Shown here in pieces: positions 1 through 58,144 of a stretch of 58,144 nucleotides of DNA. Position numbers and translations under genes: made by a program. The DNA is from Planctomycetota bacterium (GTDB lineage Bacteria; Planctomycetota; Phycisphaerae; Phycisphaerales; SM1A02): contig JACZRS010000024.1 of the NCBI GenBank assembly GCA_022574595.1, forward strand, positions 1 to 58,144, in the 5' to 3' direction. Position 1 is the first letter of the stretch, and every line of letters begins with the position of its first letter. The notes under the pieces were generated by a model that saw nothing but the letters and a program-made list of their open reading frames with translations, was not told the origin of the DNA and did no database searches.

Positions 1-273
1 TGGGCCTGCTTCTTTTTTTAAGATGGCAATATCCTGGATATGTTCTAAAAAGAAAATCTTATTTCGCAGCGTTGCTGCTTCTTCAAATCGTTCCTCTTTT
101 GACGCCTTTTTCATCTCACGACGATACATTTTTAGAAGATCATCCTTCTTTCCTTCAAAAAACTTAATCAGATCGCGAATATTTTTCGCATAGTCGCTCT
201 TTGAAATTGCACCAATACACACTCCCGGACATTGTTTGAGATGATAATAAAAACAAGAGTGGTAAGAAGAATA
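1..273 (-). pseudogene. UvrC-like fragment (truncated at both ends)
   Basis: The minus-strand frame open from 273 to the window edge encodes 91 residues. It reads 'CFYYHLKQCPGVCIGAISK' and then a helical UVR-type segment with 'EERFEEAATLRNKI' and 'LEHIQDIAILKKEAG'. This is the central part of UvrC, the nucleotide-excision-repair nuclease subunit: the Cys-rich loop after the GIY-YIG domain, then the UvrB-binding UVR motif. There is no start codon: a stop lies at 274-276 and the GIY-YIG half is missing. The tail 'LEHIQDIA' is in a style I associate with Patescibacteria (CPR) UvrC, which is an impression and not a search result. The frame may continue beyond position 1. It is joined directly to a SecF fragment, so it is a remnant or an assembly join rather than a working gene. 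Confidence 0.6.
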
Positions 274-478
274 TCATGAATAAGAGTAAAGACAGCAATA
301 AGACCATATCTACAAGATGACACTGGTTTTGAAACCCTGCGGAAGGCATAAGCAATGAAAAGGATGATTGCCAGCATGACAACAATAAGCGCCATAATTG
401 ATTTCTTTGTAAGCTCGCTTCCCACTGACGGGCCAACAGAAGTAAAACTCTCCCCAAAACCCTCCGTAAGCGTAGAAA
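245..478 (-). pseudogene. SecF-like fragment
   Basis: Reading minus from about 478, one frame gives 'TEGFGESFTSVGPSVG', then 'SELTKKSIMALIVVMLAI', a transmembrane helix, and 'YGLIAVFTLIHDILLTT'. This matches the SecF order of a GP(S/T)xG loop before a membrane helix and the 'HD' helix that follows in the SecDF protein-export accessory subunit. Only about 75 residues are present. The 5' side runs into unrelated sequence at roughly 475-480, and the 3' side passes into the UvrC-like fragment in a different frame at about 241-256, in an AT-rich stretch. Base composition is lower in GC than the gene to the right. It cannot make a functional SecF. Confidence 0.6.
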
Positions 479-891
479 TAAAACAAGCGGACTTGCCAAA
501 TGAACCCGATGACCACGGCTTACCGATCCCCCTGGCAAACTACGTCGAAGGCGTAACAGACCTTGCCGGCATTCGCTGCCCCGACCATGAAGCAGTAGAA
601 ATCGGTATAGATAAACAAGGACGAATAAACCTCCTGGCACGCGAAATAAGACTACGCGATCTAAGAATCGTAGAAGCATGGGCCAAAGCCCATCGAGAAT
701 TAATTTCCCTAGCCTGCCCCGACCACGAATTCGATCCCGCAGGCAAGACCATAAGCCACGTCTTCACTGATACGCCAACCAAAGTTACGGATATGTACGC
801 AACCGACATCCGCCTCTACGTCCTAACACCGGTTGCTGTCCAAGACAAAGTAGGCTGGTACGCCGCCCCCCTAAATAAACCCCGCCGCTAG
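355..891 (+). CDS. Hypothetical protein, probably 5'-truncated
   Basis: The open frame gives 178 residues. The part from about residue 40 onward looks like a genuine soluble protein, with two 'CPDHE' motifs (near residues 75 and 120) and a well-mixed composition ending 'GWYAAPLNKPRR'. I do not recognise a family with a known function. The first ~40 residues are antisense to the SecF-like fragment and have no protein character of their own, so the ATG at 355 (preceded by GGAAGG) is probably accidental. The real gene most likely began in sequence that is missing from this window. Treat 480-891 as the supported coding part. It is followed by a short GC palindrome. Confidence 0.45.
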   Translation: MKRMIASMTTISAIIDFFVSSLPTDGPTEVKLSPKPSVSVEIKQADLPNEPDDHGLPIPLANYVEGVTDLAGIRCPDHEAVEIGIDKQGRINLLAREIRLRDLRIVEAWAKAHRELISLACPDHEFDPAGKTISHVFTDTPTKVTDMYATDIRLYVLTPVAVQDKVGWYAAPLNKPRR

Positions 892-892
892 G

Positions 893-917
893 CGCTCCCC
901 GCTTAAGCGGGGCAGCG
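893..917. repeat. Short GC palindrome (REP-like hairpin)
   Basis: CCCCGCTTAAGCGGGG at 897-912 is a perfect 16-bp palindrome with outer CGCT/AGCG arms. Similar 'cccgct..agcggg' hairpins recur at 3745-3768 and, more weakly, near 3855. No T-run follows on either strand, so a dispersed repeat is more likely than an intrinsic terminator. Confidence 0.6.
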
Positions 918-995
918 TCCGCGAACTAACAATAAGCGCAATCCCCCAAAAGAAAGCGGGACAAGCCCCGCAGCTAAATAATTCAATGTTTCAAA

Positions 996-1027
996 ATTTC
1001 GACATTTCGACGTTTCGACGTTTCGAC
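996..1027. repeat. Four tandem 8-bp units, (A/G)TTTCGAC
   Basis: Units at 996, 1004, 1012 and 1020 read ATTTCGAC, ATTTCGAC, GTTTCGAC, GTTTCGAC, ending 9 bp before the gap stop codon. This is a simple tandem repeat that could vary in length by slippage. No function is visible. Confidence 0.75.
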
Positions 1028-1036
1028 GTTTTCTTC

Positions 1037-2059
1037 TCACCCATTCCCATCCTTCTCCGCCATCATCCGCAGCATATCCAGACACCTACACGCGTAACCC
1101 ATTTCGTTGTCGTACCACGAAAGTACCTTGAAAAACCGATCCGTCAATTCGATGCCAGCACTTGCATCGAAGATGCTTGAATGAGTATCGCCAATAAAAT
1201 CACTGGAAACTACCGCATCTTCCGTGTAATCGAGCACACCATTCATTGGACCGTCCGCTGCTGCTTTCATCGCTGCATTAATCGCAGCAAGATTGGTGGG
1301 CTTTACCGTACGGAAAGTTAGATCAACACAAGAAACATCATTCACCGGCACGCGGTAAGCCATACCCGTGATCTTGCCCTTCAGTTCAGGCACACACAAC
1401 CCAACCGCTTTAGCTGCCCCCGTACTAGAGGGGATGATATTTGCATAAGCATTACGTCCACCGCGCCAATCTTTCTTGGATGGACCGTCCTGTGTCGGCT
1501 GAGTTGCGGTAACTGCGTGGATGGTGGCCATAAGCCCTTCTTCTAATCCGAACTCATCATTAATAACCTTTGCTACCGGCGCAAGACAATTGGTTGTGCA
1601 TGATGCGTTGGAAATAATCGTATCAGTAGCAGGGTTATAGGTTTCGTGATTGACCTTGTAAGCCAGCGTTGGGACCTGGTCCGGCGTCTTAGTTGGTGCA
1701 GAAATAACAACTCGTTTCGCCCCTGCGGTAAGGTGTTTGCTTGCGCCTTGGTGATCTGTAAATAGACCGGTCGATTCGAGGATGTAATCCACCCCTAATT
1801 CTCCCCAGGGAAGCTCCGCAGGATCCTTGATACTGACACATTTTGTTGATGAGCCACAGCAGCTAAATCCATCTGCATCCGCAGTTACAACATGTTCAAA
1901 GCGACCATGAGTGGAGTCGTAGCTCAACAAGTACGCCAAATTATCTGCCGGCACAAGATCGTTTATGGCTGTAAATTCGAAGCCGCCTTCTCGCACACCT
2001 TGGCGATAAACCAGCCTTCCGATACGTCCAAACCCGTTGATACCAACTTTGATAGCCAT
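1037..2059 (-). CDS. gap: Glyceraldehyde-3-phosphate dehydrogenase
   Basis: A 340-residue cytosolic glycolytic enzyme that converts glyceraldehyde-3-phosphate, phosphate and NAD+ to 1,3-bisphosphoglycerate. The N-terminus '[17 protein letters not shown]' is the Rossmann NAD-binding motif. '[11 protein letters not shown]' places an Asp near residue 34, as in NAD-dependent enzymes. '[13 protein letters not shown]' carries the catalytic Cys near residue 154, and the C-terminus has '[15 protein letters not shown]'. Length is normal for the family. AGGAG lies about 8 nt before the ATG, which supports this start. It is transcribed alone, with a ~100-bp gap to the next minus-strand gene upstream. 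Confidence 0.97.
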
Positions 2060-2166
2060 GGGGCAATACTCCTCATTACACCGAATAATTTGGATGAGTC
2101 ACAGTAGGGAAATATCTCCCATTGGGCAAGTGGAGAAATTGGTCAGGATTCTTTGAGCCTTACCCT

Positions 2167-3111
2167 CTAGCTTAATTCCTCATATGCCTTTTTACGATCC
2201 ACTCTTCTAGCGAGTTCGCTTGCGTAGCTCTTGCCTAGCTCATCAGCATTTTCGCGCGCCCACTGGCTTAATTTAGTTTGCCCAGCCGGGGGTGAATCTG
2301 TGTAAAGCAGATCATCCATTAAGCCACGAATCTCTTCACGAGTTATTATCACATCACCTTTTAGTTTGCCCAATATCCAACCCAGTAAGTAACCCAAACT
2401 CGGAGGAACGGAAATTATCTTTCTTTTTATTTCTATAGCTTGCGCAATCGTTTGTGCTAACTCACGAAACGTAAAAGTCTCAGGCCCAATCGCATCAACC
2501 ATAGTGTTTTCATTTTTCTTTGCTTCTTCAACTGCAAGCTTGGCGAAATCTTCAACATAAATCGGCTGCAAGCGATACTTGCCATCGCCGAACACGCCGA
2601 AGATCGGCAAATGCCTCAGCATCCAAGCGATATTGTTTATAAGTATGTCCGCATGACCAAACAAAACCGCAGGGCGAAGAATTGCATGCGATATTCCTGA
2701 TTCAATCAACGCTTTCTCAAGATGCGCTTTACCGGAAAAATATTCTAACGGCGAATCCAGCGATGGGTTAGTAATACTGACATGCACTATTCGCTTAACC
2801 CCAGCTTGCTTTGCTGCATCAAAGAGTTTAAGCGTATTCGCTACCGCATCTGCGTGCTTGAACAAGCGATGATTGAACCGAACCCAGTATGTGTTATATA
2901 AAACATCAGCCCCTTCAAGCGATTGGGTTAATTGAGCAACATCATCAAAGTTAAACGGATGAACTTCGACGCGGCCGTCAAAGGGATTTGTGCGATTAGG
3001 TGAGTTTGTCAACGTGCGAACTTTATGTCCTGCATCTAACAAGAGTTGTGTGATGTATTTCCCGGTATAACCAAATGCACCGGTAACAACATGTAATTGA
3101 TTACTGCTCAC
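2167..3111 (-). CDS. NAD(P)-binding epimerase/NmrA-like atypical SDR
   Basis: A 314-residue protein with an N-terminal Rossmann motif 'VVTGAFGYTGKYI' (GxxGxxG at residues 11-17). 'KRIVHVSITNP' and 'ILRPAVLFG' are typical of the atypical short-chain dehydrogenase/NDUFA9-like group. The canonical YxxxK is replaced by 'YFSGKAHLE', with Tyr and Lys three residues apart, so an extended-SDR active site is possible. The substrate cannot be told from sequence. The start overlaps the stop of the cobalamin adenosyltransferase gene by 4 nt, implying co-transcription and translational coupling. I see no biochemical reason for that pairing. Confidence 0.85.
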   Translation of the reverse strand: MSSNQLHVVTGAFGYTGKYITQLLLDAGHKVRTLTNSPNRTNPFDGRVEVHPFNFDDVAQLTQSLEGADVLYNTYWVRFNHRLFKHADAVANTLKLFDAAKQAGVKRIVHVSITNPSLDSPLEYFSGKAHLEKALIESGISHAILRPAVLFGHADILINNIAWMLRHLPIFGVFGDGKYRLQPIYVEDFAKLAVEEAKKNENTMVDAIGPETFTFRELAQTIAQAIEIKRKIISVPPSLGYLLGWILGKLKGDVIITREEIRGLMDDLLYTDSPPAGQTKLSQWARENADELGKSYASELARRVDRKKAYEELS

Positions 3112-3677
3112 TTATTACTAATCCAAGGAATATCATCAACGCCTGCTTCTTTGTTTGCTCTTCTAGCTAATGCAAACAGCAAATCGCTTAAGCGGTTTAG
3201 ATAAATTTTAACGTATTCACTTACCGATTGATTTTTGCTTAGCGAAATCACATCACGTTCCGCTCGCCTGCAGACTGTTCGAGCCAAGTGCAACCGCGCA
3301 GCCACTTCCGTTCCGCCCGGCAAAACGAAATTTTTCATAGGCTCATTACCCGCATCAATCTCATCGATCCAGGATTCAAGCTGCGAGATATCACTTGCCC
3401 CAATGCGCGTAATTTTATCTTCATGCTTTGAACCGGGGACTGTTGCCAAATCAGCACCAAGCGTAAAAAGCTGACTCTGCAATTTACCAAGCATTTCTTT
3501 TAATGTTGCTTCAAATGCCCCGCCCTTTTCGTAGTCTGCCGCTGCAGTAAGTCCCACACAAGCGTTAAGTTCATCAACACTACCAAACGCAACGATGCGC
3601 GGATCATCCTTTTGTACGCGCTGCGAACCAAACAGCCCAGTAGAACCATCATCACCAGTTTTCGTGTAAAGCTTCAT
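3108..3677 (-). CDS. Cob(I)alamin adenosyltransferase, PduO/MMAB type
   Basis: A 189-residue enzyme that transfers the adenosyl group of ATP to cob(I)alamin or a cobinamide precursor to make coenzyme B12. The N-terminal ATP-binding motif 'TKTGDDGSTGLFG' (residues 5-17), the 'SVDELNACVGL' helix and the C-terminal 'TVCRRAERDVI' arginine/glutamate signature are all present. Length matches PduO-type enzymes. It is the first gene of a two-gene minus-strand unit with the SDR protein. No cobalamin riboswitch was recognised in the 250 bp upstream, which instead hold GC hairpins. Confidence 0.95.
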   Translation of the reverse strand: MKLYTKTGDDGSTGLFGSQRVQKDDPRIVAFGSVDELNACVGLTAAADYEKGGAFEATLKEMLGKLQSQLFTLGADLATVPGSKHEDKITRIGASDISQLESWIDEIDAGNEPMKNFVLPGGTEVAARLHLARTVCRRAERDVISLSKNQSVSEYVKIYLNRLSDLLFALARRANKEAGVDDIPWISNK

Positions 3678-3744
3678 AGGATTAGGGTACGCGGGTAGAA
3701 GGCACTAAGCACTTGGCATTAGGAAATGGTATCGTGAAAGCCGG

Positions 3745-3768
3745 CGCCGCCCGCTTCAGCGGGCGGCG
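3745..3768. repeat. GC hairpin repeat, 10-bp arms with TTCA loop
   Basis: CGCCGCCCGC / GCGGGCGGCG around TTCA is a perfect inverted repeat. It lies in the 252-bp gap (3678-3929) between divergent genes. The same gap also contains 'tcccgctaaacgggg' near 3853-3868, a second weaker hairpin. These look like dispersed REP-type repeats; no promoter was recognised with confidence. Confidence 0.65.
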
Positions 3769-3929
3769 TCTTGAGAAACCGGAAGGCATCAGAAGCCAGT
3801 AGAGAAATGGAATTGGGAAATGATGTCCCATTACCAAGAAGGGACGCTGCGCGTCTCCCGCTAAACGGGGTAGTTAAGAAGAGTATTCGCCCGGAGAATG
3901 TTTAATCCTACTATTAAGTAGGAATTGTC

Positions 3930-4286
3930 GTGAATAGCGAACATGAACAAACTCGTGAACAGTTTATTTCCGAGCCCATCACGCCCGAAGCGGGATCGTT
4001 TTCGACGGAGCTTATGGCTCGTGGTTTGGCAGCACTTCCCGGTGCGTTTACCTGGCGCGACAAGCGCTATGAAGTCGTCGCTTGCATTGATCATTTCAAG
4101 GAAACCTCAACCGAAGGCGGCAAGGCTCAGAGTGATCGCTACTTACGCAGGCAGGTATTTGTGGTTGAGCTTGATACCGGGGAGATCGCCAAGCTCTATG
4201 TTCTTCGCCAAGGCTCGTCTGGGTCGAGTAAGGCTAAGAAGCAGCGGTGGTATCTATACAGCATTACCGGCCCTAATAACGCATAG
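3930..4286 (+). CDS. Small conserved-looking hypothetical protein
   Basis: 118 residues, soluble. The N-terminal third is acidic and poorly ordered. The rest has 'FTWRDKRYEVVACIDHFKE', 'RRQVFVVELDTGEIAKLYV' and a basic 'KAKKQRWYLYSI', suggesting a small beta-barrel-like domain. It vaguely resembles short 'W-x-G-R-x-Y' domains such as DUF6504, but I cannot confirm this. The GTG start at 3930 gives the longest frame. It is followed by a DUF2752 gene after a 35-nt gap, and the five plus-strand genes that follow are tightly packed, so it may open that unit. Confidence 0.6.
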   Translation: MNSEHEQTREQFISEPITPEAGSFSTELMARGLAALPGAFTWRDKRYEVVACIDHFKETSTEGGKAQSDRYLRRQVFVVELDTGEIAKLYVLRQGSSGSSKAKKQRWYLYSITGPNNA

Positions 4287-4321
4287 AACTATCCATTATC
4301 AAAAGTATTGCCCGTGGCGAT

Positions 4322-4819
4322 ATGCTGGAGTACCGTATGGGATCTATGGAAGCACCGCCTATCATTGCCCATATCAATACCACATCAGGCTCGCTGATGC
4401 GAAGAAGGCTGATTGGGGGCCTCGTGCTGCTGGCTACGGCAACCGTGCTGGGCATTGCTGCGTATTTAGAGCCATCGCCCGAAGGCTTAGGAACACATAC
4501 GCAGCTTTATAATATGCCAGATTGTGGCTGGATGGTGACGATGGATCTTCCTTGTATAACGTGTGGGATGACTACGGCGTTTTCCCATGCTGCCAACGGA
4601 AATCTGCTGGCATCCTTCGCCACACAACCGTTTGGAGCGGTATTGGCAGTAATTACCGCGATGGTGTTCTTAGTTAGTAGTTATGTGACGTATACTGGCT
4701 CTCAGGTTGCGTCGGTCTTTGGACGACTTTGGGGACGTGGGGCAGGATGGATTTTAGCGCTTAGCGCCACCGCAGCCTGGGTCTACAAGATCCTTGCCTA
4801 TAAGGGGCTTTTCGGATGA
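4322..4819 (+). CDS. DUF2752 membrane protein
   Basis: 165 residues with a membrane helix at about 29-49, the DUF2752 hallmark 'PCITCGMTTAF' at residues 77-87, and further helices at about 100-125 and 140-160. The family is widespread and of unknown function; the CxxCGMT motif suggests a metal- or redox-active site at the membrane. The start may be an internal ATG (4340 or 4397), since the first 25 residues are not hydrophobic. The stop overlaps the next gene by 4 nt (ATGA), so it is coupled to the two lipoprotein genes that follow. Confidence 0.85.
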   Translation: MLEYRMGSMEAPPIIAHINTTSGSLMRRRLIGGLVLLATATVLGIAAYLEPSPEGLGTHTQLYNMPDCGWMVTMDLPCITCGMTTAFSHAANGNLLASFATQPFGAVLAVITAMVFLVSSYVTYTGSQVASVFGRLWGRGAGWILALSATAAWVYKILAYKGLFG

Positions 4820-5493
4820 CAAAGAATCGAATTTTCTTAGCACTTTTAACATTGACAGGCAGCGCAGCACTTTGTGGATGCGAAGCGGCACTACTACTTG
4901 GTGGCATGAGCCAGAACTATGAATACTCCAAACAGATAGAAGTTGAGCCGGTATATTACGGCCTGGAGAATAAGACAGTCGCGGTGATAGTGCAGACTGA
5001 TCAAGGCACTCTATATGAGCATCCTGGTTTGGAACTCACGCTGGCTACAGGTATTTCTGGTCGTATTCAAAAACATGTTGCGGGCGTAGTAGTAACTAAT
5101 CCAGTCGAGATCAATAACTGGAAATTCAAGACCCGGGAATGGTATTCGATGCCTTATGGTGAAATTGCGGAGAAGCTTAATGTTGATAGGTTGGTCTTTG
5201 TTGACGTTTACGAATACCGACTTAACCCAATAGGAAACCGATATCTTTGGGATGGAGTTTGTGCAGCTAATGTAGGGATCATCGAGCGCGATGGTTTTGA
5301 TCCAGATACGTTTGTTGATTCGTTTAGTATTGAAAATCGATTTCCGAATATAAGCGGAGTCGGACGAGAAAGCGCGCAGCGTAGTGCGATTGAAAAGGGA
5401 CTAATGGGACCGTTCATTGCGAAAACAGCTGGTCTTTTTCACACTCACCTTGTGCCTAAGCATCCTGACAAGTACAAGGCATTGCCCAAGTGA
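4816..5493 (+). CDS. Lipoprotein of unknown function (pair member 1)
   Basis: 225 residues. A signal peptide ends in a lipobox 'ALCGC' near residue 22, so the mature protein should be lipid-anchored. The body has 'KTVAVIVQTDQ', 'WYSMPYGEIAEKLNVDRLVFVDVYEY' and 'SIENRFPNISG'. The layout of a beta-strand followed by 'IAEKLNVDRLVFVDV' resembles outer-membrane lipoproteins that form a small alpha/beta domain, comparable to the next gene product ('IGRAVGAEQVLYIEM'). It overlaps both neighbours by 4 nt, so the three genes are translated as a unit. Function unknown. Confidence 0.8.
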   Translation: MTKNRIFLALLTLTGSAALCGCEAALLLGGMSQNYEYSKQIEVEPVYYGLENKTVAVIVQTDQGTLYEHPGLELTLATGISGRIQKHVAGVVVTNPVEINNWKFKTREWYSMPYGEIAEKLNVDRLVFVDVYEYRLNPIGNRYLWDGVCAANVGIIERDGFDPDTFVDSFSIENRFPNISGVGRESAQRSAIEKGLMGPFIAKTAGLFHTHLVPKHPDKYKALPK

Positions 5494-5525
5494 TTTTCAA
5501 ACTGGTCACGAGAAAAGGATTTGTT

Positions 5526-6200
5526 GTGCTGAAGAATTTTTTACGATCCGCCCTTTTGCTGGCATTAGCGATTGCTTGTACAGGCTTTTTATCATCATGC
5601 AACATTCTAGGGCCGGCAGCTTTTATTATTGATGGAATGCCTAAGCGAGATGCACAGTACGCTCTAATGGATCGCCCGACCGTTGTCTTTGTAGATGATC
5701 CGAGGAATGCCTTATCTGATCGTAATTTAAGGCGCTATATTGGTGATAAAGTTGCGACCCAGCTAATGCTAAACAAGATCGTTACAGTGACTATCAGCTC
5801 AGCAGATGCAATGGGAGTTGCAAGGGGCGACAGGCATGGTAAACGTATGCCCATCGAAGCCATTGGGCGTGCAGTAGGCGCTGAGCAGGTACTTTATATT
5901 GAAATGATGTCGTTTACTCTGAGTCCCGACAATGTAACACCCCAACCTATAGGGATTTGCAAAATTAAAGTAATTGATGCCATGAACCGCATTCGATTGT
6001 TTCCGGAAATGGATGAAAATTCACAAGCCGCAGCAGCTTATCCTGTTCATGTAGCACTGCCAAGGTTAAGTACGGAGCTTTATCGATCCGCATCAGGCAG
6101 GCGCAAGATGAATGAACAGCTTGCAAGTCACATGGCTGATCAAATTGCTAAGGTTTTCTATAAGCACGTACCGAACGAATTGGGATCGCGACTAAAATAA
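5526..6200 (+). CDS. Lipoprotein of unknown function (pair member 2)
   Basis: The reading frame opens at 5490 with a GTG overlapping the previous stop. The GTG at 5526, with AAAGG upstream, starts right at the signal peptide and is preferred. The lipobox 'LSSC' follows a hydrophobic stretch. The body contains 'RPTVVFVDDPRN', 'RRYIGDKVATQLM' and 'IEAIGRAVGAEQVLYIEM', the same arrangement as the upstream lipoprotein, so the two are probably distant paralogues. Family unknown. Next to it lies a glycosyltransferase, 2 nt away, which suggests an envelope-related role (inference). Confidence 0.8.
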   Translation: MLKNFLRSALLLALAIACTGFLSSCNILGPAAFIIDGMPKRDAQYALMDRPTVVFVDDPRNALSDRNLRRYIGDKVATQLMLNKIVTVTISSADAMGVARGDRHGKRMPIEAIGRAVGAEQVLYIEMMSFTLSPDNVTPQPIGICKIKVIDAMNRIRLFPEMDENSQAAAAYPVHVALPRLSTELYRSASGRRKMNEQLASHMADQIAKVFYKHVPNELGSRLK

Positions 6201-6202
6201 CG

Positions 6203-7429
6203 GTGAGAATTCTTCATCTAATCGATCCTGGTTCTGTTGAAGTTGGCGCAGAAGCGCTGGCTATGATTGCTGACGCGGTAAAGCGCTTGCCTGGACATAA
6301 CCATGATGTGTTGATTGTTGCTAGCGGGCAATGGACAATTATCGCAAGGCGAATTGGGCTAAAACCAATTGGTTCAATAACGCCTGTTAATGGCCGGCCA
6401 ATACTTGCCCGTCGCGCTCTGCGAAACGTCATTCGCCGCAATGAAAGTGTTTATGGAAGGTATGATGTGCTGCATGCCTGGACGCTCAGCTGCGCTGCCC
6501 TGGCATCCTGCGCAGCACCTAATCATCAAATTGTTACAGGGCCAGTGTTCGCAGATCCAAAAAACAGCAAATTATCCAAGCAGAAAATTATGCGCCTCAA
6601 CCGATCCGCAGCAAGAGTACTTTGTGCTACTAATGAAATTAAGCAAGAGTGCGCTTCTCTTGGCATTGATGAATTGCTGCTAAGTGAAACTTCGCTGGGA
6701 GTAGATAGTGATCGAATAGTGGCAGAAAATCGCAAATTGCTACGCGACTCATGGGGTGTTGATGAAACAACTTTTGTGGTCGGTTCACTTGGCAATGCTC
6801 AAGTAGCATTAAGAGCTACTACACTAGTTGAACAAACAAATAGGAATATAAGACTTATTGTGCATCCGCATGCGCAGTTGCGATTCCAAGCTACACTTTG
6901 GGCTAGGCGTCTAGGCGGCGATGAAAAGATAATTATTGAAAACCAATATTCCCAACTTTGGAATATCGCGTCGGGCCTTGATGCTGCGATAGTTAATACA
7001 GCACAATGCAATGCAATAAATCGCAGTTTACAGCCCAACAATTTGCTTAGCGTTTTATGGTTGATGGCAAGTGGTACGCCAATCATTATCAATTCAGAGC
7101 ATAGGGCCAGTACTTTTATCAGTGACGAAAAGAACGGCTTACTTTTCCCCAGCTCAGACGTAAACACTATCAATCAAGGGCTGATGCGACTAATCGATGA
7201 CCCCACATTAGCTCAGCAGATAAGGTCCGCCTCGACGAAATTTGTTGCAGATCAATTCAGTGCAGATAAGCTGGCAGAAAATCTTGCGGATATCTATCAA
7301 CAAACATCGCGCGGCCAGCGTGTGCGGCTTAGTACGACACATGCAAATGTTAAGCCGCCTGAGATGGTAAAGTTTGTCGCAAATAGCTCCAAACGCACAA
7401 GTGCTATCATAGAAAGAAGTTGCTGCTAA
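6203..7429 (+). CDS. Glycosyltransferase, GT4-like (GT-B fold)
   Basis: 408 residues. The N-terminus 'MRILHLIDPGSVEVGAEALA' is the usual GT-B first strand. A C-terminal half with 'LWLMASGTPIIINSEHRAS' and 'EKNGLLFPSSDVNTINQGL' is the nucleotide-sugar-binding region of GT4 enzymes. The strongly conserved Glu of the ExGxxA motif is not obvious, so donor binding may be altered. It starts with GTG 2 nt after the lipoprotein gene. Probably involved in surface polysaccharide or lipid glycosylation at the cytoplasmic membrane face; the substrate is unknown. Confidence 0.8.
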   Translation: MRILHLIDPGSVEVGAEALAMIADAVKRLPGHNHDVLIVASGQWTIIARRIGLKPIGSITPVNGRPILARRALRNVIRRNESVYGRYDVLHAWTLSCAALASCAAPNHQIVTGPVFADPKNSKLSKQKIMRLNRSAARVLCATNEIKQECASLGIDELLLSETSLGVDSDRIVAENRKLLRDSWGVDETTFVVGSLGNAQVALRATTLVEQTNRNIRLIVHPHAQLRFQATLWARRLGGDEKIIIENQYSQLWNIASGLDAAIVNTAQCNAINRSLQPNNLLSVLWLMASGTPIIINSEHRASTFISDEKNGLLFPSSDVNTINQGLMRLIDDPTLAQQIRSASTKFVADQFSADKLAENLADIYQQTSRGQRVRLSTTHANVKPPEMVKFVANSSKRTSAIIERSCC

Positions 7430-7626
7430 CAAAGACCAGATGCCGCTTTTGTATTGTTGTCACGCTTTCTGGAGGATATGCTCTAGAGGGATTATTCCGT
7501 GAAGTAGAGGTATCAGGCATAATGGATATTGAAGTCGCAAAAGTGCTTGCAAAATGGTTAGAGAGAAAGATCAGTGACCATGGGAAGATTGCTGATGCTG
7601 AGCGGATAACACTGGAGACTAAATAG
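7420..7626 (+). CDS. Small ORF heading an unknown three-gene unit
   Basis: 68 residues from a TTG that overlaps the end of the glycosyltransferase gene, or 34 residues from the ATG at 7522. The C-terminal part 'MDIEVAKVLAKWLERKISDHGKIADAERITLETK' is protein-like (shown here only as a helical, charged stretch of that character), while the N-terminal part is doubtful. Its stop lies one base before the next start, so it appears coupled to 7628-8113. No recognised family. Given its size and position it could be a remnant or a small regulator; confidence is low. Confidence 0.35.
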   Translation: MLLTKTRCRFCIVVTLSGGYALEGLFREVEVSGIMDIEVAKVLAKWLERKISDHGKIADAERITLETK

Positions 7627-7627
7627 A

Positions 7628-8113
7628 ATGATTCTCGTGTTAGAGACAATGAAAATGCAGACTTCTAGTGATCTGGCTTCACCTTTGCTTAGGCATTTGG
7701 CCAACGAAGCCGCCAGTGCTAATAAACATAACGGCAATGTGATTTACCAGGGTCCAGCTATTGACGCTATTTTTGATGCAGAACCACCATGGGGACACAC
7801 AGTAAAGAAAGCGGCAACTAGGGTTAAATTTGATAGACTTGCTAAAAAATGGAAAGAAAATCGACAATGGGGAGCAGACATTACAGAACTCTGTATGCAA
7901 CCGGCCTATCAGGCAATCATCGGCATGGGTGAAACGGCGATTCCGTATATACTAAGAGAGTTGTCTGAAAAGCCCGACCACTGGTTCTGGGCCTTGAACG
8001 CTATAATCGCTGACGATAGTGTTGACCCCATACCAACAGAGAGCCAAGGCAAATTGCGCGAAATGGCTCAAGCGTGGATTGACTGGGGAAGGCAAAATGG
8101 ACAAATCGAGTAA
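7628..8113 (+). CDS. Conserved hypothetical protein with 'DHWFWALNAI' motif
   Basis: 161 residues, no signal peptide or membrane helix. The C-terminal half contains 'FDRLAKKWKENRQWGADITE', 'PAYQAIIGMGETAIPYILRE' and 'PDHWFWALNAI', then 'AQAWIDWGRQNGQ'. I recall this as a recurrent uncharacterised family in mobile or accessory regions of cyanobacteria and other bacteria, often next to a protein with 'YNCxAWAAG'; that is memory, not a search. The start has GGAG 11 nt upstream. The next gene starts inside its last codons, so the two are translationally coupled. Confidence 0.75.
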   Translation: MILVLETMKMQTSSDLASPLLRHLANEAASANKHNGNVIYQGPAIDAIFDAEPPWGHTVKKAATRVKFDRLAKKWKENRQWGADITELCMQPAYQAIIGMGETAIPYILRELSEKPDHWFWALNAIIADDSVDPIPTESQGKLREMAQAWIDWGRQNGQIE

Positions 8114-8393
8114 GCGTGCGAAAGAGAGATATCCTAATCTAAACGAGGATGGATACGAATGGACGAGCGAGCCGGACCTTGAGTACAACTGCCTCGCATG
8201 GGCTGCTGGGAAGAATGACGTAGTCTGGCAAAATACCATTGGCTACTACTGGCCTGCAACACGCCGAACTACAGCGGGGCAGCCTTGGGCTGCCAAATCT
8301 TCAGTGGAATGGGCATCTTGCCCGTGCATATTCTTGATTCAAGAGCAATTACCAAAATATAAATCCGCACGGGCAAGATGCCCATGCCACTGA
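8097..8393 (+). pseudogene. 'YNCLAWAAG' family protein, truncated by a hairpin repeat
   Basis: The frame starts at an ATG with GGGGAAGG just upstream, overlapping the previous gene by 17 nt. It encodes 'YPNLNEDGYEWTSEP', 'EYNCLAWAAGKNDVVWQ' and 'GYYWP', the conserved core of a family I associate with the preceding gene. From about residue 68 the frame runs into a 93-bp inverted repeat (8301-8393) and ends on its far edge, so the last ~30 residues are repeat-encoded. The original C-terminus appears lost. It may still make a shortened product. Confidence 0.6.
8301..8393. repeat. Long inverted repeat, 27-bp arms and 39-nt loop
   Basis: Arms 8301-8327 and 8367-8393 are reverse complements at 26 of 27 positions; their core is GGGCATCTTGCCCGTGC. 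No T-run follows. The element sits on the 3' end of a coding frame and is flanked by unrelated sequence, as expected for a non-autonomous palindromic repeat or MITE. No other copy is seen in this window. Confidence 0.8.
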
Positions 8394-8488
8394 AGAACTA
8401 AAACAACACCTGCAAACATCTCGCTTCCGGAGGCGCGATGATGTGTGGCACCCCTGTCAATAATTGTACTTATCCCCTTTAATTTCCT

Positions 8489-9604
8489 CTATAAAGTGTG
8501 CAGTGGATCAAGCAGATCATGCGCAGCATCGTGATATAGGCTTTTAAGAATATCCGCAGGAAGCGATTTACCAACTAATTGTGGTGCATCCATTTCGTCA
8601 AACTGCTGCGGATCAACCATCGCAAGATCAGGGTCGGCAATAGGCGACTCACCATCGTAATCCGTTTCAAACATTGTTCGCAGCGCCCAATAGCGGCTGG
8701 CATAAAGATCATAAGCTTCATCAGAAGTGCTAGCCTTGGCCTGCATTTCATTATCCTGGTCACTAGCAGTAAGATGGTCATCTGAGGTCAAAATATCAGA
8801 ACCGAACATGACTCTACCTTTGAATTTTTGTAAAAACGCTAATAAATCATGGCGCGATTGTTTGCTTAGTTCGCGAACCATCCATTTGCCAGCACTAGTA
8901 TCCAGATAAAGATTTTCGTGACGAGACATTAGCTGTGTGAGAAATTCCAGATCCTCTGGGAAACCTGCCATGTGAGCTGCAATCCATGGAATCTTAAATT
9001 TATCAAGCAACTCTTCAAATGGTTCGTACTGCTGAAGCTTAGTTCCATAAACCGAAGCATCTGTGTACTTGGCCATAAACCAAGTATCGGGATCTGCAAT
9101 GTGGGTCATAAAGATCATTCCCAATTCTGCAGCAGCGTGCATGGTTTCCAATCTTTGCTTGCTGTTAATCCTTAGCAGATCTGGCTCACCAATTTCTATG
9201 CCATAATCGATAGCGCGCGGTGCAGCCCAGAACTTGGCAATCCTAGCACCCTGTTTGTGAAACTCGCTAATGCGCTCGGTGTAGCCTCCGCCGTGATGAT
9301 AAAGACGATCTTCATGGTTGTAATTAGGAACTGCTATGAAGCGGATGCGATCACCTAGTACATCTCTCACAAATTCGATTTGCTCAAGTTGAGTCATCGA
9401 ATAAGTAAGAGAAATGCCGTACTGCTTTGCTAGTTTGGCATAAATCTTAGATGCCTCGCGGCCACCTATGTGGCTATGAACGTCTATGATCGGAACTATT
9501 GGAGTTCCCAGCGCCATCGCCTGGGCAGCATAATCAAGACCCAGCCGATTGGCGGAGTGAATAATTGTAGAGGTTTTTGCCGCTTGTATTTGTGAAGATG
9601 ACAT
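8489..9604 (-). CDS. Amidohydrolase (amidohydrolase_2 type)
   Basis: 371 residues, cytosolic. A metal-dependent TIM-barrel hydrolase: 'IIDVHSHIGG' near residue 40 is the first-strand HxH metal motif. 'FMTHIADPDTWF' and 'IAAHMAGFPEDLEFL' provide later-strand histidines, 'NLYLDTSAGKW' follows, and 'RVMFGSDIL' supplies the terminal Asp. The length fits the family (about 300-380). The substrate is unknown; relatives include decarboxylases and lactonases. The start codon lies only 6 bp from the divergent glycosyltransferase start, so its promoter must overlap or lie inside that gene. Confidence 0.85.
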   Translation of the reverse strand: MSSSQIQAAKTSTIIHSANRLGLDYAAQAMALGTPIVPIIDVHSHIGGREASKIYAKLAKQYGISLTYSMTQLEQIEFVRDVLGDRIRFIAVPNYNHEDRLYHHGGGYTERISEFHKQGARIAKFWAAPRAIDYGIEIGEPDLLRINSKQRLETMHAAAELGMIFMTHIADPDTWFMAKYTDASVYGTKLQQYEPFEELLDKFKIPWIAAHMAGFPEDLEFLTQLMSRHENLYLDTSAGKWMVRELSKQSRHDLLAFLQKFKGRVMFGSDILTSDDHLTASDQDNEMQAKASTSDEAYDLYASRYWALRTMFETDYDGESPIADPDLAMVDPQQFDEMDAPQLVGKSLPADILKSLYHDAAHDLLDPLHTL

Positions 9605-9610
9605 CTGAGA

Positions 9611-10741
9611 ATGATAGACAGCAATACAACACCAAGAATTGTTTTAGCCCACGATTGGCTTGTGGGGCTGCGCGGCGGGGAATTTGTCTTAGATAGATTG
9701 GCCAGACTCTTTGGGCCAACAGATCTTTATACCCTTGTATGTAACGGCATTCCGTTAACGGATGCGATTACTGCATGTGACATAAAAACATCCCACTTGC
9801 AAATGTTGCCGGGCGCATCTGGGAGAATGCGAAGACAGTATTTGCCTCTGATGCCATGGGCGGTCAGTCGGATCAAAGTTGAGCCATGTGACCTTGTGAT
9901 TTCTACTAGCTCTGCGGTAATGAAATCTATTAGACCGCCCCAAGGCACCCCTCACATTTGTTACTGCCATTCACCTGCTAGATATATTTGGGCGCAAACT
10001 GATGAGTATACAACCGGTTCAGGGGGCGCTTGGCGCAAGGCTGGGCTTAATCTAGTAGCCCCTGCGTTTAAGAAATGGGATAAGTCAACTGCGGATCGTG
10101 TCACGAAATTCTTAGCAAACAGCAATCATACCGCCAAACGCATCAATGAATGTTTTGATCGGGAAGCTGAGGTAGTGTATCCACCAGTTAGAACAAATTG
10201 GTTTACTGTTGATGAAAATGTTAAGCGCGAAGATTGGCTACTGGTTGTAGCAGCACTTGAACCATATAAGCGCACTGATCTTGTGATTCAAGCTGCGACT
10301 AAAGCAGGGATAAAGTTAAAAGTTGCGGGCAGTGGTTCTCAGTTTGATGCGCTAAAAGCTCAAGCGGGAACGGGGGATAATGTGCAAATGCTTGGGCATG
10401 TTGATGAACTAGAGCTTCTCGATCTATATCGCAAAGCGAAAGCCTTAGTATTTCCACAAGTTGAAGACTTTGGAATAATAGCTGTCGAAGCGCAGGCAAC
10501 GGGTTGTCCGGTTATTGCATTTGCTGATGGTGGGGCAACTGAAACTGTGGCAAATGATACTGGGGTGTTTTTTAATGAACCGAATGTTGAGTCGCTGCTT
10601 GGAGCAATTGAAGTATTGGGATCAGTAAAAATTGATCCAAATGCGTGTAGAACCAATGCTGAGCGCTTCGCTGAAAAGGTTTTCGATGAAGCTGTACTTA
10701 AGCACGTAGAAGAGATTTTTAGAGATTTTAAGGGAAAATAA
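9611..10741 (+). CDS. Glycosyltransferase family 4 (mannosyltransferase-like)
   Basis: 376 residues. 'RIVLAHDWLVGLRGGEFVLD' at the N-terminus, 'ICYCHSPARYIWAQTDEY' near residue 120 and 'LANSNHTAKRI' are characteristic of the WbaZ-like GT4 group. 'WLLVVAALEPYKRTDLVI' and 'ALVFPQVEDFGIIAVEAQA' form the donor-binding C-terminal domain, with the ExGxxxxEA glutamates present. It should transfer a hexose, probably from GDP- or UDP-sugar, during polysaccharide assembly at the inner membrane. No SD is evident before the ATG, and there are only 6 bp to the divergent amidohydrolase start. Confidence 0.88.
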   Translation: MIDSNTTPRIVLAHDWLVGLRGGEFVLDRLARLFGPTDLYTLVCNGIPLTDAITACDIKTSHLQMLPGASGRMRRQYLPLMPWAVSRIKVEPCDLVISTSSAVMKSIRPPQGTPHICYCHSPARYIWAQTDEYTTGSGGAWRKAGLNLVAPAFKKWDKSTADRVTKFLANSNHTAKRINECFDREAEVVYPPVRTNWFTVDENVKREDWLLVVAALEPYKRTDLVIQAATKAGIKLKVAGSGSQFDALKAQAGTGDNVQMLGHVDELELLDLYRKAKALVFPQVEDFGIIAVEAQATGCPVIAFADGGATETVANDTGVFFNEPNVESLLGAIEVLGSVKIDPNACRTNAERFAEKVFDEAVLKHVEEIFRDFKGK

Positions 10742-10743
10742 GG

Positions 10744-11217
10744 CTACGCAACCAATCCACTATCACGCATATACATCGCAGGCCGCCCTTCATTTAGAAC
10801 TCCGCCTTGTTGAACCTTTCCAACATAAAGCGCGTGGTCGGTCTCCAAATCGATGTGCCTGACCAGCTCGCAATCAAGGTACGCCACCGCTCGTTTTAAA
10901 ATAGGCGAACCACTTGGGCCTTCAATTGTTGGCAAGGTTTCAAAGGGATCATCGCCTGCGTTGGGTGACTGAGCGAATTTACGCAATAGCAGTCGATCAT
11001 CTTCAGCAATCCGACAAAGGGCAAATGCACGACTATCACGAATGAGAGGCTCAACAGGCAATCCCTTGGCCATTGCAACAATCACCATGGGCGGGTTGGT
11101 AGAGCATTGCTGCACCCAGTGGACCAATACACCTGAGCGTTTGCCATCATATCCACTTGTCAGAAGGAAAATTCCTGATGGAATCTGCCCCAGTACTCTT
11201 GAAAGCTCGCCGTTCAT
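10744..11217 (-). CDS. Flavin reductase-like FMN-binding protein
   Basis: 157 residues of the FMN-binding split-barrel family. 'LGQIPSGIFLLTSGYDGK' and 'GVLVHWVQQCSTNPPMVIVAM' match the typical N-terminal strand and FMN phosphate-binding segment. 'CELVRHIDLETDHALYVGKV' corresponds to the C-terminal dimer region. Enzymes of this group reduce free flavin with NAD(P)H or act as flavodoxin-like oxidoreductases. The stop is 2 bp from the convergent glycosyltransferase stop. AGGAG lies upstream of the start (cctcctgagg complement region near 11230). Confidence 0.85.
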   Translation of the reverse strand: MNGELSRVLGQIPSGIFLLTSGYDGKRSGVLVHWVQQCSTNPPMVIVAMAKGLPVEPLIRDSRAFALCRIAEDDRLLLRKFAQSPNAGDDPFETLPTIEGPSGSPILKRAVAYLDCELVRHIDLETDHALYVGKVQQGGVLNEGRPAMYMRDSGLVA

Positions 11218-11454
11218 TGCCTTAGTAATCTCCTGAGGCCCCTTTTAATTGCAAACATTAAGGAGCCACCATGACCCACTGCACAACTATGGGATAAATA
11301 ATGTGATCGGCCTAGCGAGGAGGCATCATTACGTGGCTTAACTGATGATTTTGTAGATTTTTTAATTATTGAACAAAATGCACCTAAACCGATGAAACTA
11401 CAAGTAGTTACAGCTATATTGCCTTGAGGTCATAGTGGATAAAAATCCCATTTT
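11218..11454. other. Gene-free region upstream of mraZ
   Basis: No convincing gene. An AAGGAG followed by ATG at 11271 opens an 8-codon frame ending at 11297, which could be a leader peptide but may be chance. TTGAGG at 11424 and TTGCCT at 11419 are possible -35 elements for mraZ, but no well-spaced -10 is evident. The MraZ operator begins at the right-hand edge. Confidence 0.4.
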
Positions 11455-11503
11455 GTGTGGAATTGTGGGAAATAGTGTTGCAATGTGGGCGAGTGTGGGT
11501 TAA
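11455..11503 (+). promoter_or_regulatory. MraZ operator: five 10-bp-phased TGGG-type repeats
   Basis: Units start at 11455, 11465, 11475, 11485 and 11495. They read GTGTGGAATT, GTGGGAAATA, GTGTTGCAAT, GTGGGCGAGT and GTGGGTTAAG. Exact 10-bp phasing of TGGG-like cores upstream of mraZ is the known operator architecture for MraZ, which binds several repeats as a ring-shaped oligomer and represses its own operon. Three units are strong and two degenerate. The array ends 33 bp before the chosen mraZ start. Confidence 0.85.
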
Positions 11504-11535
11504 GTTCTGCCCCGTTCTATACGAGGCAAGAATGC

Positions 11536-12018
11536 GTGCTATTTACCGGCGAATACGAGTACACGATCGACGCAAAAGGGCGCTTGGCTATACCGGCCGA
11601 GATTCGCTCCTGGTTGGATCCGCAGAAAGGCGGCTGCGGTTTCTATATCACCGCAGGCCCCAACGATGCTCTTTGGCTCTGGCCGGAACGGACTTTCGAG
11701 CGAATTGCGGGGGCGATCGAGGAATCATTGCTGCAAACCGAGGAGCAGATAGAGTTCGACGAGATTACCTTCCCCAGCGCAAGACACTTGGAAATGGACA
11801 AATCCGGACGAGTGCTACTTCCTCAGAAAATGATCGAAGCAGCTGGGATTGGCTCCAAAGTGATGATTCTAGGGATGCGAGATCACCTGGAGTTAAGAGA
11901 TCCAGCTCAATGGGAAAAAAGACAAAAAGAAAAATTAGAGAAGAAATCCAAGATTTTCTACCGCGCACGGCAAGCGCAGTTCGAAAAGCCAAAGCCTCAG
12001 TCAGATTTCGAGAAATAA
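11536..12018 (+). CDS. mraZ: Transcriptional regulator MraZ
   Basis: 160 residues from the GTG at 11536, chosen because 'VLFTGEYEYTIDAKGRLAIP' then begins exactly where MraZ proteins begin and GAGG lies about 9 nt upstream. An upstream in-frame GTG at 11485 falls inside the operator. Two SpoVT/AbrB-like repeats are visible: the first with 'DAKGRLAIPAEIR', the second with 'MDKSGRVLLPQKMIEAA'. MraZ is a DNA-binding repressor of the division and cell-wall cluster and of itself. Here the usual rsmH (mraW) partner does not follow; a ~400-nt gene-free structured stretch does. Charged tail 'KKSKIFYRARQAQFEK'. Confidence 0.95.
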   Translation: MLFTGEYEYTIDAKGRLAIPAEIRSWLDPQKGGCGFYITAGPNDALWLWPERTFERIAGAIEESLLQTEEQIEFDEITFPSARHLEMDKSGRVLLPQKMIEAAGIGSKVMILGMRDHLELRDPAQWEKRQKEKLEKKSKIFYRARQAQFEKPKPQSDFEK

Positions 12019-12415
12019 ACAGGACATGCCTGCGGCTTGTGTCCTTCTCACGATCGCTGCAATCTTTGGCTTACCCGCAATATTGGGAGTCGAAATGTCA
12101 TGCAAGGACGCATGACATGTGTATGGGCCCCCGTAGTACTCCCGCTATGACCGACCAAACTGTCAATCACCAGAGGCGCTGTCGGCGCGCAAGGGCTGGA
12201 TTGGAACACAGATCGACGAATGTTCGTCGATCTCAGGCCGGTCAGACTTTATGCACAGTTCCCACAAGTCAAGGAAGACAAGGGAACACCGAATCCTGCA
12301 TGCCGTTCGCAGAGCGTAGAACCACCTCGGTCGCTGCCGAGGTGTGGCATCGGGCCGTGTCGCCCACGCCATCATTCCGTACGTCTCCGGTCCTGCCAGG
12401 GGTCGGAGGCTTTTT
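12019..12415 (+). ncRNA. Candidate structured RNA downstream of mraZ
   Basis: No convincing coding frame exists here and the sequence is more GC-rich than its flanks. Perfect or near-perfect helices: GGACATGCC(12022)/GGC..GTGTCC(12044); GGGAGT(12085)/ACTCCC(12138) enclosing ATGTCATGC/GCATGACAT (12095-12118); TGACCG(12148)/CGGTCA(12239) enclosing GATCGACGA/TCGTCGATC (12211-12232); CACCTCGG/CCGAGGTG (12323-12344); and a terminal hairpin with TTTTT at 12411. Nested helices plus a terminator suggest a transcribed, folded RNA, either the mraZ 3' UTR or an independent RNA. It does not carry the signature motifs of RNase P RNA, tmRNA or SRP RNA. The boundaries and strand are inferred from the terminator. 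Confidence 0.5.
12383..12415 (+). terminator. Intrinsic terminator
   Basis: GTCTCCGG (12383-12390) pairs with TCGGAGGC (12403-12410) through eight pairs including two G-U, and is followed at once by TTTTT (12411-12415). It would end the mraZ transcript or the candidate RNA. Confidence 0.8.
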
Positions 12416-12545
12416 CTGCCACTTGGCTCACTGACTAGTCAGATAGAGCCAAACGTTCCCTTCTCCCCCTCGCTCGCGGCGTGTCCCACCACATGCTGCG
12501 GGCATTTTTTATGGCGCAGTCAACAATTGAATTGAACCAAATAGA

Positions 12546-12770
12546 TCAGCTTCTGTTTCCGCTTGCGGGTCTAATTGTTGCTACGACATCAATTTTGCCA
12601 GATATAATCTGATCCGCAACCTCACGTCTGTGAACATCAATATGTCGCGGGAACGAAAACGCTAGCCGCACACGATCGCCTTTGATAGACGCAACGCGAA
12701 CAACTCCGTAAGGATTACTCGGATCCCCGATGACTACCTCTTCCCCTTCGTGTCTAGATATAACCAGCAT
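12546..12770 (-). CDS. csrA: Carbon storage regulator CsrA
   Basis: 74 residues from the ATG at 12770; an upstream in-frame start at 12788 is rejected because AGGAGG sits 7-8 nt before 12770. 'MLVISRHEGEEVVIGD' is the canonical first strand, and 'GVVRVASIKGDRVRLAFSFP' and 'IDVHRREVADQI' contain the conserved RNA-binding Arg of the 'RRE' segment. CsrA binds GGA motifs in mRNA leaders to control translation. The C-terminus is a little longer than in E. coli (61 residues). It is convergent with mraZ and the candidate RNA. No FliW gene or flagellar gene is in the window. Confidence 0.95.
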   Translation of the reverse strand: MLVISRHEGEEVVIGDPSNPYGVVRVASIKGDRVRLAFSFPRHIDVHRREVADQIISGKIDVVATIRPASGNRS

Positions 12771-12944
12771 CTGATGGCCTCCTGCCAAGCTTAAGCGCGT
12801 TCATGCGCAATCCCACCACTTGGTAGGATACACAAATCCCCCGCCTAAGTCAGCAATTATTGCCGGTTTTTATATTTAGTCTTGCAAACGCCGATCTCGA
12901 CAATAAAGGCACATATTTGCCCCAAGATATTGTCCTATAAGGCC

Positions 12945-13220
12945 TTAGCTCACACTACGGACTTCTGTAATCTCAGGAATGTGCTCTTTAAGATTCCGCT
13001 CAATTCCCATTTTCAGCGTTTGCGAGCTAGATGGACAATCTACACAGGCACCCAGAAACCTTACCTGAACAACGCCCTCAGCAGAGATATCTACCAGCTC
13101 GACATCGCCGCCATCGTCTTGAACAGAAGGACGAATCAAATCTAGAATCTTCTCAACACGCTGGCAAAGAGATTGGCTTGCGCTTGAGTTTGATGCTTTG
13201 TAAGTAGATTTGTCCGTCAT
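12945..13220 (-). CDS. NifU C-terminal domain (Nfu) iron-sulfur protein
   Basis: 91 residues from the ATG at 13220 (an in-frame TTG at 13241 would add seven). 'IRPSVQDDGGDVELVDIS' and 'VQVRFLGACVDCPSSSQTL' form the Nfu domain, with the CxxC that holds a transient [4Fe-4S] cluster near residues 60-63. Nfu proteins carry Fe-S clusters to target apoproteins. It stands alone, divergent from the JAMM-like lipoprotein gene. The 156-bp gap to csrA shows no other gene. Confidence 0.93.
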   Translation of the reverse strand: MTDKSTYKASNSSASQSLCQRVEKILDLIRPSVQDDGGDVELVDISAEGVVQVRFLGACVDCPSSSQTLKMGIERNLKEHIPEITEVRSVS

Positions 13221-13324
13221 TATCCATGATCCAATTTTCAAGAAATCCGTGGCAAACTCTATAGCAATGCTAGGAGCATGCGCTGAATTAGACCACCATG
13301 CTTCTCGGTCGGTACACTACCTAT

Positions 13325-14761
13325 ATGTTCAAAACCAGATTCCACACAAGCAAACCTGTCTTGATCGCGATATTGGCGATCATTAGCACCATTGGCTGTA
13401 GTAGTCAGCCCACCATCGATGATCCTCTAACAACGCTTAGCCAAACCAACGAACGCCAAATTAAGTATCTGACTGCTATGCAAATGCTGGATAGTCAGCC
13501 GGATAACGAGGACTACCGCAAAGCTCTTAAGCGGATGATGTCTTATCCTGGCTACACCGTAGCTGTACGTATGCTAGCGTTTAATAGATTAGAGTTACTC
13601 GATGAAGCAGGCTTAAAACTCACGATCCGCAGAAAGTTTCCAAGACTCCAAGCACCTATGTGGAAAGAGGAGCTATTGAATTTGATTGTGGATCGTGGTT
13701 GGGTAGATCTCACTCCTGCAATTGTAAGTGCTTGGGGTAGTCATTTAGGTTTTGTTGAAGATACCGAAAGGTTGGAATACCTGGCCCTGGTTCAATTGCA
13801 TGGCAAGGAGAATGTTGTTGATGTCATCTTCAATGTCCTCCTTGAATCCAACAGGCCAGGCCAACAGGGTCTTCGGGGTAGGTGTTGGGACTTATTACAT
13901 AGACTAGGACATCGTGATCGGCTTGTAGATCTACTCGCCGATGCAAATATTGGCGAAGATGATGCGATGCTAATTGATCTGCGCGCAGGCGCAACTCAGC
14001 TTGGCTTAGTGCCGCGAAACCGTGAAGAAATACTTTGGATGAGGAAGCTTCGTCAACCACAAAGAGCTGAGTTCTGGTCACAAGCAGTTGTAGCAGTACA
14101 AGGATTGCCTAAAGCCCGTCGAATTGAACTTGAGCTGCGCGATTTACCAATTGTAGTTGCAGCATCTATTCACGATCCCTGGCTACTTAACGCCACAAAA
14201 GAAGATTTATACGCAAAAGTACGAGCGCATATTCGATCAACTAAAGTCCATATAGATACCAAGCGCTTTACGGGTCTTCCTGGAACATACCCTCAGAATC
14301 TTTACGAACATCGAAGTAAATTAACTTGGGGTGATTTAGCAGCCATGGTCCTTGCGGTTCGTGCTGTAAGTGTACCAGAAGTTGTTGAACATTTGTTTGA
14401 CTACGCGCAGCGGGATCATGAAGATGATTCTTGTGAATATGGCGGCATCATAGCTCTTGACAATAAGGGACGGTTTGAGGTCCTGGAATTTCCACCTCGA
14501 ATAAGACATCATGACAACGAGTTCATTGCTTCGCAGGAAATGATGGATGCAGGCTATACCGCAGTAATGCATTTCCATAATCACGCTCAAGAGTATCGCA
14601 ACACGCGTAATGCAGGGCCTGGCCTGGGTGATGTGAATTATGCCCACAACACACGAACTAATTGCCTGGTATTTAGCTTTGTAAACGAGAACACCTTAAA
14701 TGTGGATTACTATCGCCATAGCCGCGTGATCGTTGATCTGGGAGAGATCAAGCGTCAATAA
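13325..14761 (+). CDS. Lipoprotein with helical repeats and a JAMM-like C-terminus
   Basis: 478 residues from the ATG at 13325; the longer frame from 13298 has no signal-peptide logic. A hydrophobic stretch ends in a lipobox 'ISTIGC'. Residues 40-300 are helical and HEAT-like ('VAVRMLAFNRLELLDEAG'). The last 120 residues contain 'CEYGGIIALDNKGRF', then 'VMHFHNHAQEY' and 'GPGLGDVNYA'. A Glu, an HxH and a later Asp in this order resemble the JAB/JAMM metalloprotease site, though the HxH-to-Asp spacing (16) is longer than the usual 11. This assignment is inference; otherwise unknown. An M48 protease gene follows 60 nt downstream. Confidence 0.6.
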   Translation: MFKTRFHTSKPVLIAILAIISTIGCSSQPTIDDPLTTLSQTNERQIKYLTAMQMLDSQPDNEDYRKALKRMMSYPGYTVAVRMLAFNRLELLDEAGLKLTIRRKFPRLQAPMWKEELLNLIVDRGWVDLTPAIVSAWGSHLGFVEDTERLEYLALVQLHGKENVVDVIFNVLLESNRPGQQGLRGRCWDLLHRLGHRDRLVDLLADANIGEDDAMLIDLRAGATQLGLVPRNREEILWMRKLRQPQRAEFWSQAVVAVQGLPKARRIELELRDLPIVVAASIHDPWLLNATKEDLYAKVRAHIRSTKVHIDTKRFTGLPGTYPQNLYEHRSKLTWGDLAAMVLAVRAVSVPEVVEHLFDYAQRDHEDDSCEYGGIIALDNKGRFEVLEFPPRIRHHDNEFIASQEMMDAGYTAVMHFHNHAQEYRNTRNAGPGLGDVNYAHNTRTNCLVFSFVNENTLNVDYYRHSRVIVDLGEIKRQ

Positions 14762-14821
14762 CAACTTGCGGCTTTATGAGGCAAATACGAATTACATAAT
14801 CTCTGCATCCGCCTTTACCCT

Positions 14822-16306
14822 GTGACGGAAACCTTATCGCTTATGCAGCTTTACCCCATACTCTTGATTGCAGTATTGCTCGCCAGGGATGGTGGGTTGC
14901 TATTAGCCGATGGGAATATGGCTATAACCGGCTGGGGCGCTCTTGCTATTGCCTATGGGCCGATTATAGCGCTTCTTGTTATCACACAATTTGCGGTGCT
15001 TTGGTATCAAAAGCGCTTAACTCGTGGCGATACTCCGGAAGCAATAATCGCAGCTGAACGATTCGTTAGAATTGCTCGTTGGTTTATCTTAATACATCAC
15101 GTTTTAATTGTTCTAGTCTTTGATTGGCTTTCGGCAATTAGAGATGTTGTAGGTAACAAGATCCTCCTTGACGAACTGATTGCTATAATGCCAGCTTTAA
15201 TAGGCATACTAGGAATATGGTGGGTGTATTACCCCATCGAACGGAGAATTCGCGATGCGCTGTTGATGCGTCGCTTTGACCAGGGACAACCGATTTATCC
15301 ATTTCCCAGCCGAAGTAAATACGTGCTAATGCAAGCGCGAATACAATTACTGCTCCTACTTGTGCCGTTACTATTAATCCTCACTTTGGCTGAGACAATT
15401 GATACTGCGCTTGATCCATGGTCCGGCCGCGCATGGTTTGGACCGGTTTCGGATATCACATCTCTTGCAGCTGGGATCAGTGTGTTTATGTTCGCGCCTC
15501 TGGTTGCACGATATGTGCTTGGCTTAGTACCAATGCCTCAAGGCCAAACCCTTAATGATCTAGAAGGAGTGTGCAAAGCTCAGAAAGTAAAGGTGCGGAG
15601 CATTTTGCTTTGGAAAACAGATGGAGCAATGATAAATGCAGCAGTGATGGGATTAATTGGCCGACTGCGCTATGTTATGCTAACTGATGCCTTGCTTGAA
15701 ACTCTATCGCGCAGGCAAGTCCAAGCGGTAATGGCCCATGAAATAGGACATATTCGAAAACAACACATGCCTTGGCTCGTTGGTTCTCTATTAGCAGTAA
15801 TTTCTGCCATGAGCATGGTAGCGGGAATAACGATTGAATTGCTCAATCGAACATCAGGCAATAGTGCTATCTCTCAAACATGGTTTGAAGGGGTGGCAGC
15901 GAGCACTACACTCTTAGCTTTGTTCTTCGTTTTTGGTTGGGTGTCGCGGCGGTTTGAGAGGCAGGCGGATACTTTTGCGGTGCAGCACCTTAGTCAATGG
16001 CCGATTGTTTATGCGGATCATCAGGCTGATGAAGCAGCGGCAACTTCAAATGAAGTAACTTTAGAATCGGTACAGACGATGCAAGGAGCGCTGCATACCA
16101 TCGCACGCCTCCATGCGGTGCCAAGATCAAGAAAAAGTTGGAGACATGGTTCAATCCAGTGGCGTTCGCAATACCTGGCCAGAATCATCGGCCTTGATGG
16201 TGAGAAACTTCTTATACACAGGCAAATTCGTTGGATCAAAATTATCTCGGGCTTCATTTTGAGCCTAACCTTGATCTACATAATCATTGGTACTGTATTT
16301 GGATAG
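14822..16306 (+). CDS. M48-family membrane zinc metalloprotease
   Basis: 494 residues with about seven membrane helices. 'VMAHEIGHIRKQHMPW' carries the HExxH zinc site near residue 306, and 'RRFERQADTFAVQHL' near residue 380 supplies the third ligand Glu. 'LTDALLETLSRRQVQAV' immediately before HExxH is typical of HtpX/Ste24-type enzymes. These act at the membrane in quality control or in processing of membrane proteins. The first ~200 residues, with four helices, are longer than in HtpX, closer to the Ste24-like layout. The GTG start at 14822 is uncertain; no good SD is present. Confidence 0.88.
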   Translation: MTETLSLMQLYPILLIAVLLARDGGLLLADGNMAITGWGALAIAYGPIIALLVITQFAVLWYQKRLTRGDTPEAIIAAERFVRIARWFILIHHVLIVLVFDWLSAIRDVVGNKILLDELIAIMPALIGILGIWWVYYPIERRIRDALLMRRFDQGQPIYPFPSRSKYVLMQARIQLLLLLVPLLLILTLAETIDTALDPWSGRAWFGPVSDITSLAAGISVFMFAPLVARYVLGLVPMPQGQTLNDLEGVCKAQKVKVRSILLWKTDGAMINAAVMGLIGRLRYVMLTDALLETLSRRQVQAVMAHEIGHIRKQHMPWLVGSLLAVISAMSMVAGITIELLNRTSGNSAISQTWFEGVAASTTLLALFFVFGWVSRRFERQADTFAVQHLSQWPIVYADHQADEAAATSNEVTLESVQTMQGALHTIARLHAVPRSRKSWRHGSIQWRSQYLARIIGLDGEKLLIHRQIRWIKIISGFILSLTLIYIIIGTVFG

Positions 16307-16318
16307 AGAGTTCGCAGA

Positions 16319-17176
16319 ATGGTTCGCTTCACCAAGATGCACGGCATCGGCAACGATTACATATACATCAACGGATTTGAGGAATCCGTAGCTGATCCTT
16401 CATCATTATCTATATCTATAGCGAATCGAAACACAGGGGTAGGTGGCGATGGTTTAATACTTATTCTCCCGCCTGATAATGAAAGCGAAGCTGATCTGAA
16501 AATGCGCATGTTTAATGCGGATGGATCTGAAAGTGAAATGTGTGGCAACGGCATTCGCTGCGTTTGCAAGTACGCATCGGATCATGGCTTAACCAGCGCT
16601 AAGCCTATGCGCATCGAAACCGGTGCAGGTATATTAACACTTGATTACACAATAAATAGCGATGGCAAAGTTGAATTGGTCACGGTTGATATGGGTGAAC
16701 CGATTGTTGATCTTCCTGCGATACCTGTTGATGAAATTCAACTTAATAACCGCGATGGCTCAACCGGAAACTTCACTGTTAACAATGAATCGCTGCGAGC
16801 TACTTTCGTTTCAATGGGCAATCCCCACGCTTTAATATTCGTGGACGATGTTTCTGACGTTGATCTTGAAAAAATAGGCCCACTTATTGAAACACACGCA
16901 GCATTTAAACAGAGAATGAACGCCCACTTTGTAAAGGTTCATTCGCACGATGAAGTTACTATGAGAACATGGGAGCGCGGCAGCGGTATAACTCAAGCCT
17001 GCGGATCCGGCGCTTGTGCTGTTTGCGTGGCTGGTGTTTTAACAAACCGTACAGATCGAGAAATTTTTGTGCATCTACCCGGCGGCGACCTTCAATTGCG
17101 CTGGGATGAACAAACCAATCACGTATTCATGACCGGCCCGGCCATCGAGGTTTTCACAGGCAATTGGCCAGTGTAA
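16319..17176 (+). CDS. dapF: Diaminopimelate epimerase
   Basis: 285 residues; interconverts LL- and meso-diaminopimelate in lysine and peptidoglycan synthesis. 'FTKMHGIGNDYIYING' is the N-terminal signature. The two catalytic cysteines lie in 'MCGNGIRC' (Cys 75) and 'ACGSGACA' (near residue 223), which together form the cofactor-free racemase site. Full length. The stop codon TAA lies inside the left copy of the 89-bp palindromic repeat, so the repeat abuts or slightly modified the gene end. It begins 12 nt after the M48 gene stop. Confidence 0.97.
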   Translation: MVRFTKMHGIGNDYIYINGFEESVADPSSLSISIANRNTGVGGDGLILILPPDNESEADLKMRMFNADGSESEMCGNGIRCVCKYASDHGLTSAKPMRIETGAGILTLDYTINSDGKVELVTVDMGEPIVDLPAIPVDEIQLNNRDGSTGNFTVNNESLRATFVSMGNPHALIFVDDVSDVDLEKIGPLIETHAAFKQRMNAHFVKVHSHDEVTMRTWERGSGITQACGSGACAVCVAGVLTNRTDREIFVHLPGGDLQLRWDEQTNHVFMTGPAIEVFTGNWPV

Positions 17177-17260
17177 AGCGGCCGGCAGTGCCGGCTGGAG
17201 ACGCGTCCGTATTCTCATTTTGCTTCCGCTCGAATGCGAGCTGCTGCTCGCGGCTTTACA
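17172..17260. repeat. 89-bp palindromic repeat, left copy
   Basis: Begins TGTAAAGC and ends GCTTTACA (terminal inverted repeat). Internal hairpins are GCCGGCAGTGCCGGC near the left and GCTCGAATGCGAGC near the right. It matches the copy at 17773-17861 at almost all positions outside a ~16-bp variable centre, at the same length. The dapF stop is contained in its first bases. This is a REP/BIME-like unit. Confidence 0.9.
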
Positions 17261-17276
17261 TGTTATGATGGGGGTG

Positions 17277-17777
17277 ATGCCAAACACCATTGGATATCAT
17301 GTTGTCAAATCGGGATACGGCTTATGGTTGCCGGGCGATGAACGTGGTTCGTGGTCGGAAACTTGGGATGCAAATATCGGTTTTATCGAACCACATACAC
17401 TTCACGATGGAGATCCTGTTCGACTTCGCATGGCAAAGGAAAGGATGAAGTATCCGCCAGTCCTACTTAATGACGCGATGATTGAAGCTGTTGCTGGTGC
17501 ACTTGAGTTATGTGTTGATAATTCAAATGGTGGGTTGTCAATTCTAGCGCTAACGATTCATCCAACGCATATGCATTTGTTGATCCCATATTCAGGACGA
17601 GATATTCATAAAACCATGAGTTGGATTTCCGATCAAACGAGCAAGGCTGTTCACTGTCATACCAATCACACTGGTCCAGTTTGGTGTAAGGGAAAGTGGT
17701 GCTCGTACGTATTCGAGCAGTCGTATTGGCAAAATTTAATCCAGTACATCGAAAGACATAATCTTGCTCTCTTGTAA
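17277..17777 (+). CDS. REP-associated tyrosine transposase (Y1/HUH, RAYT)
   Basis: 167 residues from the ATG at 17277; the frame opens at 17220 inside the left repeat, and ATGs at 17265 and 17268 are alternatives. 'LTIHPTHMHLLIPYSGRD' carries the HUH pair (H-M-H) that binds the metal. Near the C-terminus 'CSYVFEQSYWQNLIQYIERH' holds the candidate nucleophile Tyr, and 'TGPVWCKGKWCSYVF' matches the 'PVWqrgy' segment of RAYT proteins. Such enzymes nick REP hairpins as single strands. The gene seems intact, and its stop lies in the right repeat. Confidence 0.85.
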   Translation: MPNTIGYHVVKSGYGLWLPGDERGSWSETWDANIGFIEPHTLHDGDPVRLRMAKERMKYPPVLLNDAMIEAVAGALELCVDNSNGGLSILALTIHPTHMHLLIPYSGRDIHKTMSWISDQTSKAVHCHTNHTGPVWCKGKWCSYVFEQSYWQNLIQYIERHNLALL

Positions 17778-17861
17778 AGCGGCCGGCAGTGCCGGCTGGA
17801 GACGCGTACGCAACCATATTTCACTTCCGCTCGAATGCGAGCTGCTGCTCGCGGCTTTACA
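17773..17861. repeat. 89-bp palindromic repeat, right copy
   Basis: Same length and direct orientation as the copy at 17172-17260, differing only in the central segment (about 17807-17823). The transposase stop lies in its first bases, and its end lies 42 bp before the M20 peptidase start. Confidence 0.9.
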
Positions 17862-17903
17862 TGGGATTCTGATACGCCAACGTTTTTCCCTTACCATACT
17901 CAA

Positions 17904-19145
17904 ATGCCACTTAATGATGTTGAACAACAACTGTGTGATCTTGTTGATGCTCGCAGCGGCCAATTGCTGGTAGAACTGGCAGAGCATGTTGCTATCCCTA
18001 CTGGCCACAATCACACTCCGGGTTTGGATGCTTATCGTGATATATTGATCGATCAGCTGTCTGCGCTTGGTGCGGGCATTGAGCATATTCCGGGGGATGC
18101 TCGACCAAAGTGGATTGAGCAACCATCATTTAGCGCTGAATCAACGAAGTCTGAGCAAGAAATTCCGCCAACGGTTATAGCTCGGAAAACTTGTGGCGAA
18201 GGGCCACGCATTTTGATTGTCGGCCACATCGATACTGTACACGATCCAAACGGATCATTTCAAACTTTGACGATTGACCATAAACAAGGAACTTGCGTTG
18301 GCCCAGGCTGTGTTGATATGAAAGGCGGTGTGCTGATTGCGGTCACCGCTCTTGAAGTTCTTGCGCAAGTTGGAGTGGAGCTAAACTGGACATTTCTTCT
18401 TAACAGCGATGAGGAGATGGGTTCATTTTATTCGGAAGCGGCACTTCGCGAAGCCGCAAGCGGTCATGATTTTGGTATTGTCGTTGAGCCGGCATTGGCG
18501 GATGGTTCGTTAGCGGTTGAGCGTATGGGGTCGGGGCAATTTATGATCGAAGTGTTCGGGCAATCCGCCCATGTTGGTAGAGCGTTTTCTGATGGCGAAA
18601 GTGCGGTTTATAAATTAGCGCAAATTATTTCCTCGCTAAGCGAATTAGCCGATCCTGATAATGGGATGATTGTAAATGTTGGTCCACTTCAAGGCGGGGA
18701 AGCTACAAATATTGTTCCCGATTATGCTGCGTGTTGGGGGAATGTGCGTTTTACGAATTCAGTAATAGGCGACAAGCTTGCACAAGCAATTGATGCACTA
18801 GCAACGGATTCCCAATCGCTGCCGCGCGTTAAAGTCAATCGCCATTGGAACCGACCTGCCAAGCCACTGACCGATGCGGTCAAACTTTTTGCTCAAGCTG
18901 CTGCCGAGACTGCTAGTGATCTGGATCAATCCTTGCCACAAGATTCCACCGGCGGAGTATGTGATGGCAACATTCTTCAAGCGGTTGGTTTGCCTACGCT
19001 GGATACGCTTGGCGTTCGTGGTGGGAACCTGCATCGGCCTGATGAGTTCGTTGAGATCGCTAGTTTGGTCGAGCGTTGCCAGCTTTTAGCGGTGCTATTG
19101 GCCAGAATTGCGGATGGCAGTGTGAAAATCCCCTCATCTAAGTAG
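17904..19145 (+). CDS. M20 peptidase, CPG2/ArgE-DapE type
   Basis: 413 residues from the ATG at 17904; the frame extends up into the right repeat but that part is not protein-like. 'ILIVGHIDTVHDPNG' has the first zinc His and the HxD pair, 'GPGCVDMKGGVLIAVTAL' the bridging Asp, 'LLNSDEEMGSFYS' the catalytic Glu with the next ligand, and 'FGQSAHVG' the dimerisation domain. This is closest to the carboxypeptidase G2 type, which hydrolyses N-acyl-L-glutamate bonds. In front of aminotransferase, astA and astD genes, it is a candidate for releasing glutamate from N-succinylglutamate in place of AstE (inference). Confidence 0.88.
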   Translation: MPLNDVEQQLCDLVDARSGQLLVELAEHVAIPTGHNHTPGLDAYRDILIDQLSALGAGIEHIPGDARPKWIEQPSFSAESTKSEQEIPPTVIARKTCGEGPRILIVGHIDTVHDPNGSFQTLTIDHKQGTCVGPGCVDMKGGVLIAVTALEVLAQVGVELNWTFLLNSDEEMGSFYSEAALREAASGHDFGIVVEPALADGSLAVERMGSGQFMIEVFGQSAHVGRAFSDGESAVYKLAQIISSLSELADPDNGMIVNVGPLQGGEATNIVPDYAACWGNVRFTNSVIGDKLAQAIDALATDSQSLPRVKVNRHWNRPAKPLTDAVKLFAQAAAETASDLDQSLPQDSTGGVCDGNILQAVGLPTLDTLGVRGGNLHRPDEFVEIASLVERCQLLAVLLARIADGSVKIPSSK

Positions 19146-19272
19146 GTTGCTCCTGCGGTAGCCTGCCTTGAAGGTCGATAGAGAAGATCAGCGTCACTCA
19201 CGAGGATAGGATGGCCAATCTGTGCTTCTGATATAAACGCTAATTGCTTTATAGCTAAAGAGAATCCCGATT

Positions 19273-20718
19273 ATGACCACATCAACATCCGTTACAACAA
19301 ATGCTCAGACGCTTAACCAAAGCTCAATAATCAACTCCGCTATTGCATCGATCATCGCAGAGTTAACCGAAGCGCAGACAACAATGACCGCAGCTAGGCC
19401 AGCTACTGAAGAACTTAAGGAGTCTTATGAAAACTGTCTCACGCGCTTTGGTGAAATGCGTGGTCGAGGCGCGCTTTACCCATACGTCGGTTCTGGTTTA
19501 GGTAATGGGCCTTTAGTTGAACTTGCAGATGGTTCGGTTAAGTGGGACATGATCAACGGCATTGGCGTACACATGTTCGGCCACAGTGATCCCGACATAA
19601 TTGAAACTTCTATCCGTGCGGCAATGAGCGACACAGTAATGCAAGGCAATTTGCAATTTAACGAAGAGGTTGTGAAGTTTGGTGAGATATTGCTTAGTGA
19701 AGCGAGCAATGCAACCAAACTTAAACATTGTTTTTTGACTAACTCAGGCACAATGGCAAACGAATCTGCTTTGAAAGTTTGTTTTCAAAAGCGCCCCGGG
19801 TCATCGCGTGTGTTGGCGTTTGCTGATTGTTTTATGGGTAGATCAATGACCATGTCGCAGATTGGTGATTCTGCTGCTAATCGTCAAGGATTGCCGCTTA
19901 ACACGCTGGTTGATTACATGCCGTTTTATGATCCGGAACATGGTGAGAAGTCAACTGAGTATGCAGTCAACAGATTGCAGCGATATATCGATAGATATCC
20001 AGATCAGTATTCTTGTTTTGTTATGGAACTTGTACAAGGTGAAGGTGGGTTCAATGTAGCGCCTCGTGAATACTTTATACCGTTAATGGAACTCTGCAAA
20101 GAAAACGGCATAGCGGTATGGATTGATGAAATCCAGACCTTTGGAAGAACCAATGAGATGTACCATACAGCTGAGCTTGATCTAGGCAAGTATGTAGATG
20201 TACTTACGCTCGGGAAGATGAGTCAAGTATGTGCGTGTTTGTTTACAGAAGATTTCAATCCCAAGCCGGGCCTGCTAAGCGGAACATTTGTCGGTTCAAC
20301 GATTGGATTAAGTGTTGGCACTCGGATACTTGAACGCTTGCGTGATGGTGGGTATTACGGACCCAACGGTATAATTGCAAAGCTGTATAAAGCGTTTTGT
20401 GAACGTGCAGAAGCACTTGTTAAAAGGCAGCCGGATTGGTTCCCACAAATTCCGCATCCGTCAGGACTAACGCGCGTTGCCACCGGTTTTTACGGTGGCG
20501 TAGGTGGAATGATGCGCATCACACCCTTTGCTGGCGACAAGACAAAGATCATTTCCGCTTTGCACACAATGTTCCAAGATGGTGTGATTGCGTTTTACTG
20601 CGGTCACGAGCCTTATCACATTCGATTCCTGCCACCGGTTGGGGTAATGCAGCCCGAGCAGTTTGATGATGTGTTTATGATTTTAGAATCGTCGTTAGCA
20701 AAGGCTGCGAGTTCTTAA
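19273..20718 (+). CDS. Class III PLP aminotransferase (AstC/ArgD-like)
   Basis: 481 residues. 'LTNSGTMANESALKVCFQ' is the PLP phosphate-binding turn, 'IAVWIDEIQTFGRT' contains the Asp that contacts the PLP ring nitrogen, and 'VLTLGKMSQV' carries the Schiff-base Lys near residue 315. The fold is the acetyl/succinyl-ornithine transaminase group, but the N-terminus has an extra ~45 residues before the core. Position directly before astA and astD points to succinylornithine transaminase; since the arg operon here lacks argD, it may also serve biosynthesis (inference). Upstream AAAGAG gives a weak RBS. Confidence 0.82.
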   Translation: MTTSTSVTTNAQTLNQSSIINSAIASIIAELTEAQTTMTAARPATEELKESYENCLTRFGEMRGRGALYPYVGSGLGNGPLVELADGSVKWDMINGIGVHMFGHSDPDIIETSIRAAMSDTVMQGNLQFNEEVVKFGEILLSEASNATKLKHCFLTNSGTMANESALKVCFQKRPGSSRVLAFADCFMGRSMTMSQIGDSAANRQGLPLNTLVDYMPFYDPEHGEKSTEYAVNRLQRYIDRYPDQYSCFVMELVQGEGGFNVAPREYFIPLMELCKENGIAVWIDEIQTFGRTNEMYHTAELDLGKYVDVLTLGKMSQVCACLFTEDFNPKPGLLSGTFVGSTIGLSVGTRILERLRDGGYYGPNGIIAKLYKAFCERAEALVKRQPDWFPQIPHPSGLTRVATGFYGGVGGMMRITPFAGDKTKIISALHTMFQDGVIAFYCGHEPYHIRFLPPVGVMQPEQFDDVFMILESSLAKAASS

Positions 20719-20760
20719 CCCTGAATCCTGACTCCTAACTCCTGACCCCTTTTTAATACC

Positions 20761-21801
20761 ATGTTTTTAATCCGTCAAGCTGTTTCCGATGATGCACCAA
20801 CGCTATTAAAACTGGCGAAGATGGTGCACTTTATTAATTTGCCTGCTGATCCTGACATCATAAACACTAAGATTGCAAGGTCTCGGCGAAGCTTTGCCGG
20901 GCGAGCTGAGAGTGATAAAGAGCGCGAATTCATGTTCGTACTCGAAGATACAGAAACGGGCAACATTGTTGGCACATCTACGTTTGTGGCTAAAATCAGT
21001 TGGCCAGGCCATCCGCATACTTTTCTTCAAGTAACTAAACGCGAACATTACAGCGAGGATTTACAGACCGGCCAAATCCATACAACCTTGCAACTTGGTA
21101 TAGATGAAAGCGGTCCCAGCGAGATAGGCGGACTCATCCTCGGCCCATCATACCGCGGCCACAAAGATAAACTTGGAATGCAATTAAGTCTCATTCGATT
21201 TCATTTCCTGGGATTGCACCGTGAGTGGTTTTCGGAGCGCATCCTGGCAGAGATGATGGGACCGCTTACACCTGATAGTCGCAACCTGTTATGGGAATAT
21301 CTGGGGAGGCGTTTTATCAATCTAAGCTTTGTGGAAGCTGATCGATTCAGTCAGCGATCTAAAGAATTCATTACATCGTTGTTTCCAAAGGGTGAAGTTT
21401 ATGTTTCGCTGCTTCCGCCGGAAGCGCGAAATCTGCTAGGTAGAGTGGGCACCGAAACAGAGCCGGCCAAGCGATTGTTGGAGCGACTTGGTTTCAAATA
21501 TAAAGGGCAGATTGATCCCTTTGATGCCGGCCCATATCTGGAAGCCAATGCGAATGATATTGAGTTGGTCACTACAACTAATCAATGCAAATTTGCAGGC
21601 ACTGATGTGGACATAACTGATATGGGATTTGTATCTGCGCATGATCAATCAGGTTTTCGCGCGCTTCGAACTGAGGTAAGTTTAAGCGGCAATGACCTAA
21701 GCGTTTCAAAGAAAGCTGCTGAGATACTTAAAATTGAGCCGGGTACTTCGCTAGGTTTTACACCATTACCGAAATCTAAGTCTGCTAAGGGCAAGAAATG
21801 A
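20761..21801 (+). CDS. astA: Arginine/ornithine N-succinyltransferase AstA-like
   Basis: 346 residues. 'LIRQAVSDDAPTLLKLAK' opens a GNAT-type fold. 'GNIVGTSTFVAKISWPGHP', 'EIGGLILGPSYRGHKDKLG', 'ILAEMMGPLTPDSRNLLWEY' and 'FISLFPKGEVYVSLLPPEAR' (here 'FITSLFPKGEVY') are AstA signatures. The enzyme transfers succinyl from succinyl-CoA to the alpha-amino group of arginine; some relatives also accept ornithine. Length fits the family. It is 42 bp after the aminotransferase and overlaps astD by 4 nt. Confidence 0.93.
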   Translation: MFLIRQAVSDDAPTLLKLAKMVHFINLPADPDIINTKIARSRRSFAGRAESDKEREFMFVLEDTETGNIVGTSTFVAKISWPGHPHTFLQVTKREHYSEDLQTGQIHTTLQLGIDESGPSEIGGLILGPSYRGHKDKLGMQLSLIRFHFLGLHREWFSERILAEMMGPLTPDSRNLLWEYLGRRFINLSFVEADRFSQRSKEFITSLFPKGEVYVSLLPPEARNLLGRVGTETEPAKRLLERLGFKYKGQIDPFDAGPYLEANANDIELVTTTNQCKFAGTDVDITDMGFVSAHDQSGFRALRTEVSLSGNDLSVSKKAAEILKIEPGTSLGFTPLPKSKSAKGKK

Positions 21802-23297
21802 GCAGCGCATTGGCTCATCCGCCTGGTGATTACATAGATGGACAATTTGTGGCAATTGATGGTGATTCGGTTATATCTACTGATCCAGCCGATCCAGATC
21901 ACATCATCTGGAAAGGCTCACCAAAGATCGAGCATGTTGATGCTGCGATAGTTGCAGCAAACAAAGCTCTCCGGCAATGGGCTGCTACAACACTTGAAGA
22001 TCGAATCGCAGCTATTAAACGATGGCAAAACGTAACACGTGATTACGCAGAAAAACTCGCTTCTTTAATCACAAGTGAGATGGGTAAGACGCTCGCAGAG
22101 TCAAAATTTGAAGCATCCGCACTTGCAGGCAAGGTTGATATCACACTCGATGAAATAAGTATGAATCGAGTGAAGGAATATGAGGTAACAGTTAGCGATA
22201 CACGCAAAGGACTATGTCGCTATAAACCGCATGGCGTTATGGCGGTGATTGGACCATTTAACTTCCCCGCACATTTGCCAAATGGGCATTTCGTTGCTGC
22301 ACTATTGATGGGCAACACTATTATCCTAAAGCCATCGGAAAAAACTCCCGCCGTCGGGCAAATGCTTGGGGAAATGATGCACGAGGCTGATCTACCCGCA
22401 GGAGTATTTAATGTCGTTCAAGGGGCTGCGGAAATATCAAAGCGTTTAGTAAACCACGAAGATATAGATGGGATTCTCTTTACCGGTTCATGGAATGTTG
22501 GACGCAGAATCGTTGAAGCGAATCTAGATAGGCCCGGGCGACTTCTGGCTTTGGAAATGGGTGGCAATAATCCATCGGTTGTAATGAACGATTGTCATCT
22601 AAAGCAAGCGGTGGTTGAATGTGTACGCGCATCATTTGCAACAACCGGACAGCGCTGTACTTGCACGAGAAGAATCATCGTGCAGCGAGAAATATCTGAG
22701 AAATTCATACCCGCATTTTGCAAAGCTGCGACAACATTAATCGTTGGGGCTGGTAATTCTAATGAACCAGTCTTTATGGGGCCTTTGGTTAGTGAAGATG
22801 CGCTCAATGATGTGCTTAAGTTCCAGGATGAACTTGTAAGTAATGGCGGAAAGATACTGGTCGAGGCAACTAAAATTGATAGGCCTGGCCACTTCATTAC
22901 TCCTGGCGTTGTGCAAGTTGATAAGTTCACAAAAGACCGCGACTGTGAAGTCTTTGGCCCACTTGTACAAATTTCGATTGTTGATGATCTTGACCAAGCG
23001 ATCAAACAAGCTAACGCAACTCGCTATGGCTTGGCGGCATCTATTTTCACCACTGATGATGCTGCGTATGAGAAGTTTTTCGAGCGCGCAAAGGCTGGCT
23101 GCATAAATCGCAACACCGGAACCGCAGGCGCCAGCGGCAAATTGCCCTTCGGCGGACTTGGTCTAAGCGGCAACCATCGACCCGCAGCTGCGTATGCAAC
23201 TGACTACTGTGCGTATCCAGTTGCCAACATGGTTGAGCAATCATCCGATGCAGCTATTCCCAACGGAATGTACTGGGATGATTCCTGGACGAGCTAA
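21798..23297 (+). CDS. astD: Succinylglutamate-semialdehyde dehydrogenase
   Basis: 499 residues of the aldehyde dehydrogenase superfamily; oxidises N-succinylglutamate 5-semialdehyde to N-succinylglutamate with NAD+. 'MAVIGPFNFPAHLPNGHFVA' is the NAD-binding segment and very characteristic of AstD. 'FTGSWNVGR' and 'LLALEMGGNNPSVV' hold the general-base Glu, and 'TTGQRCTCTRR' the catalytic Cys. 'GLSGNHRPAAAYATDYCAYP' is the usual AstD C-terminus. The ATG overlaps the astA stop (ATGA), so the two are coupled. Confidence 0.95.
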   Translation: MSSALAHPPGDYIDGQFVAIDGDSVISTDPADPDHIIWKGSPKIEHVDAAIVAANKALRQWAATTLEDRIAAIKRWQNVTRDYAEKLASLITSEMGKTLAESKFEASALAGKVDITLDEISMNRVKEYEVTVSDTRKGLCRYKPHGVMAVIGPFNFPAHLPNGHFVAALLMGNTIILKPSEKTPAVGQMLGEMMHEADLPAGVFNVVQGAAEISKRLVNHEDIDGILFTGSWNVGRRIVEANLDRPGRLLALEMGGNNPSVVMNDCHLKQAVVECVRASFATTGQRCTCTRRIIVQREISEKFIPAFCKAATTLIVGAGNSNEPVFMGPLVSEDALNDVLKFQDELVSNGGKILVEATKIDRPGHFITPGVVQVDKFTKDRDCEVFGPLVQISIVDDLDQAIKQANATRYGLAASIFTTDDAAYEKFFERAKAGCINRNTGTAGASGKLPFGGLGLSGNHRPAAAYATDYCAYPVANMVEQSSDAAIPNGMYWDDSWTS

Positions 23298-23302
23298 TTT
23301 CA

Positions 23303-24022
23303 ATGATCTCATTCATTATCCCTGCATACAACGAAGAAGCCCTAATTGAAGAAACTGTTTCTCAGTTAAAAGAAAGTGCGGATCTGCTGAAACTCGATTA
23401 TGAGATCATCGTTGTTGATGATGATTCAAATGATAGGACAGCCCAATTAGCCAATGCAGCTGGTGCTAAGGTCGTTCAGGTAAAAAACAGACAAATATCA
23501 GCGACGCGCAACGCCGGCGCCAAAGCAGCAAAGGGTGATATTTTTATCTTTGTTGATGCAGATACTTTAATACCAACTAATACCTTGCGTGCAGCATTAA
23601 GAGCTTTAGAAAACGGAGCAGTTGGCGGAGGAGCAACTATTAAATTCAGGGGGCAAATCTCTTTAGCGGCACAAATATTTGCAGTGATTGTTCAGCTTTC
23701 GATGCGATGCGCAAGGCTAGTAGGTGGCTGCTTCATGTTCATGACGCGAGAGGCATATGAAAAAGCTGGTGGATATGATGAGTCGATTTATGCCTCTGAA
23801 GAGATTTGGTTTGCAATGGCGCTTAGGAGGCAAGGGCGATTCGTGGTTCTGCACGAAAATGTATTAACTTCCGGACGCAAGATCAGGCAATACGGCTTAC
23901 TTAAATTGCTAATGGTCATCATAAAAATGGCTATTCGTGGGCCTAGCGTTTTAACTAGCCGAGATGGGCTGGAAGTATGGTACAAATCCGGGCGTGAACT
24001 CAAGGGAGCGGATGATTCATAG
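23303..24022 (+). CDS. Glycosyltransferase family 2
   Basis: 239 residues. 'ISFIIPAYNEEALIEETVSQ' and 'YEIIVVDDDSNDRTAQLA' form the GT-A nucleotide-binding start, 'IFIFVDADTLIP' is the DxD metal motif near residue 95, and 'GGYDESIYASEEIWFAMALR' is the acceptor loop with its Glu/Asp. A short enzyme without added membrane helices apart from one weak hydrophobic stretch ('AAQIFAVIVQLSM'). It lies 5 nt after astD and 42 nt before the ureohydrolase, so it is embedded in the arginine set without an evident metabolic link. Confidence 0.88.
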   Translation: MISFIIPAYNEEALIEETVSQLKESADLLKLDYEIIVVDDDSNDRTAQLANAAGAKVVQVKNRQISATRNAGAKAAKGDIFIFVDADTLIPTNTLRAALRALENGAVGGGATIKFRGQISLAAQIFAVIVQLSMRCARLVGGCFMFMTREAYEKAGGYDESIYASEEIWFAMALRRQGRFVVLHENVLTSGRKIRQYGLLKLLMVIIKMAIRGPSVLTSRDGLEVWYKSGRELKGADDS

Positions 24023-24064
24023 CCTGCAACTTGCGTTTTTGGTAAAAGGGCCGAGGATGGATGT

Positions 24065-25045
24065 ATGACAACGGATCAACCTAAGCGCACATTACTAACT
24101 GATGGCCGAAAACACCCGCGCTTTGCTGGAATTTCAACATTTTGTCGGTTTCCGCTAATTGAAGCTGTAAATGATGCTCAGCAGCCAATTGATTGGGCGC
24201 TATATGGGATTCCATATGATGGGGCAGTTACGTATCAACCTGGTGCGCGTTTTGGACCACGCGCAATTCGTGATGCTTCACAGTACATCAAACCCGTACA
24301 CATTCAGCACAATTTGAACATAGCGGAAGTATTTTCCCTGGCCGACGCGGGCGATGCACCAGTGCACCCCTATTCGTGCAAAGAAACCCTAACCGCCGCT
24401 TGCGGCTTCGCGCTAACTCTGGCAGACCCAACCCACACCAAACTCCTATCAATAGGAGGCGACCACTCAACCGCCTACGCCAATATCAACGCAACCTGGC
24501 AACGCCGCGGCAAACCATCTGGCGGCCTGGCCCTACTACACTTTGATGCACACTTTGATACTGCGGATGTAATCTGGGACGAAAAGTGGACGCACGGTTC
24601 GCCCTTCATTCGAGCTATAGAAAACGGTCTTATAGATCCCAAGCGCATGCTTAGTATCGGGATACGCGGCCCCCTTAACTCCATAGATGATTTTCAGTTC
24701 AGTAAGAAATTCGGCAATCAGATCATTACTTATGACCAGTGGCGTGGTGGTGATGGTAAAGATCAAATAAAGCAATTTCTGAATCGAATTGGAAGCGATG
24801 AAACTTACCTCACCTTTGATATCGATTGCATTGATCCAGCATTTGCCCCCGGAACTGGTACGCCTTGCTGCGGTGGATTTACCTCAGCTGAGGCGTTTGA
24901 CCTTCTGAGGAATTGCAAAGGTGTAAATTTAGTCGGGGCAGATGTGGTCGAGGTATTGCCCGCGCTGGATCCAACTAACACAACTGCCCTGCTGGCTTCG
25001 CATGTGATATTTGAGATCCTGGCATTGGCGGCTGCGGGTAAATAA
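24065..25045 (+). CDS. Ureohydrolase (agmatinase/arginase family)
   Basis: 326 residues. All dinuclear manganese ligands are present: 'SIGGDHSTAYANI' (His), 'LLHFDAHFDTADV' (Asp-His-Asp) and 'LTFDIDCIDPAFAPGTGTP' (two Asp). 'GVNLVGADVVEVLPALDPT' is the C-terminal signature. Members hydrolyse a guanidino group to urea; the specific substrate (arginine, agmatine, guanidinobutyrate or similar) cannot be read with certainty, although the 'APGTGTP' loop is commonest in agmatinase-type members. Downstream of astA/astD it could supply ornithine from arginine and so bypass AstB (inference). Confidence 0.9.
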   Translation: MTTDQPKRTLLTDGRKHPRFAGISTFCRFPLIEAVNDAQQPIDWALYGIPYDGAVTYQPGARFGPRAIRDASQYIKPVHIQHNLNIAEVFSLADAGDAPVHPYSCKETLTAACGFALTLADPTHTKLLSIGGDHSTAYANINATWQRRGKPSGGLALLHFDAHFDTADVIWDEKWTHGSPFIRAIENGLIDPKRMLSIGIRGPLNSIDDFQFSKKFGNQIITYDQWRGGDGKDQIKQFLNRIGSDETYLTFDIDCIDPAFAPGTGTPCCGGFTSAEAFDLLRNCKGVNLVGADVVEVLPALDPTNTTALLASHVIFEILALAAAGK

Positions 25046-25072
25046 TAGCTCTCAGTTTATGCGATACAAGTA

Positions 25073-25657
25073 TTAACGATCACGAAGTGAGAGAATAAGT
25101 TCAACCTTACCCACTTGCTCATCAAGTTCCTGGGCAATTTCCAGAGACGTGCGGCCATAGTCCGCAAGGTTATAAACTGATCGAGTTAGTGGATCGATCA
25201 TTTGTGGAACAGGACGCTTCTGTCTTTCTACTTCCTGAAGCTTGCGAGGCGCAGGTGGCTTCTTGAACTCGGCTTTGGGTTTTGTCTGCTTGGGTGTTGC
25301 TGCTTTAGAGTGAAGCTGCCTAAGCAATGCGATTCGGTCATCTGCGTGTTTAATTAGTACTTCAAGCTTGGCGGCTTTGTTATCAAGCTTTGCTGCTAAG
25401 TGCTGGGTTGTTTGCACCATTTCAGTGGACGATGCTAGGGATTCTGAGCGTTGTAAGCCTCGTGATTTGATCTGTTCAATCAATTCCCGTGGCGATGGCC
25501 TATCGCTATTTCGTCTACTAATCGTGCCTCTTATGGATATTATCAATATGAAGCCAACCCCAATGATCGCTACGATGCCAATCAAGGTCATTATATTGTT
25601 CTGCAATATTGGGGGCAGAGACGATTGATCGGGTGTTATCGAAGCTAATAGACTCAA
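25073..25657 (-). CDS. Membrane-anchored protein with C-terminal HTH-like segment (DUF6115-like)
   Basis: 194 residues. One N-terminal membrane helix ('IMTLIGIVAIIGVGFILII'), a coiled coil at about 75-115 ('LAAKLDNKAAKLEVLI'), a basic proline-rich linker ('KPKAEFKKPPAPRK'), and a C-terminal 'VYNLADYGRTSLEIAQEL' followed by 'VELILSLR'. The last part resembles the short HTH-like tail of DUF6115 proteins, which have no established function. It is convergent with the ureohydrolase gene and divergent from tilS. Confidence 0.65.
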   Translation of the reverse strand: MSLLASITPDQSSLPPILQNNIMTLIGIVAIIGVGFILIISIRGTISRRNSDRPSPRELIEQIKSRGLQRSESLASSTEMVQTTQHLAAKLDNKAAKLEVLIKHADDRIALLRQLHSKAATPKQTKPKAEFKKPPAPRKLQEVERQKRPVPQMIDPLTRSVYNLADYGRTSLEIAQELDEQVGKVELILSLRDR

Positions 25658-25741
25658 AATTCAGGTTTCCTCTAAAGGTAGATAAACAATAATCTCAAGC
25701 CTTACTTCGGCCCAGACGGGCTGCTTACATATCATTTTAAT

Positions 25742-26803
25742 ATGACCACCGAATCTCAATCTCAGCAAACCCCCTCATCCGCCCGTGATGATCGGCCTCT
25801 CCTGCCTATCGCTGCCAGGCGGCATCGGTTCGTGGCTGAGGTCAAGCGAAAGCTCCTTGCCCGTTGTGAGGTTCGCAATGCTGATCCACTGCTGGTTGCA
25901 GTTAGTGGCGGAGCTGACTCCGTAGCCTTGCTAGGAGCCTGCCAGGTTCTATCTCACCGCAAATCTCACGATTACAATATCAAGAGCGTGGTTGCGGTTC
26001 ATGTGCATCATCATCTGCGAGATTCCGCAGATCAGGATGCTGAGTTTGTGCAGGAACTTTGTGATAGGCTAGGCGTGCAGCTTATTGTTAAGGATATATA
26101 TCCGGGCAAGGAGCCGGGCAACATCGCAGCCAATGCACGAGATTTAAGATACGAAGCATTAACCCAAGCTGCTCGAAGTGTTAATGCTTTTAACATTGCA
26201 ACCGCTCATCATGGTGATGATCAACTGGAAACGATCCTCATCGCTCTTTGTCGAGGCGCGGGTGTTGATGGGCTTTCAGGTATGGCTTGGACGCGGCCTC
26301 TAGAGGATGGACTTGCTTTAGTGCGCCCATTACTTGGTCTTAGAAAAGCCAATTGCTTAGCGTTCTGTCAGATGGCTGAACTGAGTTGGTGTGAAGATCC
26401 AACCAATAGTGATCCAACACAAGTTCGCGCTCGTCTTCGGCGCGATGTACTTCCAGTGTTAGAAGAGCTTTGGCCGGACGCTGCCAGCCGCGCTACCAGT
26501 GCTGCGGATGCAATGGCGATTGCGCGTCATGCCCTTAATGCGCAGCTGCAAAAAACATTTGGTGATGATAATTCACTAAGTTGGAATCGATCAGATATCG
26601 CTCTACTACCATTACCGATCATCGCAGCCGGTTTAAGACGTGCTGCGATTGCAGGACATCCAAATATCGCAGATTCATTAGGCCAATCGCTACTTAACCA
26701 GGCAGCGGAAGCTATTTGCTCTGATGATCGTTCGCCCAAGGAATATCATTGGCCGGGCGGTGTTATATTAATGGTAACTTCCAAGCAGATACAAATGAAA
26801 TAG
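25742..26803 (+). CDS. tilS: tRNA(Ile)-lysidine synthase
   Basis: 353 residues; uses ATP and lysine to convert C34 of tRNA-Ile(CAU) to lysidine, so that it reads AUA. The PP-loop 'LVAVSGGADSVALL' is at residues 51-64. 'VVAVHVHHHLRDSADQDAEF' and 'GNIAANARDLRYEAL' and 'ATAHHGDDQLETILI' are TilS signatures, and 'EDPTNSDPTQVRARLR' follows. The protein has the N-terminal catalytic domain and a short TilS substrate-binding region only. A ~25-residue N-terminal extension precedes the core. The last ~100 bp of the gene recur as a decayed copy at 27651-27750. Confidence 0.95.
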   Translation: MTTESQSQQTPSSARDDRPLLPIAARRHRFVAEVKRKLLARCEVRNADPLLVAVSGGADSVALLGACQVLSHRKSHDYNIKSVVAVHVHHHLRDSADQDAEFVQELCDRLGVQLIVKDIYPGKEPGNIAANARDLRYEALTQAARSVNAFNIATAHHGDDQLETILIALCRGAGVDGLSGMAWTRPLEDGLALVRPLLGLRKANCLAFCQMAELSWCEDPTNSDPTQVRARLRRDVLPVLEELWPDAASRATSAADAMAIARHALNAQLQKTFGDDNSLSWNRSDIALLPLPIIAAGLRRAAIAGHPNIADSLGQSLLNQAAEAICSDDRSPKEYHWPGGVILMVTSKQIQMK

Positions 26804-26908
26804 GCGGGAATAGTGGTTCTACAGATTCTAGACAGCAATGAATGCTACAATGAAACTGGTGACTAATGAGTGTTGACATAGAAATACCTGCGAAAACCAA
26901 GCGCAATA

Positions 26909-27613
26909 ATGCTCGCAGTCTCGGGCGCAAGATTAGAAATATTTGCGGCGCTGTTTTTAGGCATCCTTGGATCTGTGGCGATTGTATTTGTAGTCGACTA
27001 TGTTCTGTTTGTTGGCGGAACATGGAGTGGCTGGCAGATGGTTACGAATAGTGTTAGCCGTGATGATATTGCCTGGTGGAAATCACAGGTTGGTCCCCTC
27101 CCTCCCCCCACTAATACTGGTTTCTTTGTGTTGCCAACTCCTATTACAGGCCTTAATGGATTCAATGGCAACAGCACGGTTGGTGCTACAGGCAGACAAT
27201 TGCCTGATGGACTATTAAGCTTAAATATAGTATCAGAGTCGAAGTCGATACAAGGTGGTGTACTTTTGTCTCGGACAAAGTACGCTTGGCATATAGGCGT
27301 TGAACTTCCCGGTGGCATGGCTTTCGAACGAGTATATATCGGCATGCCAGGGTATACACCGAGCCATCCGGCACTTTGGGGGTGGCATTTTAGAATCTTA
27401 CCAATCGGATTAGCGGTCAACTCATTGTTTGCAGCCGGCCCACTTCTTGTAATAGTAATCCTATTGTCGCGGCCAACCGCAAAAACATTATACAGGATTA
27501 GGGCAAAATTTCGTCGGTCTAGAGGCCAATGTGAAGCGTGTGCATACATACTGATTGCAGAACAAAAAGTCTGCTCGGAATGCGGGCATCATCGGCAACC
27601 AATCGAACAATAG
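26909..27613 (+). CDS. Membrane protein with C-terminal zinc ribbon
   Basis: 234 residues. Helix 1 at about 12-35 ('FAALFLGILGSVAIVFVVDY') and helix 2 at about 175-190 ('FAAGPLLVIVILLS') enclose a ~140-residue external domain with no recognised motif. The C-terminus 'GQCEACAYILIAEQKVCSECGHH' (shown in part as CxxC...CxxC) is a zinc ribbon of the type common after membrane domains in planctomycete proteins. An alternative ATG at 26866 opens a different frame and could mean a frameshifted N-terminus. The gene lies exactly between tilS and the decayed copy of the tilS tail. Confidence 0.7.
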   Translation: MLAVSGARLEIFAALFLGILGSVAIVFVVDYVLFVGGTWSGWQMVTNSVSRDDIAWWKSQVGPLPPPTNTGFFVLPTPITGLNGFNGNSTVGATGRQLPDGLLSLNIVSESKSIQGGVLLSRTKYAWHIGVELPGGMAFERVYIGMPGYTPSHPALWGWHFRILPIGLAVNSLFAAGPLLVIVILLSRPTAKTLYRIRAKFRRSRGQCEACAYILIAEQKVCSECGHHRQPIEQ

Positions 27614-27650
27614 AGTTGCTAATTGTGTAATATGAAGTTGTGACTAGCCT

Positions 27651-27750
27651 GAGGAAGCGACTAACTCGCATGATCGCTCCCCCAAGGAATATCATTGGCC
27701 CGGGCGGTGTTATACTAACCGTAACTTCTAAGCAGATTGAGTTGGGATAA
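27651..27750 (+). pseudogene. Decayed duplicate of the tilS 3' end
   Basis: About 95 bp match the last ~98 bp of tilS (26706-26803). Both include CCCAAGGAATATCATTGGC (27681 region and 26736 region), then GGGCGGTGTTATA and GTAACTTC.AAGCAGAT. The copy has substitutions and one extra C, which breaks the tilS reading frame. Together with tilS it forms an imperfect direct repeat enclosing the membrane/zinc-ribbon gene. Confidence 0.85.
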
Positions 27751-27769
27751 CTCATCGGAGCATCAATAC

Positions 27770-28150
27770 ATGGCAGAAACTCGCACAATAGTTCTCGTTG
27801 GTCACTGTGGGCCAGATATGTTTATGCTTAAGAGCGCAATTGGTCGAGCAGCTGCGGATTCGCCGATTGTGACAGTTAACGATTCTGGCTCCTTAGAAGA
27901 ATATCTCAATAACGAATCGGTTCTACTTGTAAACCGCGAATTAGATGGAAGTTTCAATACACAAAGCGGTATTGAATTAATCGCACACATCACCAAGGAA
28001 GATAATCCGCCGATTGCCATGCTGATATCCAATTACGAAGAAGCACAAGCTCAAGCGGTCGCAGCAGGCGCAAGACAAGGCTTCGGCAAATCAGAACTTT
28101 ATGATGAATCAACTACCGAAGCATTGCGAGAAGCTGTTGGCTCAGCTTGA
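27770..28150 (+). CDS. Receiver-like protein lacking the phospho-acceptor Asp
   Basis: 126 residues from the ATG at 27770 (the frame opens at 27737). The layout is a stand-alone response-regulator receiver fold: 'RTIVLVGHCGPDMFMLKSAI' for the first strand and helix, 'SVLLVNRELDGSFNT' where the phosphorylated Asp should be, 'IAMLISNYEEAQAQAVAAGA' for strand 4, and 'RQGFGKSEL' with the conserved Lys. The acceptor Asp appears replaced by Asn ('LVNREL') and the acidic pair after strand 1 is absent, so it is likely a pseudo-receiver. Convergent with serS, overlapping by 9 nt. Confidence 0.6.
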   Translation: MAETRTIVLVGHCGPDMFMLKSAIGRAAADSPIVTVNDSGSLEEYLNNESVLLVNRELDGSFNTQSGIELIAHITKEDNPPIAMLISNYEEAQAQAVAAGARQGFGKSELYDESTTEALREAVGSA

Positions 28151-29548
28151 ACCAATCCGCTCTTGATCATTCATGTATGGCCTTAATACTTGCGGGATAG
28201 TTACTGAACCATCTTCATTTTGATACATCTCTAAAATAGGTATCAAAATTCGTGGGCTTGCGGCGACTGTGTTATTCAGTGAATGACAAAAGACTGTAGA
28301 ACCAGATGAATCTCGGTAGCGCATATTCAATCTTCTGCACTGATAATCATATAAACGTGAAGCGGAATGAGTTTCGCCCCAACCCCCGCCCCCGGAAGGG
28401 TTTTCTTTGTCATCTGTAGATCGCCCTGGCATCCAGCCTTCTATATCTATCATGTCTGCATTCTTGGGGCCCAGGTCACCCGCACAGCATTGCACTAAGC
28501 GATGTGGCAATTCCAAGCGCTGCATAAGCGTTTCAATGATTCCGATCATGGTTTTGTGCCAATGGCGAGATTCATCTTCATCAGCTCGGCAAATAATTAC
28601 CTGCTCAACCTTGTCAAATTGATGGACCCGATACAGGCCGGCTGTATCTTTGCCTGCCGCCCCCGCTTCTCGACGAAAACACGTTGATACGGTTGCATAT
28701 TTAAGTGGAAGCATACTTTCATCGAGAATTTCATCGCTATGTAAGCCCATTAAGCTGACTTCGCCGGTTCCGGTTAAAAATAGATCGTGCCCTGCTCCGC
28801 GCAGGGATTCTTCGATGTGGTAGGCTTGATCTCTACCCGTTGGGAAAAATCCAGTTCCTACCATGCACTCTTCGCGCACCAGTACTGGCGCAGATAGACA
28901 AGTAAATCCATGTTCATTGACAATGTAATCAAGCGCTAAACGCAATACCGCTTGATGCAAGCGCGCGCCATCACCTTTAAGAATATACGACCTTGTACCG
29001 GCTAACTTCACGCCCCGCTCAAAGTCAACTAGATCTAAATCTTTAACTAGCTGTAAATGCGTCTTGGGGGGGAACCCTTGGTTTTGCTCAAAGGTTTTTG
29101 AAGTATCAAACCAACTGGGATTCCAACGCCTTAGCTCAACATTGTCATCTGAGGTTTTGCCAGGCGGGACATCGCTATCAGGCGGCTGGGGCACTTTAAG
29201 CCAAAGCTGGCGCCATTTGGGTTCGACCTCATTTAGCTTTTTATCAAGAGTTTGGATTTCTTCTTTTAAGGCGCTGGGTTTTTGCTCAAGCTCTGCAATT
29301 GCAGTTTCCATTTGCGAGCGATCATCACCCTCGGCTTGCTTTAGCTGGCCACGGAGTTTGCCAATCTGTGGGCCGATCTCTTTGCTGATGCGTTTTTGAT
29401 CTGCGCGCTTGGATTCCTGCTCAGTTATCAGCGAGCGGCGCTGTTCATCGAGGTGAAGCAATTCATCGATATCAACATCAACACCCTTAGCACGAGCTCC
29501 TTGGCGATAAACATCTGGATCTTGTCTTAATAGTTTCAGATCAATCAT
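28142..29548 (-). CDS. serS: Seryl-tRNA synthetase
   Basis: 468 residues; charges tRNA-Ser with serine. An N-terminal tRNA-binding coiled coil at about 30-115 ('LKQAEGDDRSQMETAIAELE') is followed by the class II core: 'TGTGEVSLMGLHSDEIL' (substrate loop), motif 2 'STCFRREAGAAGKDTAGLYR', and motif 3 'NTVAASPRILIPILEMYQ'. The core is about 40 residues longer than in E. coli, mainly in inserts such as 'DKENPSGGGGWGET'. No T-box leader was recognised upstream. It and nadK are on the same strand, 54 bp apart. Confidence 0.96.
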   Translation of the reverse strand: MIDLKLLRQDPDVYRQGARAKGVDVDIDELLHLDEQRRSLITEQESKRADQKRISKEIGPQIGKLRGQLKQAEGDDRSQMETAIAELEQKPSALKEEIQTLDKKLNEVEPKWRQLWLKVPQPPDSDVPPGKTSDDNVELRRWNPSWFDTSKTFEQNQGFPPKTHLQLVKDLDLVDFERGVKLAGTRSYILKGDGARLHQAVLRLALDYIVNEHGFTCLSAPVLVREECMVGTGFFPTGRDQAYHIEESLRGAGHDLFLTGTGEVSLMGLHSDEILDESMLPLKYATVSTCFRREAGAAGKDTAGLYRVHQFDKVEQVIICRADEDESRHWHKTMIGIIETLMQRLELPHRLVQCCAGDLGPKNADMIDIEGWMPGRSTDDKENPSGGGGWGETHSASRLYDYQCRRLNMRYRDSSGSTVFCHSLNNTVAASPRILIPILEMYQNEDGSVTIPQVLRPYMNDQERIGSS

Positions 29549-29602
29549 CTGCGCTGCATGGTAGCAATGATTTGTTTAGCTGCGAGTCGTGCCGTTTGTA
29601 TA

Positions 29603-30463
29603 CTAAACACCACGATCCCGATACGTAGGTGGAGCTGCCCAGCGCATTTTCTCAAGCAATATCTCCCAAAATGTTGTTGAGGGATTAGCTACAAACCGAG
29701 CTTTGCAAGGATATTGCTGAATCGTGATCCGCTGCCCCGCTTCGATGGAAATCGGAACCTGCCCATCAAGGACCAGCGATGTGCCTGCATTAGCCCGGCG
29801 AAGCTCGATATTTATTTCAGTATCCGGACAAACAACAAACGGACGAAACGCCAGACTATGTGCTCCCAGCGGCGTAACTATTATGGCATTCAGCTTGGGA
29901 TCGAGAATAGGACCGCCTGCGGAAACGTTATACGCAGTTGATCCAACCGGACTTGAAACAATCACACCATCCCCACGAAGCACTGGGCCATCTGAGTTAT
30001 CAATTGACAATCCCAGCTCGATCATGCGGAACGGCCGACCTGCGGTAATCACACAATCGTTGATGGCTAATCCGCTATGAATCTCTTTGCCATCAGCATC
30101 GTGTACGGTTGCTGAGAGGATCATGTGTTCAGTGATAGGCGGATCGGGTCCGAAGACAACCTCTGCATGCTGCTGCAAACTTTGCCAATCGAATTCTGCA
30201 AGGAAGCCAAGTCGGCCGAAGTTGACGCCTACTAGTGGAAGCTGGCGATCCACCACTCGCCTGGCTTGGCTAAGAAGTGTTCCATCACCACCCAGCACCA
30301 CCGCAAGATCAGCTTGTACATCATCTGGCAGCGGTTCGCGACTGGTTTGAAACTCACCCACAATCTGAGCGTGTTCACTAAGACCCGAGCGAACTTCGTC
30401 AAGGACGTCAAGTACTTCCTGTCGTGTGCCATCAACTAAGAGCAATATGCGAGGCTTGGCCAT
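29603..30463 (-). CDS. nadK: NAD kinase
   Basis: 286 residues; phosphorylates NAD to NADP. 'LAVVLGGDGTLLSQARRV' carries the GGDGT motif near residue 58, 'VGVNFGRLGFLAEF' is the second signature, and 'GVIVSSPVGSTAYNVSAGGPI' is the nucleotide-binding GSTAY segment. 'ITPLGAHSLAFRPFVV' (here 'VTPLGAHSLAFRPF') closes the core. Full length. Its start is divergent from the NTF2-like lipoprotein gene with about 80 bp between. Confidence 0.97.
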   Translation of the reverse strand: MAKPRILLLVDGTRQEVLDVLDEVRSGLSEHAQIVGEFQTSREPLPDDVQADLAVVLGGDGTLLSQARRVVDRQLPLVGVNFGRLGFLAEFDWQSLQQHAEVVFGPDPPITEHMILSATVHDADGKEIHSGLAINDCVITAGRPFRMIELGLSIDNSDGPVLRGDGVIVSSPVGSTAYNVSAGGPILDPKLNAIIVTPLGAHSLAFRPFVVCPDTEINIELRRANAGTSLVLDGQVPISIEAGQRITIQQYPCKARFVANPSTTFWEILLEKMRWAAPPTYRDRGV

Positions 30464-30545
30464 GTGTGGATTGTAGTGGCAAAGGAGCGTATTGACGAAA
30501 GCCCGTTACCATGCCCTGGTTGAAGCGGTCTCAAAGGAGTAAGAA

Positions 30546-31034
30546 ATGTTGCAACTATTGAATCTATCCTCAATAACCTTGCTCATGATTGTTACTGGCT
30601 GTTCAACTACAAAGCAGCTATCTGCTCAATCTGCTGCGGACCAGGCAGCTGTGATTCAGGTTGTTAGTGATTTATTTGAAGCGATGAAACAGCAGGATGG
30701 AGAGGTAATTCGGTCGCTTCACTTGCCGGAGGTAGCATTGATTCGTGTGATGGATAATGCCAAGCCCACGGTGCGACTAGGCCCGCCCGATGGATTCATC
30801 AATTCGATCGTCAATGCACCAGCCGAGCCGCGCGAACGGATGTTCAACCCCGAGGTTCGAGTAGATGGGAATCTAGCCACGCTTTGGGCGCCTTATGATT
30901 TTCATCTCGGCTACGACTTCAGTCATTGTGGTGTCAATGCGCTTCAGTTGGTTCGCACTGATTCGGGATGGAGGATTGTCACTATCGCCTATACAGTGCA
31001 TCAAGAAGACTGCGACCACGCTCCGCCATCGTAA
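30546..31034 (+). CDS. NTF2-like (SnoaL/DUF4440-type) lipoprotein
   Basis: 162 residues. The signal peptide ends in a lipobox 'MIVTGC' near residue 19. The mature part has 'AVIQVVSDLFEAMKQQDGEV', 'EVRVDGNLATLWAPYDFHLG' and 'NALQLVRTDSGWRIVTIAYT', the helix-then-curved-sheet pattern of small NTF2-like domains. These domains bind small ligands or act as enzymes, and here the function is unknown. AAAGGAGT lies 6 nt before the ATG. A separate unit from the methyltransferase 139 bp downstream. Confidence 0.8.
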   Translation: MLQLLNLSSITLLMIVTGCSTTKQLSAQSAADQAAVIQVVSDLFEAMKQQDGEVIRSLHLPEVALIRVMDNAKPTVRLGPPDGFINSIVNAPAEPRERMFNPEVRVDGNLATLWAPYDFHLGYDFSHCGVNALQLVRTDSGWRIVTIAYTVHQEDCDHAPPS

Positions 31035-31173
31035 GTTGTTACCTCAGCCGGACATACCGATCGTAGTAGGGTATGTAGTTGCAACTGCACTTATGCACAA
31101 CCACAATGCAATTCACAGATGTGTCAGTCGCTATTACAATTGCGTTGTCACCACGTAAGGCAGGAGACACAAC

Positions 31174-31923
31174 ATGGGTCGAATTGTTATTTTCATCTAC
31201 GGGCTGATCGCTTACTTCGCGTTCTTTGGGACGATCCTTTACGCAATCGGATTTACTGAGAACATGGTTGTTCTCAAGGGAATCGATGAGGGCTTTGAAG
31301 ACTATACCGTATCAAAGTGGGTACCAATTCTCATCAACGTGCTGATGCTTGGCGTATTTGGTATTCAGCACAGCATCATGGCCCGCCCCGCGTTCAAAGA
31401 CTGGTGGACAAAGATCATCCCTAAGCCAGCCGAACGCAGCACCTATGTACTACTTACAAGCATAATTCTTTGCGTAATGTTCTGGCAATGGCGGCCGATG
31501 ACAACGGTAATTTGGAATCTAGAAACGCCAGCTCTTCGCTACATTTTGTTTGGTCTTTCGTTCCTCGGCTGGGCTATGGTTTTTTACAGCACATTCTTAA
31601 TCGATCACTTTGATCTGTTTGGATTGCGGCAAGTGTACCTTTACCTAAAAGGTAAAGAATACACCGAGGTCAAATACGCAGAACGTTCACTATACAAGTT
31701 TGTGCGTCACCCCTTATACCTTGGGTTCATCACCGCGTTCTGGTTCACGCCGACTATGACACAAGGGCATCTACTCTTTGCGGTAGTTACCACCGCGTAC
31801 ATTTTGGTTGCAATCCAACTCGAAGAGCGTGACCTGATAAAAGGGCTAGGGCAGGACTATGTGAATTACCGCAAACGCACGCCAATGATATTACCTATAC
31901 CCAAAGGCAAAAGTAGTAGTTAG
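31174..31923 (+). CDS. Isoprenylcysteine/MddA-like integral membrane methyltransferase
   Basis: 249 residues with five or six membrane helices. 'FVRHPLYLGFITAFW' followed by 'QLEERDLIKGLGQDYVNYRK' is the ICMT-type SAM-binding C-terminus. The N-terminal 'VLMLGVFGIQHSIMARPAFK' and 'RSTYVLLTSIILCVMFWQW' match the NnrU/MddA group. MddA makes dimethyl sulfide from methanethiol, and this protein is of the right size for it, but the family is mixed and substrate cannot be fixed from sequence. CAGGAG upstream supports the ATG. It stands alone. Confidence 0.75.
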   Translation: MGRIVIFIYGLIAYFAFFGTILYAIGFTENMVVLKGIDEGFEDYTVSKWVPILINVLMLGVFGIQHSIMARPAFKDWWTKIIPKPAERSTYVLLTSIILCVMFWQWRPMTTVIWNLETPALRYILFGLSFLGWAMVFYSTFLIDHFDLFGLRQVYLYLKGKEYTEVKYAERSLYKFVRHPLYLGFITAFWFTPTMTQGHLLFAVVTTAYILVAIQLEERDLIKGLGQDYVNYRKRTPMILPIPKGKSSS

Positions 31924-31971
31924 AAATAAACTAGTAATTGTTTAGCGGCTGGCCTCTCGCCTCGGCGAGTC

Positions 31972-32012
31972 CTCCATAGGCGGATCTGCCTGGGGCATGA
32001 TCGCCTATGGAG
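31972..32012. repeat. Inverted repeat, CTCCATAGGCG arms
   Basis: CTCCATAGGCG (31972-31982) and CGCCTATGGAG (32002-32012) are perfect 11-bp arms around a 19-nt loop. A smaller CTCGCC/GGCGAG hairpin lies just upstream (31955-31968), and the whole stretch 31941-32030 looks like one repeat unit. A related CCGCCTATGGCGG palindrome is found at 47422-47434. Confidence 0.7.
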
Positions 32013-32048
32013 ACCGGACCGCGTGTCGATTAAATAGGAGATAGCACT

Positions 32049-32474
32049 ATGGCATCAATGAACGTAGGACGAGTTGTTGGCGGGGGCCTCTTAGCTGGTT
32101 TGATTATCAACATCAGTGAGTATGTTCTGAACGATCCGATACTTGGTGAGAAGTGGGAAGCTGCGTCGGCAGCAATGAACTCTCCAACACCAGATACAGC
32201 TACACTTGCCTTTTACTCTATCTGCGGTTTCGTGCTTGGACTAGTTGCCGTGTGGTTGTATGCCACTATGCGCCCAAGATTAGGAGCCGGACCAAAGAGC
32301 GCTATTATCGCAGGGTTGATTGTATGGCTGTTGTATTACGGCCTTGTGTATCTTGGACTTGGGATACATGGTATCTTTGCCTGGGACATAGCAGGAGTTG
32401 TACTAGGCTGGTCCTTGGTTGAGATGATGATAGCATCTGTAGTCGGCTGCGCGATCTATAAAGAAGCGGAGTAG
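32049..32474 (+). CDS. Small multi-helix membrane protein
   Basis: 141 residues with four predicted membrane helices: 'VVGGGLLAGLIINISEYVL', 'LAFYSICGFVLGLVAVWLY', 'SAIIAGLIVWLLYYGLVYLG', and 'VVLGWSLVEMMIASVVGCAI'. 'ATMRPRLGAGPKSA' is a basic loop. No motif is recognised. It could be a relative of uncharacterised DUF-type membrane proteins that recur in planctomycetes and Acidobacteria. AATAGGAG lies about 9 nt before the ATG. Flanked on both sides by palindromic repeats. Confidence 0.75.
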   Translation: MASMNVGRVVGGGLLAGLIINISEYVLNDPILGEKWEAASAAMNSPTPDTATLAFYSICGFVLGLVAVWLYATMRPRLGAGPKSAIIAGLIVWLLYYGLVYLGLGIHGIFAWDIAGVVLGWSLVEMMIASVVGCAIYKEAE

Positions 32475-32508
32475 CGGCGGCCATCCAGACCGAGTGAGCT
32501 AAGTGTAC

Positions 32509-32642
32509 GGGTGCCACCGATCCCGATGGAATCGGGAAGTCTTCGGGTCGTCGGTGTAGTTCGCGCGATAGACTTCCCAACGCACTGACGACTCCGCCGC
32601 GCTTCGCTAGAACTTGTCCCGATTCCATCGGGAGTGGCACCC
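32509..32642. repeat. 134-bp nested inverted-repeat element (MITE-like)
   Basis: Outer arms GGGTGCCAC (32509) and GTGGCACCC (32634-32642). Next a perfect 17-bp pair TCCCGATGGAATCGGGA (32521) / TCCCGATTCCATCGGGA (32617). Then GGGAAGTC (32534) / GACTTCCC (32571). No coding frame of interest lies inside. It occupies most of the convergent gap 32475-32692. Confidence 0.85.
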
Positions 32643-32692
32643 CTCAAATTCACACTGGTTTCGCAAAGCCGGAACCAGTGGCACCAGTTGTA

Positions 32693-33301
32693 TCAATTGC
32701 AACCCAAGAATCCCTCTAACCTCTGCTTCACGGCCGGCCACTCATCACCAATGATGCTGTAGTAAACCGAATCGCGAACATAGCCAGTATGTGTAGTATG
32801 CGATTTGCGCAGCACACCCTCCTTGATCGCACCAATACGCTCAATTGCACGTTTAGATTTCTCGTTTCTCATATCAGTTCTGAGCTGCACACGTACTGCA
32901 CCAAGCTTTTCAAACGCATGACTTAGCAGCAAATATTTACATTCCGTATTCACTGCTGTTCGTTGATAATTTCTGCCGATCCAGGTCCAGCCAATCTCTA
33001 TAGTTTTATGGGCTGGTTGAATATCTAAATAACGCGTAGAACCAATCGCACGTTTGTCAGCTTTATGGATGATTGCAAATGCGATCTCACGACCATTAGC
33101 CATTGACTTTAGTATCTCATCAATCCAGGTTCTTACATCGCTAACTGATTCAGGCTGGGCAACCAACTTGTAGCGCCATATCGCTTCGTCATTGCCGGCT
33201 TCGAATAGATCATCTGCATGAGAAATTTCCAGTGGCTCAAGACGAACGTGCTCACCTTCAAGAATGACAGGCACTGGATTAAATTCGGGAGATGGATTCA
33301 T
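32693..33301 (-). CDS. GNAT N-acetyltransferase, RimJ/RimL-like
   Basis: 202 residues. 'VRLEPLEISHADDLFEAG' opens the fold, 'IGSTRYLDIQPAHKTIEIGW' and 'WIGRNYQRTAVNTECKYLLL' contain the acetyl-CoA pyrophosphate loop, and 'VQLRTDMRNEKSKRAIERIG' followed by 'EGVLRKSHTTHTGYVRDSV' closes it. The pattern is typical of acetyltransferases that act on protein N-termini or small amines; the substrate is unknown. Downstream of an ABC ATPase gene on the same strand, separated by a hairpin at 33334-33352. Confidence 0.9.
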   Translation of the reverse strand: MNPSPEFNPVPVILEGEHVRLEPLEISHADDLFEAGNDEAIWRYKLVAQPESVSDVRTWIDEILKSMANGREIAFAIIHKADKRAIGSTRYLDIQPAHKTIEIGWTWIGRNYQRTAVNTECKYLLLSHAFEKLGAVRVQLRTDMRNEKSKRAIERIGAIKEGVLRKSHTTHTGYVRDSVYYSIIGDEWPAVKQRLEGFLGCN

Positions 33302-33333
33302 TTTGTTCTAATACTGCGCTTGATCCCACCTCT

Positions 33334-33352
33334 CGTAGGGTCAAGCCCTACG
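33334..33352. repeat. Short hairpin repeat, CGTAGGG/CCCTACG
   Basis: CGTAGGG (33334-33340), loop TCAAG, CCCTACG (33346-33352). No T-run on either strand. It lies between two minus-strand genes and looks like a dispersed repeat, though it could stabilise the 3' end of the ABC ATPase mRNA. Confidence 0.6.
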
Positions 33353-33359
33353 GCTAAAC

Positions 33360-34307
33360 CTATGACACCAATCCCTTGGTTAAGCGCATGAATGCGGTTT
33401 CCAAATTCACCTTTTCCTGGTGCATCGAAGAAAGCCTGAACCCTTGGGCGATAAGACGATTTGGCAAATCAGAAATAGGCAAACCACTATTGGGATCGAT
33501 GGTAATATCAAGTCGGGCCTGGCCGTTGTCCTGAGTAATTTCAACCGACATTATGCCGTTAACTTGCTCCAGCAGTTTCGCTGCTTCCTCTGTGCGTGTA
33601 TCTACGACGATGTGCACAACTTGGCCAATATTCGCCTTTGCAAGAATTTCATCAACCGGCCCGGAGTAAAGCAATTCACCCTGCTCGATAATTCCGACGT
33701 GATCGCACAATTCCGACAATTCGTGCAGGATGTGTGAGCTAATTAAAATGGTCTTACCCATCCGTCTAAGCTCTTTGAGCAGTTCACGAATCTCGATTCG
33801 AGCGCGCGGATCCAAACCCGAAGCCGGCTCATCAAGCAATAACACCTTAGGATCATGCAGTAGTACACGCGCGATCGAAAGTCGTTGTTGCATACCTCTG
33901 CTTAAGCCGTTTACTTCAGCGTTGGACTTGTAATTAAGATCCGTAAGATCCAGCACATCGCGCACAACTTGAAAGCGCTGCTTGCCATGGATGTTGTAAC
34001 ATGCAGCAAAGAACTCTAAATACTCACTAACCACCATGTCTTCATATGCACCCATAAAGTCAGGCACATAGCCGATCAGCGGGCGAATCTGCGAATTCTG
34101 ATATCCAATAACTTGACCATTGATTCGAGCCTCTCCCCATGTGGGCTTTAGCAATGTTGCAAGGATCTTTATTGTTGTGGTCTTACCCGCACCGTTGGGA
34201 CCAATAAATCCATAGCATACACCATCATCAATGGAAAGGTTCAAGTTGTTTAATGCGACCAACTCGCCGAACTTCTTAGTGAGATTTATGGTTTCTATCA
34301 TTGGCAT
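33360..34307 (-). CDS. ABC transporter ATP-binding protein
   Basis: 315 residues. Walker A 'GPNGAGKTTTIKILATLL' near residue 39, Q-loop 'IGYVPDFMGAYEDM', signature 'GLSRGMQQRLSIARVL', Walker B 'VLLLDEPASGLDPRARIE', and H-loop 'ILISSHILHEL'. The C-terminal ~90 residues are a DUF-like extension. This is the CcmA/YhaQ group that drives export or membrane-lipid transport with separate permease subunits. No permease is present here, but the large membrane protein downstream of the start (34381-36831) is adjacent on the same strand and may work with it (inference). Confidence 0.93.
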   Translation of the reverse strand: MPMIETINLTKKFGELVALNNLNLSIDDGVCYGFIGPNGAGKTTTIKILATLLKPTWGEARINGQVIGYQNSQIRPLIGYVPDFMGAYEDMVVSEYLEFFAACYNIHGKQRFQVVRDVLDLTDLNYKSNAEVNGLSRGMQQRLSIARVLLHDPKVLLLDEPASGLDPRARIEIRELLKELRRMGKTILISSHILHELSELCDHVGIIEQGELLYSGPVDEILAKANIGQVVHIVVDTRTEEAAKLLEQVNGIMSVEITQDNGQARLDITIDPNSGLPISDLPNRLIAQGFRLSSMHQEKVNLETAFMRLTKGLVS

Positions 34308-34380
34308 AATAAGATCCCCATACTCCCTGTAATACTTTGTTGTTTACGGACGAATTCGGTCCGCAGTTCGTTTTTTACAA

Positions 34381-36831
34381 TTACTCTTCTTCGTCACTAG
34401 GATTTTTAGGCGATAGTTCCGATTCCTCCACTGGAAGCGGATATATCCATCGCACGAATGTTATACCTGAGCTATTTACTTCTTCACCCTCTACACGCAG
34501 TGGAATCGGGGTCTTAGAGTCGTTTAACTGCCCCATTATAATCAAACATGGCCTGGAAAGCCAAGTTGATAGATCAAGTTCTCGCCCCATTGATCGCGAC
34601 ATGACTATAAATTTGTCTGTGCCAAATTTACCTTGTTTATGATATAACGGAGGCGTAATGTGGTGAAACATACTCAACATTTCAAGAAATTTCCGCCGAT
34701 TGTTGTGGCCTAATCCAAAATGTGATCCGGATGTTAGTGAATTGTCTCTCACAAAATATTGAACGTACTCTTGATTTACATTTCTAGCAAAATCAGTGCT
34801 AGGGCTGGGAGTAAATTCCTTCTTAGAAAAATCAATTTTCTCATCTTGATTCCAAGCACCAAACCTCCACATTTCACCAATATTCAGAGTATCGCCAGAT
34901 CTTAACATCGGCACCCAGTCTAATTCCTCCCCCTTGGCATCCTTGGCAAGAATCCGTGGGCGCGATCGATCGTTTGTAATCCAAATTATGAGTACGTCTT
35001 TCAGTTGGCCGGGCAAATCGTTAATGAGACTACCCGTAAGCGCTATGTCTTTGTCACCCTCATCATTTCTCACTACCTTAATGGGATCAGTCGGATCGAC
35101 TCTTATCATGCCTCCCCATTTGGGATCTAATGCTCCAACCCAATTTACCTGAAACTCCGTCACGCTTGCTCTGGTTGTAATCTCGTAATCTGCAGGAGAT
35201 TGTCCAACATCAATCGTATAAGGTGCAACGTTAGGAAATGGCTGTGGCGCCTTATCCGGATCTGACCATGTAGTAATCAAATCGCGCTGTCCTTCATCTG
35301 ATTCGATGGATAAACGAGTCATGCCATAGCCTGGATTATAGATGTTATTCCAGCTAATAGCTCTCTGATAAAGCGGTTCTTCAGGCCGCGGGTCGCTTGG
35401 GGGTCGAGCTATGTGATCCAATACCGTAACGTGCCTTATCTCGATACTGTTTTTGCGAAGAACTCTAGCGCCCGCCCAAGCAATGCCTGTAAATAAACCA
35501 GCAACAGCCGCAAAAACAATCCAGCTGTGCCGAGTCAGCTTGCGCTGCTTTAAGACATAAAACCCAAGTGGTCCCGCCAGTAAAAAATATACTGCAAACA
35601 AGATGAACGAAGCCAGGATACCCACACCCGGGCTAGCGGTTTCTGAAAGCTGATCTTCCACCAATTTTGCAGTACCTACTTGGACTTGTTTTCCTGGCGT
35701 TCTGTTAAACTTCCCGGCCTTATCCATTGCCGTCAATTCGACAGGTCTAATTGTGTCATAGCGCCTGCCAAGGATTCGATTCCAAAATACATCTGCTTGT
35801 GGCAGCCCCATACTGCTTAGTTGTTGTGATGCTAATGGTAATCCGATTAAGGTGACATGTCCATGCCCATAGGTTCGTCGAATCACAACCACACGCTTAT
35901 CTGCAAGCGCTATCAACGGTTCATAGTGATTATCAATGGCATCGAAATCGCTGTTGATATCCTTAAAAACACGAGTAGATATTTCAATATCTCGCAGCAC
36001 TTTTTTCGATTTAGAAATAATAGACAATATACTCGATAGCTTTAAACCTTCATCCTTGCGCGGCGCTAATGAAGGCAATACTTGATCTAAGTATGTGCCA
36101 CCCCGGCCAAGCACCCAGGGATTTCCAGAACCAGGAAGTGTGATCACTAAGTGCCCACCCCTTTGTACATATTCCAATAAAGCAGATGCGGAAATTGAAC
36201 GTAAATCCTGTGGCTTGGCATCAGACCATACCACAGCTTCAAAAGCCTTAAGGCCTTCCCAACGATCGGGTAAGCGATCCGGTCTTGTTATTGAGACTAT
36301 TCTTGTGTCTTCGTGAGATCCAGGTGGAAGCCCTAATCCAGCGCGGGGATTGTTGTAGTCGTCAAGTTTCATAGCCGCTTGACCAACTATGGCAATTAAA
36401 CCTGTGTATTTTTGAACCATTTGTGCGCCTACCTGACTTGGACTAATCCGCGTACCGGATATCTCAGCTCCGCTCTGTTCATCTTCGTATTCGAAAACAC
36501 GAATATTCCATGTCGAATTACTTTTTACTCTTGCACTAAGCGGAGCATAAAGCCAAACATCGCTAGCTATCCCAGGAGTGAGATGGACCACTCGACCATA
36601 GCCCGCAGGATCGCCTTCTGCATTGGGTATATCCCACTGTACCCAGCATTGAGTAAAATCTTCTAATGAGCTTGTTAGCTTGAGGCGAATACCAGTAATT
36701 TCGCCTTGCCTGAAAAATGATCCAACTCCAAACTGATCCAGTTTAATATCAACATCATCCTGAGCCCGCGCAGTACCCGCACCCCCAGCAAGCATCAAAA
36801 AGAAAAGTATCAAAAAGTAGGCCTTATTCAT
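34381..36831 (-). CDS. Large secreted/membrane protein of planctomycete type
   Basis: 816 residues. N-terminal signal peptide ending 'GGAGTARAQ'. Residues 25-330 form beta-rich domains; a segment with 'YVQRGGHLVITLPGSGNPWV' resembles the glutamine-amidotransferase-like fold found in DUF4350/GldG-type proteins. Two membrane helices lie at about 400-450 ('FILFAVYFLLAGPLGFYVL', 'IVFAAVAGLFTGIAWAGA'), then a ~360-residue outer domain. A GCTACAAACTGTAGC palindrome lies right before the ATG (36832-36846) and no SD is visible, so the start may be controlled by that hairpin. It probably belongs with the ABC ATPase next door. Confidence 0.75.
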   Translation of the reverse strand: MNKAYFLILFFLMLAGGAGTARAQDDVDIKLDQFGVGSFFRQGEITGIRLKLTSSLEDFTQCWVQWDIPNAEGDPAGYGRVVHLTPGIASDVWLYAPLSARVKSNSTWNIRVFEYEDEQSGAEISGTRISPSQVGAQMVQKYTGLIAIVGQAAMKLDDYNNPRAGLGLPPGSHEDTRIVSITRPDRLPDRWEGLKAFEAVVWSDAKPQDLRSISASALLEYVQRGGHLVITLPGSGNPWVLGRGGTYLDQVLPSLAPRKDEGLKLSSILSIISKSKKVLRDIEISTRVFKDINSDFDAIDNHYEPLIALADKRVVVIRRTYGHGHVTLIGLPLASQQLSSMGLPQADVFWNRILGRRYDTIRPVELTAMDKAGKFNRTPGKQVQVGTAKLVEDQLSETASPGVGILASFILFAVYFLLAGPLGFYVLKQRKLTRHSWIVFAAVAGLFTGIAWAGARVLRKNSIEIRHVTVLDHIARPPSDPRPEEPLYQRAISWNNIYNPGYGMTRLSIESDEGQRDLITTWSDPDKAPQPFPNVAPYTIDVGQSPADYEITTRASVTEFQVNWVGALDPKWGGMIRVDPTDPIKVVRNDEGDKDIALTGSLINDLPGQLKDVLIIWITNDRSRPRILAKDAKGEELDWVPMLRSGDTLNIGEMWRFGAWNQDEKIDFSKKEFTPSPSTDFARNVNQEYVQYFVRDNSLTSGSHFGLGHNNRRKFLEMLSMFHHITPPLYHKQGKFGTDKFIVMSRSMGRELDLSTWLSRPCLIIMGQLNDSKTPIPLRVEGEEVNSSGITFVRWIYPLPVEESELSPKNPSDEEE

Positions 36832-36985
36832 GCTACAAACTGTAGCCCTTAAAGACGCATGTACAAGCTGAAGGAGGCCTATATTCTGTTGATAGTACCA
36901 TATGGCTGATATTGAGGGTCCAGTAGCGCTTAAGAGGGTATTGCAGTGGTTAAGTTAGCTGTCTGGCCTGCCGATTGGGCCTCAG

Positions 36986-37420
36986 ATGCTTGCCTATGCA
37001 CTATCCAGCAACACTTGGTGGGCCGTGGCTTTTCTGACTGCGGTTTCTGTGTTAACCATGCTGGGCATGATGGCTAAGATTCTCCGCTATGAGCTAACGC
37101 TAATAAAAGTAGTCTCTTCCGCTCGAAATATGCGAACCAAACTTCAACAAAGCATTGATGAGGTAGAGCAGGATAAAATTCAGCAAGCCGCCAAGGCAAG
37201 TCAAGCTCTCAAAGACGCCAATGCAGCTAATGAGGAAGATCAACCAGAGGATGTTGAGCAGACGTCCGATGAAGATCAAGCGCAGGAAGATGACGAATCC
37301 AGTAGCGGTGAGATTTCTACTGACAATGCTGACCCAGATTCACCTGATGATATTTACAGCAATGTTGATGTTGCCGAGCCTGGTGAAAAGTCTGAAAATG
37401 TTGAAGCAACGGCAGCCTAA
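36986..37420 (+). CDS. Small membrane protein with acidic tail
   Basis: 144 residues. One membrane helix at about 12-30 ('WAVAFLTAVSVLTMLGMMA'), a short coiled-coil segment with 'LQQSIDEVEQDKIQQAAK', then a ~70-residue low-complexity acidic tail rich in Asp, Glu and Ser. Such tails evolve quickly and often tether to basic partners. No family recognised. Divergent from the large membrane protein gene; the next gene is 284 bp downstream, and that gap shows no other gene. Confidence 0.6.
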   Translation: MLAYALSSNTWWAVAFLTAVSVLTMLGMMAKILRYELTLIKVVSSARNMRTKLQQSIDEVEQDKIQQAAKASQALKDANAANEEDQPEDVEQTSDEDQAQEDDESSSGEISTDNADPDSPDDIYSNVDVAEPGEKSENVEATAA

Positions 37421-37704
37421 TAACATCTATATATTTAATTTTCAAATACCAAATCCATATTTACATGAAGCGGGATCTACACTCTTGTTTGCTAATAGAA
37501 GTGTAATACTGCACATTAGCTCCTAAGCTGGCTTGGGATTCATTATTGGTCCTTTTTGCCCTAGGTATTATGAGACTCTTGTTGCTCCCAAACGGAATGC
37601 GATCGACGAAACCTCCCCGTGATATGGGTCGGAGCTAACCTCAACAAGCTGGATTTCCGAAATATTACGGGGGAGTTTGCGCGCAAAGGAAGAACTGCTC
37701 GAAT

Positions 37705-38937
37705 ATGTTGTTATGTGACGTTGCCAATCTCGAGCCGGGGATGATAGTTGGTGGATCGATCCCTCATCCAAAGCGGCCTACCACAGAATTATTGCGCCCA
37801 GGTGCTGAGCTTGATGCAAATATGATCGAACATCTCACGCGCTTAGGTATCAGCGAAGTTTGGGTTGCCCACGATGCAACATCAGATCTTGATGCAGCGG
37901 TCGGATCAGGCCTGTCCGTAGCTCGAATGTCAGTCTTCCAACAGCTTAAAACTGATTTTAGTCGTCTCTCAGTATCAACCGTTTCCGGCGCCAAGCTCCA
38001 GGTTTATAGGCAAACAGTTACCGATCTGGTCTTTGAATTAATTAGCACAGGGCAATACGCCCACCTGGCGCATCAGATGGTTAATGATACTAGTGGAGTC
38101 TTCACTCATTGTGCCAATGTAGCATTCCTTTCCGTTTTGGTTGGCCTGGAAATGGAAACATATTTAGTAAGTCAACGACCACAATTATCTCCTGAACATG
38201 CGCGCGATGTAGTTCCACTTGGTCTTGGTGCCATGCTACATGACATAGGAAAGACGGCACTTAATCCTGAAGATCGAACCAAACACGAAATTGCCAACCA
38301 ACCTACTGATGAAGATGAAATTAAAAACTACCGCAAGCACATCTTTGCCGGCCACAAAATGCTGGACGTATCACGGTTTCCTGCTACTGCGCGTCACGCA
38401 GTTTTAAATCATCATCAGCGCTTTGATGGTAAGGGTTGGCCAATACAGGCGGCGCGCAGAGAAGGAAGCGAAACAAGGCCACAGCGGGGGACGGAAATAC
38501 ACATATTCAGCCGCATCATCGCAGCAGCAAATGTTTTGGATAACTTAATTAATGGTGCTAATAAACCGCATATATCCCCTGTTGCTGCTTTGCGAGAATT
38601 TAACAGTACGCGCTTTGATGGTTGGTTTGATCCTGTAGTTCGATACTTGATGATCCGTCGTTTGCCGCCATTTCCTATTGGCTCGCTAGTGCGACTATCC
38701 AATAATGCAAAGGCTACGATCGTCTCTCTTAATTTTCGCCAACCATGTCGGCCAACGGTGCGCATGCTTGATGAAAACACTCGAAACAACAAAGGCGAAT
38801 ATACTACAGTTGATCTAGATATCGAGCCATCAATACATATTGTAGAATCTGGCGGGAACAATGTTGAAAAACACCTTTTCGAGCTGCCGGATCTGAAATC
38901 TACGGTTGAAAAGGAAAAAGCCACAAGTTCTGCGTAA
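37705..38937 (+). CDS. HD-GYP-domain protein (c-di-GMP phosphodiesterase-like)
   Basis: 410 residues. The N-terminal 'LEPGMIVGGSIPHPKR' is a small regulatory domain found in front of many HD-GYP proteins. The HD metal pair lies in 'MLHDIGKTALNP' (His/Asp near residues 179-180), 'HIFAGHKMLD' and 'HAVLNHHQRFDGKGWP' follow. The usual GYP triplet is changed to GWP (residues 245-247) and the preceding His-His is kept. HD-GYP enzymes hydrolyse cyclic di-GMP; the GWP variant could mean altered specificity. A ~110-residue C-terminal tail has no recognised domain. GGAAG upstream supports the ATG. Confidence 0.87.
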   Translation: MLLCDVANLEPGMIVGGSIPHPKRPTTELLRPGAELDANMIEHLTRLGISEVWVAHDATSDLDAAVGSGLSVARMSVFQQLKTDFSRLSVSTVSGAKLQVYRQTVTDLVFELISTGQYAHLAHQMVNDTSGVFTHCANVAFLSVLVGLEMETYLVSQRPQLSPEHARDVVPLGLGAMLHDIGKTALNPEDRTKHEIANQPTDEDEIKNYRKHIFAGHKMLDVSRFPATARHAVLNHHQRFDGKGWPIQAARREGSETRPQRGTEIHIFSRIIAAANVLDNLINGANKPHISPVAALREFNSTRFDGWFDPVVRYLMIRRLPPFPIGSLVRLSNNAKATIVSLNFRQPCRPTVRMLDENTRNNKGEYTTVDLDIEPSIHIVESGGNNVEKHLFELPDLKSTVEKEKATSSA

Positions 38938-39071
38938 AGCATATTTCATGCCTTACTCTGGCTCTGAATGCATAAACCATTACACCCAAGTAGTTCAATC
39001 AGGACAGAAACAGCGTTAAACGGCCTTCTGAGCCAAATTGCAGGCTATCCCCATAATATTTCATTTACCGC

Positions 39072-39107
39072 TTGACATATTTATACATATTGCTGTATAT
39101 TTATGCT
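39072..39107 (+). promoter_or_regulatory. argR promoter with two overlapping ARG boxes
   Basis: TTGACA (39072-39077), an 18-bp spacer, then TATATT (39096-39101). Box 1, GACATATTTATACA (39074-39087), fits the TGnATwwwwATnCA core at 12 of 14 positions. Box 2, TGTATATTTATGCT (39094-39107), fits 13 of 14. Centres are 20 bp apart, close to the usual 21. Transcription should begin near 39108, the A of the argR ATG, so the mRNA would have no leader. Confidence 0.8.
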
Positions 39108-39560
39108 ATGCCCAGCCGTGCTCGCAGACACCAGTTGATTAGACGCTTACTTTGTGATTTTGATGTTCCAAATCAGCATCAACTCAGTGAGCTACTAGTT
39201 GCTGATGGAATCAATGTCACACAGGCGACATTGTCGCGCGACCTAAAGGATCTTGGTGTTGCAAAGGGATCAAATGGATACGTTCTTGAGGGCGAAATTA
39301 CAAATGGCGAACTTGATGAGAATGTTTTACATCAAGCAATAAAGAGAGAGCTAATCGATGCAGGAGTCAGCGGCGTTATGGTGGTTCTGCGAACAAGGCC
39401 GGGCCACGCTGATCCCCTGGCATTTGAAATCGACAACTATCATCTGCCGGAAATACTTGGCACAATTGCGGGCGATGACACAATTTTCATTACAGCTATA
39501 TCTGAGCGCAAAGCACAAGCGCTATTAAAACGCTTTAAGACCATTGCTGAATTTAACTAA
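39108..39560 (+). CDS. argR: Arginine repressor ArgR
   Basis: 150 residues from the ATG at 39108; the longer frame from 39072 would start inside the promoter and reads as low-complexity 'YLYILLYIY', so it is rejected. N-terminal winged helix-turn-helix 'INVTQATLSRDLKDLGV' binds ARG boxes. C-terminal domain has 'VVLRTRPGHADPLAFEID' and 'LGTIAGDDTIFITAIS', the hexamerisation and arginine-binding motif (GTIAGDDT). The protein should repress this operon, and perhaps activate catabolic genes, when arginine is high. First gene of the arg operon; self-regulated by the two ARG boxes. Confidence 0.96.
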   Translation: MPSRARRHQLIRRLLCDFDVPNQHQLSELLVADGINVTQATLSRDLKDLGVAKGSNGYVLEGEITNGELDENVLHQAIKRELIDAGVSGVMVVLRTRPGHADPLAFEIDNYHLPEILGTIAGDDTIFITAISERKAQALLKRFKTIAEFN

Positions 39561-39603
39561 AATAGATCCCGCCTAAGTATCAATCTGGAAATAAGAAAGC
39601 GAC

Positions 39604-40647
39604 ATGAAACGAATAATTATAATTGGAGCAGCAGGCTACAGCGGAGCTCAGCTTACGGGGCTTCTATTGAATCATCCGGAGATAGAAATAGTCAACCTGT
39701 ATGGTTCCAGCGCACGCGGCAAAAAAGACTCTGCATCTCGCTTTGACGAGCTTTTTCCAAAATGGCGCGGCTGCACCGACCTTACAATACAAGCAATGGA
39801 TCTAGATGAGATCATTAACAGTGATGTTGATGCAGTATTCCTGGCTACCCCACATGAAGTTAGTCATGACATCGCTCAACCCCTACTAGATGCTGGACTA
39901 ACAGTATTTGATTTATCAGGTGCTTTTCGCCTCGCAGATCACTCGCTATATGAACAATATTATGGCTTTGCGCATAAGCATAAAACGCTACTGGAAAAAG
40001 CAATATACGGTCTGCCTGAGTTAAATCGCGAGTATTTACCCGAAGCTGAACTTGTCGCACTACCAGGTTGTTACCCAACTTCAATAATCTTAGTGATAGC
40101 TCCGCTTATCGAGGCTGGCGCAATAGATACTACAAGCACGATTATTGCTGATTCTGTTAGTGGAGTTAGTGGTGCGGGTAAATCGCCCTCGGCCAAATCA
40201 CATTTTTGTGAAGTGAGTCTTGAGCCTTATGAAGTATTTACTCATCGCCATGGACCTGAGATTAATCAATATTGCTCTGCGGATGTAATTTTTACGCCTC
40301 ATCTTGGCGCATTTGATCGAGGCATTTTATCTACGATGCATATGCAAATTGCTGATGGCTGGGATGAGAGTCGTATTCGCATGCTTTTAGAAGAGAATTA
40401 CGATCACGAACCATTTGTAAGAGTTTTAGGGAAGAATACATGGCCGAAGCTCTCGGCGGTGGTTAATACGAATTATTGTGATATTGGATTGAAGGTAGAT
40501 GAAGCGCGAAAACACTTAATACTTGTAAGTGCGATTGATAATTTGTTAAAAGGGGCAGCTGGACAAGCGCTGCAGTGCATGAATTTGCGCTTTGGATTTT
40601 CTGAAACGCTCGGTTTAGCTAAGGAAATGCCATGTCTGATTCAATGA
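39604..40647 (+). CDS. argC: N-acetyl-gamma-glutamyl-phosphate reductase
   Basis: 347 residues; reduces N-acetylglutamyl phosphate to the semialdehyde with NADPH. 'IIIGAAGYSGAQLTGLL' is the Rossmann motif, 'LPGCYPTSIIL' has the catalytic Cys near residue 156, and 'HRHGPEINQY' and 'FTPHLGAFDRGILSTMHMQI' are type-1 ArgC signatures with the catalytic His. It follows argR by 44 bp. The stop overlaps the argB start. Confidence 0.97.
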   Translation: MKRIIIIGAAGYSGAQLTGLLLNHPEIEIVNLYGSSARGKKDSASRFDELFPKWRGCTDLTIQAMDLDEIINSDVDAVFLATPHEVSHDIAQPLLDAGLTVFDLSGAFRLADHSLYEQYYGFAHKHKTLLEKAIYGLPELNREYLPEAELVALPGCYPTSIILVIAPLIEAGAIDTTSTIIADSVSGVSGAGKSPSAKSHFCEVSLEPYEVFTHRHGPEINQYCSADVIFTPHLGAFDRGILSTMHMQIADGWDESRIRMLLEENYDHEPFVRVLGKNTWPKLSAVVNTNYCDIGLKVDEARKHLILVSAIDNLLKGAAGQALQCMNLRFGFSETLGLAKEMPCLIQ

Positions 40648-41471
40648 ATCAAGGGCCGCTGATTATTAAGCTCAGCGGTGGTGTTATAGATTCACCAGAC
40701 AAGCTCAAAGAGCTTTGCAAAGCTATCGCGCATTTACATCACACTTTGCCACAGGGAATTGTTATTGTTCATGGCGGAGGGGCTGCGGTTGATCAACAAC
40801 TTGAGCGCTTAGGTCTGGAGTCTGAAAGAACTGATGGAATTCGAATAACTCCCAAAGAACACATACAGGAAATCGTTGGGGTTTTAGCGGGGCGAGTAAA
40901 TAAAAAACTCGTAGGGCAACTTCAACTGTGCGGCGCTAATGCGGTTGGTCTTTGCTTAGGTGATGGTTCACTAGCTAAGACAACAAAAATAGCCTATATC
41001 GATAAAGATCTCGGTTGCGTTGGAGAAGTTTCTGGTGGCAATCCTTTATTAATCGAAACGCTATTAAACGCAGGCTTTCTTCCGGTACTGGCTTCGATCG
41101 GTTTAGATGAGAACGGACAATTCTTAAATGTTAATGCGGATACTGCCGCGGCAGGAATCGCTAACGTGATCAACGCTTGCGGATTGGTTTTTCTAACTGA
41201 TACTCAAGGCGTGCTAGATACACATGGCAATACAATTACAAATCTATGCCCAAGTGAAATTGAAAATAAAATCCAAACAGGCGAGATCAAAGGGGGTATG
41301 GCTGCGAAAGTGCGCAGCGCGGCTATCGCTTCAGCAACAACGAATATGCCTGTCACAATCGCATCATTTAATGATTCTGATGCTCTAAAAACGCTCGGCA
41401 CGAACTATTTGATTGGAACGCAGATTATGCCCTCCCCCACTGCAACTAATTCAAATGTTCAGGATATTTAA
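40632..41471 (+). CDS. argB: Acetylglutamate kinase
   Basis: 279 residues from the ATG at 40632, or 275 from 40644, which gives an exact ATGA overlap with the argC stop. 'LIIKLSGGVIDSP' is the N-terminal phosphate loop (with S in place of the usual G before GG). 'GIVIVHGGGAAVDQQLERLG' and 'SERTDGIRITPKEH' bind acetylglutamate, and 'GLVFLTDTQGVLDTHG' and 'IKGGMAAKVRSAAIA' close the amino-acid kinase fold. Catalyses the second step of arginine synthesis. No N-terminal arginine-sensing helix is evident, so feedback control may be weak (inference). Confidence 0.96.
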   Translation: MSDSMNQGPLIIKLSGGVIDSPDKLKELCKAIAHLHHTLPQGIVIVHGGGAAVDQQLERLGLESERTDGIRITPKEHIQEIVGVLAGRVNKKLVGQLQLCGANAVGLCLGDGSLAKTTKIAYIDKDLGCVGEVSGGNPLLIETLLNAGFLPVLASIGLDENGQFLNVNADTAAAGIANVINACGLVFLTDTQGVLDTHGNTITNLCPSEIENKIQTGEIKGGMAAKVRSAAIASATTNMPVTIASFNDSDALKTLGTNYLIGTQIMPSPTATNSNVQDI

Positions 41472-41473
41472 AA

Positions 41474-42415
41474 ATGAATACCATGACTCAACCAATGACG
41501 CTTTCATCTAAAGATTTACTTTGCCTGTCCCAGCTAACTTCGCAAGAGATAGAGCAAATTCTCACAACTGCAATAGATATGAAGAACGGCTATGGTTCAT
41601 TTAACACTTCGCTAAGCGATAAAACCATGGTGATGCTGTTTGAAAAGCCTTCTCTGCGAACACGCATGAGCTTTGAAGTTGGGTTTACTAAGCTAGGCGG
41701 ATCTGCAATTTATCTAGACCACCAGGGCAACCTTCTAGGCGAACGAGAATCAATCAGTGATTACGCGCTTAATCTCGAGCGCTGGGTGGATGTAATTGTT
41801 TCACGAACATTCAAACACGACACATTAGAGCAGCTAGCCAAGGCTGCTTCAATACCGATTATTAATGCGTTAAGTGATTTATACCATCCATGTCAAGCAC
41901 TTGCAGATGCACTTACTCTTAAAGAAAACTTTGCGGACCTTAAACAAATCAAACTAGCTTACATTGGTGATGGCAATAATGTTTGTCATTCATTATTACT
42001 CGTAGCTGCTAAGCTGGGGTTTGATATTACAGTTATTAGCCCTCAAGATTATTCACCAAACGCGCAGGTGGTTAGGCTAGCAGAGAAAATCGCTACAACA
42101 ACCGGTTCAATAATCGCGCTAACAAGCGATATTCAAGCTGCATCGGGCCATCACGCAATCTATACAGATACATGGGTATCAATGGGCCAAGAGCAAAGCC
42201 AAAGCCAGCGGCATGATCACTTTGCTCAATACCAGGTAACCGAAGAAGTTATGGCAAACGCTGATGCAGATGCAATTTTCATGCACTGTTTGCCTGCTCA
42301 TCGCGGGCAGGAAGTAGTTGCGGAAGTTATAGATTCGCCAAAGTCAGTAGTTTTTGATCAAGCGGAAAATCGCATGCACGCACAAAACGCTTTAATGCTG
42401 CACCTGCTTGCATAA
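41474..42415 (+). CDS. argF: Ornithine carbamoyltransferase
   Basis: 313 residues; makes citrulline from ornithine and carbamoyl phosphate. 'FEKPSLRTRMSFEVG' is the carbamoyl-phosphate loop with SLRT in place of STRT. 'LYHPCQALADALTLKE' is the second loop, 'DTWVSMGQE' the ornithine-binding SMG motif, and 'FMHCLPAHRGQEV' the catalytic Cys motif. These ornithine-binding residues argue against an acetyl- or succinylornithine transcarbamylase. It starts 2 nt after argB. Confidence 0.95.
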   Translation: MNTMTQPMTLSSKDLLCLSQLTSQEIEQILTTAIDMKNGYGSFNTSLSDKTMVMLFEKPSLRTRMSFEVGFTKLGGSAIYLDHQGNLLGERESISDYALNLERWVDVIVSRTFKHDTLEQLAKAASIPIINALSDLYHPCQALADALTLKENFADLKQIKLAYIGDGNNVCHSLLLVAAKLGFDITVISPQDYSPNAQVVRLAEKIATTTGSIIALTSDIQAASGHHAIYTDTWVSMGQEQSQSQRHDHFAQYQVTEEVMANADADAIFMHCLPAHRGQEVVAEVIDSPKSVVFDQAENRMHAQNALMLHLLA

Positions 42416-42441
42416 TCTCAATTTAAAGGACTGTCACTAAA

Positions 42442-43647
42442 ATGTCAAAGAAAGTTGTACTTGCATATTCAGGCGGATTAGATACTTCAGTTATAGTCCC
42501 CTGGCTAATAGAAAATTACGATTGTGAGGTCATCGCAGTCGTTGGCGATGTGGGGCAAGGCGCACATGAGCTTGAGGGTATAGAGGAAAAGGCTGGCAAA
42601 TCGGGCGCAAGCGAATGTTACGTTGTAGATCTAAAACGTGAGTTTGTTGAAGAATATGTATACCCAACAATAATTACCGGTGCGGTATATGAAGGTAGAT
42701 ATTTGCTCGGGACATCCATTGCCCGGCCGATACTTGCTAAAACTCAAGTACAGATTGCTAGAAAAGTTGGCGCAACTGCGCTGGCGCACGGGTGCACCGG
42801 TAAGGGCAACGATCAAGTGCGGTTTGAAAGTGCGTTTGCTGCGTTAGCACCAGATCTTGAAGTGATTGCTCCGTGGCGATTGTGGGATATGCGTTCGCGC
42901 GAGGAATTAATGCAATACCTTAGCGAGCGAAATATCCCTTGCGCTGCGAGTGTAGAAAAAATCTACAGCCGCGATGCAAACCTTTGGCATGTCTCACATG
43001 AAGGCGGCGATCTAGAGGATCCATATAAAGCCCCGCCAGATGATGTGTGGATGCTTACTACTTGCCCCACGCAGGCTCCTGATAAACCTGAGGAAGTACA
43101 TATCGAGTTTGAAAAAGGTCGGCCAATTAGTGTTAATGGAAAAGTAATGCCTGGTGATGTCTTGATTAGTGAACTTAACTTAATCGCAAGCAAGCATGGT
43201 GTCGGTCGTGTGGATATTGTAGAAAACCGATTGGTTGGCATGAAGTCGCGCGGCTGTTATGAAACGCCTGCGGGTACTGTAATTATGGAAGCACTAGCAA
43301 GTCTTGAAGAGCTTGTGCTTGACCGTGAAACGCTTCATTATCGCCAACAACTTGGGCTTAAGTTTGCTGATTTAGTTTATGATGGCAGATGGTTTACGCC
43401 GGTTCGTGAAGCAATTTCCGCTGCGGCTGAATCCATCGCCAAACGCTTAGATGGCGAGGTTGTCGTTCGCTTATATAAGGGAAGCGCAACGACTATTCAA
43501 AGACGATCACCTAACAGTTTATACTCAGAAGATTTTGCCACCTTCGGCGAGGATGATGTTTACGACCAATCACATGCAGAAGGTTTCATTCGATTGTTTT
43601 CACTTCCAAGTCGAATCGCATCGCTAAAAAGTAAGGTGAAAGTCTAA
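42442..43647 (+). CDS. argG: Argininosuccinate synthase
   Basis: 401 residues; joins citrulline and aspartate using ATP. '[19 protein letters not shown]' is the ATP-pyrophosphatase P-loop (SGGLDTS), '[16 protein letters not shown]' binds citrulline and aspartate, and '[20 protein letters not shown]' is a later signature. Length normal. AAAGGA upstream of the ATG. The stop overlaps the argH start by 1 nt (TAATG). Confidence 0.97.
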
Positions 43648-45506
43648 TGGCTCTTTGGGGCGGTAGATTTGAAAGTGACCCTGATCCGCTTTTCAAGCAG
43701 TTCAATGACTCGCTGCCTTATGATTGGCGCTTGGTGCAGCAGGATATATCCGGTTCGATTGCATGGGCGCACGGCCTGGAGAAGGCGGGTGTATTAAGCG
43801 ATACTGAAACCCACCAGTTAGTTAGCGCGCTCAACGAGATTGCAACTCTAGCGGATAATGATCCTAAAGCTGTTGCTGATGCAGGTGATGAGGATATTCA
43901 TAGCTGGGTGGAAAGACAGTTAATTGAGCGTCTTGGTGACGTAGGGAAAAAGCTTCACACAGGTCGTAGCCGCAATGATCAAGTTGCAACTGATTTAAGA
44001 CTATGGGTGCGGCAAGAACTTACCGAGCGGCAACGCGAAATTCTTGATGCACAGGAATCGCTGCTTACTCTTGCAGACAAATATAAAAAAGTAGTATTTC
44101 CAGGATATACGCATTTGCAAAGAGCACAGCCGATTTTGTTTTCGCATTGGTGTTTAGCGTATTATGAAATGCTGGAAAGAGATCGCTTGCGCTTTGCTGA
44201 TGCGGATAGACGCGTGGCGGTTTGCCCACTTGGTTGCGGCGCGCTTGCGGGAACAGCGTTTGATATTGACCGCGAAGCCATCGCCCACGAACTTCACTTT
44301 GATGGACCAGCAGCTAACAGTATTGATGCGGTTTCAGATCGTGATTTTCTTGTTGAAACACTGGCAGCATCAGCGCTGTGCGGGCTTCATTTGAGTCGCT
44401 TGGCTGAGGATTTGGTTTTTTACGCAAGCAGCGAAGCGGGGTTTGTGCAGCTAGATGATACTACGACCACAGGCTCATCCATGATGCCGCAAAAGAAGAA
44501 TCCCGATGCGCTGGAGTTGATTCGTGGTAAATCGGGGCGATTGCTTGGCTCTCTTGTATCAATGTGTGTAACACTTAAGGGTTTGCCAACCGCTTACAAC
44601 AAAGACCTGCAGGAAGACAAGCAATCCATATTTGATTCGATGGATACGCTATCAATGTGTTTGCGTGTTGTGCGTATGGTTCTCGATCGTCTTGTAGTTT
44701 GTGAGGAACTTGCTAAGAAGGCTGCTCAAGGCGGTTACACAAATGCAACGGATCTTGCGGATTATCTAGTTGATCAGAAGGTGCCGTTCCGTGAAGCGCA
44801 TGAGCAGGTTGGACTCATAGTTAATGAAGCGATAAAACAAAACAAGAATATCGAGGATTTGCCCACGGAAGTTATAAAGGAGATTGCGCCCGCTATTGGT
44901 GATGACTATCGAGATAAATTAACGATTGATGCATCACTAAATAGACGAAACGCAATTGGCGGTACTTCTCCTATCCAAGTTGCCGCGGCTATGCAAACGG
45001 CTGCGAACAATCTGGCAACTAATCGCAATCAGCTAAGCGCTGCTGCGGTTCGTATTCGTCAGGCAAGAATTGATGACATTGATGGCATTTGCCAGCTTGT
45101 AGATTACTGGGCCAAGGCCGGCGAGAATCTGCCACGCTCGCGCGATGACATTTTAGAAGGCATACAAGATTTCGCCGTTGCGGTTGATGGCCAAATGATC
45201 GTTGGGTGTGGCTCTTTGTATGTCTATACACATCTGCTGGCTGAGATTAGATCAATCGGCGTTGCCACAAGTCACCACGGCGGCGGAGTGGGTTCAAAGT
45301 TAGTAGAGCACTTCATGCGCCGCGCAACTCGACTTCACATTCCAAGAGTATTTGTACTGACGCGCAAACCGAAGTTCTTTGGAAGACTAGGTTTTTGCCA
45401 ACAAGAAATGGATGTCTTGCCTGAGAAGGTTTATAAGGATTGCGTCAACTGCCCCAAGATTGATTGCTGTGACGAAATCCCCATGGTGTATGAGACGAAA
45501 GTGTAA
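43647..45506 (+). CDS. argH: Argininosuccinate lyase fused to N-acetylglutamate synthase-like GNAT
   Basis: 619 residues. Residues 1-460 are argininosuccinate lyase: 'LWGGRFESDPDPLFKQFNDS' at the start, 'HTGRSRNDQVATDLRL' and the catalytic Ser loop 'GSSMMPQKKNPDALELIRGK'. Residues ~465-619 are a short GNAT: 'RIRQARIDDIDGICQLVDYW', 'SIGVATSHHGGGVGSKLVE' (acetyl-CoA loop) and 'GFCQQEMDVLPEKVYKDC' with a Cys-rich end, matching the stand-alone short N-acetylglutamate synthase (S-NAGS, ArgA-type) group. The fusion is the 'ArgH(A)' arrangement known from marine gammaproteobacteria. It supplies the first and last steps of arginine synthesis in one protein; argD and argE/J are absent here. Confidence 0.92.
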   Translation: MALWGGRFESDPDPLFKQFNDSLPYDWRLVQQDISGSIAWAHGLEKAGVLSDTETHQLVSALNEIATLADNDPKAVADAGDEDIHSWVERQLIERLGDVGKKLHTGRSRNDQVATDLRLWVRQELTERQREILDAQESLLTLADKYKKVVFPGYTHLQRAQPILFSHWCLAYYEMLERDRLRFADADRRVAVCPLGCGALAGTAFDIDREAIAHELHFDGPAANSIDAVSDRDFLVETLAASALCGLHLSRLAEDLVFYASSEAGFVQLDDTTTTGSSMMPQKKNPDALELIRGKSGRLLGSLVSMCVTLKGLPTAYNKDLQEDKQSIFDSMDTLSMCLRVVRMVLDRLVVCEELAKKAAQGGYTNATDLADYLVDQKVPFREAHEQVGLIVNEAIKQNKNIEDLPTEVIKEIAPAIGDDYRDKLTIDASLNRRNAIGGTSPIQVAAAMQTAANNLATNRNQLSAAAVRIRQARIDDIDGICQLVDYWAKAGENLPRSRDDILEGIQDFAVAVDGQMIVGCGSLYVYTHLLAEIRSIGVATSHHGGGVGSKLVEHFMRRATRLHIPRVFVLTRKPKFFGRLGFCQQEMDVLPEKVYKDCVNCPKIDCCDEIPMVYETKV

Positions 45507-45563
45507 TGCAATAATTGTGATTGTTACTACCTGTGATTATTCCCATTCGTCAAAATCACGTAA

Positions 45564-46622
45564 CTATCCCCAATTGGCAAATAGGATGAGCAAGTCGTTA
45601 GTACTAACCGTGCAATTGTCGTCTAAGTCCGCCGGGCAATCTATGCAAGTATCACAGGATCCCCAATTGGAGAAAAGAATTAGCAGATCACTAACACTAA
45701 CTGATCCGTCGCCATTAAGGTCGCCAATGTTCGGGCCGAATAACATGAAGTGCGATCCGTCAAGGCCTCCGCCTGTTGCAAATACCTCGAGAAAATGGCC
45801 CGATATTCCATCGTATTTAATCACTGAATCTGTCTGAAAACTTGCAACGTAGAAATCCCCCTTTGGACCGAAGGTAATTCCGATCGGTACAGACATATTG
45901 CCAGACGCAAAGACATCTATAAAATCTCCGCTTTGACCGTCATAAAGAAGCACTTGATTGGTTATAGCACTTGCGACGTAAAGGTGGCCATCCGCTCCAA
46001 AGAGAAGTCCCGTGGGGTTGTTCAGCCCTCCATCCCCGGTATCGACAAATTGCTCAACGAATTGCCCCGTGCTTCCGTTGTATCGGATAACCATGTCACT
46101 TAACGCGCTGGCAACGTATAAATCACCATCACTTCCGAAAGCCAGTCCAATCGGTCCATCAAGGCCATCTCCTTGAGCGAAGACGCCCATGAACTGGCCT
46201 GTCGATCCATCGTACCTCAGCACTTGATCGCTAATACCGCTTGATACATAGAGATTATCATCTGCCCCAAAGACTAGCCCCCTAGCGCCTGCGAGTCCGC
46301 CCGTCTCATCAATCTTTGTTTTAGGATCGTCGAAGATGAACGAGTTTATAAATACTCCAGTTTGCCCATCATATCGATTGACCAAAGGGAGGTCGCCCGA
46401 AGCAACGTACAAGTGCCCATCAGGATCAAAGTCCATGCCTATGGCATTGATCAAACCTCCGCCCTCAGCAAAGACCTCTATAAAATCACCGCTTTGTCCA
46501 TCGTATCGAATTACACTGTGATTGAAGCGCCCCGAGACCAGTAGGTCTTGAGCGCAAACTAGCATTGGGAACATGCCGCATCCTACTCCCATGCAGATCG
46601 CAATAACAATCGATTGTCTCAT
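45564..46622 (-). CDS. Secreted NHL-repeat beta-propeller with dockerin-like C-terminus
   Basis: 352 residues from the ATG at 46622, where GGAG upstream and a signal peptide ('IVIAICMGVGCGMFPMLVCA') agree; the frame opens at 46709. Six or seven ~45-residue repeats follow the pattern 'DGHLYVAS...VIRYDGSTGQF...GL..P.GL.FG', a propeller of NHL type. The C-terminus 'GDLNGDGSVSVSDLLILFSN' followed by a Cys-rich 'CDTCIDCPADLDDNC' and a second '..LLILFANWG' is a pair of calcium-binding EF-hand-like repeats, as in dockerins, commonly seen in planctomycete secreted proteins. Likely exported; role unknown. Confidence 0.82.
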   Translation of the reverse strand: MRQSIVIAICMGVGCGMFPMLVCAQDLLVSGRFNHSVIRYDGQSGDFIEVFAEGGGLINAIGMDFDPDGHLYVASGDLPLVNRYDGQTGVFINSFIFDDPKTKIDETGGLAGARGLVFGADDNLYVSSGISDQVLRYDGSTGQFMGVFAQGDGLDGPIGLAFGSDGDLYVASALSDMVIRYNGSTGQFVEQFVDTGDGGLNNPTGLLFGADGHLYVASAITNQVLLYDGQSGDFIDVFASGNMSVPIGITFGPKGDFYVASFQTDSVIKYDGISGHFLEVFATGGGLDGSHFMLFGPNIGDLNGDGSVSVSDLLILFSNWGSCDTCIDCPADLDDNCTVSTNDLLILFANWG

Positions 46623-46911
46623 TACTAATCTCCTCTTAATCTTAAATATGCAGCATCGCGGCCCCGCAGCCTTGATCTCCGCTTCTTCAATAAGTAATCC
46701 GTAGCACAAGGGGAATTCTGCCTCTAATTCGCAGATAATTAATACTAAAATGTCATCCTGAATCCTTTACCGTTCCTCCTCCGTTCATCCTGACAACTTT
46801 TTCGTTTCTATACCGTTTTCATACAGCAAGCGCGGTTGTTCGAAGCCTTTAGTAACGATGTGATTAATTGGGATTAAGTGCCAAACAGCTTGTGTCGAAG
46901 AAAATTGTTCA

Positions 46912-47343
46912 GTGATGCAGATTACAAAGAAGAAATCGAGAAACTTGACGCCGCGTTTGATCGGCTCGGTCATAGTCTTTGTCATCATAGTAGGATTGGC
47001 GTATGCCTATTCACAGCGCAATGTCTACCACGTAACGATTGTGCCCGGTAATTCGGCATCGCTTACAATTGAAGTTCCAATGCAGCGAATGGGGCGATCC
47101 AAGAGTTTTGCCAAGGAGCGGGGTTTACCTATGCGCTGCAAGATCACTCGTCCTGATAAGCCTGATGATGTGCGCGTGGTTGTCGTTCACACGGAACACA
47201 CCGTTCACAAGATGCGAGCGAAACTGCGCGTGTCGGCTAGTAGCCAAGCGCCAAAGAGTAAACACAAGTGGCGTGCGGACTTTGAGCTTGATGGCCAAGG
47301 CGATTGGCCACAAGCAACCATCGTTGTCAAAGTTCAAGATTGA
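46912..47343 (+). CDS. Small single-helix membrane protein
   Basis: 143 residues. A membrane helix at about 16-34 ('GSVIVFVIIVGLAYAYS') after a basic N-terminus, so the ~108-residue C-terminal part should face outward. It contains 'VTIVPGNSASLTIEVPMQRM' and 'HKWRADFELDGQGDWPQATI', which looks like a small beta-sandwich. No recognised family. Its codon use resembles the window; no operon partner. Confidence 0.6.
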   Translation: MMQITKKKSRNLTPRLIGSVIVFVIIVGLAYAYSQRNVYHVTIVPGNSASLTIEVPMQRMGRSKSFAKERGLPMRCKITRPDKPDDVRVVVVHTEHTVHKMRAKLRVSASSQAPKSKHKWRADFELDGQGDWPQATIVVKVQD

Positions 47344-47445
47344 TATACTGCCCAAAATGAGATATCAGCAGCTTGCCGCCTTCTTTCTGGCTAATGCCCA
47401 GTGTCGCAGCGCAGCGAAGATCCGCCTATGGCGGGCCTAGTGCCT

Positions 47446-48927
47446 TCATTCAGGACACGGCCCCCAGTTACCCAAGAGTATTAGTAGGTCGTTTGTATTT
47501 ACTACTCCGCTTTCGTCGAAATCGGCTGTTCCTGCTCTACCCCATTGCGCAAAGAGTTCAAGTAGATCGGATGTCCCGACGGATCCGGAGTTGTCGAGAT
47601 CCCAGGGGCATAATGCGATAACACTCAGACTGATGGAAGTTTCGTCCTGCTGAATCTCCCAAACTAGTGAGCCAGGTAGTAGAGGCAAGTCAAAGGTGAA
47701 TGCATCAACAGCGATTGCGCCAGCAATTTCAAAGCTGTCTCCATTACCAGGTACAAACCCATCTACCAACTCGATACGTGTGTCAAAGCTCTCTATCAAA
47801 CCTGTACTTGTAATAGCTGGTGTCTGATAGTCACTAGAAGAAGAAATCCCAATAATTGTCTGTGGCTGCTTATCACCTTCAAGCCAATCTCCACGATATA
47901 CATCGCCAGCGACTTCAACTTGTCCACCAGAAGAAAGTGTCCATCGTCCGTAAGCAATAAAACCAATGTATAAATCACCTTGAACCAGTAGCAGCGACCC
48001 CTCTCCGTCGACGATGATCTCTCCTACACCGCCAAGAATTGGATCCTGTACGGGCTCCAAAAATGTCCCAACCGTGACAAAGCTATTGGCAATGACATGT
48101 CCACCATCCAGTATCTCAAGCGATCCTTGTCCAGTTTGTCCAACATCAAACGGCCCATCAACTGTCCAGGATGAACCAGGCCCCGAGACAGTAACGCTAC
48201 CGATAGAAAATAACTGCTCCCCAATTATCGCAGTTCCTGATGTAACTGTAGCGCCGTCTAAAATCGAAAGATTGCCCGTGCCCTCTAACGCTACAATTAG
48301 AGCGCTATCAGCTAACAATTCCGTACCAAGCCCGGTTATGATTGCCGAGCCTGTCGCACTGTCTTGTATGCCGATTTGGGTTACAAAGCTATCTGCAAAG
48401 CTGCCATTGGAAAGTTCAAATACCCCATCACCATAATGACCTACGCGCAAGTGAAAATCGTTAAGAAGATTCGATCCATCGGTTACAAAAAGCCAACCGG
48501 AAGAGCCTGCGACTTCGCCGATATTTGTAAACTTTGCGAATAGTGTGCCGTTGGTGATTGTTAGTTGAGCAAAGTTTTTCGCTAAGTCCCCTACAACTAT
48601 TGAAGGTGTGGTTGTGATAGGATTTATAAGAGAATAGCTAAAGCCACCTAGATTGTAGGTGACATTGCCATTACCTATTAAAACGCGATCACTAAATGCA
48701 CTGGCATCAAAGGTAACTGTGTAAGTGTTTGCAAGATCAAAAATGGCTGTGGTGTTGGCATTAGGTACAGGCCCATCCCAGTTTTCCGAATTATCAAATG
48801 TTCCTCCTGCACTTGTGATCCAATGTCTATCAGTGCCACCCGCAGTTGCCGTGCTTGAAGCAATAGCTAATAAAGATCCTACAGTAGCTGCTAATTTCAA
48901 ATTTACGAATGTGTTGCGGCCGATCAT
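47446..48927 (-). CDS. Secreted protein with T5SS/PEP-CTERM-associated repeats and dockerin-like tail
   Basis: 493 residues. Signal peptide (~29 residues, 'AATVGSLLAIASSTATA'). Residues 100-290 carry repeats such as 'GSGWLFVTDGSNLLNDFHLRVG' (quoted in shorter form as 'LFVTDGS..LRVGHYGDG'), 'SATGSAIITGLGTELLADSA' and 'GSVTVSGPGSSWTVDG'. This is the 'VGxxGxGxLxIxxG..V' pattern of T5SS/PEP-CTERM-associated repeats, giving a beta-helix. The C-terminus 'CPWDLDNSGSVGTSDLLELF' and 'GVVNTNDLLILLGNWGPC' is a paired EF-hand tail like that of 45564-46622. Unknown function, likely cell surface or extracellular. Confidence 0.82.
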   Translation of the reverse strand: MIGRNTFVNLKLAATVGSLLAIASSTATAGGTDRHWITSAGGTFDNSENWDGPVPNANTTAIFDLANTYTVTFDASAFSDRVLIGNGNVTYNLGGFSYSLINPITTTPSIVVGDLAKNFAQLTITNGTLFAKFTNIGEVAGSSGWLFVTDGSNLLNDFHLRVGHYGDGVFELSNGSFADSFVTQIGIQDSATGSAIITGLGTELLADSALIVALEGTGNLSILDGATVTSGTAIIGEQLFSIGSVTVSGPGSSWTVDGPFDVGQTGQGSLEILDGGHVIANSFVTVGTFLEPVQDPILGGVGEIIVDGEGSLLLVQGDLYIGFIAYGRWTLSSGGQVEVAGDVYRGDWLEGDKQPQTIIGISSSSDYQTPAITSTGLIESFDTRIELVDGFVPGNGDSFEIAGAIAVDAFTFDLPLLPGSLVWEIQQDETSISLSVIALCPWDLDNSGSVGTSDLLELFAQWGRAGTADFDESGVVNTNDLLILLGNWGPCPE

Positions 48928-48951
48928 CTTCCGGCTCCTTATTTTTTATAG

Positions 48952-50181
48952 CTAATCGGGTAGAAGCTCTATGCTCCAATTTGTTTTCGGTTTATCAATA
49001 TCATCATCAGTTGATGGGGGCTTAATAGATTTGCGCCATCCCGAGCGGTCGAAATGCTTGGACTTGCCAGCAAGAGGACTCATACCTCCAAGCGTATCTC
49101 GCCCCATAATTCCATCAGTTGTGAGAATATGATGGCTCAGTGGTACGCCGTCGTATCCGTAAGAGATGCAGTAACCATCTGATCCGAAAGATGTACCTCG
49201 ATGCCAGAGACCATCAACTCCTCCAGTATCTTTAAGCACTTGCAGATCCGCAGCTAGTACTTCTGTATTAGGTAGCAGGCGAATGTGCCCATCATAGAAA
49301 AGAGATGCCGGCGCTGAATTTATACTGTGATTGAACTGATAGGGTGTACAGTCACCAGGGAGACCAATGCACGAACCAGCGGGATTACAGTCAGCCGGTG
49401 GATTCTGTAGCCAATTGTGCTCGATTATTTGGGTTTTAAGATCGGGGTAAGTTGCTTGGAAAAGTCCTGGAGATTCGAATCCGTTAGCTATGCTCCAAGG
49501 ATCCTGCCAGCCGCCCGCTGCGTTTGAGCGCATTACATCCGGGTGATACATCGAAGCTGGCGAATTAACATAGCTAATCCATGTAGGTGGATTGAACGCA
49601 GTGGGAAATTCGAATGGGTCATCGAATGCCGGTTCGATCTCGGCCATTGCGACCGTGTCTTTGGGAGCATAAAAAGTTGGGTCGTAGAATCGGCCGTTGA
49701 CGTAATCATGCAGTCGTTTTGCATTACCGATACGAAAGTTGCCGAACCCATCAATCCCTTGTCCATCGGGAAAACCAATAGGTAAGAATGCCCAGCTATG
49801 AAAGCCCATGTGTGACCAGTAGGCAAAGACTCCTACCGAACCATTGAAACTCTCACCCCAACCAGCGATTATCGGTGGGATACATCCTGGATTCCATGGA
49901 TCGCCTCCACCACAACCATGAGCATCGTTGTAACCCTGTACGCTGCCATAAACAGACAGATCATCGACTGTGTACGACACCTGCCTGCCTTCGTTATCAG
50001 CTGCGAAAAGTACATGTGCAACACTTAAGGTCATAAGGTTGCTCATCGACTCTTGCAACATCGAATCGCCTTTGGACTTTGCCATCGCTGGAACCACCAG
50101 AGATATACCTAGCAAAATTACCAGAACTACTACCAATAGCTCGGTGAGTGTGAATCCCATCTTTTTTCTAGGGTGTTTCAT
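48952..50181 (-). CDS. Type II pseudopilin-like protein
   Basis: 409 residues. The N-terminus 'KKMGFTLTELLVVVLVILLG' is a prepilin-peptidase site (cleavage before F-T-L-T-E) with one membrane helix. A long mainly C-terminal part has 'HSINSAPASLFYDGHIRLLP' (the H-x-DG type motif of planctomycete pseudopilins of the DUF1559 sort) and 'DGIMGRDTLGGMSPLAGKS'. 'GGGDPWNPGCIPPIIAG' and similar loops suggest a large globular head. Such proteins are numerous in planctomycetes and act in a type II secretion-like apparatus of unknown cargo. The promoter side is 50182-50337. Confidence 0.85.
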   Translation of the reverse strand: MKHPRKKMGFTLTELLVVVLVILLGISLVVPAMAKSKGDSMLQESMSNLMTLSVAHVLFAADNEGRQVSYTVDDLSVYGSVQGYNDAHGCGGGDPWNPGCIPPIIAGWGESFNGSVGVFAYWSHMGFHSWAFLPIGFPDGQGIDGFGNFRIGNAKRLHDYVNGRFYDPTFYAPKDTVAMAEIEPAFDDPFEFPTAFNPPTWISYVNSPASMYHPDVMRSNAAGGWQDPWSIANGFESPGLFQATYPDLKTQIIEHNWLQNPPADCNPAGSCIGLPGDCTPYQFNHSINSAPASLFYDGHIRLLPNTEVLAADLQVLKDTGGVDGLWHRGTSFGSDGYCISYGYDGVPLSHHILTTDGIMGRDTLGGMSPLAGKSKHFDRSGWRKSIKPPSTDDDIDKPKTNWSIELLPD

Positions 50182-50337
50182 AACTTGGATCCTCCGTAAT
50201 ATTGCAAACTGCTAACGAGTACTCTAAAGGGTAGATACGCCGTTTCTTTCAATATCCTGCGCGCTTCACGATTTTTTTTTAAAATTAGTGAAGATTTTTC
50301 CATAAAGCACTATTTTTGACGTTGTATAGCCGATTCA

Positions 50338-50700
50338 TGGCGGTTCAGGCAGAAACTCAAGGCTCCAAATTGGTCTGTCAGGCTCTTCGTCATCGTTTGC
50401 ACTAAAGTCAAAATCCTTTGATTTGGATCTCTGGATCAGGACCAACCTGAGTTGTCAAAATATGAGGATTTACCAGCAAGAGGACTCATGCCTCCGAGCG
50501 TGTCTCGCCCCATGATTCCGTGATTGCAATCCAAATGCCCATTGCCAAAATGCGTACCGTCTCGCCGTATGTAGTTTTCGAGATTGTGCTGTATGATCTT
50601 GGCCAGTACGGCAAGATCTTACTTGTAGAGTTCACCTGTTCCCTAGGCCTCAATCCCGTCGAATTTGCTCATTGCGCCAAAGCTGCTAGGCTTTTTGTCA
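50338..50700 (-). pseudogene. Decayed paralogue of the pseudopilin gene (3' part)
   Basis: The minus-strand frames give 'SSFGAMSKFDGIEA' then 'TGELYK' (two stops), then 'DLAVLAKIIQ' and 'RDGTHFGNGHLDCNHGIMGRD', and 'TLGGMSPLAGKS'. These align with the C-terminal half of the intact pseudopilin ('LFYDGHIRLLP...HRGTSFGSDGY...DGIMGRDTLGGMSPL'). A stop follows 'DNSGWS', and 'RPIWSLEFLPEPP' in a shifted frame matches its tail 'TNWSIELLPD'. The part for the N-terminal half is missing; the MFS gene begins at 50731, on the far side. At least two stops and one frameshift are present, so it is not functional. Confidence 0.75.
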
Positions 50701-50730
50701 TAACCGGGCTTAGCAAAGGATGGACATAAC

Positions 50731-52200
50731 ATGAATCGCGATCGTCTCTTCCTCGGCAGCTGCTTCTCACTAATTTCTACATCAATTACTTTTGCTGTAA
50801 TCGGTGCAATATTAGGCCCGGTGAGAACTGAGTTTGCGCTGAGCAATCAGGAGTTGGGCTATATCGGAGGAGCGAGTCTCTTCGGTTTCCCACTCTCTAT
50901 CTTTGTTCTTGGCCCGTTATGCGACTCACTGGGGATGAAGAACTTGATGCGCTTCGCGGTGCTGTGCCATTTTGTGGGCGCACTCCTCATAATGCTGACG
51001 ACTGGAAATGCTGCATTCTGGATGCTTTTTAGTGGCGCACTGATTCTGGCAATCGGCAATGGAACCGTCGAAGCGGTATGCAACCCATTGATCGCTACGA
51101 TGTATCCTGACCAAAAGACGAAGAAACTCAACCAGTTTCACGTTTGGTTCCCGGGCGGGATATTAATAGGTGGTGTTACATGTTTCGCACTCGACAAGGT
51201 CGGTATCACAGACTGGCGAGTCAAACTGACCCTTATCATGATCCCGACCGTTGTATATGCGATCCTCTTTACACGCCAAGAGTTTACTGCAACTGAGCGC
51301 GTGCAGTCCGGAGTTTCCTTCGGTGACATGGTACGCGGTGCGTTGACTCGACCGCTGTTTATCATTCTCCTTCTTTGCATGTGCTTCACAGCATCGCTTG
51401 AGTTGGGGCCAGGCAGATGGCTGCCTCCTGTGCTAGAAGCTGGAGGGATTGCGGGCATTCTCGTTCTGGCGTACATCAACGGGTTGATGGCGGTCTTGCG
51501 CTCCTTCGCAGGACCGGTCATACATCGGCTATCGCCAACGGGCATCCTTTTAGCGTCATCGGTACTTGCTGGTGTGGGCCTGTATATGTTCAGCTTTGCC
51601 GAATCCACTGTGATGGCCTACGTTAGTGCCACTGTCTTCGGTATCGGCGTCTGTTACTTTTGGCCAACCATGCTAGGAGTTGTATCAGAGCGCGTACCAA
51701 AGAGCGGTGCATTCGGACTGGCGCTGATAGGAGGAACAGGTATGCTTATGGCCGGTGTCGTTACCGTTCCGCTAATGGGAAGGATCGCCGACAGTTATGT
51801 GCACGAGCGCTTGGAACCAGCCGACACTCGCACGACGCTACAGCGTATGGTTGTGACCTACCCGGCTGCTGCAGCCGACAAATCCGAGGAAGTTCAAAAG
51901 GAAGTAGTCGAGGCGGTAAATGCCGCCAACCTAGTGCTTGCAACTCCGCTTGGCCTACCTGAAGGAGAAACAGCTGATGCTCTTCGTCTCGCGATAAAAG
52001 CCAACCCCGGCGGTGAAGCTGCAGACAACGCCGTCAAGGATCTCCATAGCGTTCTCGATCCTGCAGACAACTACGGCGGTCGAATGTCATTCCGTTACAT
52101 CGCACCGTTTTCCATCATCATCATAATCGTCTTCGGCATCCTCTACCTGCGCGACAAGAAAGCGGGCGGGTACAAAGTAGAATCAATCAGCACTGAATAG
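50731..52200 (+). CDS. MFS permease
   Basis: 489 residues with 12 probable membrane helices. 'GYIGGASLFGFPLSIFVLGP' and 'CDSLGMKNLMRFAVL' give the cytosolic loop 2-3 region (GxLxDxxGxRxx-like), and 'GNGTVEAVCNPLIATMYPDQ' with 'LNQFHVWFPGGILIGG' follow; the Asn/His in helices 4-5 are typical of sugar-type MFS permeases. A cytosolic insert at about residues 365-455 is longer than usual. The substrate is unknown. Composition is more GC-rich than the genes to the left. Confidence 0.88.
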   Translation: MNRDRLFLGSCFSLISTSITFAVIGAILGPVRTEFALSNQELGYIGGASLFGFPLSIFVLGPLCDSLGMKNLMRFAVLCHFVGALLIMLTTGNAAFWMLFSGALILAIGNGTVEAVCNPLIATMYPDQKTKKLNQFHVWFPGGILIGGVTCFALDKVGITDWRVKLTLIMIPTVVYAILFTRQEFTATERVQSGVSFGDMVRGALTRPLFIILLLCMCFTASLELGPGRWLPPVLEAGGIAGILVLAYINGLMAVLRSFAGPVIHRLSPTGILLASSVLAGVGLYMFSFAESTVMAYVSATVFGIGVCYFWPTMLGVVSERVPKSGAFGLALIGGTGMLMAGVVTVPLMGRIADSYVHERLEPADTRTTLQRMVVTYPAAAADKSEEVQKEVVEAVNAANLVLATPLGLPEGETADALRLAIKANPGGEAADNAVKDLHSVLDPADNYGGRMSFRYIAPFSIIIIIVFGILYLRDKKAGGYKVESISTE

Positions 52201-52598
52201 GCAACGCGCATATGTCGCGCGCCATCTGCATGAGCGCCGCAGATCAGCCGTCGAACGGATGGTGGCTTTCCGAATTGATTAGTATCCCAACACAATTTTT
52301 CACACTTTTTCATCACACTCAACTCTTGCCTCTTGCCCGCCAATTATCAACCAGTCAGGCACGGATCACTTGATGATCATAGCTCGGCAATTCGGCGGTG
52401 TGTAGAGAACATCATCATCGATCGAGATAACGACCAGGCAATGATCGTGCTGCGACTGCTGCCAACCTTCGATGGCGGTCAGGCTACTACGAAGACCACA
52501 GTATTAAGCGTCCCAATCAAGATTGGTAAATTAAGTGTCGCTGTAAATGTTCAGGGCGTGCATGATGCCATTCGAGACCGATGACTTCCGTGGGACCA
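52201..52598. other. Region without a confident gene
   Basis: An 83-residue open frame (52333-52584, plus) ends 'ENIIIDRDNDQAMIVLRLLP' and 'VNVQGVHDAIRDR'. It vaguely resembles the C-terminal tail of a serine recombinase, but no catalytic part is present and I would not call it. Short direct repeats of GCGCG type occur near 52205-52220. No promoter or hairpin terminator was recognised. Confidence 0.4.
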
Positions 52599-53577
52599 CT
52601 ACTTTTCGTAAACCACCACCATGAACACATCGGAGGGACTGAATGCTCCGCGGCCGCTGGTAACGGATGAATCGCTATTCACGGTTTGGGGCGTGTCGCA
52701 GGCATCAACGGCCACCATGCCGTCGCTAGCCGGTGTATAGGTGTACCAGACATCGTGATTCAAGTTCGGGAAGTCGCTGCAACTGGATGTTCCATCATTG
52801 GTCGCACCAACGGTGGTTCCCATCACGGTGCCTGGGCAAAGATCGGCAGCTGAGGTACATAAATCGGAAACATTGTGCAGCCATCGCCTATCCCGTCGCC
52901 ATCGCCGTCGGCTTGGTCGGGATTAAAGACATGCGGACAGTTGTCCTCGACGTCGGGAATGCCGTCACCGTCATCATCTATATCGAGAGAAAGGTTGATG
53001 GCGTAAATGGAGCTAAACCCCACATCGCCTAGGAAGCATTTGGAGATGTAGGCAGTCTGGCTGTCGGGGGTGAACGTCGGCTGTGGCGAACAAACGTACT
53101 GCTAGATCCCGCCTTCAGCGTCCAGATCTAGTTGCCACAGGAAGGCTCCGTCGGCTGTGTCATAGGCCCGAGCCCAACCGGGCTGGCCGAAACCATCGCT
53201 GCCGCCGGCTAGGATAATTGAGCCGTCCGGTGGGACGTTGAGGCTGTCGAGCAGGCCCGAAAAACCTGTATGGTCCATCGGGTACTGCCATCGGGATTGA
53301 TTGCCCACAGTTGGAGGAAGCTGTAGGGGCTGGTGTAGATCACACTATTGGAGTCGATTCCGGGCATGAGCCGGAGATTGATCCCCTGGGGGTGGAATGT
53401 GATCCAGTCAACGCCGCCGTCGGGAGTGATGGCCTGCACTCCGGTCTGGCCCCACCCGACGATGACTCGCCCGCTCGGGTCCAACTTCGGAAAGTTTCCG
53501 GTGTGCAGATCCAGGTCTTGTGAATCGCTGGACCAGAGCTGGTCTCCATCAAATTCAATCACTGTTGGGATCAGTCG
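52599..53577 (-). pseudogene. Broken PQQ-like/TSP3 secreted protein
   Basis: Minus-strand fragments in three successive frames give a recognisable order: PQQ-propeller blades ('VGWGQTGVQAITPDGGVDW', 'LWAINPDGS', then 'AYDTADGAFLWQLDLDAEGG'), a TSP3 calcium repeat ('[20 protein letters not shown]'), and 'VGATNDGTSSC...DVWYTYTPASDG'. One frameshift separates the first two blades, an in-frame TAG at 53102-53104 interrupts, and a second frameshift follows the TSP3 repeat. The N-terminus is missing, cut at about 53577 where the Rrf2 gene begins. It was a secreted planctomycete-type protein and is now a pseudogene, unless these are assembly errors. Confidence 0.7.
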
Positions 53578-54060
53578 ATGTATGGAAAACAAACTGAATA
53601 CGGCATTGCTGTGATTAGTCGCCTCGCTGAGGTTTACGACGGAGGGAAGACACGGCTTTCCGCCGCTGATGTCGCGGATTCGCGCGGGCTGCAGCATCCT
53701 TTCGTGGCGAAGATCCTCTCGCAGCTCTCACAAGCCGGACTTGTGATCGGATCACGTGGACGGGAAGGTGGGTCTGCGCTGGCCCGAGATCCCAAGACAA
53801 TCAAGCTCTACGACGTGTTCAAACTTTTCGAGCGTACCGATAGCGATGATAACTGCCCATTCGGTGGGGGGCGATGTGGCGTCGGGCAGCCCTGCCCACT
53901 GCACGACAATCTGGTCGCGGTAGAGAAGGCCATGGATCACCTTCTTCATGACACCACGTTTGAAGTATTCCGTATCGCGGCCAAGAAGAGCCGACGGCAA
54001 TCCGAACCACCAAGTAAGAGAAAAACAACGCGCAAGAAAGAGTCCTACCGAGCACCGTGA
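53578..54060 (+). CDS. Rrf2-family transcriptional regulator with three cysteines
   Basis: 160 residues. 'KQTEYGIAVISRLAEVYDGG' and 'LSAADVADSRGLQHPFVAKI' form the winged helix, followed by 'LSQAGLVIGSRGREGGSALA'. 'DDNCPFGGGRCGVGQPCPLH' contains C-x6-C-x5-C, the arrangement for an [Fe-S] cluster in NsrR- and IscR-type sensors. The C-terminal ~25 residues are basic ('KRKTTRKKE'). By position, facing the octaheme cytochrome and membrane protein genes, it may sense NO or redox state and regulate them (inference). The ATG lies at the truncated end of the neighbouring pseudogene, so its promoter must lie in that sequence. Confidence 0.88.
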   Translation: MYGKQTEYGIAVISRLAEVYDGGKTRLSAADVADSRGLQHPFVAKILSQLSQAGLVIGSRGREGGSALARDPKTIKLYDVFKLFERTDSDDNCPFGGGRCGVGQPCPLHDNLVAVEKAMDHLLHDTTFEVFRIAAKKSRRQSEPPSKRKTTRKKESYRAP

Positions 54061-54198
54061 ACAACCACGCTTCCACGGTATTCTCCGAACTCACCCCGGT
54101 GACGGCGACCTCAGATTGATTGAATGGATCTGCGGCTCAGCTACTTGTAAACACATGACTTATAGGTAGACCGAGATTTGGAATAAAACGAGATGGGG

Positions 54199-55011
54199 TC
54201 ATGGCGTGCGGCTCATGAGGTCTAAAACCCCAATACCCGACAGAAGAGCGAGATCGACGAACAGAAGCGGAGCAAAGATCGGCGGGCCAAAGAGCAGGTT
54301 CGCCCAGAGATCTGGTCCGATCCCACCGGCAATGCCGCGCAGATGAAGCGCGAAGCCAAGACAGCCGACAACCGCTTGTACAAGGAGCACAAGTGCGCAC
54401 ACTCTAAGGAACGGGCGATTTAAGGGACGAGTGGCGGCGAGCGTGAGAAATCCCACAGCCAACCCACTACTGAAGACCGGGATCCATTCGCTTGTAACGA
54501 AGAACCCGTTTTGCGCGTGGTCGCACAGCGAGAGGATGAAGTTCCCCACAAATCCACCTAACCCAAGCAGGATAATCCAGCGCCCCCATTCCGTGCGCTC
54601 CGGATCGACCATTCGATTCATCAAGATCAGAAGGCCCAACCCGGCATAGGCGAGCGGGGCGGCGAACGGAGCGGTGTAAACCAAGCTGCCGATCGTTTGC
54701 AGCTCGAAGAACTGGCTCTTTAAGTGAAGGATCATCCCGCCGATGCCAACTATAATCGCAGCGCCGCCGATACATAGTCCTAGACACTTGCCCCACCTAC
54801 GCTCGAAGTTCCAGCAGGCTGCGATCGCGACCGCAAAGAGCGGCGTGGCGAGAAGCGAAAAACTAAAGGGGACCCATTCCAGGGGATGGGCGAAGCTGTT
54901 GATGGAATGCGCCAGGTAAGTGTCCAGTGCAAGAAACGCGATGTTCGTCAACACGAAGAGATCAAGGACAACCCATCTGTGACGAGGCCAGTCAATCATC
55001 GGGCAACTCAT
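54199..55011 (-). CDS. Polytopic membrane protein, partner of the octaheme cytochrome
   Basis: 270 residues with about eight membrane helices, including 'WVVLDLFVLTNIAFLALDTY', 'LLATPLFAVAIAACW', 'AAIIVGIGGMILHL' and 'LLFVDLALLSGIGVLDLM'. No heme- or quinone-binding motif is certain, although the His in 'GGMILHLKSQFFELQT' and 'SLCDHAQNGFF' could bind heme. The start overlaps the octaheme gene stop by 20 nt; an inner ATG at 54999 is also possible. Strong coupling suggests it anchors or exchanges electrons with that cytochrome (inference). Unrelated to NapC/CycB by motif. Confidence 0.7.
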   Translation of the reverse strand: MSCPMIDWPRHRWVVLDLFVLTNIAFLALDTYLAHSINSFAHPLEWVPFSFSLLATPLFAVAIAACWNFERRWGKCLGLCIGGAAIIVGIGGMILHLKSQFFELQTIGSLVYTAPFAAPLAYAGLGLLILMNRMVDPERTEWGRWIILLGLGGFVGNFILSLCDHAQNGFFVTSEWIPVFSSGLAVGFLTLAATRPLNRPFLRVCALVLLVQAVVGCLGFALHLRGIAGGIGPDLWANLLFGPPIFAPLLFVDLALLSGIGVLDLMSRTP

Positions 55012-56251
55012 TGCGTTGCTGACTCCGAAGTTCCTCTGCCATACTTTTAAGCTCGATCATCTTGAGCAGCAGTTCATAGTTGCCGTGCCACTGCACGAAG
55101 TCTGCACCGCCCATGAAGGCGCCGTGCTTTGCGGTTCTACCGAAGTAGTGCCAGATATCAAATATCAGGAACTCAATCGGCTCGTCAAATGGTTGTGGAG
55201 TCAACAGCCCCTCATCACGCAGCGCCTTTACTATGTCCAGCGCAGCCTGAACTTTGTCGTTTGTCGCGTGCACGACGATTTCAGCGTCCTCGTAGAATCG
55301 CTCGACCTGCGTTGATGCATGACACTTGAGGCATGTTTCCTTCATCGCTATTTGACCTATCTCATAGGTAGGGCGTTTCTTGGAGACGGGAGCAAACAAC
55401 CACCATGATAGGCGCTCTGTGACATCGTGAGTCACCTTTTGTCCTTCCAAGCCGCTCATATGACAAGTAGCGCAGCTAGGAACAGGCATATCCCGGGTTG
55501 TCAAAGTTTTGGCGGGGGCAGAGAGATTCATCAAGTTCTTTTGATGTGCCCAGAGAATGCCGTGCTTTGATTCGTTGAAAATTTCCAGTTGGGCATGGTC
55601 TGGTCCCATGTGACACTGGCCGCAGGTCTCCGGCTGCCGCGCCAGCGCCACGGAAGTGGCGTGGCGGGAATGGCAATGTACACACGAACCGATGCTGCCA
55701 TCGGAGTTGGGTTTGCCAATGTTGTGGCAGGCAAGGCATCCGAAATCCAACACGCCTTCGCCCTCTCGCTGTGCCAGAGCATTTGGGGGACGAAGCACGG
55801 TGCCCGGGTGGTATTTTTCGGCCAACGCGATTTGTTCATCGGTAAATGGGGTCGAACCCAGCACAGCCGCAAACGCCGGCGCAGCGTGTCGGCTTCTGAC
55901 GAATTGATCGTACTCGGTGGTGTGACATTGCCGGCAGTTTGAAGATGTCATCTGCCGGGTCAGTATGAAGCCTGAATGGGCCCATTGCTCCTGACCTTCC
56001 ATGGGTTGGTGGCAGTCCAGGCAGGTCACGCTTCGCCGCGCGTGCATCGACATCTCGAACTGATGGACGATCGAGGACGTTTCGCTTCGGTGACACTCGG
56101 CGCATTTTCCCGTGGCCCGGATAAAGCGGGCTGCGGGCTGTCCGCCTGCACCACCGCTTTGAAGAGGCGGTCGCGCGTAGTTCACAATCATCGCAGCCAC
56201 GATGAGGGCAGTACCAATGAAAATCGCAATGAAAAGAGACTTGAACGCCAT
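54992..56251 (-). CDS. Octaheme c-type cytochrome, hydroxylamine oxidoreductase (HAO)-like
   Basis: 419 residues. An N-terminal membrane anchor ('SLFIAIFIGTALIVAAMIV') precedes eight CxxCH sites: CAECH, CLDCH, CRQCH, CLACH, CVHCH, CGQCH, CATCH and CLKCH. 'ETCGQCHMGPDHAQLEIFNE', 'SKHGILW', 'PSCATCHMSG' and 'HDVTERLSWWL' are typical of the HAO/octaheme group. The C-terminus 'HGAFMGGADFVQWHGNYELL' matches the C-terminal helix of HAO. In ammonia oxidisers a Tyr near here is cross-linked to the active heme; here a Phe occupies 'ADF', which would fit a nitrite- or hydroxylamine-reducing enzyme, but I cannot verify the alignment. Periplasmic/exported; works with the membrane protein downstream. Confidence 0.85.
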   Translation of the reverse strand: MAFKSLFIAIFIGTALIVAAMIVNYARPPLQSGGAGGQPAARFIRATGKCAECHRSETSSIVHQFEMSMHARRSVTCLDCHQPMEGQEQWAHSGFILTRQMTSSNCRQCHTTEYDQFVRSRHAAPAFAAVLGSTPFTDEQIALAEKYHPGTVLRPPNALAQREGEGVLDFGCLACHNIGKPNSDGSIGSCVHCHSRHATSVALARQPETCGQCHMGPDHAQLEIFNESKHGILWAHQKNLMNLSAPAKTLTTRDMPVPSCATCHMSGLEGQKVTHDVTERLSWWLFAPVSKKRPTYEIGQIAMKETCLKCHASTQVERFYEDAEIVVHATNDKVQAALDIVKALRDEGLLTPQPFDEPIEFLIFDIWHYFGRTAKHGAFMGGADFVQWHGNYELLLKMIELKSMAEELRSQQRNELPDD

Positions 56252-56413
56252 GGTACTGTTTCTGCACTACTTCCTAAGGATCACTGCTCGAGAGCGATTC
56301 TGTATGCGGGCTGATCGAGTGCGTTGAACTTCCTTAACACCAGAATACCACAGACGGGTCCTTGACGCACAGTCTCCAGCGACTGTGCCAGAAAACGCCG
56401 GCAACGCCTCTGG

Positions 56414-56659
56414 TCAAAGGCGGACGATAATTCCGTGGGTCAAAGCGTGGTAATCGGATTTGAACCGACGATATTCACGTAAGCAAACATCCCCGTCCTT
56501 CTCCAAGGCTCGGTCGAGCAATGATGCCGCTTCTCGGTAGGCCTCTCGGTAGTAATGGCTGAGGATTCCGCCGAGTCGTTCGCGTCGCGCGACCACTTCG
56601 CTGAACGCGAAGGCATCATGGCTATCGACACCAGCCATTCCGACTGGTTGTGTTACCAC
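56414..56659 (-). CDS. Uncertain small protein
   Basis: 81 residues, helical and charged: 'FSEVVARRERLGGILSHYYR' and 'REAASLLDRALEKDGDVCL'. No family recognised. It sits between the octaheme gene and nadA, on the opposite strand to nadA, in the 657-bp gap 56252-56908 which otherwise shows no gene. The amphipathic character makes it more likely than random, but no SD is evident. Confidence 0.35.
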   Translation of the reverse strand: MVTQPVGMAGVDSHDAFAFSEVVARRERLGGILSHYYREAYREAASLLDRALEKDGDVCLREYRRFKSDYHALTHGIIVRL

Positions 56660-56809
56660 ACCAGTTATGTGACATCTGCGCTATTTCGCGAGCGGGTGCG
56701 CCCCTGAGCGGAGTCGCGCAGTCTGACTAGGATGTCAGCCCCGTGACCAGAGGTGTTTCTAGGAGGGGTTCGTTCAGATTTTTTCTCCATTCGCTAAGCT
56801 AAAAAGGGC

Positions 56810-56859
56810 TTGACCCCACCGGTGTAGGCCGATATAGTAGATAATTAGATATCTATATC
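56810..56859 (+). promoter_or_regulatory. nadA promoter with overlapping palindromic operator
   Basis: TTGACC (56810-56815), a 17-bp spacer and TATAGT (56833-56838) form a sigma70-type promoter. GATATAG (56831-56837) and CTATATC (56853-56859) form an inverted repeat around it, with a perfect TAGATATCTA palindrome (56846-56855) near the expected start point at about 56845. A repressor bound here would block RNA polymerase. The regulator is unknown. Confidence 0.65.
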
Positions 56860-56908
56860 CAATTTTCAGGAAAGAACGGCGAATTACGCTACCGGAGGAC
56901 TTTTTATC

Positions 56909-58102
56909 ATGCTATGGCAGCCTGCGCTTCCCGATCACTACAATGCTATGTCAGATGAGGATTTGGCCCAAGCGATCGCCGCCCGTCGCGACCAGCTCGG
57001 TGATATTTTGCTGATCCTGGGCCATCACTACCAGCAGGATGATGTTATCCAGCATGCCGACCTTACAGGCGACAGCCTTAAGCTCAGCCGATTTGCCGCA
57101 GAAGAGGCATCAAAACGTGGCACGAAGTACATCGTCTTTTGCGGTGTGCATTTCATGGCCGAGACAGCCGACCTCCTCACTGACGAGGACGTTTCGGTAA
57201 TCCTGCCGGACCTCTCCGCCGGCTGTCCGATGGCTGAAATGGCTGATTACAACGATGTCGTCGAAGCCTGGGAATCGATCCACGCGGTCATGGGTAACGA
57301 CTGGAATGGCCGGGTAATTCCCATTGCGTACGTGAATTCCAGCGCCGCGGTCAAGGCCTTTGTCGGCGAGAGCGGCGGCGCGTGCTGCACTAGTAGCAAC
57401 GCTACGGAGATCTTCGAGTGGGCCTTGGCTGGCGGTGCGCGGCCTTTGGAGAACAATGAACAGATCAAAGTGCTTTTTCTCCCTGATCAGCACCTGGGTC
57501 GGAACACCGCTTCGAGTTTCGGCCTGATCACCGAGGTTGAAGAAGCTGCTGGTCGGGCTCCCTCGGACACAGCGGTGTGGGATCCCAGACAGGAAGGCGG
57601 CGGACTCCGCGAGCAGCAAATCCGTGGCGCCACGATCCTGCTGTGGGCCGGTCATTGCACAGTTCACATGCGCTTCCGTCCCGAGCATGTCGATCAGGTC
57701 AGACGTGAATACGCCGAGACTGGAGGCATCACTGTGATCGTCCATCCAGAGTGCCGCAAGGAGGTGGTTGACCGGGCCGACGATGTTGGGTCCACGGAAT
57801 ACATCATCAGTCGGATCGAGCAGGCTGAACCAGGCACCAACTGGGCAATTGGGACCGAAGTGCACCTCGTCAACCGGCTGGCGAAGCGTGTTGCCAACCG
57901 AGGCGTAAGCGTCCGTATTCTCGGCGATTGCCTTTGTCTCTGCTCCACGATGTACCGAATCAACCAGCAGCACCTCTTGTGGGCACTCGACAATCTCACC
58001 GAAGGAACGGTTGTCAATCGAATTGAGGTACCGCCGGGGATTAGGAAACTTGCTCGGCTCTCGTTGCAGCGCATGATCCCGGCGCGAGCAGCAACCGCCT
58101 AG
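56909..58102 (+). CDS. nadA: Quinolinate synthase
   Basis: 397 residues; a [4Fe-4S] enzyme that condenses iminoaspartate with dihydroxyacetone phosphate to quinolinate, for NAD synthesis. 'ILGHHYQQDDVIQHADLTGD' and 'YIVFCGVHFMAETADLLT' are NadA signatures. Cys ligands are expected in 'CGVHFMAE', 'SAGCPMAEMAD', 'VHPECRKEVV' or 'LGDCLCLCSTMYR' (three of these). Long type, about 400 residues. GGAGG lies 12 nt before the ATG. Together with nadK in this window it belongs to NAD metabolism, but the two are distant. Confidence 0.97.
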   Translation: MLWQPALPDHYNAMSDEDLAQAIAARRDQLGDILLILGHHYQQDDVIQHADLTGDSLKLSRFAAEEASKRGTKYIVFCGVHFMAETADLLTDEDVSVILPDLSAGCPMAEMADYNDVVEAWESIHAVMGNDWNGRVIPIAYVNSSAAVKAFVGESGGACCTSSNATEIFEWALAGGARPLENNEQIKVLFLPDQHLGRNTASSFGLITEVEEAAGRAPSDTAVWDPRQEGGGLREQQIRGATILLWAGHCTVHMRFRPEHVDQVRREYAETGGITVIVHPECRKEVVDRADDVGSTEYIISRIEQAEPGTNWAIGTEVHLVNRLAKRVANRGVSVRILGDCLCLCSTMYRINQQHLLWALDNLTEGTVVNRIEVPPGIRKLARLSLQRMIPARAATA

Positions 58103-58144
58103 CCATAGCCTTTTCCAATGATTAACATCGATCCAAATCGCTCA

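Follow-up and report, generated by a model that had tools for sequence, protein, structure and literature searches.

We describe here a stretch of DNA behind mraZ in a planctomycete genome that is likely, in our view, to encode a CsrA-sequestering RNA, which would be produced as part of the mraZ transcript and would have csrA2, a divergent csrA paralog, as its main client. The DNA analysed (hereafter, the window) is 58,144 nt long and comes from a member of the order Phycisphaerales. As read from the sequences, the stretch is noncoding, ends in an intrinsic terminator, and has a covarying stem whose loop is kept; the loop motif is strand specific and recurs behind mraZ across the family as sampled. 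In the mechanism that we propose, the RNA would be transcribed with mraZ as its 3′ region and would end at a conserved terminator near position 12510. Each ANGGAN hexaloop closed by a C-G pair would be one CsrA site, two such sites would hold one CsrA dimer, and the RNA would thereby compete with mRNAs for CsrA; the main client would be CsrA2, which is usually encoded next to the array. We infer that the RNA binds CsrA, that it acts in trans, and that csrA2 (rather than csrA1) is its client. The features of the locus are collected in Table 1.

Table 1. The mraZ-csrA2 locus and its predicted RNA elements (positions in the window)
Feature	Position	Strand	Basis or remark
Direct repeats ca. 10 nt apart (GTGTTGCAAT GTGGGCGAGT GTGGG), candidate MraZ operator	11475-11499	+	Upstream of mraZ
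mraZ	11536-12018	+	PF02381, 88.1 bits; domain match over 11485-12015
Predicted CsrA-sequestering RNA (mraZ 3′ region to last conserved terminator)	12019-12510	+	Fold, covariation, hairpin array in relatives
GGA hairpin 1, ATGTCATGC-AAGGAC-GCATGACAT, putative CsrA-type site	12095-12118	+	Nine pairs
GGA hairpin 2, GTC-AAGGAA-GAC, putative CsrA-type site	12268-12279	+	Three pairs; stem unchanged in five sequences
Helix without GGA loop, between GGA hairpins and terminators	12323-12344	+	84% of cells paired; two-sided changes in 3/9 pairs
U-tract hairpin (terminator of the preliminary description)	12383-12415	+	Stem paired in 98% of cells
Conserved intrinsic terminator, loop UCCCACCA	12472-12510	+	95% of cells paired
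csrA2, a divergent paralog of csrA and the RNA's predicted client	12546-12770	-	PF02599, 51 bits
csrA2 Shine-Dalgarno sequence in small hairpin GGC-AGGAG-GCC, predicted autoregulatory CsrA site	12776-12786	-	

The locus and the structure of the RNA

The RNA lies directly behind the mraZ coding region and on the same strand, as in a 3′UTR-derived sponge. A preliminary description of this DNA had placed it after mraZ and convergent to csrA, and both placements are borne out. About 490 nt separate mraZ from the convergent csrA2, and the U-tract hairpin at 12472-12510 closes that stretch. The same description had noted that rsmH is missing from its usual place behind mraZ; in the genome of the window, rsmH is indeed found on contig C2 and mraZ on contig C29. 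Because rsmH sits on another contig, mraZ has in this genome left the rsmH neighbourhood, and the hairpin array stands in its place.

A second mraZ-RNA locus (L003) is present on contig C17 (positions 1 to 6000) of the same genome bin, G000. It has the same neighbouring genes as the window, judged by ORF translations, and ca. 74% DNA identity to it; over the RNA, it is ca. 93% identical to the locus of G103 (genus g48), with 34 differences in 511 columns. It is probably not a paralog but part of a 254-kb contig that contaminates the bin. Separately, the mraZ match contains one in-frame TGA in three genomes of genus g17 (G069, G111, and G132).

The absence of a supported coding frame, claimed at the outset, is confirmed by the evenness of substitutions over codon positions relative to four relatives (73, 64, and 65 of 165 each against the C17 copy) and by protein-like matches between loci that mostly fit several frame combinations (146 of 162 locus pairs). 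No conserved protein frame across species was found in the window's family. A 325-aa open frame (11457-12434) does cross mraZ and the RNA, out of frame; coding through it was ruled out by the even substitutions in the RNA part and by indels that shift the frame.

Nor does the stretch belong to a known RNA family on the tests made. Zero Rfam matches at gathering score were obtained in the window, in line with the earlier statement that the RNA is not RNase P, tmRNA, or SRP RNA; no tRNA or tmRNA was found in the window, and the models for CsrB, CsrC, and RsmX/Y/Z gave no match there at gathering score. When Rfam was searched at E values up to 5 in 12 related loci, five matches were returned, all far below gathering score and none to a CsrA-binding RNA family. 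Scr3202 overlaps the RNA of locus L018 at a subthreshold score (31 of 52 bits; E, 1.1) and was rejected. A phage origin was likewise set aside: there was no match among phage records, and no relative turned up when viral contigs were searched with the MraZ of the window.

The stretch originally delimited (12019-12415) folds better than its shuffled counterparts (z, −2.38; 3 of 100 shuffles fold as well), and so does the stretch extended to 12510 (z, −3.32; 1 of 100). Compensatory changes, which the preliminary description had proposed as a check on its helices, are present: across five related sequences, of which two are almost the same, 24 pairs of the window's fold have two-sided changes, compared with 11.4 in shuffles (0 of 500 reach 24), and sliding the partners gives at most 8. 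The nested helices fared unequally. That at 12095-12118 is firm, with 93% of cells paired and two-sided changes in five of nine pairs in the five sequences; so are both hairpins that resemble terminators. That at 12323-12344 is fair, while the middle block (12148-12244) is mostly weak, its four helices being paired in 80, 36, 67, and 63% of cells and two-sided changes occurring in 5 of 24 pairs. Thus, the claim of a novel structured RNA is supported, with covariation, without an Rfam family, and without a conserved protein frame; what had been missed is that this RNA displays CsrA-type GGA hairpins.

The 3′ end also needs revision. The helix of the terminator originally proposed, at 12415, is conserved, but its U-tract is interrupted in relatives, whereas the hairpin at 12472-12510 is kept with its U-tract in all five aligned sequences. 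For this reason, the RNA probably extends past 12415 to about 12510. In 36 of the 114 family loci (see below), a terminator hairpin with a U-tract carries a CCCACC-type loop, and 34 of these 36 have CUUCC within 12 nt before the stem. The 3′ end of the RNA (12455-12510) is conserved to an unusual degree, beyond what a terminator needs, and could possibly be a pairing seed.

GGA hairpins in the window and its relatives

Both GGA hairpins of the window fit CANGGANG with a six-base loop. The published CsrA/RsmE consensus is (A/U)CANGGANG(U/A) (PMC6692469), and a review (PMC7652899) describes six-base loops closed by AC/GU in 44 of 55 SELEX ligands. A stem as long as that of hairpin 1 on an ANGGAN loop arises in 1 of 5000 shuffles. 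In the five orthologs, A-N-GGA is kept in both loops while stem 1 changes (the loop of hairpin 2 being A-R-GGA-R in all five), and a kept loop on a changing stem is how a protein-binding hairpin should look at the sequence level. The window's own copy is nonetheless weak. It has two sites only, one of them strict by the definition given below and the other with three pairs, and it has no strand bias in plain GGA (8 forward and 10 reverse; ANGGA, 3 and 3). When the stretch in the window is shuffled 5000 times, two ANGGAN hexaloops with at least three pairs occur in 5 of the shuffles and two or more CANGGANG in 55. Among the points against a sponge are that the copy in the window has just these two sites, one on a three-pair stem, and no bias in plain GGA, and that many stems exceed the length typical of SELEX ligands, most of which, according to PMC7652899, have at most four contiguous pairs, very stable stems possibly hindering binding; window hairpin 1 has nine.

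Stronger evidence comes from relatives, which were collected through MraZ searches because direct DNA similarity across 41 genomes found none beyond the window's own genome and an initial search of named genomes that used only the window's MraZ found none either. The closest relatives that bear names are assemblies from Phycisphaerales and from other Planctomycetota. We called a hairpin strict if its ANGGAN hexaloop has a C-G closing pair and its stem at least four pairs, and counted such hairpins in the first 450 nt after mraZ. In the family of the window, mraZ was found in 113 of 121 sampled genomes, at 114 loci, two of which (G056, with 284 nt, and G044, with 129 nt) have less than 300 nt downstream and were left out of the count. 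All of the 112 remaining loci have at least one strict hairpin, and 92 have two or more; 274 lie on the mraZ strand and 2 on the opposite strand, these loci sharing descent and so not being independent samples. The number per locus is one to four in 111 of the 112. A strand bias is also seen in CANGGANG (342 versus 17 in the 112 loci) and in ANGGA (family mean per 400 nt, 5.2 versus 1.1). Palindromes acting at the DNA level were ruled out, since the hairpin loop is confined to one strand.

A broader set of 98 loci, left after 15 duplicates were dropped from 113, overlaps the family set, so that the counts are not additive. It has 208 strict hairpins forward and 2 reverse (450 nt); dinucleotide shuffles of this set have a mean of 3.8 and a maximum of 9 in 50 runs, and strict hairpins are rare elsewhere in the same loci (80 and 38 by strand in 554 kb). 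When CANGGANG sites were picked by sequence alone, at least three further pairs were found at 74.5% of 251 sites, versus 6.75% of 400 controls; many of the 251 have at least four pairs beyond the closing C-G, and stem lengths vary. At 95% of 231 distinct sites, the two bases adjoining the closing C-G can pair, and all six pair types are represented; the value is 44% when partners are shuffled and 40% at 388 control sites; formation of the next pairs outward falls from 89% to 58%. These sites were chosen by their loop, and the constancy of the loop at the 231 sites reflects that selection.

Strict hairpins also occur within mraZ itself, 22 of them in the last 150 nt of the coding region in the 98 loci. 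In several genomes (for example, L012, L021, L022, and L047), codons for the conserved stretch GVKDHLEL, ca. 130 to 150 nt before the mraZ stop, form a GGA hairpin resembling GGGTG-AAGGAT-CACCT, either because the protein motif happens to produce it or as an additional site.

Beyond the family, we examined an order sample and a phylum sample, each of 30 loci out of 114 genomes with a match; three loci of the order sample are from the window's family, one of them the window itself. At least one strict hairpin is present in 20 of the 30 order loci (37 forward and 0 reverse within 500 nt), and ANGGA is biased to the same strand (142 forward and 29 reverse within 400 nt). The strict hairpin is absent in 10 of these 30 loci, including four of four in family f4. 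In the phylum sample, a frame of at least 266 aa starts within 450 nt behind mraZ in 25 of 30 loci, and this frame is a candidate rsmH by its size and the usual gene order. Strict hairpins are few in this sample (6 and 0), and ANGGA is still 98 to 36; the ANGGA bias alone is consequently not specific. Four loci of family f26 (L189, L177, L203, and L201) have an ANGGA excess on the mraZ strand with few strict hairpins (10 and 0 ANGGA behind mraZ at L189, genome G277), and this family may be a further occurrence outside the order.

CsrA paralogs, MraZ, and alternative readings

csrA was found in 30 of 31 genomes and fliW in 28 of 31. In the genome of the window, csrA1 (79.7 bits) lies ca. 200 nt from fliW on contig C22. 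Because most genomes have FliW, and because in this one it is near csrA1, a FliW-csrA1 circuit is probably present too. csrA2 was found in the downstream sequence examined at 104 of the 114 family loci, 75 of these copies being convergent and 29 codirectional. The three genomes that lack FliW have one csrA each, of the csrA2 class, and keep the hairpins, as do all of the nine genomes of this kind sampled in the family, whose lone csrA has a csrA2-class score. In CsrA2, arginine 6 is retained and (I/V)HR occupies the position of arginine 44; leucine 4 is replaced by isoleucine, four residues are inserted after GD, and the tail mostly contains IRP. A residue that we presume to contact FliW was considered as a feature separating CsrA1 from CsrA2 and was dropped, its position being variable among CsrA2 proteins.

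The leader of csrA2 is itself of interest, as AGGAG is flanked by at least three pairs in 85 of 95 csrA2 leaders and by at least four in 58. Of 1554 other AGGAG sites, 18% have at least three pairs and 7% at least four; of 126 Shine-Dalgarno-like sites, 15% have at least three. Because the csrA2 Shine-Dalgarno sequence sits in a GGA hairpin, this arrangement suggests autorepression by CsrA2, as would be expected of a functional Csr protein.

With regard to the origin of the transcript, the first strict hairpin starts a median of 92 nt after the mraZ stop (minimum, 2 nt; 89 loci with a strict hairpin). In 7 of these 89 it starts within 26 nt, too close for an intervening promoter to fit. These seven loci include L018, of the window's family, at 22 nt; the closest case, L071 (2 nt), appears to belong to family f5, in which a small frame follows mraZ. 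A search for sigma-70-like promoters in 11300-12900 gave one hit, upstream of mraZ and at chance level (1.6 expected). Upstream of mraZ there are also direct repeats that resemble MraZ operators, and MraZ may for this reason govern the array. Loose TGGG-type repeats spaced by ca. 10 nt occur there at 64 of 98 loci but are uncommon in pieces taken at random (35 of 980) and in shuffles (32 of 1960); in Mollicutes, MraZ binds AAAGTG[T/G] direct repeats (PMC8475190). We infer that the RNA is cotranscribed with mraZ and hence controlled by MraZ.

Taken a step further, each Phycisphaerales cell could have two CsrA circuits, one of FliW and csrA1 and the other of an mraZ-3′ RNA sponge and a dedicated csrA2, a suggestion that we offer tentatively. 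If it is true, MraZ, elsewhere the repressor of the cell division cluster, would set the level of free CsrA2, because the sponge would be the 3′ part of the mraZ transcript; it would also mean that CsrA-sponge control has one origin outside Proteobacteria, with FliW and sponge RNA coexisting.

The chief alternative is that the hairpins act in cis, as an mraZ 3′UTR on which CsrA stabilizes or destabilizes the mraZ mRNA, too little RNA being made to titrate CsrA. An array tied to csrA adjacency alone was rejected, given that it also follows mraZ where no csrA2 lies in the downstream stretch examined. This is the case at 10 of 114 loci, and all eight of those long enough to count carry hairpins, which is what control in cis would lead one to expect, as are the modest site numbers (one to four in nearly all family loci). 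However, up to five sites are not obviously needed for such control, csrA2 is nearby downstream at the other 104 loci, and the array persists in the nine genomes with csrA2 alone. On balance, we regard cis control of mraZ as unlikely.

The picture may be different in family f5. A conserved small frame of ca. 55 to 83 aa with the motif W.P..[IL]SDR.L.EL follows mraZ in five of its six loci (L118, L127, L131, L207, and L208; not found in L209), and GGA hairpins lie around the start of this frame in some genomes, a feature that also speaks for the cis reading. The single CsrA hit is of the csrA1 class in five of the six genomes, and some GGA hairpins persist. Since the hairpins adjoin a small conserved frame and the csrA1-class hit stands alone, those of f5 may act in cis. 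A strict pairing of sponge and csrA2 is only partly supported, since five of the six f5 genomes have no csrA2-class hit and the family still keeps some GGA hairpins.

We consider it very unlikely that the GGA loops are mimics of the Shine-Dalgarno sequence, which would pair with C-rich loops or with the ribosome instead of binding CsrA. Loops of the AAGGAU type do look like Shine-Dalgarno sites, and a conserved C-rich segment (CUUCC and the CCCACC loop) is available at the 3′ end of the RNA itself, but loop base 2 and the base after GGA vary freely while the hexaloop and its C-G closure are kept, so that the rule for CsrA fits better than a pairing seed; csrA2 is, moreover, close by. Finally, that this is some other structured RNA with incidental GGA loops, or a chance result, is suggested by the modest copy in the window (the 55 in 5000 shuffles given above) and is highly improbable in view of the strand bias in the family (274 versus 2), the pairing of stems at motif sites far above controls, and the rarity of two paired ANGGAN hexaloops in window shuffles (5 in 5000).

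Comparison with known systems

A CsrA-sequestering RNA behind mraZ would resemble CsrB and CsrC of E. coli and RsmX/Y/Z of Pseudomonas in that it is noncoding, has several GGA sites in loops, and ends in an intrinsic terminator; by analogy, binding of CsrA dimers would be expected. The planctomycete RNA differs from these in having fewer and more perfect ANGGAN hexaloop hairpins and no Rfam match, and in its setting: it follows mraZ, usually with a csrA paralog close by, and is found in Planctomycetota, mostly in genomes with FliW (28 of 31). E. coli CsrB has 22 GGA versus 2 by strand yet 0 strict hexaloop hairpins by the same test, and the layout seen here thus departs from the CsrB archetype. 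Sponge RNAs of this kind have been described mainly from Gammaproteobacteria.

A closer parallel in origin is RsmU of Xanthomonas, an RsmA-binding RNA from an mRNA 3′ region, outside known Rfam families (PMC7694677). It is reported there as limited to the genus Xanthomonas and associated with another host gene, whereas the RNA behind mraZ occurs widely in an order. Binding of RsmU in vitro was not abolished when its four predicted GGA motifs were all mutated (PMC7694677).

Structured RNA near mraZ or mraW also has a precedent in the mraW RNA motif of Actinobacteria, which lies upstream of mraW. The RNA described here has no Rfam match, and in the window's genome rsmH (mraW) is elsewhere.

The antagonism of FliW and CsrA known from B. 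subtilis and C. jejuni is relevant in that most genomes here carry FliW. FliW is, however, a protein, while the proposed antagonist is an RNA beside a second csrA, and this RNA persists in three family genomes that lack FliW. According to a survey (PMC4682653), BarA-UvrY and fliW are strongly anti-correlated, and Planctomycetes are among the groups that it proposes may use FliW.

We found no report of a planctomycete CsrA sponge or of an mraZ-csrA RNA in the open-licence literature, among the matches listed. By function class, the RNA would be a CsrA-sequestering RNA, and by descent it would stand outside the known families on the tests made; what is new is that it occurs in this phylum, that it is linked to mraZ and to a paralog of csrA, and that most of the genomes concerned also encode FliW. 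If our reading is correct, MraZ, separated from rsmH, gains a candidate job outside cell division, and a new RNA family spans much of one planctomycete order. The review cited above (PMC7652899) treats as undecided whether FliW and small RNAs work together in any species. With FliW, two CsrA paralogs, and a predicted sponge together, this question becomes directly testable.
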